Shown here piece after piece: positions 1 through 64,000 of a stretch of DNA of 64,000 bases (the first letter of the stretch is position 1; every line of letters starts with the position of its first letter). The notes under the pieces were generated by a model. That model made no database searches. It saw only the letters and a list, made by a program, of their open reading frames with translations, and was not told the DNA's origin. Made by a program: the position numbers and the translations under genes. The stretch comes from an uncultured Acetobacteraceae bacterium. Its GTDB lineage: Bacteria; Pseudomonadota; Alphaproteobacteria; Acetobacterales; Acetobacteraceae. The stretch spans positions 37,112 to 101,111 of the forward strand of contig CALMVO010000077.1 of the NCBI GenBank assembly GCA_937873205.1, written 5' to 3'.

Positions 1-1
1 G

Positions 2-436
2 GTCCCGCGCCGCCTGGCCTTCACCTACCGCCGCATCACGCGCGCCGGCCCGTATGCCAACCGCTCGGCCGGCCTCGATCGGCGGGATGGGATCGCGGCC
101 ACCCTGCGGCGCAACCGGCTGCTGCGCGAGGCCGCGTCCGGCGCCGCGGGGCCGGCCGGGATCGTCCCGGCGCTCGAGGCGGCGCTGGCCCCGTCGCTGC
201 AGGCGGTGCAGGACCGCCTCGATCGCAACGGCGGCTGGGGCCACGGCCGCCACGCCGACACCCAGGAGCGGCTGATCCGGCTGGAGGCGGCGGTCGCCGC
301 GCTGCTGCAACGGTCCGACCGGACGCTGGACGCGCTGACGGCCCTTGAACCGGTGCTGCGCCCGCTGGGCCGGATATGGGACGCGCTGGAACGGCCGCGA
401 CATTGGCTCGCCCGGCTGCGCGGCCGGCGCCGGTAG
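2..436 (+). CDS. C-terminal part of an unidentified protein (5' end outside window)
   Basis: The frame is open from the first base of the window to TAG at 434-436, so only about 144 C-terminal residues are visible. They are Arg- and Ala-rich. A helical stretch with regular leucines (about residues 65-125, containing RLIRLEAAVAALL) could form a short coiled coil, followed by a basic tail ending LRGRRR. GC3 bias fits real coding. I do not recognise a family. Such basic, helical tails are common at the ends of methyltransferase or glycosyltransferase-like proteins of this group, but nothing seen here proves that. Confidence 0.5.
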   Translation, partial: VPRRLAFTYRRITRAGPYANRSAGLDRRDGIAATLRRNRLLREAASGAAGPAGIVPALEAALAPSLQAVQDRLDRNGGWGHGRHADTQERLIRLEAAVAALLQRSDRTLDALTALEPVLRPLGRIWDALERPRHWLARLRGRRR

Positions 437-552
437 GGCATCGCCGCCCGGCGCGGTCGATGCGGGATCGACATGGTTCGCCGGATCGTCTATCCGGCTC
501 GTCGTGCCGTCGTCAAGGCCGGCGCCCGGCGACCCCTGCGGAGCATCCCACC

Positions 553-1689
553 ATGTCGATCCCGAGCCTCGGCAAGCGTGGGGTGGCATTGCTGCTGGCC
601 GGCGCGGCCGCTCCCGCCGCCGGCGCGCTCGCGGCGGCCCCGGTGCTCGGTCCGTACGTCAGCCTGGGCGCCGGGGTCGACTTCCTGCAGGACCAGAGCT
701 TCAGCCCTCACGACGGATATGGCCCGCTGGCTCGCCAGTACACCTTCGACCCGGGGGTGGCGACCCAGGCAAGCATCGGCTTCGGCCTCGGCAACGGGCT
801 GCGTCTGGAGATCGAGGGCGACTACGCCGACGATCACGTTCGCGGCGTGCATCTCTCGATACCGGAACGGGCCGGCGGCTACGAACAGCAGTTCGGCGGC
901 TTCGCCAACGTGCTCTACGACCTGCCGCTGCGGCTGCCGGTGACGCCCTTTATCGGCCTCGGTGTCGGCTATCAAGACATCGAGCTCGACCACGTGAACT
1001 CGAGTCGTTACGGCGTCCGCGGTGGCAGCGGCGTGACCGTGGACGAGGGCGACTTCGCCTATCAGGGGATCGCCGGCCTGAGCTACCCGATCGGCCTCCT
1101 TCGCGGCCTGTCGCTGACCGCGGAGTACCGCTTCATCGGCGTGGTATCGCCCTCGGCATTCTACCGCGGGGTGGGTCCGAACGACGTCGTGATCTCCAAC
1201 GGTCGGCGCCTGATCTACTCCAGCGACGTGAACAACATCTTCAATCACGAGGTCATGCTGGGCGTCCGCTACGCCTTCAACACGGCACCCCCGCCGCCGC
1301 CGCCGGCGGCCCCCGTCGTTCCCGCCGCCCCGCCGGCCGAGGCGCGCACCTACCTGGTGTTCTTCGACTGGGACCGCTCGGACCTCACGCCGCGTGCCCG
1401 CGAGATCGTCGCCCAGGCGGCGCAGGCCTCAACCCACGTGCAGACCACCCGCATCGAGGTCGACGGCTACACCGACAACTCGTCCATCCACGGCGGCGCC
1501 CGCGGCGCCCGCTACAATATCGGCCTCTCGATCCGCCGCGCGCAGAGCGTGAAGGCCGAGCTGATCCGCGACGGCGTGCCGGGCAGCGCCATCGACACCC
1601 ACGGGTTCGGCGAGAGCCACCCGCTGGTGCCGACCGGACCCGACACCCGCGAGCCGCAGAACCGTCGCGTCGAGATCGTCCTGCACTGA
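553..1689 (+). CDS. OmpA-family outer-membrane protein (beta-barrel plus peptidoglycan-binding domain)
   Basis: 378 residues. The start ATG at 553 gives a signal peptide (hydrophobic core about residues 9-28, ending GALAAA). A porin-like N-terminal domain with alternating short beta strands follows (about 30-245), then a proline/alanine linker (seven prolines in a row near residue 247), then an OmpA-like C-terminal domain (about 270-378). The latter has the hallmarks FFDWDRSDLTPRA, DGYTDN, a Leu-Ser-x-Arg-Arg-Ala-Gln segment and the terminal ENRRVEI-like QNRRVEIVLH. Family knowledge: the barrel sits in the outer membrane and the C-terminal domain binds peptidoglycan non-covalently, tethering the envelope. 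An in-frame start exists further upstream, but it would bury the signal peptide. It stands alone and is followed by a gene-poor stretch. Confidence 0.92.
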   Translation: MSIPSLGKRGVALLLAGAAAPAAGALAAAPVLGPYVSLGAGVDFLQDQSFSPHDGYGPLARQYTFDPGVATQASIGFGLGNGLRLEIEGDYADDHVRGVHLSIPERAGGYEQQFGGFANVLYDLPLRLPVTPFIGLGVGYQDIELDHVNSSRYGVRGGSGVTVDEGDFAYQGIAGLSYPIGLLRGLSLTAEYRFIGVVSPSAFYRGVGPNDVVISNGRRLIYSSDVNNIFNHEVMLGVRYAFNTAPPPPPPAAPVVPAAPPAEARTYLVFFDWDRSDLTPRAREIVAQAAQASTHVQTTRIEVDGYTDNSSIHGGARGARYNIGLSIRRAQSVKAELIRDGVPGSAIDTHGFGESHPLVPTGPDTREPQNRRVEIVLH

Positions 1690-2260
1690 GCATCATGCCA
1701 CGGCATCGGGCTACGTCTCGGCAAGCGGGACCGTCCTGGCGCCATGCGGCTGGCACTGCACCGGCAGCTATGGCTCGGGCGGCGCCGTCCTGCTCCTGGA
1801 CACCGGATGCCGACACGGCCGATGCCCTGCCCGGCTTCTCGAGCCTCAAGCGCCCGGCGATCGAGCTATCGTTCCTCGACGGCGAGAACCCGGGCCGCGA
1901 TCAGGTGGCCGAGATCGTCTCGCGGCTGTTCCCGTCGAAGCGCCGTCTTGTCGACGACGTTGAACGAGGCAGACCACACTCCCCACGGCCCCTACCCCAC
2001 CGACAGGACCGCCCGCCGCGACCGGAAGGAGGTCGACGACACGACCCCGCCTCACCACGACGGGATGGGCACCTTCAGCAGCCGGCTGGCACCAAGCGCC
2101 GGTCCGATCGCGGGAGCGGCCTTCCTCGCCGAAAGCGAAGGCGTCGACAGCGTCGTGCTCCTGAACGTGCGGCTTCTCCCGCATCTCCGCGCCCTGACAT
2201 CCGCCATTCTCGATGCCGAGAGACAGGCGCAGGCAAGCCGGTCCCATTGACCACCGCCGG
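1690..2260. other. Gene-poor stretch with possible decayed coding fragments
   Basis: About 570 bases without a convincing gene. Every frame is open in places because of high GC. One short plus-strand frame (2065-2250, 61 residues, beginning MGTFSSRLAPSAG) and another (about 1825-1960, containing PAIELSFLDGENPG) look protein-like but lack a good ribosome binding site and do not join without a frame change. They may be pieces of a dead gene. No terminator-like hairpin stands out. Confidence 0.3.
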
Positions 2261-2926
2261 CTAGCGCCGCAGCAGACGAGCCCGCAGCGGACCGCGCTGC
2301 TCCCAGCCGGCCCGCTCCAGCTCCGGGCTGTCGGACACCTCCCGCGGGTAGCCCAGGCAGAGATAGCCGATGAAGCGCCAGTCCGGGGGCACCTCCAGCG
2401 CCGCCGCCACCGCCGCCGGATCCAGAATCGACACCCAGCCCAGCCCGATGCCGGCCGCCCGCGCCGCGAGCCACAGCGTGTGCACCGCGATCACCGCCGA
2501 ATAGGCCGCCGTCTCCGGCATCGTGGCACGGCCGAGCCCGCTTCCCTGCCCGGGATCGGGATCGGCGAACACCGCCACGTGGCACGGGGCCTCGTCCAGG
2601 CCGGCGAGCTTCAGCCGCACGTACTCGACCGGCTGGGCCAGGGCCGCGGCGGCGTTGCAGGCCTCATGGCTGGCGCGAATCGCGGCACGGCGACGCGGAT
2701 CGTCCACCGTCACGAACCGCCAGGGCTGGCTGAGCCCGACCGAAGGCGCGGTGTGCGCCAGCTCCAGCAGTTGCATGAGCAGGCCATCCGGCAACGGATC
2801 CGCGCGGAAGCGGCGGACATCGCGGCGCCAGTGCAGGAGCTGCGACAGCTCCTCCTGAAAGGCGGAGGGGAAGGAAGGCCAGGGCTCTGCCCTGAACCCG
2901 TTCAAGGCGGAGCCTTGAAAATCCAT
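2261..2926 (-). CDS. bluB: 5,6-dimethylbenzimidazole synthase (BluB), nitroreductase fold
   Basis: 221 residues. BluB breaks down reduced FMN in the presence of oxygen to give 5,6-dimethylbenzimidazole, the lower ligand of vitamin B12. The nitroreductase-fold signatures seen are HWRRDVRRFR near the N-terminus, the FMN-binding segment PSVGLSQPWRF, and the C-terminal GWVSILDP...LCLGYP. The ATG at 2924-2926 lies two bases after the ribF stop, so translation is probably coupled; FMN made by RibF is the substrate of BluB. Oddity: the first roughly 23 codons are encoded by two adjacent inverted repeats (2880-2919), so the N-terminal extension is repeat-derived and the functional domain starts near FQEELSQLL. 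A TTG inside the repeat is an alternative start. Confidence 0.88.
   Translation of the reverse strand: MDFQGSALNGFRAEPWPSFPSAFQEELSQLLHWRRDVRRFRADPLPDGLLMQLLELAHTAPSVGLSQPWRFVTVDDPRRRAAIRASHEACNAAAALAQPVEYVRLKLAGLDEAPCHVAVFADPDPGQGSGLGRATMPETAAYSAVIAVHTLWLAARAAGIGLGWVSILDPAAVAAALEVPPDWRFIGYLCLGYPREVSDSPELERAGWEQRGPLRARLLRR
2880..2919. repeat. Paired palindromes at the ribF/bluB junction, inside the bluB 5' end
   Basis: Two hairpins in tandem: CAGGGC-TCT-GCCCTG (2880-2894) and TTCAAGGC-GGA-GCCTTGAA (2901-2919). The first belongs to the same family as the palindromes at 14291, 33402 and 62140. It lies 10-50 nt downstream of the ribF stop and is translated as the bluB N-terminus. It may act as an attenuator or 3'-end stabiliser between the two genes. 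Confidence 0.65.
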
Positions 2927-2928
2927 TT

Positions 2929-3855
2929 TCAGGTCTTCAGGTAGGCGCGGGCGCTCTTGGCGTCGAGCGTGATCTGCGCCTTCAGCGCGTCGAGGCCGTC
3001 GAACTTCTGCTCGGCCCGCAGCAGCGTGTGCAGCGAGACCGACAGCACTTGGCCATACAGATCGCCGTCGAAGTCGAACAGATTGACCTCGAGCCGGCTC
3101 TCCAGCGTGTCGTTGACCGTGGGCCGCCGGCCGATATTGGCGACGCCCGGCCACAGGCCGCCATCCGGCAGCCGCACCGTCACCGCATACACCCCACGCG
3201 CCGGCTCCAGATGCCGGCCCAGCTGGATGTTGGCGGTCGGAAACCCGAGCAGCCGGCCGCGCTTGTCGCCATGTCTGACCACGCCCCGCACCGCCCACGG
3301 CCGGCCCAGCTCCTCGCCGGCCCGCTCCGGATAGCCGTCCAGCAGCGCGCGGCGGATGCGCGTCGAGGAGTATGGGCCGCCGGCGTCGGTCAGCGCCGGA
3401 ACCACCGTAAGGCCGATCCCCAGCGCCTCCGCGTGCGCGGCCAAGGTCGCCACGTCGCCACCGCGGCGATGGCCGTAGGCGAAGTCGGCACCGCAGGCGA
3501 GATGCGTGGCGCCCAGCGCCTCGTGCAGCACCTCCTGCACGAAACGCCGCGCGGTCAGCAGCGAGAAGGCACGGTCGAACGGGATCTCGAAGATGCGTCC
3601 GACCCCCAGAGCGGCCAGGGCGTCCTGCCGCTCGTCCGACAGAGACAGGCGGAACGGCGCGTCGTCCGGCCGGAACAGCTCGCGCGGATGCGGCTCGAAC
3701 GTCAGCACGCCCAGGGTGGCACTTGGACGCGCCGCATGCAGCGTCCGCAGCAGGTGTGCATGGCCCCGGTGCACGCCGTCGAAGTTGCCAAGCGCCAGGA
3801 TGGTGCCGCGCGCCTCGTCGGGAATGTCGGTCCAGCCGGTGTAGCGTGTCGTCAT
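2929..3855 (-). CDS. ribF: Bifunctional riboflavin kinase / FAD synthetase
   Basis: 308 residues. It phosphorylates riboflavin to FMN and adenylates FMN to FAD in the cytoplasm. The N-terminal nucleotidyltransferase domain shows ALGNFDGVHRGH (residues about 20-31) and YSSTRIRRALLDG. The C-terminal flavokinase domain shows GDKRGRLLGFPTANI and GVYAVTVRL...GVANIGRRPTV. Length matches the family (about 310). The ATG at 3855 gives a normal N-terminus; frames further upstream read into non-conserved Arg/Pro-rich sequence. It is immediately followed by bluB (TGA, two bases, ATG). Confidence 0.95.
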   Translation of the reverse strand: MTTRYTGWTDIPDEARGTILALGNFDGVHRGHAHLLRTLHAARPSATLGVLTFEPHPRELFRPDDAPFRLSLSDERQDALAALGVGRIFEIPFDRAFSLLTARRFVQEVLHEALGATHLACGADFAYGHRRGGDVATLAAHAEALGIGLTVVPALTDAGGPYSSTRIRRALLDGYPERAGEELGRPWAVRGVVRHGDKRGRLLGFPTANIQLGRHLEPARGVYAVTVRLPDGGLWPGVANIGRRPTVNDTLESRLEVNLFDFDGDLYGQVLSVSLHTLLRAEQKFDGLDALKAQITLDAKSARAYLKT

Positions 3856-3958
3856 GCCACCGGCGTAGCAGAGACGCCCGGCAGCGCGAACCGCCATCGA
3901 AACGGCGGCGTGGCCATGGGGGATGTCAGCGAGCCCGCGCGATCGATGCGCCGGCAGG

Positions 3959-4279
3959 TCAGCCCGAATGACGCGCCGGCTCGACCGGGACCGACGATGC
4001 GGCCGGATAGGGCTGAGCCTGCTGCGGGTAGGGCGCCGGCTGCGACTGGTACGCGGCGGGCGGCGCATGGCCGACGGTGACACCCTGTGCGACCTGGGGC
4101 GGCGGCGGCGGCAACGGCGCGCCGTGCTCCATGGACTCGTCCTCGCCCATGTTCTTCTTGAACGACTTGATGCCCTTGGCGAAGTCGCCCATCAGCGTGC
4201 TGATCTTGCTGCTGCCGCCGAACAGCAAAAGGACCACCGCCAGCACGATCAGCCAATGCCAGATGCTCAAGCTACCCAT
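3959..4279 (-). CDS. tatA: Sec-independent translocase subunit TatA
   Basis: 106 residues. TatA is the pore-forming subunit of the twin-arginine pathway, which moves folded proteins across the inner membrane. Seen: a single N-terminal membrane segment (about residues 4-20, [16 protein letters not shown]), the conserved Phe-Gly hinge followed by an amphipathic helix ([19 protein letters not shown]), then an acidic patch and a Pro/Gln-rich tail. tatB and tatC are not in this window. Likely Tat substrates encoded here include OpgG (SRRDLVQ) and the MetX-like hydrolase at 31166. Confidence 0.93.
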
Positions 4280-4382
4280 GGGAGACGCCCCTTCCTGTCG
4301 ATGCGGATGCCGCCGATCGACCGTGACACGGGGACGACATGGCGCCGTCCGGCCTCGCATGCAAGTTGTTTCAAGCCGCCGT

Positions 4383-5036
4383 TCAGCCGCGGCGCAGCGC
4401 CAGGATCAGCGCGTCGGCCGCCGCCCGGTCCAGCCCCAGCGCCCGCTCGGCGGTGTCCCGGTCGAAGCCGGCACGGCCCAGCGCCGCCAGCGCCCGGTTG
4501 CGCGCGACCGGATCGACCGTCGCAGCCTCCGCCCCGGCGTCCCCTTCTCCATCGGCATACGGGCCGATCCGGCGGCGCCGCGCCTGCAGCACCGCGGCGG
4601 CGAGGTCGGCGTCGGGATCGTTGGGCAGCACGCTCCGCGCCAGCTCCGGATCGACGCCGCGCCCGGCCAGGTGCGCCAGCGTCGCTCGCCGCGAGCGGCC
4701 GCTGCGGGCGAGCGACCGCGCGCGCGCCTCGGCATAGGCGCTATCGTCCAGCACGCCGTCGGCGACCAGCCGGGCCGTGACCAGGCGGGCGTCGTCCCGC
4801 GCCGTCCGCGATTGCGACGCCACCTGCTCCGGGGCTGCGCCCTCGGCGCCTGCACGCTGAGCCCAGCGCCGGATCCGGCGGTCCAGCACCCGCAGCAGCC
4901 CGGCCTCGGAGACGGCGAACCGAGCGAGATGCGCCAGCGCCGCCTCGCGCAGCCGGGCGCGGTCCGGTGCCGGGCCGGCGGCGACAGTCCGGTCGCGGCG
5001 CGCCGGGAGGAGCTGGTCCTGCATGGCGACGATCAT
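4383..5036 (-). CDS. recX: RecX-family regulatory protein
   Basis: 217 residues, helical and Arg/Ala-rich throughout. RecX proteins bind RecA filaments and limit recombinase activity. Family features seen are three repeating three-helix modules, the first containing [28 protein letters not shown], the second [20 protein letters not shown] and [11 protein letters not shown], and the C-terminal [20 protein letters not shown]. The start is either ATG 5036 (MIVAMQD) or ATG 5024; neither has a strong ribosome binding site. No recA lies nearby. Confidence 0.8.
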
Positions 5037-5186
5037 GCCGCACCACCGGCCGGCCGGGAACCGGACGCCAGGACGACCGCGCGGGCGAGCCATGACGGGG
5101 CGTGGTTTGACTTGAACTTGGACCGGCTCGCATGCTCGCTTGGCTGCCTTCAACCCCAACGAGCCCGCGTGGCTGACAGATTCCTC

Positions 5187-6415
<1,229 letters not shown>

Positions 6416-6419
<4 letters not shown>

Positions 6420-7432
6420 GCAGCCTGCTGCAGATCCCGCTGCCGGAACCGGATGTCGTCGCCGGGCCGGCGCCGGCGCTGCGGCACTTCCTCGACCTCC
6501 GCGACCGCGACGCGGCACTGCTGCGCGAGATCCTGGACGCGGCGGCGGCGATGAAGCGGGCGCATCGGACAGGCCGGCGCGCGCACCCGCGCCGCCCGTT
6601 CGACGGGCTGACGCTGGGGCTGATGCTGGAGAAGCCGTCCACGCGCACCCGGGTGTCGTTCGAGGTGGCGATGCGCCAGCTCGGCGGCGACGTGGTGGTG
6701 CTGAGTCCGCGCGACATGCAGCTCGGCCGCGGCGAGACCATCGCCGACACCGGCCGCGTGCTGTCGCGCTTCCTGGACGCGCTGGTGCTGCGCACCGACC
6801 GCGCAGCCAAGCTGCAGGCGCTGGCCCGCCATGCCACCATCCCGGTGATCAACGGCCTGACCGAGGTCTCGCATCCGGTGCAGCTGCTGGCCGACATCCT
6901 AACCTTCGAGGAGCATCGCGGCCCGATCGCCGGCCGCGTCGTCGCCTGGTGCGGCGACGGCAACAACATGGCCACGAGCTGGATCGAGGCGGCGGTTCGC
7001 TTCGGCTTCACGCTGCGGCTGGCGACGCCGCCCGCGCTGCGGCCGCGCCAGGACGTGCTGGACTGGGCGGCATCGGAGGGCACTGGGACCGGCCGCGTCG
7101 AGCTGGTGACCGATCCGCGCGCCGCCGTGCGCGGGGCCGACTGCGTGGTCACCGACACCTGGACCAGCATGTCGGACGATCCGGCCGAGAACCGGCGCGG
7201 GCGCCTCGAAGGCTATCAGGTGAACGCGGCGCTGATGGGCGAGGCCCGGCCGGACGCGCTGTTCATGCACTGCCTGCCGGCGCATCGCGGCGAGGAGGTC
7301 ACCGACGAGGTGATGGAGGGGCCCTGGTCGGTCGTGTTCGACGAGGCCGAGAACCGCCTGCACGCGCAGAAGGGCCTGCTCGCCTGGACGCTGGGGGGCG
7401 CCGGCTGGCGCGACCTGGCGGAAGCGGCGTGA
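6416..7432 (+). CDS. argF: Ornithine carbamoyltransferase
   Basis: 338 residues. It joins carbamoyl phosphate and ornithine to make citrulline, the sixth step of arginine synthesis. Seen: the carbamoyl-phosphate site STRTR starting at Ser75, the HPVQLLAD motif, the SMSDD loop of the ornithine domain, and the catalytic HCLP motif at about 285 ([12 protein letters not shown]). The GTG start at 6416 overlaps the argD stop by four bases (GTGA), typical of translational coupling. It is somewhat longer than the usual 305-310 because of the N-terminal leader before RHFLDL. Confidence 0.95.
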
Positions 7433-7530
7433 CGACCACGCTGTCCCGGCCGGCGATCGTCCGTGGCTAGCGCGCCGGACGGACCGCCAGCCCTCGGGTG
7501 CGGGGGCTGGCGCGGCAGGAGTCCCGGCCA

Positions 7531-9276
7531 TTGAGTGCCAGCCGCTCTGTGCGCGCCCGGACGGACGGCCTCCCGGGCGGGCCTCGTCCCGCATCCCGTT
7601 CCTCCCGCCCCTTGATCCGGACGCTCGTCTGGGCGATCGCCGCATTCGCCGCGTTCGGGCTCCTCGCCGCCGACCGCTTCGCCGTCTCGACCGGCGACTA
7701 CCGCAATTCCGACGATGCCGGCAATTTCCTGGCCGGCGTGGAGATGGCGGAGGGCAACTGGCAGCTGCACGGCTGGGTGATGGCGTTCGACAGCTATTAC
7801 CCGACCGACGTCCTGGCCATGGCGATCCTGAGGCTGCTGTTCGGCTGGCACCCGATCTTCATGCAGGGCCTGGAGGCGGCGATCTGGGCGGCCATCGCCC
7901 TGGTCGGGACCGGCCTCGCCTGCATCGGCCTGCGGTCCCGGGTCCTGCCCGGGACCATCTCGATCGCCCTGGCGCTGCTCGCCTTCAACCGCTTCAGCCA
8001 CGGCTGGCGCGATGTCACCATCACCAACATCGGCTCGCACGGCTCGACCATCCTGCTGACGCTGCTGGCCTTCGCCCTGGTCGCGACAGACCCCGCCACG
8101 GCCAGCCCGGCCCGGCCGTGGCGGCGGGTCCAGCGCCTCGTCGCGTTCGGCCTGATCATGACCGCCGGTGCCATGGCGGACCCGATCTTCAAGCTCGTCG
8201 CCTGCCTGCCCATCCTCGCGGTCTCGCTGCTCGGCATGCGCCGGCGGCGGGCCTGGCGGCCGGGTGCCACCTGGATCGCCATCGTCGTCGGCGCGATCGG
8301 GCTCGCGCACATGCTGCTCAGCCTCGACGCCCATAATGGCGGCTTCCACAGCACCTCGCTGTCGGTCACGCTGGCGACGTTCCCGGAGCTGCTCGACCAC
8401 GCCGCCTCCGCCGCCGAGAGCATCGCCCGCCTGCTGGGGGCGGAGTTCTTCGGCCATGGCCTGGGCGAGCCCCTGGTCGGCGGTCCCGCCATCGCCCTCC
8501 TGCGCGCGCCGTTCGTGGTGATGGTCGTCCTCGCCTGGGTCTATGCCGGCGGTCGCCTGTTGCGCCGGGTCCAGGACTGGCCGCGGCACCGGCCGGCGCC
8601 GCCGGGCGAGGAGCTCGAGCAGCTCCTGTGGTTCAGCCTGACCCTCTGCATCGCCGGCACCTGCGTCACCACGGTGATCATCAACGAGGCGTGCGTGCGC
8701 TTCTTCCTGCCCGCGGCGGTGACCGGCTCGATCCTGGCCGCCAGGCGGTTCGGGCCGCAGCCGCTGGCGGCCGGATACGGCCTCGTCGCCCTGCTGGCGT
8801 CGATCGTGGTCGGCACGCTGCTGATCTCGCGCGACCCGCCACGCCGGGTCACGGCCATCCCGGAGATGCACCGGATCATCGACATCCTGGAGCGGCGCGG
8901 CCTCCGGCACGGCTATGCCGGCTACTGGGAGGCCACGATCGTCACCGCGCTCAGCGACCGGGAGATCACGAGCCTGCCGCTCTACGAGGCGGACGACGGA
9001 CGGCTGCATCCGCTCGGCTACCTGAGCAACCTCGACTGGTTCCGCGGCCCGGCCCGGGACTGGCACGGCCGCGTCTTCTTCATCTCCGACCAGATCGGCC
9101 CGATGGACGTCTTCACGGCGCCCGAGGACGCGGTTCGCCGCGAGTTCGGGCAACCGGTCGAGCGGATCGGCGTCGGCCGGTTCATGATCAACGTCTACGA
9201 CCTGCCGCCGCATGCGCTGCTGCCGCTGGCGCCGCAGAACTACCGGGCGAGCATGGGACCGTTCGGCGCCGGGTGA
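7531..9276 (+). CDS. Multi-pass membrane protein, GT-C glycosyltransferase-like
   Basis: 581 residues from the TTG at 7531, chosen because AGGAG lies 9 bases upstream; a GTG at 7498 would add 11 residues. After an Arg-rich cytoplasmic N-terminus comes a first membrane helix (about residues 32-50), then a periplasmic loop with an acidic pair (NSDDAGNFLAG) and further helices up to about residue 430. A soluble C-terminal domain follows (FFISDQIGPMDVFTAPEDA). An acidic pair in the first loop and this topology resemble the GT-C superfamily, which uses lipid-linked sugars, but I see no decisive motif. The gene converges on the beta-propeller gene, and their ends share a perfect hairpin. Confidence 0.7.
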   Translation: MSASRSVRARTDGLPGGPRPASRSSRPLIRTLVWAIAAFAAFGLLAADRFAVSTGDYRNSDDAGNFLAGVEMAEGNWQLHGWVMAFDSYYPTDVLAMAILRLLFGWHPIFMQGLEAAIWAAIALVGTGLACIGLRSRVLPGTISIALALLAFNRFSHGWRDVTITNIGSHGSTILLTLLAFALVATDPATASPARPWRRVQRLVAFGLIMTAGAMADPIFKLVACLPILAVSLLGMRRRRAWRPGATWIAIVVGAIGLAHMLLSLDAHNGGFHSTSLSVTLATFPELLDHAASAAESIARLLGAEFFGHGLGEPLVGGPAIALLRAPFVVMVVLAWVYAGGRLLRRVQDWPRHRPAPPGEELEQLLWFSLTLCIAGTCVTTVIINEACVRFFLPAAVTGSILAARRFGPQPLAAGYGLVALLASIVVGTLLISRDPPRRVTAIPEMHRIIDILERRGLRHGYAGYWEATIVTALSDREITSLPLYEADDGRLHPLGYLSNLDWFRGPARDWHGRVFFISDQIGPMDVFTAPEDAVRREFGQPVERIGVGRFMINVYDLPPHALLPLAPQNYRASMGPFGAG

Positions 9277-17440: not shown

Positions 17441-18392
17441 AGGACGCCACCACGCGGGCGCGCCGACGCCGGGTCAGCAGCCGCCAGGACAGCGCGAGCC
17501 CGGCGCGCTGCTGCTCGAGCCAGGAGCCGCTGGCCAGCGCCTCGGGCGCGCGGCCGTCGCCGGTCTCGACCACGTCGTGGCGGAAATCGGCGGTGCGGAA
17601 CAGCATGTCCCACCATGGAAACACGCCGCCATAGTTGCGGCTGTTGCGGCCGGCCGCGTCCAGCCCGTGATGGGCGCGGTGGAACTGCGGCGAGATCAGC
17701 AGCCGCTCGCCGAGCCAGCCGAAGCGGATCCGGGTGTTGGCGTGGCTGAAGCTCTCGACCAGCCGGATGGTCAGCACCAGCAGCGGGAACTGCATCGGCG
17801 GCACCCCGATCAGCAGCCCGGCGGCGATGAACCACACGTAGGTGATGACGTCGTCCAGCACGTGGTTGCGGTCGTCGGACCAGAACGTCATCTGCCGCTG
17901 CGCATGGTGCAGCGCGTGCAGCCCATACCACCAGCCGACCGTGTGGCTGAGGCGGTGGCGCCAATACTCGGCGAAGTCCAGCAGCACGACGTAGATCAGG
18001 AAGGTCAGCGCCGGCACGCCCAGCAGGAACGGGAACAGCGTCTCCAGCGTCGGCGGGATGTAGCCGTGGTCGGTGAGCCAGCCGTTCAGCGCGGTCTGCA
18101 GCCAGTAGAAGCCGAAGAACGTCGCCAGCGGGAACACGCCGATGCGGGCCAGCAGCGTGTAGGCCACGTCCATCGCCACCGCGTCGCGGCGCTCCCAGCG
18201 CACCAAGGGCCAGAACCGCTCGGCCGGCACGCAGATCGCGGCGTTCACCACCACCTGCAGCACGCCGTAGGTCGCGAACAGCGCCCACATGAAGGAGGTG
18301 TCCTCCCACTGCATCAGCCCGGACCGGAACAGCAGCGGCAGCAGGATCGTCTCGTGGACCCAGCCGGCGGCCCAGGCGAACGGGTCGATCAC
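17439..18392 (-). CDS. Sterol desaturase / fatty-acid hydroxylase superfamily membrane protein
   Basis: 317 residues. Four to five membrane helices carry the three histidine clusters of the di-iron hydroxylases: HRLSH (about 148), HALHHAQR (about 160) and HRAHHGLD (about 240). These enzymes hydroxylate or desaturate lipid substrates with O2 at the membrane. In this bacterial group possible targets are fatty acids, carotenoids or hopanoid-like lipids; the sequence does not decide. GTG 18392 is the start. It stands alone, and its 3' end abuts hairpin element A. Confidence 0.88.
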   Translation of the reverse strand: MIDPFAWAAGWVHETILLPLLFRSGLMQWEDTSFMWALFATYGVLQVVVNAAICVPAERFWPLVRWERRDAVAMDVAYTLLARIGVFPLATFFGFYWLQTALNGWLTDHGYIPPTLETLFPFLLGVPALTFLIYVVLLDFAEYWRHRLSHTVGWWYGLHALHHAQRQMTFWSDDRNHVLDDVITYVWFIAAGLLIGVPPMQFPLLVLTIRLVESFSHANTRIRFGWLGERLLISPQFHRAHHGLDAAGRNSRNYGGVFPWWDMLFRTADFRHDVVETGDGRAPEALASGSWLEQQRAGLALSWRLLTRRRRARVVAS

Positions 18393-18587
18393 CTAAGGCT
18401 CCCCGCCGGTGACGGGGCCGGGCGCGCGGGGCGGCGTCTGGAGCGGCATCATCCGCCGATCCTACCATGCCGGCGGGCCGCGGCCAGCGGTCATGATGCG
18501 GCGCTTGCACGGCGTCGGCAGGTCGGGCCTAGTCGTGGTCGCGCGTCCGGCCATGCCGTCCCGGCCGCAGTGCGGGAGACCCGTTGG

Positions 18588-18950
18588 ATGGCCGCACGCC
18601 GGCTGCTGATCGTCGAGGACGAGTTCCTCATCCGCATGACCCTGGCCGAGGTGCTGACCGACGACGGCTACGAGGTGGTCGAGGCCGGCGACGCCGACGA
18701 GGCGCTGGCGGCGCTGGCCGGGAGCGGCGCGATCGACGTGATGCTGACCGACATCCAGCTGCCGGGCCCGCTCGACGGCAAGGCGCTGGCCGCCCGCGCC
18801 CGCAAGACCAGGCCGGCGCTCCCGGTGATCTTCATGAGCGGCCGGCCCGACCCGGACGCTGGCGGCAACCCGCTCGACGTGCACATCAACAAGCCCTATC
18901 TGCCCTCGACGATCTCGTCGGCCGTGCGTCGGCTCATCGGCGAGGGCTGA
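18588..18950 (+). CDS. Single-domain response regulator
   Basis: 120 residues, a bare receiver domain. Seen: LLIVEDEFLIR (acidic pair), the phospho-acceptor Asp in VMLTDIQLPGPLDG (about residue 53), the conserved Ser in VIFMSGRP, and Lys in INKPY. There is no output domain, so it must act by protein contact, like CpdR/CheY-type proteins. A GGGAG lies nine bases upstream of ATG 18588. Its stop overlaps the start of the next gene (TGATG), so the two proteins are probably made together. No kinase gene is nearby. Confidence 0.9.
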   Translation: MAARRLLIVEDEFLIRMTLAEVLTDDGYEVVEAGDADEALAALAGSGAIDVMLTDIQLPGPLDGKALAARARKTRPALPVIFMSGRPDPDAGGNPLDVHINKPYLPSTISSAVRRLIGEG

Positions 18951-20548
18951 TGCGGCTGGAGGCGCTGAAGTCCGGCTTCGCGCTGCTGCAGGAGGGCCGC
19001 TTCGACGAGGCGCGGGACGCGCTGGCGCCCTGGGCGACCCTCGAGGACCTGGAGGCCCGGCTCCTCTACGGCCTGGCGCTCGGCGGCAGCGGCGAGCCCG
19101 CGGCGGCGGCTGGCCACCTCACCGCGGTGGCGCGGGCACGGCCGGCCAACACGCATCCCTGCCTCGACCTGCTGGGGCTGCTGCACCGGCGCTATCGCGG
19201 ACGCGACGCGGAGGCGGTGGTCCTCGCCTGCCTCACCCTCACGCCGGACGACTGGAGGCTGCAGCTGAGCCACGGCCAGCTGCTCTACGAGCTGGGCCGA
19301 CCCACGGAGTCGATGGCGGCGGTGGAGCGCAGCCTGGCGCTGTCCCCGGGCCAGACGTCGGCGTTGAACCAGCGGGCGATCGTGCTGATCGCGTTGGGCC
19401 GAACCGCCGACGGGCTGGCGCTGTTCCGCGACGTGGTCGCCCGCGACCCGCGCAATGCGCCGGCCTGGGCCAACCTGGGCTGCACGCTGGCCAACGAGGG
19501 CGTGTTCGAGGAGGCGCTGTCGGCCTACCGGCAGAGCATCCAGCTTAAACCCGCCGAGGCGCAGGTGCGGCTCAACCACTCGATCTGCCTGCTGAAGGCC
19601 GGCCGCATGGTGCAGGGCTGGCAGGAGCACGAGTGGCGCTTCAGTCTGCCCGGCCATACCGAGCTGCCGCTCGACCGCCTGCTGCCGACGCTGCGCCGCG
19701 AGACCAGCCTCGCCGGCCGCAGCGTGCTGGTGACGCACGAGGAGGGTCTTGGCGACACGTTGATGTACCTGCGCTTCGTGCCGCTGCTGGCCCGCCTCGG
19801 CGCCCGCGTGCTGGTCTGGGCGCCGCCGGCGGTCGCCCGGCTGGCGGCGCGGGTCGAGGGCGTGGCCGGCGTCGTCGCCACCGACGACATCCGGCTCGAG
19901 GCCGACTGGCACTGCCCGATGATCAGCCTGCCGCGCGTGTTCTCCGGCACGCCGCAGGCGCTGGGCCTGCCGCCGCCCTACCTCAACACCGATCCGGACC
20001 GGGTCGCCGCGCTCGCCGGCCGGCTGCCGCCGGCGCGGGACCGACGGCTCCGCGTCGGGCTGGCCTGGGGCGGGGCACCTCGGCCGGAGAACCTCGCCGC
20101 TAACATGGTGGACCGCAAGCGCAGCATCGGGCTGGCGGCCCTGGCCCCCCTCGCCCGGCTGCGCCACGTCGAGCTGGTGAGCCTGCAGGTCGGGCCCTAC
20201 GCGGACGAGCTGCGGGCGCCGCCGCCCGGGCTGTCGATCACCGATCCAATGCAGGACGTCGCCGACATGGACGACACCGCGAGCCTGATGCGCCACCTCG
20301 ACGTGGTGGTCAGCGTCGACACCTCGGTCGTGCACCTGGCCGGCGGCCTCGGCCTGCCGACCATCCTGCTGGACCGCTACGACAATTGCTGGCGCTGGTT
20401 CCACGACCGCACCGACAGCCCCTGGTACCCGTCGCTCACCATCGTCCGGCAGACCAGCCAGGGCGACTGGGCCGGCGTCGTCGACCGGCTGCTGCCGATG
20501 CTGCAGACGATGGCGGACGCCCGGCGGCGAGGCCGGCGGGCGGCCTAG
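18950..20548 (+). CDS. TPR-domain glycosyltransferase-like protein
   Basis: 532 residues. The N-terminal half (about 1-215) is tetratricopeptide repeats (for example EEALSAYRQSIQLKPAEAQVRLN and NAPAWANLGCTLANEG). The C-terminal half has a GT-B-like fold: VLVTHEEGLGDTLMYLRF, RLRVGLAWGGAP, ISLQVGPYADEL-like, and the donor-site region VVVSVDTSVVHLAGGLGLPTILLD. This layout resembles TPR proteins near GT41/heptosyltransferase families that glycosylate flagellin or surface proteins in Alphaproteobacteria. The target is unknown. It is translationally coupled to the receiver protein just upstream. Confidence 0.82.
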   Translation: MRLEALKSGFALLQEGRFDEARDALAPWATLEDLEARLLYGLALGGSGEPAAAAGHLTAVARARPANTHPCLDLLGLLHRRYRGRDAEAVVLACLTLTPDDWRLQLSHGQLLYELGRPTESMAAVERSLALSPGQTSALNQRAIVLIALGRTADGLALFRDVVARDPRNAPAWANLGCTLANEGVFEEALSAYRQSIQLKPAEAQVRLNHSICLLKAGRMVQGWQEHEWRFSLPGHTELPLDRLLPTLRRETSLAGRSVLVTHEEGLGDTLMYLRFVPLLARLGARVLVWAPPAVARLAARVEGVAGVVATDDIRLEADWHCPMISLPRVFSGTPQALGLPPPYLNTDPDRVAALAGRLPPARDRRLRVGLAWGGAPRPENLAANMVDRKRSIGLAALAPLARLRHVELVSLQVGPYADELRAPPPGLSITDPMQDVADMDDTASLMRHLDVVVSVDTSVVHLAGGLGLPTILLDRYDNCWRWFHDRTDSPWYPSLTIVRQTSQGDWAGVVDRLLPMLQTMADARRRGRRAA

Positions 20549-20895
20549 GGTCAAACCGATCAGCCAGACCGCCGGGTATGGTGGGAAGCGGACATAGCCT
20601 GCCAGGCTGTCGCCGGCTGCTGTGCGCTCCGTATCGGACGTTCAGAGACCTCGCTCTCTTGTCTGACAGCGGACATGGCCGCTGACGCAGCAAACGACCG
20701 GTCTGATCGTGCGTGGATTTTCGTGCACGTCATTTACCTTGACGTCGAATGCCTGCGAGCCCATTCACCGCCTCGGACTCGTGAAAGTCACAGCCCGGTC
20801 GGTAGTCCGGGTAGCTCACTGCTCGTACATGGCGGCTGCCGTCAGCAGCCGGCTACCAGCGTGTCCTTTCCGCTCAACAGGAAAGGTGCGTCCTC
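20549..20895. other. Intergenic start of the accessory island, with GTCCGCTT-type repeat pieces
   Basis: No gene seen. It contains reverse-oriented pieces of the repeat (GGTGGGAAGCGGACAT ending at about 20595, and AGCGGACAT at about 20668). GC content falls from here to about 21.4 kb. Just before the next gene a 7-bp stem CCTTTCC (20865-20871) / GGAAAGG (20880-20886) covers that gene's ribosome binding site. Confidence 0.5.
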
Positions 20896-21318
20896 ATGGA
20901 AATCGCAAAATACATCGTCGCTTTCGTCGCTATCTATGGCTTTGGCGGGCTCATCGCCGACGGGATTGTGCCGTTTACGGCGCGGCAACATCTCTACAAT
21001 CCGGCATGGCCACCACATGCGAAGTTTCACAATGGGCAGACAATGCTGATGGGGATCGTGAACGGCACGATCGCCCTTGCGGTGCTCTTCGCTTTCCGCC
21101 CGCTGACGCTTCCCTTGTTCTTGGTTGCGACGGCCGCCGCGTCTGTCTACTGGGTGACGATGGTGCTGGCTCCTTTGTTCCCCGGCACGGCGTGGTTTGA
21201 TCCAGAGTTTGCTGACTCGTCTGGTCGTCCGCTCGGATTGAGCCCGCAGCAGCTCCTTTCTTATCTTCTCTGCGGCCTTCTTATCGTCGCAGTCGTTCTG
21301 GCACTCTCGCTGGGATAA
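20896..21318 (+). CDS. Small four-helix membrane protein (DUF6640-like)
   Basis: 140 residues with four predicted membrane helices (about 5-22, 50-70, 76-98, 115-138). The motif ARQHLYNPAWPPHAKFHNGQ between helices 1 and 2 recalls a family of small membrane proteins often wrongly labelled acetyltransferases; from memory this is DUF6640, which should be checked. Function unknown. Codon usage is less GC-biased than its neighbours, which suggests transfer. Start ATG 20896 has AGGAAAGG nine bases upstream. Confidence 0.7.
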   Translation: MEIAKYIVAFVAIYGFGGLIADGIVPFTARQHLYNPAWPPHAKFHNGQTMLMGIVNGTIALAVLFAFRPLTLPLFLVATAAASVYWVTMVLAPLFPGTAWFDPEFADSSGRPLGLSPQQLLSYLLCGLLIVAVVLALSLG

Positions 21319-21323
21319 AAGGG

Positions 21324-21349
21324 GTGCGGGAGTCGGTAGGCTCCCGCAC
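21324..21349 (+). terminator. Terminator-like hairpin after the small membrane protein gene
   Basis: GTGCGGGAG (21324-21332), eight-base loop, CTCCCGCAC (21341-21349): a perfect 9-bp stem five bases after the stop codon at 21318. There is no strong T-run. Confidence 0.65.
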
Positions 21350-21541
21350 GGCCTTCGTACGTCGTCTTGAGTTCGATCAGGACCGAGATTGACCGTTGAG
21401 GTAATACTGGATTGTGTCCGCTTTTCGAGGGTTCTCGCTCGAAACCGGACCATCCGCTTCCGGCCGGTCCGGGAAAGGCCGGGCCATTCTGGAGACCGGA
21501 ACAGGTGCCAACGGCGCTCGTCAAACACCTGGCTGTCGCCG

Positions 21542-22303
21542 TCAGATGTGTATGCCGCCGGCGATCTCGATACGCTGGGCGTTCACCCAGCGGAACTCGT
21601 CCGACAGCAAGGCCGCGATGACGGGCCCGACGTCGTCCGGGTGACCGATGCGGCCGAGCGCCGTATGCGAGGCGAGTGTCCTGGCCACGTCGGGGTTGTC
21701 GCGCACGATACCGCCGCTGAAGTCGGTGGCGATGGCTCCGGGTGCCACGACATTCACCGCAATCCGCCGCGGCCCAAGTTCGAGCGCCATGTAGCGCGTC
21801 AGCGCTTCCACGGCGGCCTTCATCGGCCCGTAGACCGAGCGGCCGGGAAAGGTGAAGCGGGCGAGACCCGACGAGACGTTTACGATCCGGCCCCCATCCT
21901 CCAGCAGCGGCAGAAGCTTCTGGCTGAGCAGGAAAGGTCCCTTGAAGTGAACCGCGAACTGCTCGTCGAGCTGGGCTTCCGTGCCCTCAACGAACGTCGC
22001 GGCGGACGAGGTGCCGGCGTTGTTGACGAGGTAGTCGAAACGCTCTGCACCGAGCCCGCTCAAGGCCTCGCGAACGCTCGCGACAAAGGCATCGAACGAT
22101 TCCGCCCTTCCCACATCGAGCTGCAGCGGCACGGCAGGCGCACCCGCTTCGGAGGCCAAGGCTACCACTTTGTCGGCTTCGGTCCGATTGGAGTTGTAGC
22201 TGAAGATCGAGCGAACGCCGCGCGCCGCAAGGCGCAGCACACTGTCGCGCCCGATACCCCGGCTGCCGCCGGTGATGATGGCGATGGGAGACTGCTTGAG
22301 CAT
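21542..22303 (-). CDS. Short-chain dehydrogenase/reductase (SDR)
   Basis: 253 residues, classical SDR length. It has the NAD(P)-binding motif TGGSRGIG (residues about 11-18), the structural NNAG, the catalytic Ser in VNVSSGLARF, and YGPMK (Tyr and Lys of the active site), then the substrate loop PGAIATDF. Its substrate is unknown. It diverges from the LysR gene with 104 bases between them, the usual layout for a regulator controlling its neighbour. Confidence 0.92.
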   Translation of the reverse strand: MLKQSPIAIITGGSRGIGRDSVLRLAARGVRSIFSYNSNRTEADKVVALASEAGAPAVPLQLDVGRAESFDAFVASVREALSGLGAERFDYLVNNAGTSSAATFVEGTEAQLDEQFAVHFKGPFLLSQKLLPLLEDGGRIVNVSSGLARFTFPGRSVYGPMKAAVEALTRYMALELGPRRIAVNVVAPGAIATDFSGGIVRDNPDVARTLASHTALGRIGHPDDVGPVIAALLSDEFRWVNAQRIEIAGGIHI

Positions 22304-22407
22304 GAGGCACCATCCGTTCGTTGAAGGCCCTCATCTATCGCGCCGCGTCGGCAGTTTTTAGCCCGCCCTATCCGACAGCACTATTCTCCTCTACGGAACA
22401 ATCCAGC

Positions 22408-23304
22408 ATGGATCGTTTCCGAAGCCTCGAACTGTTCGTCCGGATCGTCGACCGGGGCAGCTTCACCGCGGCTGCTTCCGATCTCGGCATCTCGCGCCCC
22501 GTCGCGACGACCGCAATCAGGATGCTGGAGGAACGGCTCGGCGCGCGGCTGCTCCAGCGCTCGACGCGCCAACTTCGGCCGACCGCCGAGGGTGAGGACT
22601 ACTACCGTCGTTGCGTGGCGGTTCTCGCCGACCTCGAGGACGCCGACCGGGTCGCGAGCGGGGCGGTCACTGGAACGCTGCGGGTCGACGTCGCGGGCAA
22701 CCTCGCCCGCACCCTCCTGCTGCCGGCGCTGCCCGGCTTCCTGGCACGGCATCCTGGCCTGATCGTCTACCTTGGCGAAGGCGAACGTTTCGTCGATCTG
22801 ATTCGCGAGGGCTTCGACTGTGTGGTGCGAGCGGGCCCGCTTGACGACAGCGAGATGGCGGCCCGGCGGCTTGGGGTCATGGAAGAGGTGACCTGCGCGA
22901 GTCCTGCTTATCTCGCCCGCCACGGAACACCGGTTTCGCCCGACGCGCTGGACGGACACGTCACCGTCGGCTTCGTGTCCTCGCGCACCCGGGCGCCCTT
23001 GCCGCTGGAGTTCAGCATAAACGGCCGGCTGGTCGAGGTGACGCTGCCGGCGCGGATGCTGGTCAATACGTCGGACATGAGCGCTGCCGCGGCCCTGCTC
23101 GGGCTCGGGCTGGTACAGGCGCCGCGCTATCGCTTCGAGGAAGATCTCGCGTCGGGCGCCCTGGTGGAAGTGCTGACCGGTTTCCGGCCCCCACCGACGC
23201 CTGTTTCCGTCCTCACCCCGAGCAACCGCCAGCTGGCCCCACGCGTCCGGCTGTTCATCGCCTGGCTGGTCGACACGCTTGGGCCTGCGCTTGCCGACGA
23301 GTAG
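22408..23304 (+). CDS. LysR-family transcriptional regulator
   Basis: 298 residues. The N-terminal winged helix-turn-helix is MDRFRSLELFVRIVDRGSF followed by AAASDLGISRPVATTAIRMLEERLGARLLQRSTR. The C-terminal half is a periplasmic-binding-protein-type effector domain (GTLRVDVAGNLART through GALVEVLTGFRPPPTPVSV). ATG 22408 is the natural start; the longer frame adds 29 unconserved residues. It is divergent from the SDR gene and probably controls it. Confidence 0.93.
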   Translation: MDRFRSLELFVRIVDRGSFTAAASDLGISRPVATTAIRMLEERLGARLLQRSTRQLRPTAEGEDYYRRCVAVLADLEDADRVASGAVTGTLRVDVAGNLARTLLLPALPGFLARHPGLIVYLGEGERFVDLIREGFDCVVRAGPLDDSEMAARRLGVMEEVTCASPAYLARHGTPVSPDALDGHVTVGFVSSRTRAPLPLEFSINGRLVEVTLPARMLVNTSDMSAAAALLGLGLVQAPRYRFEEDLASGALVEVLTGFRPPPTPVSVLTPSNRQLAPRVRLFIAWLVDTLGPALADE

Positions 23305-23602
23305 CAGACGCCAGGGAACGTCGCAGTGAAGCTCACGTCTACTCCAGGCCCGGGCGTGCCCACACAGCCGTGCCGGCCGGCGCCAGCGCGTCCACTTTGT
23401 GTCCCGGCGGTGGGAGAGCAGCCGAGACAATGTCGCCCAAAAGTACTGCTAAAGCGGCGCCTTCGTCGCCTGGCTTTATGTTCGCTTCTCGCAAATGCTG
23501 CTCCGCAGCCGACGGTCCGGTTTCGGCCAGACTTGGCCACGTCTGATGATGCCCCGGGGTCCGCTTTGGATCGGATGCGGCTGGTCACCGCCGCCGTGGC
23601 GT
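23305..23602. other. Intergenic stretch with a GTCCGCTTT-type repeat
   Basis: No gene seen. GTCCGCTTTGGATCGG lies at 23559-23574, just before the end of the integrase pseudogene. Similar copies are at 26020, 27665 and 28328. Confidence 0.5.
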
Positions 23603-24156
23603 TTAGATGTCCACCTGCTCGGAGGTGGCCAGCGCGTCATCCACCTCGATGCCGAGGTAGCGGACCGTGCTTTCCAGCTTAGTGTGGCCGAGCAGGAGCT
23701 GGACCGCCCGTAGATTGCCGGTGCGCCGGTAGATCAGGGCCACCTTGGTTCGCCGGAGCGAGTGGTGCCGTAGAGCGCCGGATCCAGACCGATCGAGGTG
23801 ACCCAGCCATCCATCAGCCGGGCGTAGTGCCGGGTCGTCAGGGACTTGTTCTTCCCGATCCGGCTCGGGAACAGGCAGTCGCCGGGTCGGCGACCGCCCT
23901 TGGCAATCCACTGCATGACCGTCTCGCGTGTCTGCTCCGTAATTTCGAACTGAACTGGCCGGCCGGTCTTTTTCTGGATGACGGTTGTCCGGGGCCGGAC
24001 GCGGCCGCTCAGCAGCACGTCATCCACCCGCAAGGCCACCAAGTCGCAGCCCCGCAGCTTCAGCGGCGGTTTCTGGCCGATCAGCTTGCCGAGGTTCCAG
24101 GGCCTGAAGGGTTCATTGCTGCTCGTCCCTGGGATGGGCGCTACAAGGGATGTCAT
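23603..24156 (-). pseudogene. Tyrosine recombinase/integrase, broken by a frameshift and an internal deletion
   Basis: Begins MTSLVAPIPGTSSNEPFRPW at ATG 24156. The frame holds LRGCDLVALRVDDVLLSG, IQKKTGRPVQFEITEQTRE, DCLFPSRIGKN and ARLMDGWVTSIGLDPALYGT, then needs a change of frame near 23770 to continue as HSLRRTKVALIYRRTGN (catalytic Arg) and LLLGHTKLESTVRYLG (catalytic His/Arg; Tyr) to TAA at 23603. One missing base explains the break. From memory of this family, about 28 residues are also missing between LKLR and GCDL, consistent with loss between two KLR repeats. The gene should be inactive. Confidence 0.85.
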
Positions 24157-24293
24157 GTGTGTCGCTCCTGGCTTGACCCACGGCACCCGGTGCGGGTCGC
24201 GGGCACTGCCAAGGGCAGGACGGGAGCCGGTGCGGCCGGGAGAAGCACGGCATTCCCTTCTGCCGGGTGCTATGCTTGCCCAGGAGGTTTCGC

Positions 24294-24572
24294 ATGAGCG
24301 TAATCCAGCTACCCGACGAGCTTCAGCGTGTGATCGAGCGGCAGGTGGCCGAAGGCAGGGCTGCCAACCCGGCGGCGTTCCTCGAAGAGGCGGTCCGGCG
24401 GCTGGTTGACGAGACGCTGAGCGAGGAGAACGAGCTCCTCCAGGCGGCGGAGGCCGGCTCAGCCGATATCGCGGCCGGCCGCTACGTGATGGTGACGGCC
24501 GCCGAGGACGAGAAGCGCGTCCACGACGGCATGATGGCACGGTTGCGGGCTCGGCTTTCCGCCGGCAACTGA
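24294..24572 (+). CDS. ParD-like ribbon-helix-helix antitoxin
   Basis: 92 residues. The N-terminal MSVIQLPDELQRVIERQVAEG is a ribbon-helix-helix strand plus helix, followed by NPAAFLEEAVRRLVDET and an acidic C-terminal tail that would wrap the toxin. AGGAGG lies seven bases before ATG 24294, a very strong ribosome binding site. It directly precedes the parE-like gene and should repress the pair's promoter. The antitoxin is intact, unlike its toxin. Confidence 0.82.
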   Translation: MSVIQLPDELQRVIERQVAEGRAANPAAFLEEAVRRLVDETLSEENELLQAAEAGSADIAAGRYVMVTAAEDEKRVHDGMMARLRARLSAGN

Positions 24573-24940
24573 TTGGCCTACCGGCTTACCGGGGCGGCGG
24601 AAGACCAGATCGACGCTGTCCTGCTCGATAGCGCCCGTAGCTACGGCCTCGAAGCTGCTGGACGGTATGGCCAGCTGATTCTGACGGCCATGGCCGCGCT
24701 TGGTGCGGAGCCGCGTATGGTCGGGTCGGTTGAGGTCCCTCGCTTGGCAGGTGTTCTCGCCTATCCGATCCGACACCTGCGTCGACGGGTGGAACCGGCA
24801 CGCCGGGTCGGCAACCCTCGTCACCTCATCGTCTATCGGCTCGGGCCGGATAAATCGTGGAGATCCTGGGGCTGGTTCACGATCGTATGGTGCTGTTCCG
24901 AGCCGCCCGGAAGATCATCGAGGCGACTGACACGGGCTGA
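24573..24940 (+). pseudogene. RelE/ParE-type toxin, frameshifted
   Basis: TTG 24573 follows the antitoxin stop directly. The N-terminal part is typical: MAYRLTGAAEDQIDAVLLDS, AGRYGQLILTAMAAL, RHLIVYRLGPD. At about 24851-24855 (GATAAATCG) one base appears to be missing. The shifted frame 24854-24940 gives the expected toxin end VEILGLVHDRMVLFRAARK and TGA. Read without the shift, the protein runs on to about 177 unrelated residues. The toxin is probably dead, or altered at its C-terminal catalytic strand. Confidence 0.8.
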
Positions 24941-24944
24941 GCGT

Positions 24945-24960
24945 GGTGGGAAGCGGACCT
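24945..24960. repeat. GGTGGGAAGCGGAC repeat arm
   Basis: GGTGGGAAGCGGACCT directly follows the toxin remnant. It is nearly identical to the piece at about 20581 and forms the reverse arm of the GTCCGCTTT family. It probably marks a module boundary in the island. Confidence 0.5.
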
Positions 24961-25109
24961 TTATCAGTTCAGCAGTGCCCAATATGTGTCCCATGCATGC
25001 AGCGATAATTGTTGACCCGGACCGGCGCCGACCCACCATCCGCGCCTCTGGCGAAGTATTTGGACACCGGCCTTGCAGAACTACCGTGAACAGGCAACGG
25101 TGCTAACCA

Positions 25110-25800
25110 TGAACGATGGGCAGGTCCGAATCGGCTTGATCGGGGTCTCGCCCTTCGGGCAGGCCTTTTTTACTACGAACGGTTGCTGGAGCAGCACGTA
25201 GCGGAAGGGCGCTGTTTGAACTTGTTCTTGGCCCATGCCGACGTCGCCACCGTGCTGGCACACGTCGCGGCTGGCGACAGGTCTGCGCTGGGCAGCTACC
25301 TCGGCACACTCGCAAACGATCTGTTCGACGCAGGCGCTGGCTTGGTGGCGATTAGCGCCGTGGCGCCACATTTGGCAGCCGTCGAGATTGCCTCGGCAGC
25401 CCGGGGGCCGGTAATCAGCGTCCTGGATGTCATCCCGATGGCCCTCAAGGCCGGCAACATCGGCAAGGTGGCCGTTTTCGGTAATCGAGCCGTTATGGAA
25501 ACGGACGTGTTCGGTAGTATTTCGCCGTCTCTGATTGTTCGTCACGACGCTGCTCAGCTGGACGCGATCCACGCGGCCTACACCGACGTGGCTGTCAACG
25601 GGAAGCGCGGCACCGCGACCGAAGCCGCGTTTTTCGCCGATGCTGCCCGCCGGGCGATGCAGGAAGGAGGAGCCGAGGCGATCCTACTTGCAGGAACGGA
25701 TTTGTCCTCCTTCTATGCCGACGCGCCGCCGCCCTTCCCCGCCATCGACGTCGCGACGCTGCACGTGCGAGAAATCGTCCGATGCGCATGGGCAGCTTGA
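25110..25800 (+). pseudogene. Aspartate/glutamate racemase-like gene, frameshifted and lacking both catalytic cysteines
   Basis: ATG 25110 gives MNDGQVRIGLIGVSPFGQA, then the frame must change in the T-run 25166-25171 to continue FYYERLLEQHVAEGRC. From there it is clear to TGA at 25798: LAHADVATVLAHVAAGD, DLFDAGAGLVAISAVAPHLA, VISVLDVIPMALKAGNIGKVAVFG and EAILLAGTDLSSFY. In active racemases the two Cys lie in segments like ACNTAH and GCTE; here they read SAVAPH and AGTD. Besides the frameshift, the two-base catalytic pair is therefore absent. Confidence 0.72.
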
Positions 25801-26265
25801 CCAGCAGGCGGGGGTAAGCGTGCTCATCTGGCCGAATGGCTAGAGCGTGATCCGATCGCATAGGCTCACGGATCACCCTCTAGCTTATTGTTTTAACGAG
25901 CATCTTTATCCGATCAAACGATTCCGTTCGATCGGATGATGCTCTAGGGCAGGCTGAACCGACCAACTGATATTGCCGATCTAAATCCGCATCGAGGGGT
26001 ACTGCGCGTTATTTTGTAGGTCCGCTTGGGGTCGGAAACGGCGGTAGGAGGGCGAGTAGCCAACTACCGCTGTAAGTGGTGGTTTGCGGGAACATCGCGA
26101 CGTCGAAAGCCGAGCGGCTTGGTGGTGACTTCCCGGTCAGCTCGATGACACGATGTGGACAGTCTCTCGCACGCCCCACCTCGTATGATGTCTGGCTTAG
26201 GGTCGCCTGTCGCAATAGCTTCCCCGGCTGGGACCTAGCCGCCGGGAAGGGTGGATAGCTGCCCT
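25801..26265. other. Intergenic stretch holding MITE-like copy 1 and a GTCCGCTT repeat
   Basis: No gene seen in 465 bases. It contains the two-hairpin element at 25841-25946 and GTCCGCTTGGGGTCGG at 26020-26035. The stretch 26040-26260 shows no convincing frame. Confidence 0.5.
25841..25946. repeat. MITE-like two-hairpin element, copy 1 (106 bp)
   Basis: Stem 1: TAGAGCGTGATCCG (25841-25854) with CGGATCACCCTCTA (25869-25882), 13 of 14 pairs. Stem 2: GAGCATC (25898-25904) with GATGCTC (25938-25944), and inside it CCGATC with GATCGG. CTAG occurs at both ends. A second, 107-bp copy at 48080-48186 is about 85-90% identical by eye, including the loops. Confidence 0.85.
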
Positions 26266-26868
26266 CTAAGGTTTGACAAAAGAATCAACCACCAGTGCCA
26301 CCCGTTCATCACGCGCGCTTTTCCGGATGCGGCCCGCACGTTCTAACTCGGCCAACCCATGCAGGGCCGCCCAGAGCGTCTCGGTAGCGACGTCTACGTC
26401 GCAGCCCGACGATGCAACTCCAGCCGCTAGCGCTTCGAAGGCGTCTCTGAGCTCCGACGGAGTGTCGTCCTGTACGAAGGGCAGTACGCTCGGCAGGGTG
26501 AACATCGCCTCGTAGAGCGCTGGACGCTCGCGGGCGAAGTCGAGGTACGTTTGGGCGATCTTTCGGCGCACCTGCCGATCGTCGCGCGTTCCTTGGGCGG
26601 CCTGCCGAAGCGCGCTGGTCAGGTCGACGAAGCCCTCAATGGCGACAGCCGCCACGATCGCGTCCTTGCTTGCGAAATGGGAATACAAGACCGGCTGGCT
26701 GTACTCGATGGTATCAGCCAGACGGCGGATCGTAACCGCGATCCAGCCTTCAGCCTCCGCGATCGTGCGCGCGGCCGTCGTAATGCGGTGCTCGCGCTCG
26801 GCGCGCTCCCGGCTCCTCCGCTCTGCGACACCCATCCCCTGTCTTGCTCCCCGATAAGCCGCCGTCAT
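26266..26868 (-). CDS. TetR-family transcriptional repressor
   Basis: 200 residues. The N-terminal helix-turn-helix is ITTAARTIAEAEGWIAVTIRRLADTIEYSQPVLYSHFASKDAI (shown by its key pieces AVTIRRLADTIEYSQ and LYSHFASKD). A helical ligand-binding domain follows. It starts at ATG 26868, or at ATG 26835 (MGVAERRSR). It is divergent from the DUF4267/DoxX pair with only 58 bases between. That gap contains the palindrome TAGCATTGCTA, a likely operator for both directions. Confidence 0.92.
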   Translation of the reverse strand: MTAAYRGARQGMGVAERRSRERAEREHRITTAARTIAEAEGWIAVTIRRLADTIEYSQPVLYSHFASKDAIVAAVAIEGFVDLTSALRQAAQGTRDDRQVRRKIAQTYLDFARERPALYEAMFTLPSVLPFVQDDTPSELRDAFEALAAGVASSGCDVDVATETLWAALHGLAELERAGRIRKSARDERVALVVDSFVKP

Positions 26869-26885
26869 ACCACTGCTTGTAGTCC

Positions 26886-26896
26886 TAGCATTGCTA
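26886..26896. promoter_or_regulatory. Candidate TetR operator
   Basis: TAGCA-T-TGCTA, a perfect inverted repeat in the 58-base gap between the divergent tetR and DUF4267 genes. Position and symmetry fit a TetR operator; no binding data. Confidence 0.4.
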
Positions 26897-26926
26897 CGCT
26901 ATGTGCCGGCAGGGAAGGAGCTGCCC

Positions 26927-27307
26927 ATGCATTGGTTCTCGCTGGTTGTGGCGCTGCTGGTGGCGCTCGCCATCATCGGGATCGGCGTCGGCTATCTAAC
27001 TCGCCCCGTGGCCATGGCGCCGAGCTTCGGACTGCCACTTCCTTCTGACGAGGCCAGCATCGCCTGGTGGCTGCGTCTCAAGGGCGTCCGCGACGTCGCC
27101 TCGGGCGTGCTCGTCCTGGCGTTCATCGCCGCAGACGGGCATCGGGCGCTGGGGTTGGTGCTGCTGATCGCAGCCCTTATCCCGCTGGGCGACATGTCGA
27201 CCATCCTGGCCGCCCAGGGCCGGACCGCGACGGCGTTGGGCGTTCATGGTGTCACAGGCGCGCTGATGGTCGTGGCGGCCCTGCTTTTGCTGGTCGGGGC
27301 CGCTTGA
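26927..27307 (+). CDS. DUF4267-family small membrane protein
   Basis: 126 residues, four predicted membrane helices (about 3-23, 50-68, 74-92, 100-124). The segments GVGYLTRPVAMAPSFGLPLP and WWLRLKGVRDVASGVLVLAF are typical of DUF4267 proteins, which usually sit beside a TetR gene. AAGGAG precedes ATG 26927. Function unknown; the layout suggests a membrane component under TetR control. It is followed four bases later by the DoxX-like gene. Confidence 0.82.
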   Translation: MHWFSLVVALLVALAIIGIGVGYLTRPVAMAPSFGLPLPSDEASIAWWLRLKGVRDVASGVLVLAFIAADGHRALGLVLLIAALIPLGDMSTILAAQGRTATALGVHGVTGALMVVAALLLLVGAA

Positions 27308-27311
27308 GGTG

Positions 27312-27629
27312 ATGCAGGTCATCCTAATCGGACTCCTCGCGATCGCCTTCCTCGGAGCGGGCCTGGTGAACGCCATCGGCGCGCCCGCACAGCGGGAGAG
27401 CTTCGTCCGATGGGGTTATCCCGCATGGTGGTGCCGTGTCACTGGCGGCCTTGAAATTTCCGGCGCCCTTCTGATCGCACTACCCGCCACACGATTGGTC
27501 GGCCTGCTGCTCGGGTTTGCCATCGTTTTGGCGGCGGTCGCGACGGTGGTGCGCCGCCGCGAGTTCTCCCACCTCGTTCCACTTGGCATCTTCACCGTCC
27601 TTCTCGGACTGAAGGTATTCCTCACGTAG
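27312..27629 (+). CDS. DoxX-like small membrane protein
   Basis: 105 residues with four membrane helices. Seen: LIGLLAIAFLGAGLVNAIGAP, FVRWGYPAWWCRVTGGLEI (a family-typical segment), and the hydrophobic LVGLLLGFAIVLAAVATVV. DoxX-like proteins are membrane partners of unclear redox or transport role. The start is ATG 27312 or GTG 27309; TGAGGTG just upstream joins it to the preceding gene's stop. It forms an operon with the DUF4267 gene. Confidence 0.82.
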   Translation: MQVILIGLLAIAFLGAGLVNAIGAPAQRESFVRWGYPAWWCRVTGGLEISGALLIALPATRLVGLLLGFAIVLAAVATVVRRREFSHLVPLGIFTVLLGLKVFLT

Positions 27630-27664
27630 ACCCTATCAGAGGCGAATTCTTGAGCAGGGCGTGC

Positions 27665-27735
27665 GTCCGCTTTGGGTCGGGTGCCGCGGTAACCCGCCCG
27701 GCTGCGCCGAGCGCCGGGCTTGGTGGAAAGCGGAC
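27665..27735. repeat. GTCCGCTTT inverted repeat, both arms
   Basis: GTCCGCTTTGGGTCGG at 27665-27680 and AAAGCGGAC at 27727-27735: the outer nine bases are exact inverse complements around a GC-rich 53-base interior. This is the only copy here with both arms. It lies between the convergent DoxX-like and DUF1203 genes. Confidence 0.65.
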
Positions 27736-27745
27736 TCCGGTCGGT

Positions 27746-28234
27746 TCAGCCCTGGCGGGTCACACGCTCCACCCGCGACAACAAGCAGCCTGGTCGGGCG
27801 GTATGGATGTTCACGAACGCCGTTCGACGATCGCCGAGAGCTCGTTCGAGTGGGCCGTCCACATCTTCGCCCGCACAAACTTGGCCGAGATCATAGAGGC
27901 ACTGATCCGCAGCATCGTAAGCACGAACGGACACTAGCGGGTTGGCGCGCACGATCGGCGCGATCTCATTCTCGGTTTCAGCGCGCGGGCAGGCAGCCTC
28001 GTGCAGAAAGATTGGGCTCGGCGTCCAGTAGATGCCGCACGGCCGTGGTAGGTTGTAGGACCCCAGCAGCATCACGTCGCCGGGCGTGGCCAGCTGTAGG
28101 CAGTGGCGGCACGGGAAGCCACCGGCCAGCGTCGCTACGACGCGGCGGAGTTGGTTGCCGTTGTCGTCCTCGCCCGTGCGGCGAAAGCGTTCGGCCGTAC
28201 TAGTTGCGATGGCGATGCATTGGAACGCGGTCAT
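27746..28234 (-). CDS. DUF1203-family protein
   Basis: 162 residues, normal for the family. Seen: RRVVATLAGGFPCRHCLQLATPGDVMLLGSYNLP in part, then GIYWTPSPIFLHEAACPR, VSVRAYDAADQC, and the end TAFVNIHTARPGC. Cysteines and histidines are frequent, but the role of the family is unknown. ATG 28234 has AGGAGG seven bases upstream, which decides the start over the 16-residue-longer frame. Its 3' end lies next to the GTCCGCTTT inverted repeat. Confidence 0.8.
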   Translation of the reverse strand: MTAFQCIAIATSTAERFRRTGEDDNGNQLRRVVATLAGGFPCRHCLQLATPGDVMLLGSYNLPRPCGIYWTPSPIFLHEAACPRAETENEIAPIVRANPLVSVRAYDAADQCLYDLGQVCAGEDVDGPLERALGDRRTAFVNIHTARPGCLLSRVERVTRQG

Positions 28235-28777
28235 GCAAGTACCTCCTAGGCACATCTTCGACCGTGGCGAACTGACCAGCACCCCGTTTCTTGCCGTTGA
28301 ATTCAGGAAAGGGCCTGTCCTTAAAATGTCCGCTGTGGGTCGGCTGCAGACCTGAAGGGGTTGTGAGCCGAGGTGCCTAGACCTGCGAAGGCTTCAAATA
28401 CCAAACCGTCTGCTGTTGAGGGGGGGGCGGTGGAAGTGAGCGTCTGCAGCCAGGCAGCCGGAACGCCCGACGAGATCCCACACCTGCTCGGACAGACGAT
28501 CGGTCATGCTGACTCGGGAACGTCCCAAGAGGCGTTTTGAGTTCGATCGGTGAACGGCAAGGCGGTGGACAAGCCGCCGTAGCGCCTGACGGCGTCGACG
28601 GTGCTGATCTCGGAGCCGCTCGCCATCGCCGGGCCGATGAGGCACCATGATCGGCGTTGCCCGTGCGGCGGCCGGACACGGCGCGCGCAGCGTCCCGGTC
28701 TGCGGCGGATCGCGCTTCACCACGAGCCGGCGTCATGCCGGGTCGGGACGTCGGAACGAAAACCGGAAAGGCTCGTC
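28235..28777. other. Intergenic stretch at the right end of the first accessory island
   Basis: No supported gene. GTCCGCTGTGGGTCGG at 28328-28343 is another repeat copy. Minus-strand frames between 28377 and 28736 look like transposase leftovers at best (a short run MASGSEISTVDAVRRYGG on the minus strand near 28620) and lack start signals. GC bias rises again near 28.75 kb. Confidence 0.4.
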
Positions 28778-31141
28778 TTGACGTTCTTGATTTGGTCCAT
28801 CGGCCGGTTCATGCCGGTCATCGGTGCCCTGGCCATGTTCGCGACGAGTTCCCCGGTCGGTGCCGCCCCCGCACCTGGCCCCGCCTCCAACTTCGCAGAC
28901 GTCGATCCCATGATCGGCACCGGGCCGGATGGCCACACCTATCCCGGCGCCACGGTGCCGTTCGGCATGGTCCAGCTCAGCCCGGACACCTGGATCGGCG
29001 ACTTCCGCCACTCCTACAGCCACGCCGCCGGCTACCGCTACGAGGACCCGACGATCCAGGGCTTCTCCCACACCCACTTCTCCGGCGCGGGACATTCCGA
29101 CCTCGGCGACGTGCTGGTGATGCCGATCGCCGGCGCGGTGCAGCTCGATCCGGGCGATCCGGACCACCCCGGCTCCGGCTACCGCTCGCGGTTCAGCCAC
29201 GACACCGAGCACGCGGAGCCCGGCTACTACGCCGTCACCCTGTCCGACTCACGCGTGCGTGCCGAGCTGACGGCGACGCCGCGCGTCGGCCTACACCGCT
29301 ACCGCTTCCCCGCCGACAAGCCCGCGCACCTGCTGATCGACCTGCGGCAGAGCATCTACAACTATCCGGGCAAGGTGCTGTGGTCGCGGATGACGCTGCA
29401 CCCCGACGGCACCATCACCGGGTTCCGCGAGACCCGCGGCTGGGCGCCCGCCCGCCAGCTGTACTTCGCCATGCGCTTCTCCCGCACGCCCACCGGCCAC
29501 GCCCTCATCGACCGCGAGGCCGAGCCGGTGCCGTATCACGGCTTCAAGGGCCCCGGGGACGACCCCGCCGACACCGACGCCATCGTCGGGCGCGGCCTGA
29601 TCGGCGTGGTCGATTTCGGCAAGCTCGATGCCCCGCTCGTGGTGGAGGTGGCGCTGTCCTCCGTCAGCGAGGACGGCGCGCTGGCCAACCTGCGGGCGGA
29701 GGCGCCCGACTTCGACTTCGACCGCATCCACGCCACCGCCAGCACAGCCTGGCAGCAGGCGCTGTCCTCGGTGGAGTTCACCGCCCCCACGCCGATGCGC
29801 CGCACGCTGGCAACGGCACTCTACCACGCGCTGCTGGCGCCCAGCCTGTCGATGGACACCGACGGACGCTACCGCGGCCCGGACGATGCGGTGCACCAGG
29901 CGCGCGACTTCGACTTCGTGTCCACCTTCTCGCTGTGGGACACCTACCGCGCCGAGCAGCCGCTGATGACGCTGATCCAGCCGGCCCGCCGCACGGTGGA
30001 CGTGGTGGACTCGCTGCTCGCCTCGCGGGACGAGAGCCCGTTCGGGATCCTGCCGATCTGGCAATTCCAGGGCCAGGAGACCTGGTGCATGATCGGCTAC
30101 CACGCGGTGCCGGAGATCGCCGACGCGGTGCTGAAGGGCATCCCCGGCATCGACCGGAACCGGGCGCTGGCCGCGATGGTCGCCAGCGCCACCTACGCGC
30201 CCTACGGCCACCTCGGCGACTACATGCGGCAGGGCTTCGTCCCGGTGGATCACGACGACGAGGCGGTGTCCAAGACGATGGAATACGCCTTCGACGACTG
30301 GACGATCGCGCGCACCGCCCGCGCGACCGGCCACGCCGCGATCGCCGACGCCTTCGACCGCCGCGCCCGGAACTGGCGCAACGTGTTCGACCCCGGCATC
30401 GGCTTCGTGCGGCCGAAGCTTGCCGACGGCCGGTTCCGCGACGGTTTCGATCCCGCCCGGGCCGGCGCCGGCAGCGGCTTCACCGAGGGCGATTCGTGGC
30501 AGTACTCCTGGTACCAGCCGCAGGACGTGGGCGGCCTGATCGGGCTGCTGGGCGGCGACGACCGTCTGGTCGCCAAGCTCGACGGGATGTTCGACGCGAC
30601 GATCGCGCCGCACCAGTACGACGCGGTGGAGGACATGTCTGGCCTGATCGGCCAGTACGTGCACGGCAACGAGCCGAGCCACCACCTGGCCTATCTCTAC
30701 GCCTATGCCGGCCAGCCCTGGCGCGGCCAGGCGCGGCTGCGGCAGATCGTCGACAGCCAGTACCACCCGACGCCGGACGGGCTGGTCGGCAACGATGACC
30801 TCGGCCAGATGTCGGCCTGGATGATCTTCACGGCATTCGGCTTCTATCCCGTGGCGCCCGGCTCGAACCAGTACGTCATCGGCCGCCCGTTCGTGGACCG
30901 CGCGGTCCTGAACCTGCCGAACGGCAGGCGGTTCACCATCAGCACCGAGGGGTTGTCCGACGCGCATCCCTATGTCGGCGAGGTGTTCCTCGACGGCGCG
31001 CCGCTGTCCCGCAGTTTCCTGCGTCACGACGAGATCATGCGCGGCGGCACGCTGCGCTTCGTCATGCAGGCCGCGCCGAACAAGGCCTGGGCGACGGCCG
31101 GGCAGGACCGCCCGTTCTCGACCACGCCCTATGGCGGCTGA
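28778..31141 (+). CDS. Exported alpha-1,2-mannosidase (GH92)
   Basis: 787 residues. TTG 28778 (GGAAAGG six bases upstream) gives a signal peptide with cleavage near SPVGA; ATG 28811 is the alternative. The N-terminal domain has VDPMIGTGPDGHTYPGA and FSHTHFSGAGHSDLGD, typical of GH92. The catalytic (alpha/alpha)6 domain shows FVSTFSLWDTYRAEQPL, YGHLGDYMRQGFVP, MEYAFDDWTIA, GDSWQYSWYQPQD and HGNEPSHHLAYLY, and ends GNDDLGQMSAWMIF. Family members cut mannose from N-glycans or yeast-type mannan using Ca2+. This is rare in bacteria of this type and suggests use of fungal or plant glycans. The next gene, also exported, lies 24 bases downstream. Confidence 0.92.
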   Translation: MTFLIWSIGRFMPVIGALAMFATSSPVGAAPAPGPASNFADVDPMIGTGPDGHTYPGATVPFGMVQLSPDTWIGDFRHSYSHAAGYRYEDPTIQGFSHTHFSGAGHSDLGDVLVMPIAGAVQLDPGDPDHPGSGYRSRFSHDTEHAEPGYYAVTLSDSRVRAELTATPRVGLHRYRFPADKPAHLLIDLRQSIYNYPGKVLWSRMTLHPDGTITGFRETRGWAPARQLYFAMRFSRTPTGHALIDREAEPVPYHGFKGPGDDPADTDAIVGRGLIGVVDFGKLDAPLVVEVALSSVSEDGALANLRAEAPDFDFDRIHATASTAWQQALSSVEFTAPTPMRRTLATALYHALLAPSLSMDTDGRYRGPDDAVHQARDFDFVSTFSLWDTYRAEQPLMTLIQPARRTVDVVDSLLASRDESPFGILPIWQFQGQETWCMIGYHAVPEIADAVLKGIPGIDRNRALAAMVASATYAPYGHLGDYMRQGFVPVDHDDEAVSKTMEYAFDDWTIARTARATGHAAIADAFDRRARNWRNVFDPGIGFVRPKLADGRFRDGFDPARAGAGSGFTEGDSWQYSWYQPQDVGGLIGLLGGDDRLVAKLDGMFDATIAPHQYDAVEDMSGLIGQYVHGNEPSHHLAYLYAYAGQPWRGQARLRQIVDSQYHPTPDGLVGNDDLGQMSAWMIFTAFGFYPVAPGSNQYVIGRPFVDRAVLNLPNGRRFTISTEGLSDAHPYVGEVFLDGAPLSRSFLRHDEIMRGGTLRFVMQAAPNKAWATAGQDRPFSTTPYGG

Positions 31142-31165
31142 TCCGGCGCGGACAGGCGACGCGAC

Positions 31166-32296
31166 ATGATGACCCGACGAGCGGCCCTGCTAGGATCGTT
31201 AGCCATGAGCACCAGCCCGATACCTCAGGCAGCCGCCGCGCCCGCCGTCGCACAGCCCGTCGCGGCCGGTCCGGTCCGCCACGACTTCATCATCCGCGAC
31301 TTCGTCACCGAAAGTGGGACGGTGCTGCCCGAGGCGCGCCTCGTCTACGGCACGCGCGGGTCGCTCAACGCCGCCCGCGACAACGCCGTGCTGCTGCCGT
31401 CGCACTACATGGCCGACATGCACGGCTACGACTGGCTGATCGGCCCCGGCCGGGCGCTCGATCCCGACAGACTGTTCCTCATCACCAGCGAGATGTTCGG
31501 CAACGGCCGCTCGTCGTCGCCGAGCAACACGCCCGAACCCCTGCACGGCCCCCGGTTCCCGGTCACCACGATCCGCGACAACGTGGCCGCCGTGCACCGC
31601 CTGCTGACCGAGGGGCTCGGCATTTCGCACCTGCGCGCCGTCATCGGCTTCTCGATGGGCGCGCAGCAGGCGCTGCAATGGGCGGTCAGCCACCCCGCCT
31701 TCATGGACCGCATCGTCGCCACCTGCGGCACCGCCCGGACCTATGGCCATGGCATCGTCCGCCTCGACGGCCAGATCGCGGCGCTGACCGCCGACCCGGC
31801 GTTCGACGACGGCAACTACACCGCCCAGCCCGCCCGCGGCATCCGGGCCACCGCCCTGGTCTGGCTGGGCTGGCTCTACTCCCAGGAGTGGTGGCGCGAG
31901 GAGCTATGGCGCGTGGACAACCCGCCCGGCACCACCTTCCGGCAGGCCGTCGACCAGGCCACCGACCAGTTCTTCGACGGCGACGACGCCAACGACCTGA
32001 TCCTTCACATGAGGTCCTGGCAGCGACACGACGTCGGCCAGACGCCGCCCTTCGCCGGCAACCTGGAGGCGGCACTTGGCTCGATCGAGGCCCCGGTCCT
32101 CTCCATGCCGTCCACGACCGACCTGTACTTCCCCGCGGACGAGGCCCGCGACGAGTCCCGCCACATCCGCCGCTGCACCTTCACGCCGATCCCGTCCCTT
32201 TGGGGCCATCCCGCCGGCGCCGGCGCCAGCCCCGCCGACGCCAGGTTCCTCAACGACCACGTCGCCGCCTTCATGGCCGGTCGCCCCGCCCCATAG
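31166..32296 (+). CDS. Exported alpha/beta hydrolase, homoserine O-acetyltransferase (MetX)-like
   Basis: 376 residues. An N-terminal MMTRRAALLGSLAM leader with twin Arg suggests Sec or Tat export. The fold is MetX-like: FVTESGTVLPEARLVYGTRG, the nucleophile Ser in GFSMGAQQALQWA (GxSxG), Asp in STTDLYFP and His in LWGHPAGAG, plus FITSEMFGNG-like LFLITSEMFGNGRS. True MetX enzymes are cytoplasmic; an exported version more likely hydrolyses or transfers acyl groups on a small periplasmic substrate. It follows the GH92 gene closely, so it may remove acyl decorations from sugars, which is inference. Confidence 0.8.
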   Translation: MMTRRAALLGSLAMSTSPIPQAAAAPAVAQPVAAGPVRHDFIIRDFVTESGTVLPEARLVYGTRGSLNAARDNAVLLPSHYMADMHGYDWLIGPGRALDPDRLFLITSEMFGNGRSSSPSNTPEPLHGPRFPVTTIRDNVAAVHRLLTEGLGISHLRAVIGFSMGAQQALQWAVSHPAFMDRIVATCGTARTYGHGIVRLDGQIAALTADPAFDDGNYTAQPARGIRATALVWLGWLYSQEWWREELWRVDNPPGTTFRQAVDQATDQFFDGDDANDLILHMRSWQRHDVGQTPPFAGNLEAALGSIEAPVLSMPSTTDLYFPADEARDESRHIRRCTFTPIPSLWGHPAGAGASPADARFLNDHVAAFMAGRPAP

Positions 32297-32354
32297 TGGC
32301 CCGAACGGGACGCGGACCGCTTCGCGAGCGCGACGGGGCCGCCGCCTGCGTCCC

Positions 32355-33209
32355 CTATCCGGTCTGACAAACCGCGCACCAGTACAGCATCCGCCCCGCC
32401 ATCGGCTCCGCCAGCACCGGCGTCCCGCACACCCGGCACGGCCGCCTCGCCCGGTGCGCCACGTAGCAGGCATCGTGCCCACGCGCCTTGCCCGAGGAAC
32501 GCTCCCGGTCCGCGGGCTCGGTCGTCACGATCCGTCCCGTCTCGACCCCGTCCTGCAGCAGCGCCGCGAGATCCGTCCAGAGCGCGTCCCACGTGGCCGC
32601 CGAGATCTCCCGTCCGGGCCGGTGCGGATCGACCCGCGCCCTGAACAGGATCTCCGCGCGATAGATGTTGCCGATACCGGCCACGATATCCTGCCGCATC
32701 AGCAGCAGCCCGATCGCCGACCGCGACGCCTGGACCTTGGCGAACGCCCGCCCCGGATCGGCGTCGTCCCGCAAGGGATCTTCGCCCAGCCGCCGCATCG
32801 CGACCGCCTTTTCCGCACGCGAGAGCACCATGCACGCGGTCGGGCCGCTCAGGTCGGCCGCGTTGCCCCGGGTCAGCAGCCGCAGCCGCACCAGACCCCG
32901 AGGCTCCGGCGGAAACACGCCTGGCTCATCCGCGGCGACCCGCGCCGCGCGACGCCCGAAACCCGCCAGCCCCGGCCCGGCGAACCGCCACATCCCATAC
33001 AGCCCCAGATGAACCCGCAGCCAAAGCTCTTCGGAGAACATCAGGAACATCTGCTTGCCGTGGGCTTCGGTCGCCTGCAGGACCCGACCGTCCAGCAGCG
33101 CCGCCCCCTCGGCGAACCGTCCCTGCGGACTGCTCGCCTCGACCGTCTTGCCGACGAACCGTGCCCTGAACGCGCCTGCGAGCCGGTGCACCGTATGTCC
33201 TTCAGGCAT
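32355..33209 (-). CDS. nei: Fpg/Nei-family DNA glycosylase
   Basis: 284 residues. It begins MPEGHTVHRLAGAF, with Pro2 and Glu3 as the catalytic N-terminus after Met removal. Seen: EAHGKQMFLMF (the Lys of the beta-catalytic loop), a helix-two-turn-helix with QDIVAGIGNIYRAEILF, and a C-terminal zinc finger CRVCGTPV...YWCAVCQTG. It removes oxidised pyrimidines and cuts the strand (beta/delta elimination). The MPEGHT start points to the Nei/Nei2 branch rather than MutM. Confidence 0.92.
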   Translation of the reverse strand: MPEGHTVHRLAGAFRARFVGKTVEASSPQGRFAEGAALLDGRVLQATEAHGKQMFLMFSEELWLRVHLGLYGMWRFAGPGLAGFGRRAARVAADEPGVFPPEPRGLVRLRLLTRGNAADLSGPTACMVLSRAEKAVAMRRLGEDPLRDDADPGRAFAKVQASRSAIGLLLMRQDIVAGIGNIYRAEILFRARVDPHRPGREISAATWDALWTDLAALLQDGVETGRIVTTEPADRERSSGKARGHDACYVAHRARRPCRVCGTPVLAEPMAGRMLYWCAVCQTG

Positions 33210-33420
33210 CCGCTTCCCTTCGCCGGAGCATGAACGTCCAGAAGCGGACGCTCAGGCCGCCATGGCCCGCTCGACGGCAGCCTTGGCGTGGAGCGCCGTC
33301 GTCATGATCTCCGTTCATCCGAGGATCACGAGAGCCTTCGTCCAATCGGGGGTCTGGGACCGTCACGCGACAGCGTGCTGCGCACGACGGCTCCAGCGGG
33401 TCCAGGGCAGGGCCCTGGCC
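33210..33420. other. Intergenic stretch with a CCAGGGC-type palindrome
   Basis: No gene seen. The palindrome CCAGGGC-AGG-GCCCTGG lies at 33402-33418, two bases beyond the stop of the methyltransferase gene. Confidence 0.5.
33402..33418. repeat. CCAGGGC-type palindrome at the methyltransferase 3' end
   Basis: A perfect 7-bp stem with a 3-base loop, two bases downstream of the minus-strand stop at 33421. It probably acts as terminator or mRNA 3'-end stabiliser. Same family as 2880, 14291 and 62140. Confidence 0.7.
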
Positions 33421-34056
33421 CTACCCTCCTTCGGCCGTGCGCCCGATGACGGCCCAGATCGGATCGCCGCGGCGCGGCACCGAGGCGCGCTGCTCGGTCG
33501 CGGCGAAGCCGGCGTCCCGCATCGCCAGCGCCATCAGGCGCTGCTGGCCGGCGCCATCGAGCGCCCGCCAGATCGCCACCGCCTTGGTCGGGAAGCAGCG
33601 GTTGGAGAAGGTGACCACCAGCGGTGCTCCCGGCCGCAGCACGCGGGCCAGCTCGGCGAACACCTCCACCGGCCGCTGCAGATACTGCACCGAGACGCAG
33701 ATGCAGGCGGCGTCGAAGGACCGGTCCGGCAGCGGCAGGATCGGGTCGGCGTTCAGGTCCTGCACCAGCCGGCGGTCGAGCCGCGGGTTGGCGGCGAGCT
33801 CGGCCGCGTTCATCCCCAGCCCGGTGACGCCAGCGTAGGCGACCTCCGCGGGCAGGTGGCTGACCCAGCTGCTCATCAGGTCGAGGATGGCCCCACCTGC
33901 CGGCAGCAGCCCGCGATACAGCTCGGTGACGGTGGCGACGGCGGCGTCGTCGATATGGGTGACCAGGCGCGGCTCGGCGTAGAACAGCGGGTCGGGCGAC
34001 GGGTCGGCCTTGGCGAAGGCGCTGGGGGGCAGGTCTGCGAGGGCGGGCTCGGTCAT
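33421..34056 (-). CDS. SAM-dependent methyltransferase
   Basis: 211 residues. Rossmann-type motifs seen: the SAM-binding motif AILDLMSSWVSHLP, then GVTGLGMNAAELAANP, VQDLNADPILPLPDRSFDAACICVSVQYL (the post-I region) and LRPGAPLVVTFSNRCFPTKAV. ATG 34056 is the start; a longer frame adds 84 poorly conserved residues. The substrate is unknown. It lies downstream of tamB with a 248-base gap containing nothing recognisable. Confidence 0.85.
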   Translation of the reverse strand: MTEPALADLPPSAFAKADPSPDPLFYAEPRLVTHIDDAAVATVTELYRGLLPAGGAILDLMSSWVSHLPAEVAYAGVTGLGMNAAELAANPRLDRRLVQDLNADPILPLPDRSFDAACICVSVQYLQRPVEVFAELARVLRPGAPLVVTFSNRCFPTKAVAIWRALDGAGQQRLMALAMRDAGFAATEQRASVPRRGDPIWAVIGRTAEGG

Positions 34057-34304
34057 GCGGGCGGGATACCATGCGGATCGCGGTGCCGCATCCGGGCCGG
34101 CTCGCGATCCCTCACGCGCCGCCGGCCTGCTCGACAACGTGATCTCCCGTCGACGCCGAGGGAACGCCTCCATCACCCGGGCCCGGACGCCGCGGTCGGC
34201 ACCGGCCTGGCGGCAGCGGCTCGAAGACGGCATCGCGTCCGGCGACCAGCCGCCCTCGACCCAGGGGCCACGGTCGCGGGCGAGGCAGCGCGTGGCGGCG
34301 GCGA

Positions 34305-37300
34305 TCAATACTGGAACTGGTATTTGAGCGCCACCGAGCTGCCCGGGTCGTTCTCCGGCGTGATGATGCCGGTGGTGGCGCCGCCGGTGCCGACCGTGGT
34401 CACCAGCTTGAGCCGGCGGGTGAGGTCGATCTGCACCTCCGCCTGGCTGCCGCCGCCGCTGGTCGCCTGCTTGGCGCCGACATAGACGCCGCGGGTGACA
34501 TACTTGCCGGCCTCGATGCTCGCACTGCTGCTGTCGGTGCCGGACCCGCTGCCGATCGAGAGCCGGTCCAGCCCCAGCGACTTGCGCACCGTGCCGAGCG
34601 GATCGAAGCCGCCGCCGCCGGAGCCGGTGAGCGACGCGAGGGCGGCCGCCACCTGCGCGATCTGCAGCGCACTCAGCGACTTGGTGTCCTGCCCGAACAG
34701 GATCAGCGCCAGCACCTGATCCTGCGGAAGCGGCGGCGTCGAGGACAGCGTGATCTTCGGCGCACTGGCGTAGCCGCCGACGTTCAGCATCGCCACCGTC
34801 GAGTTCACGACGCTCTGCGCGGTGAAATCGAGCGTGGGGTCGATCTTGTGGCCGACGCCGGTGCCGTTGAAGCCGACCCGGCCCTTGGTGAAGGTGAGCG
34901 AGATGCCGGCCAGGTCGAAGGTGCCGCGCCGCATGTCGAAGGCGCCGCTCACCAAGGGTGCCGCGGAGGTGCCGCCGACATGCAGCATCCCGCCCAGCTC
35001 GGCGTCGAGCCCGTGGCCGCGCACGAAGATCTGGCCGGGCGCCTCAACCGCGAGGTCGAGCCCGATCAGCAGCCCGGGCGCCGCGGCCGAGGCCGGCGCC
35101 GGCGGCTTCTGCCCGGGACGGATCACGTCGAGCCGGGCCACCGAAGGCGGCAGCCCGTTCGGCACGTTGATCTGGGCGCCGTCGATGGTGAGCGTGCCGC
35201 CGACGTCGAGCCGAGTTGCCGCCTGGCCGCGGATGGCGATATCGGCGTCGAGCACCGCGGTCAGCAGGTCGCTCGACAGCGGCCGGGCCTGGTGCATGGT
35301 GAGGTGCAGGTCGACCGGCAGGCCGGGCGCCAATGCACCGACCGTGCCGCTGGCGCCGATGGTGCCGTCGCCGGCATGGGCGGTGAAGGTCTCGATGCTG
35401 AGCGTCTGCCCGCTGGCGCGGATCAGAGCCGAGATGTCGGTCAGCCGCAGCCCCTGGGCGTAGTCCAGCACCTTCGCGTCGGCGAGCTGCACGGTGCCGT
35501 CGAGCCGCGGCGCCTTCGCGGTGCCGGACACGCCCATGGCCAGCGTGAGGATACCGTCGGCCTCGCGGCCCTGCGCGCCCAGGACGGCATTGGCCAACGA
35601 CAGGTCGATGCGGCCATCGGCGCGGAGTGCCAGCGGCCCGGTGGCCGAGGTCGGCGCGGTGCCGGCGAGCGACAGCGCCACCTTCGGCCCGGCATCCAGA
35701 TGGACGTCCACGCGCGCCGTGCTGCCGGCCAGCGTCACGTCGGCGCGCAGGCTGCCGGCGGGCAGCGAGGCGGCCGGGCCGGTGCGCAGGCGCAGCCCAC
35801 TGCCGATCAGGTGCACGCTGCCGTGCGGCTGCGCGATCGTGCCGATGAGCTTCGCGTCCGCCGAGATCAGCCCGGTGGCATCCAGGGTCGGCGCGAACGG
35901 GTGGGCCAGCGCCGGGGTGATGCCGTCGATGCGGGCGGTGAGGTCGAGGCGTGGCTTCACCTCGCCGGCGACGTCGATGCCGGCCGGTGCGGCACCGGCT
36001 GTCGCCAGGGACAGGCGCAGCCGGTCCAACGCCGTGCGGGCCCCGAATGCGATCCGCGCCGGCGACAGCAGGCGCAGCGCCTCGCCCTTGGCATCGACGG
36101 CAAGACGGGAGATCGCCACCTCCTTCTTCGGCAGGTCGAGCCGCAGCGCGGCGTCGAGGCGGGCGGGGCCGCCCGCGACGCCCTCGAGCTGCGCCTGCGC
36201 GGCGACGTCGAGCGCCGTCTGCGGGCCGTGCGCGGTCGCATGCGCGGCTCCAGTGATGGCGCCGGCGCGGAGGCCGGTGGCGTCGAGGCGGAGCGCCACC
36301 GAGGGGCCGGCCAGCGGGTCGTCGACGGTGCCGGCGAGCAGCAGGCGGGACACGCGGGCGCTGGCGATGCCGCCATCCGCGCGCACGTCGATCGCCACAC
36401 GCGGGGCCGCGCCCGCCGTCTGGCTGGTCTGCACCCGTGCCAGCACGCTGCCGGAGATCGCCTGGCCGATCACCGGGCGCAGATCGGCCAGGCGCGCCAT
36501 GTGCAGGTCGAGGCTGCCCAGCGGCACCTTGGCGCCGGCCGGCAGCGTCATGTCGGCATGGCCGCTGGCGCTTCGCCAGGACAGCGTGTCCAGCACGAGG
36601 TGCAGCGCGCCGTCGGCCAGACGCGAGGCCTCCGCCTTCAGCGTGATGGGGGCGCGGTCGAGGGTGCCGGCGAGCGAGACGGCGCCGGCCGGGGCCGACG
36701 GCAGATGCTGCGCGTCCACCACCAGGTGCAGCGGGCCGGGCGCCATGGTGGCAGTGCCGGGATCGCCGTCGGCGGTGAGGTGGGCGGAGACATCGCGCAG
36801 CGGGCCGCTGGCAGTGCCGGCGATCGTCATGACGCCGCGCAGGCTGGGCAGCGCCTGCTGCAGCGACGGCAGGCCGAGCGAGACTTGTGCCGCGAGCACG
36901 CCCGCGGTGTCGGTGCCGGACGCGGCGAGGTGCAGCGCCTGGCCGTCGAGCTGGAGCTGGCGCAGCGCGAGCGCGGAGCCGTCGCGGCTGGCCTGCAGCG
37001 TGATCTGGCCGGTCGGCCCGATCAGCCCCACCGCCTGCGGCTGCCCGCCGGTGATGGCGATCGGGCCGGACAGGCTGATCTCGGCCTTCGGCCCGTCGAG
37101 CGAGAAGCGGGCGGCGAGGTCGGCGTGGCCCGCCAGCGCGGTGCCGCCGATGGCGGCGAGCGGCGCCAGGTCGGGCAGGTGCAGGGCCAGCTGCCCGCGC
37201 TGCGGCGCCGCGGTGAGCACGTGGCCACTCACCCCCAGCAGCGGATGCGACACGGTGAGGTCGAGCGGCCGGCCGGCGGCGTGCGGGTCGAGCGTGGCGT

Positions 37301-38471
37301 CCAGCGTGAGCGGGGCGGCGGCGAGCAGGGTCGGCTGCGGACCGGGCAGGCGCAGCCCGTCCAGCACCGCGTGCAGGTGCACCGGGCCCACGGTCTGCTG
37401 GCCGTCGAAGCCGGCGGTGAGCCGGCCGATGCCGACGCCGTCCGCGGCGAGCTCATCCAGCACCAGCGTGCCCTGCCCGGCCGGCGCCTGCGGCGTGCCG
37501 AGCAGGTGAGCATCGAGCGCCACCTTGGTCCATGCGATGCCCGGCATCGGCTGCATCGCCGGCGCGTGCACGGCCAGCGTGACGTCGAAGCGGGGCCGCA
37601 GCAGGTCGATTGTGCCGTGCGCGCCCAGCGTCAGCACGCCGGTGGCGGCGGCGCCGGCGGTGCCGGACAGCGCCAGCCGCTCGGCGTCGCGCGGGCCGGC
37701 GAGATCGAGCGAGAGATGCGACGGATCCAGGATCGGCAGGTGGCCGAGCGCCGCGACGAAGCCGTCCGCCGGATCGTCGAGCCGCAGATGCAGGGCCAGC
37801 GTCGACGGCGCCACCGTCGCCGCGAGGTCGAGGCGGCCGGGACGGTCGAGGCGGGCGAGCTGCAGGCCGAGGTCGCTGTTCGGCAGCCGGCCGATCGCCA
37901 CCCCGTCCAGCAGCGGCGCCAGGTCGGCGATGCGGACATGGCCGTCGATCGTCGCGGCGACCCCGGTGCCGGCGATGGGGGCGGCGACCGCGAGCCGGTC
38001 CACCCGCAGCCGGTCGATCAGGATGCCCAGATGCAGCCCGCTCCTGGTTCCCGGTCGTGTCGGCGCCGCCGGCTTGGCGTTCGGGGCCGGCACCGGCAGG
38101 CGCATGGCATCGATCAGCCCGGCGCTGGCCAGCTCAACATGCACGGTGTCGGTGAGCAGCCGCAGCGGCGACCAATCCAGCGCCAGCCGTTCGATCGCGA
38201 GCCAGGGGCCCTTGGTATCGTTCACGGTGATGCGGCGGACGGTGAGCGCGTCCGGGAAGCGGCCGCCCAGCCCCTCGATGCCGACCAGCCCGCCGGTGAG
38301 CGAGGTGGCCTGGCGCTCGATCAGGCGGCGCCCGGCGCCGGTGTTGGCGCCGACCAGGATCACCACCAGAAGCAGCACGATCAGCGCCAGAGGCAGGCCG
38401 ATCAGCAGCCCGGCGGCCCAGGCGGCGACGCGCAATGGACGGAAGCGGGAGGAGTGCGCGTGAGCGGCCAT
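34305..38471 (-). CDS. tamB: Translocation and assembly module protein TamB (AsmA-like)
   Basis: 1388 residues, the family's size. A short cytoplasmic N-terminus and one membrane helix (about residues 15-42, LLIGLPLALIVLLLVVILVG) precede a huge periplasmic beta-rich domain of repeating strands. The C-terminal TamB domain is complete (GTFDLAGISLTFTKGRVGFNG, KITLSSTPPLPQDQVLALILFGQD, GSSVALKYQFQY). Family knowledge: it spans the periplasm, partners TamA, and helps move lipids or assemble outer-membrane proteins. ATG 38471 lies 136 bases after the tamA stop, and that gap is filled exactly by hairpin element B. Confidence 0.95.
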   Translation of the reverse strand: MAAHAHSSRFRPLRVAAWAAGLLIGLPLALIVLLLVVILVGANTGAGRRLIERQATSLTGGLVGIEGLGGRFPDALTVRRITVNDTKGPWLAIERLALDWSPLRLLTDTVHVELASAGLIDAMRLPVPAPNAKPAAPTRPGTRSGLHLGILIDRLRVDRLAVAAPIAGTGVAATIDGHVRIADLAPLLDGVAIGRLPNSDLGLQLARLDRPGRLDLAATVAPSTLALHLRLDDPADGFVAALGHLPILDPSHLSLDLAGPRDAERLALSGTAGAAATGVLTLGAHGTIDLLRPRFDVTLAVHAPAMQPMPGIAWTKVALDAHLLGTPQAPAGQGTLVLDELAADGVGIGRLTAGFDGQQTVGPVHLHAVLDGLRLPGPQPTLLAAAPLTLDATLDPHAAGRPLDLTVSHPLLGVSGHVLTAAPQRGQLALHLPDLAPLAAIGGTALAGHADLAARFSLDGPKAEISLSGPIAITGGQPQAVGLIGPTGQITLQASRDGSALALRQLQLDGQALHLAASGTDTAGVLAAQVSLGLPSLQQALPSLRGVMTIAGTASGPLRDVSAHLTADGDPGTATMAPGPLHLVVDAQHLPSAPAGAVSLAGTLDRAPITLKAEASRLADGALHLVLDTLSWRSASGHADMTLPAGAKVPLGSLDLHMARLADLRPVIGQAISGSVLARVQTSQTAGAAPRVAIDVRADGGIASARVSRLLLAGTVDDPLAGPSVALRLDATGLRAGAITGAAHATAHGPQTALDVAAQAQLEGVAGGPARLDAALRLDLPKKEVAISRLAVDAKGEALRLLSPARIAFGARTALDRLRLSLATAGAAPAGIDVAGEVKPRLDLTARIDGITPALAHPFAPTLDATGLISADAKLIGTIAQPHGSVHLIGSGLRLRTGPAASLPAGSLRADVTLAGSTARVDVHLDAGPKVALSLAGTAPTSATGPLALRADGRIDLSLANAVLGAQGREADGILTLAMGVSGTAKAPRLDGTVQLADAKVLDYAQGLRLTDISALIRASGQTLSIETFTAHAGDGTIGASGTVGALAPGLPVDLHLTMHQARPLSSDLLTAVLDADIAIRGQAATRLDVGGTLTIDGAQINVPNGLPPSVARLDVIRPGQKPPAPASAAAPGLLIGLDLAVEAPGQIFVRGHGLDAELGGMLHVGGTSAAPLVSGAFDMRRGTFDLAGISLTFTKGRVGFNGTGVGHKIDPTLDFTAQSVVNSTVAMLNVGGYASAPKITLSSTPPLPQDQVLALILFGQDTKSLSALQIAQVAAALASLTGSGGGGFDPLGTVRKSLGLDRLSIGSGSGTDSSSASIEAGKYVTRGVYVGAKQATSGGGSQAEVQIDLTRRLKLVTTVGTGGATTGIITPENDPGSSVALKYQFQY

Positions 38472-38475
38472 CAGG

Positions 38476-38605
38476 ACCCGTTCGAGAATGGGGTGTGCCG
38501 AGCGGGCGTGTCGTTCGAGAACCGGAGCGGAGCGGCCTCCATGGCCGTGAGCACCGGCAAGCGCGACGGGCGCGGATCGCCGGCACAACGCATTCTCACG
38601 CGGGT
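38476..38605. repeat. Long imperfect hairpin element, copy B (130 bp)
   Basis: Outer arms ACCCG (38476-38480) plus GAGAAT (38484-38489) pair with ATTCTC (38592-38597) plus CGGGT (38601-38605). It shares with copy A (17265-17440) GGTGTGCCGAGCG, TTCGAGAACCGG, GGCCGTGAGC, CGGCAAGCG and GATCGCCGGCAC in the same order, but lacks about 37 internal bases. It fills the gap between the tamA stop (38608) and tamB start (38471). Confidence 0.75.
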
Positions 38606-38607
38606 TC

Positions 38608-40548
38608 TCAGAATGCCTCTCCCAAGCCGACATAGAGCTCAAAGCTGTCGCCATATGGCGGCTTGTTCAGCGGAACCGCGACATCGAGCCGGATCGGGCC
38701 GATCGGAGTGTAGTAGCGCGCTCCCACGCCGGCGCCGACCCGGAGCGTGCCCTGGAACGGGCCGCTGCTGGACGAGACCTGGCCGGCATCGGCGAAGGCG
38801 GCGACGCCGTAGGTCTTGCCGATGCGCTGGCGGAACTCGATGGTGCCGGCATCGAGCGCCGTGCCGCCGATTGGGTCGCCGTTCGGGAACAGCGGCCCCA
38901 CCCCCTGATACTTGTAGCCGCGCACCGTGCCGCTGCCGCCGGCATAGAGCCGCTGGTCGGGCGGCAGCTCGAAGGTGGTGGCGCCCTGCACGGTGCCGAC
39001 CGTGGCGCGCAGGGCAATGACGCTGCGGCCGGGCTTCGCCAGCCCGATCCGGGCAAGGTCGAGATAGGTGGACGCCGTCGTCTGCAGGATGGCGAAGAAG
39101 CTGTCGCCACCCTGGTTGGTGCCGCCGCCGCTGCCGTTGCCGCTGCCCAGGCTGTAGCTGGGGGTGGCGTCGAGGGCGATGCGGAACCCATGCGTCGGGT
39201 CGTCGAGCGGGTTGGCCAGGCCGGTGCTGTCGTAGTTGGCGCTGAGCGGCACGAAGGCCAGCGTGTACTCGCGCGACACCCCCTGCTGCAGGATGCGCTC
39301 CTCCTCGACGCCGACGCCGCCCGACACCGTCCACAGCCGCGACAGCTTGCGGTTCACCACCGCCCGCATTAGCAGCGCGGTCTGGTCGTAGGCCTCGAGG
39401 TCCTGCTTCAGCCCCTCGACCCGGACATCGAGGGTCTGGTCGCGGTTGTAGAAGTCGGGCTTCAGCAGGTCGGCGTAGACGTCGTAGCCGAGGCCGTTCT
39501 CGGAGGTGCCGCCGACGCCGGTGAGCAGCGCGGTGAGGTCGAGCCGCTCGCCGTTGCCGAACAGGTCGTGGTGGGTCCAGGTGACGCCGGCGCTGCCGCC
39601 GAGGTCGGTCGAATAGCCGGCCTGCAGCGAGACCGTGTGCAGCTTGGCCTCGCTGAAATCGAAGGTGAGCGGCAACTCGCCGTCCGGCGCCAGCTGCTTG
39701 GCGGCGGTGACGCCGACATCGGAGAACACGCCGGTGGAGGCCAGCTCCTGGCGCGCCGCCTCGATCCTGCTCGGCTGGTAGAGCTGGCCCTGATGCACCT
39801 CCAGCAGCCGGGCGACATAGCCCGGGTTGGCGCGGCGCAGTCCGGCCAGGGTGATCCGGCCGATATCGACCCGCGGCCCCAGCTTGGCTGCGATGACGAT
39901 GTCGAGGGTCCGGGTCGCGGGGCGCAGATAGGCCAGCGGCGGCTGCACGTCGGCGAAGGCGTGGCCCTCCTCCTGCAGCGCGGTCAGCAGCCGGGTGCCG
40001 CCGCCCAGCACGTCGGAGGCGACCGCCGGCTGGCCGGCATGCAGGTCGAGCGCCCGATCGTCGGCGGGGGACAGGCTCTCGCCCGGCGGCAGCGTGACCG
40101 TGACGGTCCCCAGGTGGAACAGCGGGCCGATGGCGACCGCGATGCGGACCCGGGCCGGCTGGCCAGCCGGCAGCCCCGCCAGGATGTCGGGGAGGTCCGG
40201 ATCCGCGGCCGGATGGCCTGCCACCGTGATGTCGATGCTGCCGCCGTAGTAGCCGAAGCTCTCGAGCGCGATCTCGAGCCGACCGCGATCGTCGCGGATG
40301 CGGCCGGCGAGCGCGAACGGCCCCACCGCATGCGTCTTCTGCAGCGAGATCAGGCTGGAGGAACCCTTCAGCGCCGCGTCGAGGGCGGCGTTGCCGGTCG
40401 GCATCAGCGTGGTGACGTAGGGTTGCGGGTCGGCCGCGGGCGCCGCCCCGGACAGCGCCGCTAGCGAGCCGAGCAGGAGCGCCAGGAGCAGGGGCCGGGC
40501 GGCGGCGACGGGTCGCAGGGCGGGAGCGCCATGGGCACGTGCAGTCAG
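38608..40548 (-). CDS. tamA: Translocation and assembly module protein TamA (Omp85 family)
   Basis: About 646 residues from the chosen start. A signal peptide (ARPLLLALLLGSLAALSGAAPA, core only) is followed by POTRA-like domains (about 45-320: VRIAVAIGPLFHLGTVTV, GPRVDIGRITLAGLRRANPGYVARLL). The Omp85 barrel follows, with VRGYKYQGVGPLFPNGDPIGG (substrate-lid motif VRGY) and the final GPIRLDVAVPLNK...VGLGEAF. It works with TamB. Start: no ATG fits. CTG 40548 has GAGGA seven bases upstream and gives a clean signal peptide; GTG 40662 is the in-frame standard alternative but puts 38 residues ahead of it. Confidence 0.9.
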   Translation of the reverse strand: MTARAHGAPALRPVAAARPLLLALLLGSLAALSGAAPAADPQPYVTTLMPTGNAALDAALKGSSSLISLQKTHAVGPFALAGRIRDDRGRLEIALESFGYYGGSIDITVAGHPAADPDLPDILAGLPAGQPARVRIAVAIGPLFHLGTVTVTLPPGESLSPADDRALDLHAGQPAVASDVLGGGTRLLTALQEEGHAFADVQPPLAYLRPATRTLDIVIAAKLGPRVDIGRITLAGLRRANPGYVARLLEVHQGQLYQPSRIEAARQELASTGVFSDVGVTAAKQLAPDGELPLTFDFSEAKLHTVSLQAGYSTDLGGSAGVTWTHHDLFGNGERLDLTALLTGVGGTSENGLGYDVYADLLKPDFYNRDQTLDVRVEGLKQDLEAYDQTALLMRAVVNRKLSRLWTVSGGVGVEEERILQQGVSREYTLAFVPLSANYDSTGLANPLDDPTHGFRIALDATPSYSLGSGNGSGGGTNQGGDSFFAILQTTASTYLDLARIGLAKPGRSVIALRATVGTVQGATTFELPPDQRLYAGGSGTVRGYKYQGVGPLFPNGDPIGGTALDAGTIEFRQRIGKTYGVAAFADAGQVSSSSGPFQGTLRVGAGVGARYYTPIGPIRLDVAVPLNKPPYGDSFELYVGLGEAF

Positions 40549-40811
40549 GGCGGCGTCCTCGTTCTCGCGATCCGGATCTCGGGGCCCGGCCCGTCCGGGC
40601 GGGCCGGAACAGGTCGGCGCTGCTGTAGCACCCCGCCAGATTGTCGTCCCGCCCCGAATCACGCTATGCGGAACCGATGCAGGCCGTCCCCCGCAGCCTC
40701 GGCCGACGCGACGCCGCCCCGCCGCCGACGCGGCCGGGTCTCTCCCCGTTTCCTCGCCCGGCCTGTCCGCAAGCATCGCCGGACACGGTCCAGACCGACG
40801 ACCTGATCGAG

Positions 40812-41795
40812 ATGCCGGACCCGGACCGGCGGTCCCGACCGGCCGACGACGGCCCTGCGGTCCGGGCGATGCGGCTGCTCCGGGTCGCGCGCCGCCTCGT
40901 GCTGGTGATGGGCTGGACCGCGATCGCGGGGGTCGTGCAGTCGGCGATGCTGGTGCTGCCCGGCCGGGGCAAGAAGCTGTTCGCCCGCCAATATTGGTCG
41001 ACGGTCGCCACCCTGCTCGGCCTGCGTATCCGGGTGCTGGGCCGGGTCGCCGTCCATCCCGCCCCAGGTCAGGCGGCGGGACCCAGACGGCCGGTGATCT
41101 TCGTCTGCAACCATTCCTCCTGGCTCGACGTGCCGGTGCTGGGCGGGCGGCTGCTGGCGTGCTTCGTCGCCAAGGAGGATGTCGGGCGCTGGCCGGTGGT
41201 CGGCACCGTCGCCCGGCTGGGCCGCACCATCTTCGTCAGCCGGCAGCGCCGGGCCACGGGGCGCGAGCGCGACGACATGCGGCTGCGGCTGGCCGCCGGC
41301 GACGACCTGATCCTGTTCCCCGAGGGCACCAGCTCCGACGGCTCTCGGGTGCTGCCGTTCCATTCGAGCTTCTTCGCCGCCGCCAAGCCGAACGGCGCGG
41401 GCGAGCGCGCCTGCCTGGCCGAGGTGCCGCTGATCCAGCCGGTCTCGGTGGTCTACGACCGGCTCGGCGGCATGCCGGTCGGCCGCACGGCGCGCACGGT
41501 GTTCTCCTGGTATGGCGACATGGACCTCGCCTCGCACTTTGTCCGCCTCGGGCGCTGGCGGGGCATGCGCGCCACCATCCTGCTGCACCCCGTGCTCGAT
41601 CCGGCGGAGTTCGAGTCCCGCAAGGCGCTGTCGACCGCCACCTGGACCGCGGTGGCCGAGGGTGCCGCGGCGCTGCGCCAGAATCGCATGGATGGCCGCG
41701 TGGATGACAGCCCGGTGAAGACCGCGTCGCAGCCGCGGAATCAGCCCCCGCCGGAGGCTTTTCCGCTTGACAGCGACCAGCCCTCGTTCGCCTGA
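40812..41795 (+). CDS. plsC: 1-acyl-sn-glycerol-3-phosphate acyltransferase (PlsC family)
   Basis: 327 residues from ATG 40812; ATG 40869 or 40677 are alternatives. It transfers an acyl chain to lysophosphatidic acid in membrane lipid synthesis. Motifs seen: the membrane segment LVLVMGWTAIAGVVQSAML, the catalytic NHSSWLD (HxxxxD), FVSRQRR, FPEGTSSDG, and PVSVVYD. The long C-terminal tail after AALRQNR (about 40 residues) is not typical and looks disordered. It is divergent from tamA. Confidence 0.88.
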   Translation: MPDPDRRSRPADDGPAVRAMRLLRVARRLVLVMGWTAIAGVVQSAMLVLPGRGKKLFARQYWSTVATLLGLRIRVLGRVAVHPAPGQAAGPRRPVIFVCNHSSWLDVPVLGGRLLACFVAKEDVGRWPVVGTVARLGRTIFVSRQRRATGRERDDMRLRLAAGDDLILFPEGTSSDGSRVLPFHSSFFAAAKPNGAGERACLAEVPLIQPVSVVYDRLGGMPVGRTARTVFSWYGDMDLASHFVRLGRWRGMRATILLHPVLDPAEFESRKALSTATWTAVAEGAAALRQNRMDGRVDDSPVKTASQPRNQPPPEAFPLDSDQPSFA

Positions 41796-41997
41796 TCGCG
41801 GTGGGACGCCGGACGCGCGGCGCCTGCCCGGGAGACCTGCCATCTCGATGCGACACCACGGAGCGATCGCCTGACGGACCTGGTCCGCGGACCCTCCGCC
41901 GCTTGAGCGGCGCCCGCGCTTGACCGCGTCGCATGCGGGTCCGATCACTGCGCCGCGCGCGCCCGGACGGTCCGGGACGCTCCCCGGAACCGCCTGC

Positions 41998-43412
41998 TTG
42001 ACCACGCCAGATCCGAATTCGCCCGCATCCCGTCGGCGGCGGCTGCACGTCATCACCTGGGGCTGCCAGATGAACGTGTACGACAGCGCCCGCATGGCGG
42101 ACGTGCTGCGCCCGCTCGGCTACGAGCCGGCGGACGGCCCCGAAACCGCCGACATGGTCATCCTCAACACCTGCCACATCCGCGACCGCGCTGCCGAGAA
42201 GGTGTTCTCCGAGCTCGGCCGGCTCAGGGTGGTGAAGGAGGCGCGGGCGCAGGCCGGGCTTTCCACCGTGCTGGCGGTGGCGGGCTGCGTCGCCCAGGCC
42301 GAGGGGGCCGAGATCCTGGCGCGCGCACCCTACGTCGACATCGTGCTGGGCCCGCAGACCTACCACCGGCTGCCCGAGATGGTGGCCCGCGCGGCCCGGG
42401 CCGGCGGCCTGCCGGGCGGCGTGGTCGAGACCGACTTTCCGCCCGAGCAGAAGTTCGACCACCTGCCCGACGCCACCGGCCCGCAGCTGCCCGGCGGCGT
42501 CACCGCGTTCCTGACCGTGCAGGAAGGCTGCGACAAGTTCTGCTCGTTCTGCGTGGTGCCCTATACGCGCGGCGCCGAGGCGAGCCGGCCGGCGGCCTCG
42601 GTGCTGGCCGAGGCGGCCCGCATGGTGGCGGGCGGCGTGCGCGAGCTCACCCTGCTCGGCCAGAACGTGAACGCCTATCACGGCGACGGGCCGGACGGCC
42701 GGACCTGGGGCCTGGCGCGGCTGATGCAGGCACTCGCCGACATCCCGGGCCTGCTGCGGCTCCGCTACACCACGTCGCATCCGCGCGACATGGATCCGAC
42801 GCTGATCGAGGCCCACCGCGACCTGCCGCAGCTGATGCCGTTCCTGCACCTGCCGGTGCAGTCCGGTTCCGACCGCATGCTGGCTTCGATGAACCGGGGT
42901 CACACCGCCGACGACTACCGCCGGCTTGTGGACCGGCTGCGCCGGGCGCGGCCCGACCTGGCCCTCTCGTCCGACTTCATCGTCGGGCACCCGGGCGAGA
43001 CCGATGCCGACCACGCGGCGACGCTGCGTCTGATCGGCGAGATCGGCTTCGCGCAGGCCTACTCGTTTCGGTATTCGCCCCGGCCGGGCACGCCGGCGGC
43101 CGGCGCCCCGGGCCGGGTAGCCGATGCCGTCGCCGGGGGCCGGCTGCAGCAGGTGCAGGCGCTGATCCGGCAGCAGCAGGATCGCTACAACCGGAACAGC
43201 GTCGGCGCGGCGATGCCGGTGCTGTTCACCGGGCGCGGCCGCAGGCCGGGCCAGCTGTCCGGCCGCAGCCCCTACCTGCAGGCGGTGCATGCCGACGCCC
43301 CCGAGAGCCTGATCGGCACCGTGGCCCCGGTGACGATCACCGAGATGCTCACCAATTCCCTGACCGCCACCCTGGACCCCGCCGCCAATCCCCTGCTGGA
43401 GAGAGCCTGCGC

Positions 43413-43416
<4 letters not shown>
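41998..43416 (+). CDS. miaB: tRNA-2-methylthio-N6-dimethylallyladenosine synthase
   Basis: 472 residues. This radical-SAM enzyme adds a methylthio group to i6A37 of tRNA. The N-terminal UPF0004 domain has three cluster cysteines (TWGCQMN, LNTCHIR, VAGCVAQ). The radical-SAM motif is CDKFCSFC (about residues 185-192). A C-terminal TRAM domain follows ([15 protein letters not shown] to [15 protein letters not shown]). TTG 41998 gives [23 protein letters not shown]; a TTG at 41920 adds 26 residues. It overlaps phoH by four bases (TTGA). Confidence 0.94.
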
Positions 43417-44562
<1,146 letters not shown>

Positions 44563-44579
<17 letters not shown>

Positions 44580-45123
44580 ATCCAAGGCCCGCCCCGAGAC
44601 GGAAACGGCACAGCGCAAGAAGGCGCGGAAGCGGGACCGAGAACGGGACGGCCGCGCGGCATTCCTCACACCCGTGCCGTCGGTCGAAATATTCGTGGCC
44701 GATATACGCTGGCGCCGGCTGGTGCCGCGGGTCGAGCGGTTGGCGCGGCTGGCGGCGATCGCCGGCGGTGGCGCCGGCACGGTGGTGCTGGACCGCGACC
44801 TCCGCGTGCGGCGGCTGAACGGGCGCCATCGCGGCCGCAACAAGCCCACCAACGTGCTGACCTTCGAGATGCCGCCGGGCGTTCCCGGCGGCGACATCGT
44901 GCTGGGGCTGGAGACGGTGCGGCGCGAGGCGCTGGCGGCCGGGCGGTGGCCGCGTCACCACCTGGTCCACCTCGTGGTGCACGGCGCGCTGCACCTGCGT
45001 GGACACGACCATCACGGCGCCGGCCAGGCCCGCCGCATGGAGATGCGGGAGGCCCGTATCCTGCACCGGCTCGGCGTGCCGAACCCCTGGAAGCCGCGTC
45101 CGCTGCCGGGGGCGACGCGGTGA
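44563..45123 (+). CDS. ybeY: Endoribonuclease YbeY (rRNA maturation factor)
   Basis: 186 residues. It has the zinc-binding motif [12 protein letters not shown] (about residues 143-154) and the family segments [12 protein letters not shown] and [14 protein letters not shown]. It matures 16S rRNA 3' ends and takes part in ribosome quality control. ATG 44563 has GGGAGAG upstream and lies within the end of phoH. A basic N-terminal extension (about 35 residues, [10 protein letters not shown]) precedes the conserved core. It overlaps the corC start (GTGA). Confidence 0.92.
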
Positions 45124-46052
45124 GCGGGCCGGGCGCTCCCGATCCGTCGCGGCAGCACCCGCGCGTCGGCATGCTCGGCTGGCTGGACTGGTTCGGGCGC
45201 CGGCGCGGCGAGCAGGGCCTGCGCCACCGCGTCGCCGCCCTGGTGCAGGAGGCGGCCGAGGCGCCGCAGGCCGACGGCGAGCTGCCCGAGCTCGACCGCC
45301 AGGAGCGGGTGCTGATCGCCAACGTGCTGCGGCTGCGCGGAACCTCGGTCGACGACGTCATGGTGCCGCGCGCTGACATCGTGGCGATGCCCGTGGGCAT
45401 CAGCTTCGAGGAGGCGCTGGTCTTCATGAAGCGCGAGAACCACTCGCGGCTGCCGGTCTATGGCGAGCAGCTCGACGACATCGTCGGCATGGTCCACGTG
45501 AAGGATCTGGTCGCCTATGCCGGCCCGGCGGACGCGTTCCGGCTGCAGTCGATCCTGCGTCAGCCGCTGATGATCGCGCCGCAGATGCCGGTGCTGGACC
45601 TGCTGCTGCAGATGCGGCTGCGGCGCATCCACCTGGCGCTGGTGATCGACGAGTACGGCGGCATCGACGGGCTGGTGACGATCGAGGACCTGGTCGAGAC
45701 CATCGTCGGCGACATCGCCGACGAGCACGACGAGCCGGACGTGCCGATGGTGGTGGAGCGCCCGGACGGCGTGCTCGACATCGACGCGCGCATGCCGGTC
45801 GAGGATTTCGAGGCGCGGCTGGGCCCGGTGCTGACCGACCAGGAGCGCGAGAGCGACATCGAGACCGTGGGCGGTCTGGTGTTCCGGCTGGCCGGCCATG
45901 TGCCCGCCCGCGGCGAGGTGCTGAGCCACGAGAGCGGCATCCAGTTCCGCATCATGGACTCCGATCCCCGCCACATCCGGCGCCTGCGCGTGCGCCCGGC
46001 GCCGAAGCCCGCGCTGGCGGACGCCGCCGTGGGGCTGCCGCCGCCGACGTGA
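45120..46052 (+). CDS. corC: CorC/HlyC-type CBS-domain transporter-associated protein
   Basis: 310 residues. Two CBS domains span about 75-195: [73 protein letters not shown]. The CorC_HlyC C-terminal domain follows ([32 protein letters not shown]). It is linked to Mg/Co efflux. GTG 45120 overlaps the ybeY stop. In related genomes lnt usually follows; here the sequence changes at once to AT-richer accessory DNA. Confidence 0.92.
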
Positions 46053-46438
46053 CGCATATCTGCACGGATCATACGATCGTGATTTAATTGAATAAAATCA
46101 CTTTGTGAGACGGTTAATTTAACGAGAGACAGTATTGCGACCATCATCAACTGGTTTGGGCTATTCCGCGGGAATATCTATAAAGAATTGCTTCTCGCGG
46201 CCCGTGTAGCTGCTGAAGATTGGGATGCTGATGGTATCTATGCCGCCGTCGGGCACGATCTCGAAAATCGACGCGGCCCGCGGACGCTCCGTTATATGGG
46301 GGTGGGAAATCCATTATCCTCACGCCTGACAACAGCGCATCATAAGCTTGGGACCTTCAGCTCTCGGAGCTATGGCTTGGTGAACCAGCTGTTCCCGGTT
46401 TACCTGGACGCCGGGTAAAGCGCATCAACCCGCACTAT
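46053..46438. other. AT-richer junction with a possible gene fragment
   Basis: GC drops sharply right after corC (for example GATTTAATTGAATAAAATC at about 46080). A plus-strand frame, open from about 46093 to TAA at 46418, contains INWFGLFRGNIYKE and VAAEDWDADGIYAAVGHDLE. It looks like a genuine but unidentified fragment without a standard start (ATT at about 46135, TTG at 46188). This is probably the left end of the second island. Confidence 0.4.
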
Positions 46439-47168
46439 GAGCACCTAACGAAACCGGTTCCGGGGCGTTATGGGAGGCATGGCCAGACCTCTTGTTCCCG
46501 ACGATCTGTGGGCGGCGATCGCGTCGCTTTTGCCGCCTGAGGCGCCGAAGCCAAAAGGGGGCCGACCGCGCCTGTCGGACCGTGCGGCGCTGACCGGCAT
46601 CCTGTTCGTGCTGAAGTCCGGCCTGCCGTGGGAGATGCTGCCCGCCGAGATGAGGTGCGGCTCCGGCATGAGCTGCTGGCGACGCCTGCGCGACTGGCAC
46701 GAGGCAGGGGTATGGGCGGCCTTGCATCAGGTGCTGCTGGAGCGCCTGCACGCGGCAGGACAGCTCGACTGGCGCCGCGCCGCCCTGGACAGTGCGTCTG
46801 TGCAGGCAAAAAGGGGGGTGCGGCTACCGGACCAAACCCGACGGATCGCGGCAGGCCGGGAAGCAAGCGCCACATCGCGGTCGACGCCAGGGGCACGCCA
46901 CTTGGTGTGCTGATCGGTCCAGCCAACCAGCACGACAGCCGCATGCTGGCGCCGACGCTGGATGCCGTCCCCCCCGGTGAAGAGCGGAAGGCGCGGCCGA
47001 CCGCGACGACGGCCCGGCAAGCTGCACGCCGACAAGGGCTACGACGACCGGCGCTTCCGGCGCCTCAGCGTGCGCTACGAACGCCGCGCCGACACCCACC
47101 TGGCCTTCAACATCCTCGGCTGCGCGCTCGTCTGCCTCAACCAGATCAGGCGGTTCTGTTAGGCGCTC
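46439..47168 (+). mobile_element. Degenerate IS5-family insertion sequence
   Basis: Imperfect terminal repeats: GAGCACCTAACGAAACCG at 46439 and CGGTTCTGTTAGGCGCTC ending at 47168 (reading inward GAGCGCCTAACAGAACCG). Length about 730 bp, shorter than a normal IS5 element, in line with an internal deletion. Flanks read ...CTAT before and TAAA after, so a TA duplication is possible but not clean. Confidence 0.8.
46470..47162 (+). pseudogene. IS5-family transposase, multiply broken
   Basis: Frame 1 from 46470 gives MARPLVPDDLWAAIASLLPPE, PWEMLPAEMRCGSGMSCWRRL and the first catalytic Asp in LDSASVQAKRG. After a frameshift near 46815 it continues GSKRHIAVDARGTPLG and ANQHDSRM (second Asp region). 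After another near 46970 it reads GKLHADKGYDDRRFRR, and the end DTHLAFNILGCALVCLNQIRRF. About 45 residues before LSVRYERR, including the Glu region, seem to be missing. It cannot be active. Confidence 0.85.
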
Positions 47169-47280
47169 TAAATGCTTCGACGACGGATAGTGCCTCGTTC
47201 TGGTCCGGAAGAGATCATTCCGTCCTGGACGATGCGCCAAGCGATCGATCTCGCGGACCCGGTACCTGCCGGAGCCTCGC

Positions 47281-48899
47281 ATGCCGTCCAAGAGCCTAAT
47301 CGTCTTTCGAACCCACTTCGTGGATCGGCGGCTGCTTGACCTCATCGAGTCGATCTGGACGGCACCCGACTACGAGGTGGTGGTCGCCGTCGACGAGGTC
47401 ATCGGCACGATCGACACCAAGGAGGCCCCCAAGCTTTCCATGACCGCAGTGCCGTTCGACGCACTCGGTCTCTATACCGAACTTTATGACATGCTCTGGC
47501 GGTGTGGCGACTACCTGCTCTACCTGGCGCGGCAGGCTTATCCGGGTGCCGCCAGCTACTGGCTGATCGAATACGACGTCGCCATCAACCGCCCTGATCC
47601 GGTCAGCTTCTTCCGCGATCACGACATCGTATCTCCGCATGATTTCCTATCCACCCATTTCCGCGAGCGCGAGCCGGGCTGGCGATGGGGTGATCCGATG
47701 CAGGGCGAGTATGCCGTGGTCTGGCGCTCCTACTTCCCGTTGGTCAGGCTATCGGGTCGGACGATCGGTTTCCTGCTGGAGCGCAGGGTGCTGGCCTTGA
47801 ACAGGATCAGGGCGATCGCTCCGCAGTTCAGGCCGGAATGGCCGAACGACGAGTCCTTCGTCGCCTGCGAGCTGCACTAAGACGGCTTCGAATGTGCCGA
47901 CTTCGCGATGCTAGGCGACTGCTACGACCGCACCACCTTCTTCAACGACGTACTAATCCATCCCGATGACCTACCGCCGCACGATGGCAAGATCTACCAC
48001 ATGGTCCGCTGGGGGGCGCACTACCTCAAGGGGATCCATCCGGGTCTGGATGCCAGCCGGCGACCGACCCTGCGTAACCTAGAGGATGATCCGATCGCTT
48101 AGGCTCACGGATCATCCTCTAGCTTGTTGTTTTGACGAGCATCTTTATCCGATCGAACGAGTCCGTTCGTTCGAATGATGCTCTAGTTGGCCTGACCGCG
48201 ACCGGCCTGTCCTTCCAGCAGATCATGCCGGTCCTGAAGGACCAGATCTTGTTCGCGCTGGGGTCGGACGGTGACACCCCAGAGCGGATCCTGGCGTCGG
48301 AAGGGCCGATCATGACGCTGCTGGCGGACGATCCATCGGCTCCAGTACTGCAGACGGTGGTGATGGCGCTGGCGCAGCTCCGCACGCGGCTGTCGATCGA
48401 CGCGCTGGCCCGGATCGCGGCACGGCGCGACTGGCCGGCGATCGAGCAGTTCTCCAATGTCGCCCAAGCCCGGCCGGCCTGGCAGAGTTCGATCAGCATG
48501 TGGTCAAAGCCACAGGACTACCGGCTGGACGCCGAGGGCGGCAACAACGGTCACCACGATATCGAATACAGTTTCCATACAGAACGCGGGCCCAACAACT
48601 ATTGGGCAGTGAACCTGCAGCAGCGCGTCCTTCTGACTGAAGTTAGGATCTACAACCGCCAGGCTTATGCTGAGCGCTTAAACGGCTTCCGCCTACTGGC
48701 TTAATTGGACGGTCAGGCCTGGCACCTCGTCTACCAGAGCCCCTCAGAGGCCGACCTAGCGCGAACCGTGGGGGAGCCGATCAGCATTCCGCTGTTCACG
48801 CCGGCTCGGCTGCTGCGGGTAGAGTCGCGGCAGGACGACTACTTTCACTTCCGCGAGCTCAAAGCCTACGGTACGCCGGTGCGGGACGGAATATCCTAG
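47281..48899 (+). pseudogene. Discoidin-domain (F5/8 type C-like) protein gene broken by two stops and a MITE-like insert
   Basis: ATG 47281 opens a frame of 199 residues (KSLIVFRTHFVDRRLLDLIE, YWLIEYDVAINRPDP) to TAA 47878-47880. The same frame then continues (DGFECADFAMLGDCYDRTTFF, KIYHMVRWGAHYLKG) to about 48079. There the 107-bp two-hairpin element lies. After it the reading resumes (GLTATGLSFQQIMPVLKDQ, LRTRLSIDALARIAARRDW), with a discoidin-like end NYWAVNLQQRVLLTEVRIYNR and NGFRLLA, stop TAA 48702-48704, then in frame DGQAWHLVYQSP and RVESRQDDYFHFRELKAYG to TAG. Removing 104 bases (one element plus one CTAG) joins both halves in one frame. The N-terminal half is unidentified; glycan-related context is inference. 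Confidence 0.7.
48080..48186. repeat. MITE-like two-hairpin element, copy 2 (107 bp)
   Basis: Stem 1: TAGAGGATGATCCG pairs perfectly with CGGATCATCCTCTA. Compared with copy 1, the pair at stem position 7 is A-T here and G-C there, a compensatory change. Stem 2: GAGCATC with GATGCTC around a CGAACGA/TCGTTCG inner stem. CTAG flanks both ends (48079-48082 and 48183-48186). Confidence 0.85.
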
Positions 48900-49750
48900 C
48901 CTCCAGGGTCGACCCTGGAAGCGGCTTCGGCCGCATCCAGGAACACGTTGATGTCGGGACTCAGCAGTAGGTGACTTATCCGGTCGACCTTCCAGTCCGG
49001 CCAATTCCACCATGCAATGGTTTCGAGACGTGTGATGGTCGCGTCATCGAATCGGTTGCGTATATGCCGAATCGGATTGCCGCCATAGATCGAGTAGGGG
49101 GGGATGTTGCCGCGCGCAACGGCGTTGGCCGCGATGACGGCCCCATTACCGATGCGGGTTCCAGCCAGTACCGTCACGCCGTACCCGATCCAGACGTCGT
49201 TGCCGACGTCGATGTTCGCGGCGACGACCTCATTGTGACCATTGTCCGTCCGTTGCGATGGCCAGCCAGCCCCACTTTGGAACGGATAGGTGCTGACGCA
49301 GTCAAGGCGATGATTGCCCAGGATGAACGTAACGTTCTCCGCGAGCGAGCAGTACCGCCCGATCGTCAGGCACGCACCTGGGTATGGACCGATCCGCGGC
49401 TGGCCGTACGTATGCTCGCCAACCGAGCCCCAAAACCAACCCTCGCCCCAGATCATCTGCGGCTGGAAATGACGCTTTATTCCCCAACCGACCAGATCAC
49501 GCAGTTGCGTAAAGATGCGCTCATAACTCGGTGAATCTGCCAGTGTCGGCAGTGCGGCGATCAGAGTGTCCATATCGATCGTGGGTAGAATTTCTGTCAG
49601 AACTTCCCCACCATCCGGTTGATGAGCCAGCCGACATAGCATGTCAACCGTCAGCGGCGGCTTTGTGGCTTCTAGGGCCGTGGGCATCATTTTAGGATCG
49701 TCATCAATAGCGATCCGATTTTGGGTCTGTTTGACAGTATTGTCTTCCAT
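48896..49750 (-). CDS. Left-handed beta-helix acetyltransferase (CatB/Vat-like)
   Basis: 284 residues. A helical N-terminal part (about 1-95) precedes hexapeptide repeats: LTIGRYCSLAENVTFILGNHRLDCVSTYPF (His and the TYPF loop typical of CatB/Vat types), then NIDVGNDVWIGYGVTVLAGTRIGNGAVIAANAVARGNIPPYSIYGGNPIRHIRNRF. Such enzymes acetylate drugs or polysaccharides from acetyl-CoA. The extra N-terminal region and the location in an island next to a dead sugar-related gene favour a surface-polysaccharide role over drug resistance; this is inference. Confidence 0.85.
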   Translation of the reverse strand: MEDNTVKQTQNRIAIDDDPKMMPTALEATKPPLTVDMLCRLAHQPDGGEVLTEILPTIDMDTLIAALPTLADSPSYERIFTQLRDLVGWGIKRHFQPQMIWGEGWFWGSVGEHTYGQPRIGPYPGACLTIGRYCSLAENVTFILGNHRLDCVSTYPFQSGAGWPSQRTDNGHNEVVAANIDVGNDVWIGYGVTVLAGTRIGNGAVIAANAVARGNIPPYSIYGGNPIRHIRNRFDDATITRLETIAWWNWPDWKVDRISHLLLSPDINVFLDAAEAASRVDPGG

Positions 49751-50259
49751 GGCTCATCCGACGGCTTGAGTGAATAACCTCAGGAAATTATCGTTTACCT
49801 GCCAGTTCGAAGATCTTTAGCTTTTCTTCTACATTTTAATCTACATATCACGATAGCAGATCGATATGGAAAATTATAGCATGATTCGTACAGATCGGCT
49901 CCGAATTTTAATCCCCGATCGGCGCCCAGAGCTGACTCCGGCAGAGAGTCATCTTAAACAATCTGGTCCTATAGTTAGGCATATAGGTGGTGTCAGCCTT
50001 GGAAGCCTGTGAGGGGTCAAACAGCCAGCTGATCCACACCAGCCCATGAGCCGCGCAGATCGTGCGCTCACCGGACTGATCACCCTGGCCCACGGCCACA
50101 GATTTTCAATGGATGGATGCGATCGATCAGGAGGCGGGTCTCAGATCCGGGATCGCAGCGCGGACGGTCGCGACATACCGCTGGAGGTTCTCGTCGAAGT
50201 TTCCGAAAGCAAAGGTCTTCGGTGGGGAAGTGATATTCGCTTGCAGCGTCCGCAAAGCG
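49751..50259. other. Low-GC intergenic stretch
   Basis: About 500 bases, AT-rich at 49760-49930, with no supported gene; small frames near 49908-50099 and 50113-50250 look random. It ends where IS481-type sequence begins. Confidence 0.5.
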
Positions 50260-50967
50260 TCCCTGCCGCATCTGACGCGGTCCAGCCTGCGTCGCTGCCT
50301 GCAGCGCCACGCTTCAGCGGTCTCTTGCCGCTGAACCCGCCTGCCCGAGATCGAAGGCGACAAGCCGGGTAAGCAGAAGTTCAAGACCTACCCGATTGGG
50401 TTCTTCCACCTCGACATTGCCGAGGTCCGCACCCGCGAGGGCAAGCTCTATCTGTTCGTCGCCATCGACCGGACCTCGAAGTTCGCCGTCGCGCGGCTGG
50501 CGGAGGCGGCCGACCGGCAGAGCGCCGTGGCGTTCCTGGACGCCGTGATCGAGGTGGTGCCGTATCGCATCCACACGGTGCTGACCGACAACGGCATCCA
50601 GTTCTGCCACCCGCCGCGCTATCGCGCCGGGCCCACGGCACGGTTCAGCATGCACCTGTTCGACAGGCTCTGCTGCCAGCACGGCACCCGGCACAGGCTG
50701 ACAAAGCCGAACCATCCCTGGACCAACGGCCAGGTCGAACGCATGAACCGCACCATCAAGGATGCGACCGTCAAGCGATACCACTACGTCGACCACCAGC
50801 AGCTCCAGGTGCACCTTGAGCTGTTCCTGGACGCATATAATCACGCGCGCAGACCCAAAGCCCTGAATGGCCTCACGCCCCACGGCTATGTCTGCAGGAC
50901 CTGGACCGAACAGCCAGAACGGTTCAGCCTAAACCCGTACCACCACACACCGGAACTAAACACCTAG
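50260..50967 (+). pseudogene. IS481-family transposase, 5'-truncated
   Basis: The frame has SLPHLTRSSLRRCLQRH, then a TGA at 50332-50334, then the integrase core: YPIGFFHLDIAEVRTREGKLYLFVAIDRTSKFA (first Asp), VLTDNGIQF (second Asp), HPWTNGQVERMNRTIKDATV (Glu) and NGLTPHGYV to TAG 50967. The DDE triad is present, but the N-terminal helix-turn-helix half is missing and a stop plus altered sequence interrupts the start. Confidence 0.82.
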
Positions 50968-51015
50968 CCCGGTTTGGGAAGCGAGCTAGGGTTGTCCCCC
51001 GCAACGTTTAGGGTA

Positions 51016-51315
51016 TTACGCTGTCTCCCGGGGACGCACCTGCCGCTCGACCGATGCCCCTATTTCCGCCTGCGCAACAGAAAGGTCATGATTGGACTGC
51101 AGGTTGAGCCAGAAGCCAGGCGTGGTGTCGAAATAGCGACCAAGGCGCATCGCCGTCTCGACGCTGACGCTCCGCGTCCCGTTCAGGATGGCGGTGATCC
51201 GGTTCGGAGGCACATGGAGTTCGAGCGCCAGCGCAGTGGCACTCATACCGTAGGGAACCAGATACTCTTCTCGAAGAACCTCGCCCGGGTGGGTCACGAT
51301 CCGTGTCACGGACAT
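51016..51315 (-). CDS. higA: HigA-type antitoxin
   Basis: 99 residues. The XRE-type helix-turn-helix is seen in THPGEVLREEYLVPYGMSATALALELHVPPNRITAILNGTRSV (key pieces HPGEVLREE and PPNRITAILNG). It neutralises HigB and represses the operon. The start lies three bases after the higB stop. In HigBA the toxin comes first, as here. The gene looks intact. Confidence 0.9.
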   Translation of the reverse strand: MSVTRIVTHPGEVLREEYLVPYGMSATALALELHVPPNRITAILNGTRSVSVETAMRLGRYFDTTPGFWLNLQSNHDLSVAQAEIGASVERQVRPRETA

Positions 51316-51318
51316 CTC

Positions 51319-51600
51319 CTAATGGTAGTCGATGATCTCAACCTCGGTCGGACCAGCCTCGGTCCAGACGAAGCAGATTCGAAACTGGTCGTTGATCCGG
51401 ATCGAATGTTGACCGATCCGGTCACCTCTCAAGGCTTCCAGGCGGTTACCCGGTGGCGAACGCATATCCTGCAACGCGACGGCGGCAGAGAGCATGTCCA
51501 GATTGCGGAGCGCTACCGCGGCAATGTTGCCGAAGCGGCGGCTCCTGCCGGTCTCAAACAGCGTTGCGGTCTCGACGCTGGCAAAGGACTGGATGGTCAC
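51319..51600 (-). CDS. higB: HigB-type mRNA interferase toxin
   Basis: 93 residues, normal size. Seen: MTIQSFASVETATLFETG, RNLDMLSAAVALQDMRSPPGNRLEALRGDR (in pieces), and the RelE-fold end HSIRINDQFRICFVWTEAGP and VEIIDYH. It cuts ribosome-bound mRNA. GTG 51600 starts it. This is the only complete toxin-antitoxin pair in the window. Confidence 0.9.
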   Translation of the reverse strand: MTIQSFASVETATLFETGRSRRFGNIAAVALRNLDMLSAAVALQDMRSPPGNRLEALRGDRIGQHSIRINDQFRICFVWTEAGPTEVEIIDYH

Positions 51601-51609
51601 GACAGTGAC

Positions 51610-51631
51610 TAATACGTGTTGCGTAATACGT
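51610..51631. promoter_or_regulatory. Candidate higBA operator/promoter
   Basis: TAATACGT occurs twice (51610-51617 and 51624-51631), 14 bases apart start to start, ten bases upstream of higB. HigA often binds such short repeats over its own promoter. AT-rich compared with its surroundings. Confidence 0.4.
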
Positions 51632-51658
51632 CAAGCGCAATGGATGGGATTGCGATCG

Positions 51659-52306
51659 TCAGGGCGCCGGTCCCCTGTGCTCCGTCGGACGCTCCAGGAA
51701 GTCGGAGACGAACGGATGCCAGTCGCTAGCGCTGCCCCAGTTGCGGCTGTTCGAGTGGCCGATGTTCATGCAGCGGAGCCGGACGGTGCCGTCGCCGCGT
51801 TCCAGGAGGCAGACCTCCCGCGTCCGCGTGCCGAGGGCGATGGTCCGCTCGTGCCGGAAGGTCAGCCCGTCGAGCCGGTGCAGCCGCCGCTAGCTCGCCG
51901 TGCTGAACAGCAGCATGCGGCGCGGGCGCAGAGCCTCCAGCACGGTTGGCAGCGCGGCGGTCCCGCGTCGCCACATCTCGGGCGTCTTCTCGCCCGCCGG
52001 GCCGTCCGCCGCACCCTGGCAGAAGTTGGCGAAGGCGACGGTCGGCCAGAAGTCGGCCGGACGCGTCCCACCGCGTCCGCGGCCGGTGACGGCGCGCTCC
52101 ACGGCGGTGAAGAACCGGATTCTGGCGCCGTCGATCACTTCTCGCACCGCGGCGACGATCCGGTTGGGATCCTCCGGGTCTTCGCCGGGTCGGCAGTACA
52201 GGCTCTCGCCGAGGACGAGCAGGCCGGTCTCCCGCCAGTGGCTCCCCAGCCAGGGCCGGCGGACCGGCGCGTCCGCCGCCGCCGCCGCTCCGGTCCCTAT
52301 GCCGGG
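51659..52306 (-). pseudogene. Conserved protein with an in-frame amber stop and no standard start; possibly UDG-like
   Basis: The frame opens after TAG 52307-52309 with ATA where a start would be expected. It reads HWRETGLLVLGESLYC, EVIDGARIRFFTAVERAV, DFWPTVAFANFCQGAADGP, EMWRRGTAALPTVLEALRPRRMLLFS, then TAG 51890-51892. In the same frame it continues RRLHRLDGLTFRHERT and MNIGHSNSRNWGSASDWHPFVSDF to TGA 51659. Coding bias is strong on both sides of the stop. The GESxY and HPF pieces recall uracil-DNA-glycosylase-like proteins of unknown role, which is a weak guess. It lies right after the 72-residue gene on the same strand. Confidence 0.65.
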
Positions 52307-52525
52307 CTAGCCCCGCGACCGCGCGATCGTCTCGGCGACGCTGGCGGTGCCGCGGAAGTGGCGAGCGGCCTGGTGGCGGAGCTCGGCCAAGCCGGGCAGC
52401 ACGGCACCGTGCAGCGGGCGCAGCTTCTCATGGGTGGCGAAGAAGGCGCGGTCGATGCGGTTGGGCTGCAGGATCGCAGCGCCGACGAACACGCCGTCGA
52501 TCTCCACCACGTCGCTCTCGACCAT
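52307..52525 (-). CDS. Small hypothetical protein linked to the UDG-like remnant
   Basis: 72 residues: a short beta-rich start MVESDVVEIDGVFVGAAILQP then AFFATHEKLRPLHGAVLPGLAEL and a basic helical end. GGGAGAA lies before ATG 52525, which decides the start over a longer frame. It directly precedes the broken UDG-like gene, whose frame starts at this gene's stop, so the two were probably an operon. Function unknown. Confidence 0.65.
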   Translation of the reverse strand: MVESDVVEIDGVFVGAAILQPNRIDRAFFATHEKLRPLHGAVLPGLAELRHQAARHFRGTASVAETIARSRG

Positions 52526-52655
52526 CGCATTTCTCCCGCTGGACCACGCACGGCGGCGACGCCCAGTGGCGCTCGCCGCCTGGCCTCTCCCCGCCATCTC
52601 GTCTCTACACCGACCCTATGGAGCAGCCTCATGAACTTGGCGCTAACGCGCGCGG

Positions 52656-54794
52656 TCAGCGCGGCAGGGCGCGCAGCCGGTCCAGGCCCTGCCCGCTGCC
52701 CAGCACGGCGGCGCGCTCGGGCAGGGTGAGCAGCGCCAGGACGGCGTCCAGCGTCGCCGCCTCGTCGAGCTTGGCCAGGCCCAGCGCCAGCAGCGGCTCG
52801 AACGGGTCGCGGCCGGGCACCCGCTCCGGCGGCAGCATGGCGCGGTGGGCGGCCATCAGGGCGGGATCGTCCAGCAGGCGGCGCAGGCTGCGACCAGGCG
52901 GCAGGTCGCGGCCGGCGGCCTGCAGGGCGGTCGCCCGCGCCAGGACGGCAGGAGTTACCGCCTCCTCGGGGATGCGCAGCAGGCCGAGCCGGCGCAACGC
53001 CAGGCCCGCGCCGCGGCCGGCGGTGAGCGAGACCAGCGGGACCGCCAAGGCGAGCCCCAGCAGCACCGGTGACATCCAGGCGAACAGCGCCGGCGACACC
53101 GCCCAGGCGGTCCCGGCCAGGACCAGCCCGAAGGCGGTGTAGCGCCAGTAGCCGAGCCAGATCTCGGCGAGTGGGATGCGCCCGCCGTCGCGACGCTGCG
53201 CGTTCCAGCCGCTGTCCCGCCCGGCCAGGATCGAGAGCACGCCGCCGGTCTGCACCAGCATGGCGATGGGCGCGATGAGGCCGCCGATCAGCGTCTCCAG
53301 CAGCAGCGACAGCAGCGCGCGGACCGCGCCGCCGGCCCCGCGCCGGTCGGCCGGGTTGCACAGCAGGGCGACGTAGGCCAACAGCTTGGGCGCCAGCAGC
53401 ACGGCCATGGTGCCGACGAACACCCACTTGGCCAGCACCGGATCGACCACCGGCCAGTTCGGGTAGAGCGTCTTGGCGGCGCCGAAATATTCCGGCCGCA
53501 CGAAGCGGGACTGCAGCGAGATCAGGATGCCGCAGAGCAGGAACACCAGCCAGAGCGGCGAGGTGACGTAGGAGCCGATGCCCATCAGCAGGTGCAGCCG
53601 GCTGACCCAGTGCAGGCCGCGCGCCGGCAGCACGCCGGCATGCTGCAGGTTGCCCTGGCACCAGCGGCGGTCGCGGATGGCGATGTCGGTGAGCGAGGGC
53701 GGGCTCTCCTCGTACGAGCCGGCCAGCCCCGGCACCATGTGGATCGCCCAGCCGCCGCGCCGCATCAGCGCCGCCTCGACGAAATCGTGGCTGAGGATGT
53801 GGCCGCCGACCGGACGCCGTCCCGCCAGCACCGGCAGCCCGGCCTGTTCGGCGAAGGCGCGGGTGCGGATGATGGCGTTGTGGCCCCAGTAGTTGCCCTC
53901 CGAGCCGTGCCACCAGGCGATGCCGCACGCGATCAGCGGGCCATACACGCGGCCGGCGAACTGCTGCATGCGGGCGAACAGCGTGCTGCCGTTCACGATC
54001 ACCGGCAGGGTCTGGATCAGGCCCACGGTCGGATGGCGTTCCATGGCGCTCGCGATGCGGACGATGGTGGCGCCGTCCATCACGCTGTCGGCGTCGAGCG
54101 TGATCATCTGCGGGTAGGCGCCGCCCCAGCGCCGCACCCACTCGCCGACGTTGCCGGCCTTGCGCCCGGTGTTCTTCGGCCGCCTGCGGTAGAAGATGCG
54201 CGCGTGGCCGCCGGTCGCAGTGCGCAGCGACAGGAACGCCGCCTCCTCCTCGAGCCAAAGGTCGGGATCGGTGGTGTCGGACAGGATGAACAGGTCGAAG
54301 GCGGCCAGCTGCCCGGTCGCCGCCAGGCTCTCGTGGATGGCGAGGAGCCCCGCCATCACCCGCGACGGGCTCTCGTTGTAGGTCGGGAGCAGCAGCGCGG
54401 TGCGGACGCTCAGTTCCGGCAGCGGGCCGTCGCGGGCGATGCCGAGCCCAAGTCCGCCGCGGGCCAGCAGCACGCCGAAGCCGCCGAGTGCGGAGGTGAA
54501 GGCGAGCGCGATCCAGGCGAACAGCACCACGAACAGCCCGAGCACGGCCAGCCCCAGCGTGTTGGCGCCGTTGCGGTTCAGCACGTGGTACATCTCGTAG
54601 CCGGCGAACAGCGTCATCAGGCCGGCGCCGCCGATGACGGCCAGCCGGCGCAACGCCAGCATGGCCGGCCGCGTCGGCGGCGTCGGAGCCCGCCCCGGCC
54701 GGTCGGACAGCGACTGCACCGGCATCGCCAGCGGCGCCTCCGGCGGCAGCGCCGGCGCCTCCAGGCGCGGGCCCGGCGTCGTCAGGGCGTCCAA
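52656..54794 (-). CDS. opgH: Glucan biosynthesis glucosyltransferase H
   Basis: 712 residues. This inner-membrane GT2 enzyme makes the beta-glucan backbone of osmoregulated periplasmic glucans. Seen: early membrane helices (about 45-115), then the GT core with LLPTYNESPSRV, FILSDTTDPDLW, KAGNVGEWVRRWGG, MITLDADSVMDG (the DxD-type metal site), the acceptor ED-like SHDFVEAALMRRGGW, and RRWCQGNLQHAG (QxxRW). Further membrane helices follow. TTG 54794 overlaps the opgG end by 13 bases, giving an opgG-opgH operon. OpgC and the porin nearby fit a periplasmic glucan/envelope cluster. Confidence 0.95.
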   Translation of the reverse strand: MDALTTPGPRLEAPALPPEAPLAMPVQSLSDRPGRAPTPPTRPAMLALRRLAVIGGAGLMTLFAGYEMYHVLNRNGANTLGLAVLGLFVVLFAWIALAFTSALGGFGVLLARGGLGLGIARDGPLPELSVRTALLLPTYNESPSRVMAGLLAIHESLAATGQLAAFDLFILSDTTDPDLWLEEEAAFLSLRTATGGHARIFYRRRPKNTGRKAGNVGEWVRRWGGAYPQMITLDADSVMDGATIVRIASAMERHPTVGLIQTLPVIVNGSTLFARMQQFAGRVYGPLIACGIAWWHGSEGNYWGHNAIIRTRAFAEQAGLPVLAGRRPVGGHILSHDFVEAALMRRGGWAIHMVPGLAGSYEESPPSLTDIAIRDRRWCQGNLQHAGVLPARGLHWVSRLHLLMGIGSYVTSPLWLVFLLCGILISLQSRFVRPEYFGAAKTLYPNWPVVDPVLAKWVFVGTMAVLLAPKLLAYVALLCNPADRRGAGGAVRALLSLLLETLIGGLIAPIAMLVQTGGVLSILAGRDSGWNAQRRDGGRIPLAEIWLGYWRYTAFGLVLAGTAWAVSPALFAWMSPVLLGLALAVPLVSLTAGRGAGLALRRLGLLRIPEEAVTPAVLARATALQAAGRDLPPGRSLRRLLDDPALMAAHRAMLPPERVPGRDPFEPLLALGLAKLDEAATLDAVLALLTLPERAAVLGSGQGLDRLRALPR

Positions 54795-56323
54795 CGATAC
54801 GCCCAGGTCTCGGACAACGCCGCCTGCTCGCCCATCAGCCGTCCGTGCAGCTCGGCGACGCGGGCGGCTCCGGGATAGAACTCGAAGGTGATGCGCCAGC
54901 CCTGGATCGGCGGGTTGGGCTCCACCACGACGTTGCGGATCTCACCGACGCTGGCGCCGAGGTCGGCGTGCAGCCTGGCGTCGGCGCCCAGCGCCCGCAG
55001 CGCGTCGCCGGCGAAGTCCAGGATGACGAAGCGGCCCTTATGGTCGACGGTGGCGCCGATCCGGGTCTCGGCGACGCGGGCCAGCGTGCTGGTCCATGGA
55101 TTGTCCCAGCACCAGTGCATCCGGTACGTGTAGGCATACTCGCCGCCCGCCGCGAGCGGCGCCTTCGGCCGCCAGAACGCCACGATGTTGTCGTTCACCT
55201 CGTTGGGCGTCGGCAGCTCCACCAGGTCGACGGCCCCCTCGCCCCAGTCGCCGATCGGCTCGATCCACAGGCTCGGGCGCTTCTGGTAGTCGAGCGCCAG
55301 GTCCTGGAAGTCGGAGAAGGCGCGCTTCCTCTGCATCAGGCCGTAGCCCTTCGGCGTCACGTCGGAGAAGGCGCTGAACTGCAGGTCGACCGGGTTGGCC
55401 AGCGGGCGCCAGATCTGGTCGCCCTTGCCGGTCCACATCGACAGGCCCTCGCTGTCGTGCGCGGCGGGCCGCGCGTCGTCGACGTGCTGGCGGTCGTTGG
55501 CATCGAAGTAGAACATGCCGGTGAGCGGTGCCACGCCGGGACCGTCGATCGCATGGCGCGGGTAGAGCACGCTCTCGACGTCGAAGATGGTCTCCTCGCC
55601 CGGCCGGATGGTGAAGCGGAAGGCGCCGGTGACGGCCGGGCTGTCCAGCAGCGCGTGCACCACGATGGCGCTCATGCCGGGCTGCGGCCGCTCCAGCCAG
55701 AACGCCCGGAACAGCGCGAACTCCTCGCCCCTGGAATCGCCGGTGCCGTTGGCGAAGCCGCGCGCCGACAGGCCGTAGAGCTGGCCCTTCGCCACGGCGC
55801 GGAAGTAGCTCGCCCCCTGGAACACGCAGATCTCGTCGTAGTAGTCCGGGCGGTTGATCGGGGTGTGGATGCGGAAGCCCGAGTAGCCGAGCGCGTCGGG
55901 CACGCGGAGCTTCGGATCCTCGTAGCTGAACTGGTCAGGATCGTACCCGAGCCGCGCGGCCTGGCCGTCCTGCACCTCGAAGATGTCGATCCGGGGGCGA
56001 TACAGGAAGCCGCGCGGCAGGAACTCAACCTGGAAGTTGAGCCCCTGGCCGCGCCACAGCGCCACGTCCTTGCGGAAGCGGATGCCGCGATACTGGTCGA
56101 AGTCGAGCGACCCCACCGCGGCTGGCAGCCGCTCGTCCGGCGCCTGATACGGGTGCCGCGCCATCGCCTGGGCCAGCCGGCGGACGGTGGCGCCGTCGAA
56201 TGGGCCGGGTGCCGCCGTCGGCGCCCGGTCGGCCGCCCGCGCGCGGGCCGGGCCGGGCGCCAGCAATGCGGCCAGCGACGCGCCCGTCGCCGTCTGGACC
56301 AGGTCACGTCGCGACAGCACCAC
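54782..56323 (-). CDS. opgG: Periplasmic glucan biosynthesis protein G/D
   Basis: 513 residues. A twin-Arg leader (MVLSRRDLVQTATGASLAALLAPGPARA, key SRRDLV) suggests Tat export, more typical of OpgD/G in this group. The conserved domain includes RGIRFRKDVALWRG, FQVEFLPRGFLYRPRIDIFEV, LGYSGFRIHTPIN, FQGASYFRAVAKGQLYGLSARG, LSMWTGKGDQIWRPLANP, and the C-terminal Ig-like part (TRIGATVDHKGRFVILDF). It helps release or branch the glucan. GTG 56323 has GGAGG seven bases upstream. Confidence 0.95.
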   Translation of the reverse strand: MVLSRRDLVQTATGASLAALLAPGPARARAADRAPTAAPGPFDGATVRRLAQAMARHPYQAPDERLPAAVGSLDFDQYRGIRFRKDVALWRGQGLNFQVEFLPRGFLYRPRIDIFEVQDGQAARLGYDPDQFSYEDPKLRVPDALGYSGFRIHTPINRPDYYDEICVFQGASYFRAVAKGQLYGLSARGFANGTGDSRGEEFALFRAFWLERPQPGMSAIVVHALLDSPAVTGAFRFTIRPGEETIFDVESVLYPRHAIDGPGVAPLTGMFYFDANDRQHVDDARPAAHDSEGLSMWTGKGDQIWRPLANPVDLQFSAFSDVTPKGYGLMQRKRAFSDFQDLALDYQKRPSLWIEPIGDWGEGAVDLVELPTPNEVNDNIVAFWRPKAPLAAGGEYAYTYRMHWCWDNPWTSTLARVAETRIGATVDHKGRFVILDFAGDALRALGADARLHADLGASVGEIRNVVVEPNPPIQGWRITFEFYPGAARVAELHGRLMGEQAALSETWAYRWTP

Positions 56324-56524
56324 TTTTCAACCTCCGGTTGGAACGACGCCATCGGCCTTGGCCTGCCGCTGATAACGGTGACGCGGCGCCATGGCAATTT
56401 GGACAGCGCCATCGGCCGACGGAACGTTCCGGCTTGATCCCGAAAAGCACGCCCTGTAGAGGTTGTTTTTCTAAATCACTACAAGCCGTAAGCTTTACGG
56501 CAATCAACGGGATACCGCTTCAAG

Positions 56525-58144
56525 ATGGCGCCTCGCCCCACCCGCCGACCCCTGCGGACCGCCCTGGCCGCGCTGCCGATGCTCGCGGCTGCCGGCGCCG
56601 CCCGGGCCCAGAGCCCGTCGGCCACCCTGCATACGGCGCCCGGCTTCTCGGCGCTGCCGCAGACGCTCAGCAACCCGCCGAAGTCGCAGGCGCCGGGGAC
56701 CATCCACACCGGCAACTGGGGCGTGTTCAACCAGCTCGACGGATCGCCCGCGGGTTTCGGGCCGGTGGCGCGCTACGGCGTGGTGCGCTGGGCCGAGGAT
56801 TGGAGCGCGCTGCGCGACCCCAAGCTCCGGGACGACCCGTTCGACCCGCTGAAGTTCATCGCGCTGAACGACTCCCAAAGCATCTACCTGACCTTCAGCG
56901 GCGAGAGCCGGCTGAAGAACTGGTTCGAGAACCGGCCGTTCCTCGGCCAGCAGAAGCCCAACGACTCTGGGCGCACCACGCTGCGCAACACGCTCGGCGC
57001 CGACCTGCACCTCGGCTCGCACCTGCGCGTCTACGGCGAGCTCATCAACGGCGACGCGTTCGGCCTCAACGCCTACGGCTACAACGCCACCTATCGCACC
57101 CGGCTCGACGTCCAGCAGCTGTTCGTCGAGGCCAAGACGGATCTGGCCGGCGCGCAGACCGGCGTCCTGTTCGGGCGCCAGGAGTTCCTCGACGCGCCGA
57201 ACTACGTGCTCTACGCCCGGGAAACGCCCAACGTGCCGCTGTCCTGGGACGGCGTGCGCAGCTACGCCATCTGGCCCAGGGTCCGCCTCGACGGCTGGGA
57301 CTTCGTGCAGACCAATACCACGCCCGCGGCGCTGTTCCACGACAACGAGAACTACAACGCGCGGCTGTTCGGCGGCTACGGCTCCTACGCCGCACCCGCC
57401 TTCAGGACGCTGGGCCAGCCCGGGCAGGTGTTCTTCGACCTGTTCTACATCGGCTACGAGCTGGGCGGCACGCCGGCGGTGATCGCCACCGCCACCGGCA
57501 CCAAGGCGGGCTCGACGCTGCGCGACAACTACGGCACCCGCATCTGGGGCCGTGCCGGGCCGATCGAGTTCTCGGCCGGCGGCATCTACCAGGGCGGCCA
57601 GTTCCGCTACGCCGCCAGCACCCGCACCCGCGACGTGGTGGCCTACGCGTTCAACGAGTTCGTCGGCTACCGCGTGGCGCACGCCTATGGCCGGCCGTTG
57701 TTCGGAGTGCAGGCGGACGTCTACTCCGGCGGCGACTACCGACGCAGCACCGGCACGGAGGGCACCTACATCACGCCCTACAACCCGCAGACCAACTACC
57801 TGGATACCACCACCTACTTCGCGCCGGGCAACCTCGTGAACGTGGCGCCCACGATCGAGGTGACGCCGCTGGACAAGACGCTGCTGCGCTTCAGGGTGCC
57901 GATCCTTTGGCGCGAGACCACCAACGACACGATCTACGGCTCGTCCAGCCGGGTCTACCCGTTCCGCGGCAACTACAGCGGCGGCTTCGTCGGCACGGTG
58001 CCGCAGTTCAACTTCGCCTGGCGGATCACCCGGCACCTGACCTGGACCCATGACCTCGCGCGCTACTTCGCGTCACGGTCGATCCAGAAGGCCGGCGCCT
58101 CGAATGGCACCTACTACCTGTCGACGCTCGCGTTCCGGTTCTGA
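56525..58144 (+). CDS. Outer-membrane alginate-export-type porin
   Basis: 539 residues. The signal peptide is cleaved near GAARA. An 18-strand barrel follows, with the family's strands SQSIYLTFSGESRLKNWFENRPF, TTLRNTLGADLHLGSHLRVYGELING, QQLFVEAKTDLAG, TGVLFGRQEFLDAPNY and the terminal GTYYLSTLAFRF (C-terminal Phe). It resembles AlgE/alginate_exp porins, but in this group such porins are often general sugar or small-molecule channels, so the substrate is open. It is divergent from opgG (200-base gap). Confidence 0.85.
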   Translation: MAPRPTRRPLRTALAALPMLAAAGAARAQSPSATLHTAPGFSALPQTLSNPPKSQAPGTIHTGNWGVFNQLDGSPAGFGPVARYGVVRWAEDWSALRDPKLRDDPFDPLKFIALNDSQSIYLTFSGESRLKNWFENRPFLGQQKPNDSGRTTLRNTLGADLHLGSHLRVYGELINGDAFGLNAYGYNATYRTRLDVQQLFVEAKTDLAGAQTGVLFGRQEFLDAPNYVLYARETPNVPLSWDGVRSYAIWPRVRLDGWDFVQTNTTPAALFHDNENYNARLFGGYGSYAAPAFRTLGQPGQVFFDLFYIGYELGGTPAVIATATGTKAGSTLRDNYGTRIWGRAGPIEFSAGGIYQGGQFRYAASTRTRDVVAYAFNEFVGYRVAHAYGRPLFGVQADVYSGGDYRRSTGTEGTYITPYNPQTNYLDTTTYFAPGNLVNVAPTIEVTPLDKTLLRFRVPILWRETTNDTIYGSSSRVYPFRGNYSGGFVGTVPQFNFAWRITRHLTWTHDLARYFASRSIQKAGASNGTYYLSTLAFRF

Positions 58145-58210
58145 GCGGCGGCCGAACCGTGGCGCGTCCGCGGCGTTCGGCACCGCTCGACCACAGGACG
58201 AGGTGCCGGC

Positions 58211-58699
58211 TTGCCGCCCAGTCACGTTCCCCTCCTGCCGATCCTGACGTCCATCCTGCTCGCCGGCTGCGCGCTGGAGGACAGCCGCACCGCCGACCGG
58301 GCACCCCGTGCGCTGCAGGGCCTGAGCGAGCAGGCGCTCGAATCCTGCCTGGGCGCACCGGACCAGCATGCCAGCTTCGGGACCACCGACATCCTAACCT
58401 ACTACGCGACGTCGAGCAGCTCGACGAGCTATTCGGTGCCGATCGTGGGCGGCGTCGGCTTCTCGAACGGCGGCTATTGCCACGCCACCTTCACGATCGA
58501 AAATGGCGTCGTCACCCGGCTGCTGTATTCGGGCGAGAAGAACGCCACCCTGGCGCCCGACGCCTACTGCGCGCCGATCCTGCGCACCTGCCTGGCCTGG
58601 CTGGACGCGCATCCCGAGGCGCGCGCCGTGACCGCCGACAGGGAGCGACCCGACGCCGCAGGGTATCCAGCCGGCACGCCGCCCCCCACGCCGCGGTAG
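58211..58699 (+). CDS. Small lipoprotein
   Basis: 162 residues. TTG 58211 gives a signal with lipobox LLAGC (Cys about residue 20). The mature part has LQGLSEQALESCLGAPDQHASFGTTDILTYYATS (in pieces: ALESCLGAPDQ, DILTYYA) like SmpA/BamE-type small lipoproteins, then GGYCHATFTIENGVVTRLLYSG and paired cysteines. A BamE-like fold is plausible from the ENGxVxxLxYSG strand pattern, but not certain. It follows the porin gene. Confidence 0.65.
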   Translation: MPPSHVPLLPILTSILLAGCALEDSRTADRAPRALQGLSEQALESCLGAPDQHASFGTTDILTYYATSSSSTSYSVPIVGGVGFSNGGYCHATFTIENGVVTRLLYSGEKNATLAPDAYCAPILRTCLAWLDAHPEARAVTADRERPDAAGYPAGTPPPTPR

Positions 58700-58707
58700 C
58701 GAGAGAT

Positions 58708-58723
58708 GCGCATTTACATGCGC
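58708..58723. promoter_or_regulatory. Candidate CcdA operator
   Basis: GCGCAT (58708-58713) - TTTAC - ATGCGC (58718-58723), a perfect 6-bp inverted repeat 43 bases before the ccdA start, with AT-rich sequence just after it. It is probably where CcdA represses its own transcription. Confidence 0.5.
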
Positions 58724-58765
58724 GTTAAAAAGGTCAGGATCATGCTTCCCCGTCGGAGGCTCGCG

Positions 58766-59011
58766 ATGTCTCGTCCCCTGGTCCGGACCGTTCCCCAACG
58801 GCCGACCAACATCACGCTGCCTGCCCCGCTCCTGGCGGAAGCGCGAACGCTCGGCCTGAACGTCTCGCAGGTCTGCGAGCGCGGCCTGATGGCGGAGATC
58901 GCCGCGGCGCGGGCAAGGCAATGGCTGCTGGAGAACCGCGAGGCGCTGGAGTCGTCGCGCCGTTACGTCGAGCGGAACGGGCTGCCGCTGGCTGAATACC
59001 GCCAGTTCTGA
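58766..59011 (+). CDS. ccdA: CcdA-type antitoxin
   Basis: 81 residues. Family pattern: RPTNITLPAPLLAEARTLGLNVSQVCERGLMAEI (pieces TNITLPAPLLAEA and LNVSQVCERGL) then a C-terminal toxin-binding helix WLLENREALESSRRYVERNGLPL. GGAGG six bases before ATG 58766. The stop overlaps the start of the ccdB remnant (TGATG). The gene looks intact. Confidence 0.88.
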   Translation: MSRPLVRTVPQRPTNITLPAPLLAEARTLGLNVSQVCERGLMAEIAAARARQWLLENREALESSRRYVERNGLPLAEYRQF

Positions 59012-59269
59012 TGGGCCGCTACGACGTCTACCCGGCGCCTGGCCGGGCTCGGCACGCGGGTCGTGGTCCCCCTGCTGCCGCCTGACGCGGCACCCCGTCC
59101 TGCACGTGGCCTCGATCCATCCTTCGAGATTGGGGGCACGCCGCACCTCATGCTGACGCAGTTCCTGGCCGCGGTGCCGGAGGCCGAACTGCGGCGGCCG
59201 ATGCAGTCGCTGGCCGCCCATGGCGACGACATCACCCGAGCCCTCGACATCCTCCTGACCGGGTTTTGA
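59011..59269 (+). pseudogene. CcdB-type toxin, internal out-of-frame deletion
   Basis: ATG 59011 gives MGRYDVYPAP, the normal CcdB start, but the frame then ends at TGA 59084-59086 after 25 residues. From about 59040 another frame carries LAGLGTRVVVPLLPPDAAP, PHLMLTQFLAAVPEAELRRP and DDITRALDILLTGF, the normal toxin body and end, to TGA 59269. Roughly 20 residues between the two parts are missing. CcdB would poison DNA gyrase; this copy should not. Confidence 0.82.
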
Positions 59270-59348
59270 AGGGCCTGGCGCGATCGCGGCATGCCGCCGA
59301 GCCGACATCGTTCCGGTCGTCTTGGACCAGCCGGATCCCGCCGGCCCG

Positions 59349-60428
59349 TCACGGCGTGCGGTCGTTGTTCTCCGGCCGCAGCGCGGTGGCGATATCGGCG
59401 AGGTCCCGGGACAGCATCTCCAGGGTGAAGCGGGGCAGCGGACCGGCGCGATCGCCAAGCGTCGCCAGCGCCTCCTGCAGCTGGGCCACCTCCACCAGCG
59501 CCTGATCGGCCTGGTGCGCGCGCTGCAGCGCCTCCTGCCGCATCGCCCCGACCAGCGCCTGCAGCACCGTGCCGATCGCCGCCGAGACCGGTGCCAGCGC
59601 CGGGCCGGGGACGGCGTCCTCGGTCTCGTGTACGGCGCGGGCGACGAACAGCATGTCGCTCTGCAGCCGGCGCAGCATCGGCACCAGACGCAGCATCAGC
59701 GGCTCGTGCTGGTCCAGCGCGGTCAGCCGCTCGCGCCGCGCCTCGGCGATGGCGGCGACCAGTGCCTTCAGGGCATCGCCGCTGCCGTCGTTCAGCCGCT
59801 CCAGCACCGAGGGCTCGATGGCGGCCGCCAGCACCTGCGTCCGGGTGGCGTCGAGGGCCGCCAGCATGGCGGCGGCCGCCTCGAACGCCTGCGCGCGGGC
59901 GCGGGTGCGGAACACCACGTAGGACACCAGCAGCGACACCGCCGCCCCCACCAGGATCGCCAGCACGCGGTCCACCGGGCGGTCGAACGGGCCGCCCTCA
60001 CTCGGGAACAGGAAGGTCACCACCAGGGCGACGCCAGCCAGGCGCAGGTTCGGCTTGAACGCGCCCAGGATCGCGATCGGCACCATGAGGACCGCGAACA
60101 CCGGCACCCTGGGCAGGCCAGCGAGCTGGAGCGCGATGGCGACCGCGCCGACGGCGGCGCCGATCAGCGTGCCGACGATCTGGTCGCGGCCGGCCTCGAT
60201 GGTCGAGCTGATCCGGGCCTGGGTGACGATCACCGCGGTGACCAGCGCCCAGTACGGCTCGCGCAGATGCAGCGCGTGCGCGGCCAGATAGGCCAGCAGC
60301 ACCGAGACCAGCGTGCGGACCGACTGCCGCAGCTCCGGCGACCAGCCGGCGAGGCGGTCGCGCAGGGTGGGCTGGCCGGAGCGTCCGACCGTGGGGGCCG
60401 AGGCCGCCGGGATGGCCGGGCCGCTCAT
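59349..60428 (-). CDS. FUSC-family membrane protein
   Basis: 359 residues. The N-terminal half has about five to six membrane helices (SVRTLVSVLLAYLAAHAL, PYWALVTAVIVTQ, GTLIGAAVGAVAIALQLA, VPVFAVLMVPIAILG, RVLAILVGAAVSLLVSYVVF) with the FUSC-like SSTIEAGRDQIVGTLIG. The C-terminal half is a cytoplasmic helical domain. Such proteins are linked to efflux of aromatic acids and similar compounds. It starts 26 bases after the htrA stop, so it may be transcribed with it. Confidence 0.85.
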   Translation of the reverse strand: MSGPAIPAASAPTVGRSGQPTLRDRLAGWSPELRQSVRTLVSVLLAYLAAHALHLREPYWALVTAVIVTQARISSTIEAGRDQIVGTLIGAAVGAVAIALQLAGLPRVPVFAVLMVPIAILGAFKPNLRLAGVALVVTFLFPSEGGPFDRPVDRVLAILVGAAVSLLVSYVVFRTRARAQAFEAAAAMLAALDATRTQVLAAAIEPSVLERLNDGSGDALKALVAAIAEARRERLTALDQHEPLMLRLVPMLRRLQSDMLFVARAVHETEDAVPGPALAPVSAAIGTVLQALVGAMRQEALQRAHQADQALVEVAQLQEALATLGDRAGPLPRFTLEMLSRDLADIATALRPENNDRTP

Positions 60429-60454
60429 CGCCGCGTCAGCTTCAAGGGTCCGGC

Positions 60455-62077
60455 TCAGCCCGGCGCCTTGCCGTGCACGGTGCCGCCGTCGGCGGGCACG
60501 CCCTGGATCGGCAGCGGCACCCAGCGCATGCCGTCGTTGTTCTGCACCAGCATCACCACCGAGGGACGCTTCTGGTGCCGCGCCTGATCGATCCGGGTCT
60601 GCACGTCGGCCGGCTGCGACACCTCGGACTGCTGCACCTCGACGATGACGTCGCCCGGCTTGATGCCGCGGTCGGAGGCGGGGCCGGACGGTACGGTGTC
60701 GGTCACCACGACGCCCTTCTGGCCGTCGGCGATCTGGTACTTCTGCCGCAGCGCGTCGTCGAGGCCGGCCAGCTTCATGCCGAGGCCGGCGAGATCGAGC
60801 GGCGCCGGGCCAGCCGGCGTCTTCGCCGCCCCGGCCGGCGCCGGCTTGGCGGCGTCCTCGGGGAAGTCGCGCACCGCCACCTGGAGGGTCTGCGCCTTCC
60901 CATCACGCCAGATGCCGAGCGGCACGGTCTGCCCGACCGCGGTCTCGCCCACCACCCGCGGCAGGCTGCGGCCGTCCACCGCCTGGCCGGCAACGGTCTG
61001 GATCACGTCGCCGGTCCGGAGCCCGGCCTTGGCGGCCGGCCCGTTCGGCTCGATGCCGGCGACCAGGGCGCCCTTCGCGGTCTTGAGCCCCAGGCTGTCG
61101 GCGATGTCCTGGCTCACGTCCTGGATGCGCACGCCGATCCAGCCGCGGCGCGCCTTGCCGTACTGGCGCAGTTGCGCGATCACGCCGGCCGCCTCGTTGG
61201 ACGGGATCGAGAAGCCGATGCCGATCGAGCCGCCGGACGGCGAATAGATCGCGGTGTTGATGCCGATCACGGCGCCGTCCATGTCGAACAGCGGGCCGCC
61301 GGAGTTGCCGCGGTTGATCGGCGCGTCGGTCTGGATGAAGTCGTCGTACGGGCCGCTATCGAGCGAGCGGCCGCGCGAGCTGACGATGCCCGCCGTGACC
61401 GTGCCGGACAGGCCGAACGGGTTGCCGATCGCCACCACCCAGTCGCCGACGCGGGCATGGTCGCTGTCGCCGAACGCGACCGCCGGCAGCGGGTGCGGCG
61501 CATCCACCTTGAGCAACGCGAGGTCGGTCTTGTCGTCGTGGCCGAGCAGCCGCGCCTTCAGGACGGTGTTGTCCTGCAGCGTGACCGTGATGGTGTCGGC
61601 GCCCTTGATGACGTGGTTGTTGGTCACGATCAGGCCGGACGGATCGATGACGAAGCCCGATCCCAGGCTCTGCATCTTGTGGCCGGGCGCCGCTGGGCCC
61701 CCGCCCTGGCCGCCCCCCTGGCCGCCCCCTGGGCCGCCATGCTTGTTCATGAAGTCGTGGAAGAACTTGTCGAACGGCGAGCCGGGCGGGATCGACGGCG
61801 ACGGCGTCTGAACACCCGGCTCCTTGCCATGGTCCGGCACCGCGTCGCCGGGCGCGTCGTCGTCGTCGTCCTGGCTGTCGTCGGTGACGGTCTCGGTCGA
61901 CGAAATGTTGACGACCGAGGGCAGCAGCCGGGCGGCGAGGTCGGCGAAGCTGTCCGGCGCGGGACGCGCCAGCGCCGGCGCCGGCGCCGCCGCCAGGACC
62001 AGCAGCAGCAATCCAACCATCGGCCGCCGCAACCGCGACGGGCGGGCAGATCGATCAGGCGGCGTCGTGAGGCGCAT
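60455..62077 (-). CDS. degP: Periplasmic serine protease, HtrA/DegP family
   Basis: 540 residues from ATG 62077 (an ATG at 62113 adds 12). A signal peptide ends near APALA. A long acidic and Gly-rich linker (about residues 60-130) precedes the trypsin-like domain: His155 in TNNHVIKG, Asp in HDDKTDLALLKVD, Ser259 in RGNSGGPLFD. Two PDZ domains follow (GWIGVRIQDVSQDIA...; LAGLDDALRQKYQI...GIKPGDVIVEVQ). It degrades or refolds damaged envelope proteins. It lies downstream of opgC-SGNH and upstream of the FUSC gene on the same strand. Confidence 0.95.
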   Translation of the reverse strand: MRLTTPPDRSARPSRLRRPMVGLLLLVLAAAPAPALARPAPDSFADLAARLLPSVVNISSTETVTDDSQDDDDDAPGDAVPDHGKEPGVQTPSPSIPPGSPFDKFFHDFMNKHGGPGGGQGGGQGGGPAAPGHKMQSLGSGFVIDPSGLIVTNNHVIKGADTITVTLQDNTVLKARLLGHDDKTDLALLKVDAPHPLPAVAFGDSDHARVGDWVVAIGNPFGLSGTVTAGIVSSRGRSLDSGPYDDFIQTDAPINRGNSGGPLFDMDGAVIGINTAIYSPSGGSIGIGFSIPSNEAAGVIAQLRQYGKARRGWIGVRIQDVSQDIADSLGLKTAKGALVAGIEPNGPAAKAGLRTGDVIQTVAGQAVDGRSLPRVVGETAVGQTVPLGIWRDGKAQTLQVAVRDFPEDAAKPAPAGAAKTPAGPAPLDLAGLGMKLAGLDDALRQKYQIADGQKGVVVTDTVPSGPASDRGIKPGDVIVEVQQSEVSQPADVQTRIDQARHQKRPSVVMLVQNNDGMRWVPLPIQGVPADGGTVHGKAPG

Positions 62078-62139
62078 GGGCGCGGTGTCTCCTGGCAGCC
62101 CGACTGTGCTCATGCGGTCGGTCCGCAGACAAGAGGAGG

Positions 62140-62220
62140 CCAGGGCTCCGCCCTGGACCGAGGGCTGAGGCCCTTGGAACCCGATGACTTATAAATGGTG
62201 TCCAGAGGTTCAGCCTCTGG
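62140..62220. repeat. Cluster of three palindromes between the esterase and htrA
   Basis: CCAGGGC-TCC-GCCCTGG (62140-62156), AGGGC-TGAG-GCCCT (62161-62174) and CCAGAGG-TTCAG-CCTCTGG (62202-62220). The cluster begins five bases downstream of the SGNH esterase stop (62226). The first stem is the same family as 2880, 14291 and 33402. Confidence 0.7.
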
Positions 62221-62225
62221 CGGGG

Positions 62226-62855
62226 TCAAGGAACAGAGCCCCTTGCCTTCCCGAGCAGCCAGAGCGCCACCGCCTCGCCCAGCGCCCGATAGCCCGCATC
62301 GCCCATGTGGGTGCCGTCGGGAGAGAGCGTCTCGATGGTGAAGCGGCCGGACCCGCACCAGCCGCGCATGCGCTCGTAGCGCGGGAACACCGGCACGCCA
62401 GCCTCGGCCGCGATCCGGTGCAGCATCGCCCGATAGTCCGGCAGGGTGGGCAAGGCCTCGAGCGCCGACGAATATTGCTGGTCCATCAGCACCAGGTCGG
62501 CGCCGGCCGCGGCCAGCCGGTCGAGTCCGCGCCGGGTCAGCTCGGCAAAACGCGGGAGGGCGACCGGCCGGGCGACATCGTTGGAGCCGGTCTGCCAGAC
62601 CACGAGGTCCGGTGCCGCGGCGAGCACGGCGTCCAGCCTGTCATCCATCTCGAGGCAGGTGTCGCCGCCGATGCCGAGGTTGGCGAGCGAGACGCCTCCG
62701 GGAAAGGCGGGCAGCAGCGTCGCCCGCATCACCGCCGGATAGGTGTGCGCGGGCGCGCTGGCGCCGACGCCGGCGGTGGTGGACGAGCCGAATGCAACCA
62801 GCCGGAGGACCTGTCGGCCGCTGCGCCGTGCCGAGGTGCGGGGAAGTGCGGCCAT
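62226..62855 (-). CDS. SGNH/GDSL-family esterase
   Basis: 209 residues. SGNH blocks: nucleophile Ser in VAFGSSTTAGVG (GSST in place of GDSL), Gly in LANLGIGGD, Asn in VVWQTGSNDVA, and the Asp-His pair in SPDGTHMGDAGY. There is no signal peptide. It starts 11 bases after the opgC stop. OpgC adds succinyl groups to periplasmic glucans, so an esterase of acyl groups beside it is suggestive; this is inference. Confidence 0.85.
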   Translation of the reverse strand: MAALPRTSARRSGRQVLRLVAFGSSTTAGVGASAPAHTYPAVMRATLLPAFPGGVSLANLGIGGDTCLEMDDRLDAVLAAAPDLVVWQTGSNDVARPVALPRFAELTRRGLDRLAAAGADLVLMDQQYSSALEALPTLPDYRAMLHRIAAEAGVPVFPRYERMRGWCGSGRFTIETLSPDGTHMGDAGYRALGEAVALWLLGKARGSVP

Positions 62856-62866
62856 CGCTCCGTCCG

Positions 62867-64000
62867 TCAGGCTTCGACCGTCGCAAGCTCCCGGCGCGCC
62901 TCGGCACGGCGCCGGCTGCGGCGCTTGCGGCGGTCCAGCACCGTCGCCAGGCCGAACAGCGTGCCGAGCCCGGTCACGTTGACAACGATCTGCATCGCCC
63001 AGCCGCTGCCGTAGGTGGTCATCAGCAGCCGGAACAGCAGGTCGAGCACGGTGCCGACCGAGAACACCTCCAGCGAGTGGCGCCCGAACACCGCCAGCAC
63101 CTGGCCGACCGGGCCGGCGCTGATCCGGCGCGCCAGCTGGCTGCTCTGCACCAGGTAGAAGATCGCCATAACGTCGATCAGCCGCAGCGGCGAGAGCGGC
63201 GTCTTCAGCGGCGGGTCGATCGCCAGCGGCGAGAGGTCCGGCAGGCCCCACTGCGCCCAGGGGAAGGACTGCACGGCGCTGAACGCCAGGTAGAGCGAGC
63301 AGCCCGCCACCAGCCAGCCGCGGCGCGGCGCGTCGCCGCCGCTGCGGCTGGTCTGCAGCGTCGACCAGGCGCCGAGCGTGAACAGGAACTGCCACGCGAA
63401 CGGGTCGAAATACCAGCCGTCCGGATCGAACCAGTTCGGCAGGTTGAGCCGCGGGTCGACGTTGATCGTCATCCACAGCGCGGCACTGAGCGCCAGCGCC
63501 GCCCACCGGTTGATCCGGAGGGCGAGGTAGATCAGCGGGAATAGGATCAGCAGCAGCATGTAGAGCGGCAGGATGTTCAGGTTGCCGGGCAGCGCCTGCA
63601 GCGACAGCACCCGCCAGAAGCTGGTCGCGCCGTGCGCCAGCTCCGGCTCCAGGAAGTCCACCGGCACCACGTGGAGGTGGCGCCAGTACTTGATCATGGC
63701 CACCGTGGTCAGCAGCATGACCATCTGGAACACATAGAGCCGGACCACGCGGCGGCCGAGCCGGACCAGGCCCTGCCGCGTGTCGCCGCGATCGAGCATG
63801 CGGCCATAGGCCAGCATGGAGGCGTACCCGGCCAGCAGCACGAACACCTCGGCCGCGTCGCAGAAGCCGAGGTTGCGCAGCGTGAAGCGGTTGAGGAGGT
63901 TCTGCGGGATGTGGTCGCAGAACATCATGGTGAGCGCCACGCCGCGAAGCGCGTCGATGCGGTGGTCGCGGCCGGGGCGGGGGACGTCCTGGGCCGGGAC
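62867..64000 (-). CDS. opgC: OpgC-family glucan succinyltransferase (N-terminus outside window)
   Basis: At least 377 residues; the frame is open past the last base (DHRIDALRGVALTMMFCDHIP, the family N-terminal motif), so the start lies beyond the window. About ten membrane helices follow (AAEVFVLLAGYASMLAYG; LNILPLYMLLLILFPLIYLAL). It belongs to the OpgC branch of membrane acyltransferases, which add succinate to osmoregulated periplasmic glucans. opgG and opgH lie 8-9 kb away on the same strand. Confidence 0.93.
   Translation of the reverse strand, partial: VPAQDVPRPGRDHRIDALRGVALTMMFCDHIPQNLLNRFTLRNLGFCDAAEVFVLLAGYASMLAYGRMLDRGDTRQGLVRLGRRVVRLYVFQMVMLLTTVAMIKYWRHLHVVPVDFLEPELAHGATSFWRVLSLQALPGNLNILPLYMLLLILFPLIYLALRINRWAALALSAALWMTINVDPRLNLPNWFDPDGWYFDPFAWQFLFTLGAWSTLQTSRSGGDAPRRGWLVAGCSLYLAFSAVQSFPWAQWGLPDLSPLAIDPPLKTPLSPLRLIDVMAIFYLVQSSQLARRISAGPVGQVLAVFGRHSLEVFSVGTVLDLLFRLLMTTYGSGWAMQIVVNVTGLGTLFGLATVLDRRKRRSRRRAEARRELATVEA

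Follow-up and report, generated by a model that had tools for sequence, protein, structure and literature searches.

REPIN/RAYT systems and BIMEs are short double hairpins that lie between genes, often close to gene ends. Rhizobium-specific intergenic mosaic elements (RIME1) were reportedly described by Osteras and colleagues in 1995 in Rhizobium and Sinorhizobium, again as intergenic repeats. The Bru-RS1 and Bru-RS2 repeats of Brucella are palindromic repeats of 103-105 bp whose ends are insertion points of IS711, an element with a YTAR target and a TA duplication (PMC2266754, PMC2267715). MITEPsy1 of Pseudomonas syringae is a 100-nt, non-autonomous, IS5-related and actively transposing element with a CTAG/YTAA target (PMC3189936), from which it follows that a 100-base element targeting CTAG can move in a bacterium. 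It has 18-bp terminal repeats, a 4-nt duplication, a low copy number and a likely autonomous relative, ISPsy2. For IS630, a TA duplication and a preference for CTAG are on record (Tenzen and Ohtsubo 1991, as cited in PMC2170065).

The window analysed here, a stretch of 64,000 nucleotides from the 3.73-Mb genome of an uncultured Acetobacteraceae bacterium (G000), contains two copies of a repeat that consists of CTAG, 100 bases in two hairpins and a second CTAG. With the CTAGs included, the copies span 48079-48186 (main type) and 25840-25947 (subfamily 2). An earlier note on this DNA had located them at 48080-48186 and 25841-25946; both copies were indeed present, but their edges had been drawn one base off. 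The features referred to below are:

46439..47168, plus strand: remnant of an IS5-family element (IS427-like, PF13340), its ends GAGCACCTAAC...GTTAGGCGCTC adjoining TA; only GAGC/TA is common with the element
47281..48078, plus strand: 5′ part of the host pseudogene, with a stop at 47878-47880; its homologues have a C-terminal F5/8 type C domain
48079..48082, no strand: left CTAG, in which TA (48080-48081) is the target duplication and the last G is the first base of the element, as judged from the base before TA and the empty site of copy L006
48079..48122, plus strand: hairpin 1, with 15 pairs and CTAG at both feet; 6 of the 15 pairs changed on both sides and 94% of cells paired
48082..48183, plus strand: mobile element proper, copy 1 (GAGGATGATCC...GATGCTC), with edges taken from the alignment of all copies and from empty sites
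48123..48136, plus strand: T-rich linker CTTGTTGTTTTGAC, better conserved than any other unpaired part and retained even in rhizobial relatives
48137..48183, plus strand: hairpin 2 (GAGCATC...GATGCTC), with a 3-base bulge
48183..48186, no strand: right CTAG, in which TA (48184-48185) repeats the duplicated TA and G48186 belongs to the target
48186..48899, plus strand: 3′ part of the host pseudogene, with a second extra stop at 48702-48704
25843..25944, plus strand: mobile element proper, copy 2, subfamily 2 (AGCGTGATCC / TTTTAACGAGC), with CTAG at 25840-25843 and at 25944-25947

Folding of both copies, on both strands, yielded the two hairpins with z-scores of -6 to -10, which none of 200 shuffles reached. 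CTAG was present at each end of each copy, as had been noted before, and the compensatory change described for stem 1 was recovered at alignment columns 8-37, where the copy at 48079 has A-T and the copy at 25840 has G-C (with a C.C mismatch in the adjoining pair of the latter copy). The terminal inverted repeats, GAGGATGATCCGATCG and GAGCATCATCCGATCG, match at 14 of 16 positions. No Rfam family matched within the window at the gathering threshold.

Searching the whole genome with a 31-base core pattern revealed at least 103 copies (52 forward and 51 reverse), a number far beyond chance, and none with the reversed pattern as control; a search by the ends of the element added roughly 15 further copies. 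The element is 102 bp long and non-coding, most copies being 95-99% identical and falling into at least four subfamilies defined by linked changes. At C72, C108 and C127, copies stand in tandem and recur every 104 bases, neighbours having one CTAG in common, and many contigs of the assembly start or stop within a copy. Four congeners and nine other Acetobacteraceae genera carry their own variants, typically 76-86% alike over nearly full copies, and the isolates with copies include Nguyenibacter vanlangensis and Gluconacetobacter sacchari. Among named genomes, exact core matches were found only in Acetobacteraceae or Rhodospirillales bins (Nguyenibacter, Gluconacetobacter, Acidomonas, Asaia).

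The element is mobile, as its appearance had suggested: besides more than 100 copies, there are empty sites in congeners and a precise target duplication. Empty sites were queried with joined flanks at six of sixteen prepared sites and then at five more. Copy L003 is missing, without a gap, from three homologous congener loci. Copy L006 lies at the ACC TAT of a cupin-like gene, which it interrupts, and the outgroup G029 retains ACC TAT at this position. Because the edges of L006 read CTAG on the left and CTAT on the right, and because the target CTAT is kept in G029, the duplication consists of TA (or CTA) and the left G belongs to the element. A duplication of the flank, as previously expected, therefore exists at this site, the one at which it was demonstrated and at which 2-base and 3-base versions are indistinguishable, but its length is not that of CTAG; a 4-base CTAG duplication is ruled out by L006 and by other copies with CTAA or CTAT. 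Alignment of about 100 copies revealed a C before the duplicated TA in 82 of 83 and a G after it in 88 of 93 (A or T in the other five), with no flanking consensus beyond C-TA-G. Short, non-coding, near-identical copies, terminal inverted repeats and a target duplication with empty sites are all traits of a MITE, a non-autonomous DNA transposon.

At 48079-48186, excising 104 bases (the 102-base element and the 2-base duplication) fuses the host frames as ...TLRNLVGLTATG..., just as the earlier note had it, and the uninterrupted homologue that it called for was found twice: in congener G004 (contig C24; 80% identity, gapless over the junction, ...TLRDLADLTATG...) and as a paralogue in the own genome (contig C30; 71%, without the element). 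The gene is thus truly interrupted by the element, but the insertion is not the sole cause of its breakage, since two additional in-frame stops (one in each part) mark it as a decaying pseudogene that was or became one for other reasons too. Directly downstream, an intact-looking gene lies convergent to the pseudogene at 48896-49750 on the minus strand and is, judged by eye, presumably of the hexapeptide acetyltransferase type.

The picture of a gene-interrupting element, although true of this copy, proved atypical of the family, in which about 59 of 100 copies lie at gene ends in the stop frame and about five interrupt genes. With codon usage learned from the genome's long open frames to call genes that read into the copies, we found the TAG of the terminal CTAG in the gene's stop-codon frame in 60 of 67 coding flanks (left 23 of 26, right 37 of 41), against a chance expectation of one third (binomial p ~1e-21). 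Among relatives, the same held for 16 of 16 flanks in G002, 8 of 8 in G004, 3 of 4 in G022 and 1 of 1 in G028, the first three amounting to 27 of 28, and G002 has five copies between convergent gene pairs that both end in CTAG. By copy, the 59 of 100 in the stop-codon frame compare with 15 of the 91 remaining CTAG sites in the sequence around the copies, a sample of their neighbourhood rather than of the genome as a whole (p ~1e-9). GTAC sites were discarded as a control because GTAC contains no stop codon. CTAG is scarce, with 34 occurrences in the 64-kb window where base composition (70% G+C) predicts about 175. The open literature searched contained no prior report of MITEs at CTAG stop codons.

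The best reading of these data is that most copies landed exactly in TAG stop codons, which were rebuilt so that the proteins remained unchanged; at L022, L045 and L094 the native stop was tested directly. Element-free orthologues in four congeners ended at the same codon in 4 of 4 cases at both L022 and L094; at L045 one did so, while the other three ran one codon further. Several of these orthologues close with TTCTAG or GACTAG. These end points make it very improbable that the stops are non-native, with the element truncating genes at internal CTA codons and frame 0 arising automatically. Truncation did occur at L006, where the sense codon in ACC TAT became the stop in ACC TAG, and probably at L095, and the frame-0 count includes these few genes; at L064, moreover, orthologues end 1 to 11 codons earlier, so that the stop there is at most possibly native. 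Beyond most stop-frame copies, however, no same-strand coding continues on the far side, and annotated rhizobial genes that end on a related repeat (see below) look complete. The same placement could also be read as function, the repeats being retained behind stops as 3′-end signals of the host, either terminators or mRNA-stabilising hairpins. The strong, conserved and covarying hairpins, the T-rich stretch after hairpin 1 and the enrichment at stops above free CTAG sites would all suit such a role, but genes enter the element from either end (23 frame-0 flanks on the left, 37 on the right) while a T-rich tail suits one orientation, and a terminator scan yielded no canonical terminator from hairpin 1. 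As element-free orthologues also end normally, copies vary among congeners and about five lie inside genes, we regard this role as unlikely. The stop-codon pattern would then stem from purifying selection together with target choice rather than from a benefit to the host.

The fold itself is conserved across species. A covariance model (R1) was built on 24 copies from Acetobacteraceae; of its 35 pairs, 13 covaried with changes on both sides, which none of 500 shuffles matched, in agreement with the earlier proposal of selection on the folded form; covariation in a DNA palindrome can also come from template switching, and by itself is no proof of an RNA role. Of 289 genomes sampled across the class, 24 had R1 matches; beyond the own genome these lay in about 19 other families. 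The matched elements, 94-139 bp long, mostly read TAGAGC-hairpin-linker-hairpin-GCTCTA and in several cases adjoined a long open frame ending exactly at the element edge. Rhizobial repeat copies aligned with R1 over positions 1-108 (E 2e-5 to 0.015); we take this repeat to be RIME1-like, on the basis of a working consensus present in 517 plasmid records. Since blastn of the element against plasmids gave no match, kinship with the rhizobial repeat is deduced from the covariance model and the common layout. The likeness extends to a length of about 104-108 bp, two palindromes, TAGAGC...GCTCTA ends, a T-rich TTGTTTT linker and the position of some copies on stops, whereas the primary sequence outside ends and linker is mostly different. 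In rhizobial plasmid annotations, most repeat copies overlap no gene, and in five of five inspected gene-overlapping copies the CDS, apparently complete, ends exactly on the terminal TAG of the repeat. RIME1 has been called Rhizobium-specific, in contrast to the family seen here in Acetobacteraceae and about 19 other alphaproteobacterial families.

The ends of the element had been likened in the earlier note to those of the nearby IS5-family remnant. GAGC and the adjoining TA are indeed common to both, but the likeness goes no further (GAGCACCTAACG versus GAGGATGATCCG / GAGCATCATTCG), and IS5-group ends likewise fail to match beyond the first 4-5 bases (GAGCACCTAACG versus GAGSATSATCCG). As to the mobilisation by an IS5-type transposase that the note considered plausible, the TA/CTAG targeting fits IS5 or IS630, but the remnant is at most a candidate for the partner, and the search of the genome yielded none. 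The transposase genes considered were of the IS5/IS427, IS630 and IS4/IS5 types (PF13340, PF13358 and PF01609 loci), and screening of the PF13340 and PF13358 loci for the ends of the element gave no match. Element ends outside the listed copies were considered as parts of a partner IS, and those fetched turned out to be further copies, contig-end fragments and one single-hairpin copy. Because the 155-contig assembly breaks at repeats, a multi-copy IS may be missing from it, and because no autonomous relative with matching ends was found in this genome, "MITE-like" is the safe label. Compared with MITEPsy1, the element has a duplication of 2-3 rather than 4 nt, more than 100 copies rather than a few, and no partner found in its genome.

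An enzyme that acts symmetrically, duplicates TA and chooses CTAG suggests a DDE transposase, either IS5/IS427-like or IS630-like, and we infer that the former is more likely. A CTAG/YTAR target with TA duplication fits the IS5/IS427 group and also IS630, and is hence not decisive. An IS630 (Tc1/mariner-type) transposase is a possibility to be held with some doubt. IS630 and the Tc1/mariner-like ISY100 duplicate TA as well, the CTAG preference of IS630 (Tenzen and Ohtsubo 1991, as cited in PMC2170065) speaks for it, and IS630-type DDE_3 genes are present in the genome; yet none of these loci has element-like ends, and the IS5-like elements of the same genome also use CTA/TA, one of them having the same first four bases, GAGC. 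A REPIN-like origin would instead involve a RAYT (Y1/HUH) enzyme and single-strand transposition with CTA as cleavage or target site and no target duplication, the left CTA of the target and the right CTA of the element together mimicking one. The two-hairpin form agrees with this, but the Y1_Tnp/RAYT domain (PF01797) was absent from the genome in a search that was positive in control genomes. The symmetric CTAG target with TA duplication sets the element apart from REPINs and BIMEs. The palindromic target, moreover, includes the base after the insertion (the predominant G), which a Y1 enzyme need not see, and we give such an origin hardly any credence.

We therefore consider it probable that the repeat is a non-autonomous, MITE-like element, one branch of a two-hairpin repeat family of alphaproteobacteria to which the RIME1-like repeat also belongs, and that it is moved in trans by a transposase that duplicates TA or CTA and chooses CTAG, its placement at stops being tolerated. 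The transposase would recognise the near-palindromic ends (GAGSATSATCCGATCG, in inverted orientation), and an autonomous partner IS would be expected to end in TAGAGCATNATCCG. Insertion would occur into the TA of CTAG, with TA (or CTA) duplicated, and because the element begins with G and ends with C, CTAG would be rebuilt on both sides. Where that CTAG is a C-TAG stop, the gene would retain both stop and protein, and the palindromic nature of CTAG would let this happen on either strand, even for convergent genes sharing one CTAG. Given that CTAG is rare in the genome and that every frame of the element is closed inside genes, copies would survive mainly at gene ends. More tentatively, one may think of these mobile double hairpins as an ancient family, spread throughout the alphaproteobacteria, that has stop codons as its main niche; with TA alone duplicated and G and C supplied by the element, TAG is rebuilt on both strands. 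The stop preference may exceed what selection accounts for; a preference for stops over other CTAG sites might then reflect coupling to translation termination or transcript ends. In this view a mobile element can occupy gene 3′ ends, even a CTAG shared by convergent genes, with no protein altered. The data offer a simple, testable rule for the harmless spread of short mobile repeats in alphaproteobacteria: choose a rare palindrome that is often the stop at genes, and restore it on insertion. They also tie a repeat family described as Rhizobium-specific to class-wide repeats, for which a covariance model can serve annotation, and they caution annotators that in many genes the final codon is formed by the first three bases at a mobile element's edge.

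Several further repeats were seen next to copies of the element. CTA precedes every copy of an IS5-like element with ends GGCTCAGGACTC (end GGCTCAGGACTCATTTTGGCAGCCAGAACGT), and three of the five copies seen lie inside the terminal CTAG of the two-hairpin element; the GGCTCAGGACTCATTTTGGCAGCCAGAACGT ends were found at L031, L039, L100, L020 and L120 (ends of contigs C61, C80, C122, C9 and C53, respectively). An IS abutting the CTAG of a short repeat mirrors the described relation of IS711 to Bru-RS. A second common flank, GACGCGGACCCATAAAGTTCTTGGAGCGAC, adjoins the CTAG at L066, L245 and L247 (ends of contigs C142, C32 and C57) and is probably the terminus of a different IS, the rest of which is missing where the contigs break. 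The single-hairpin copy, a 50-bp form reading CTAG-hairpin 2-CTAG, stands alone at L252:1521-1571 (C107:14421-14470) and may have arisen by deletion or may represent a simpler mobile unit. Finally, a different, terminator-like repeat (GGGTCCAGGGCRGAGCCCTGGCCTTC, about 55 bp) is dispersed over more than 30 places in the genome, is present in all congeners and sometimes adjoins copies of the element, with examples at C56:9236-9299 and C8:1733-1791.
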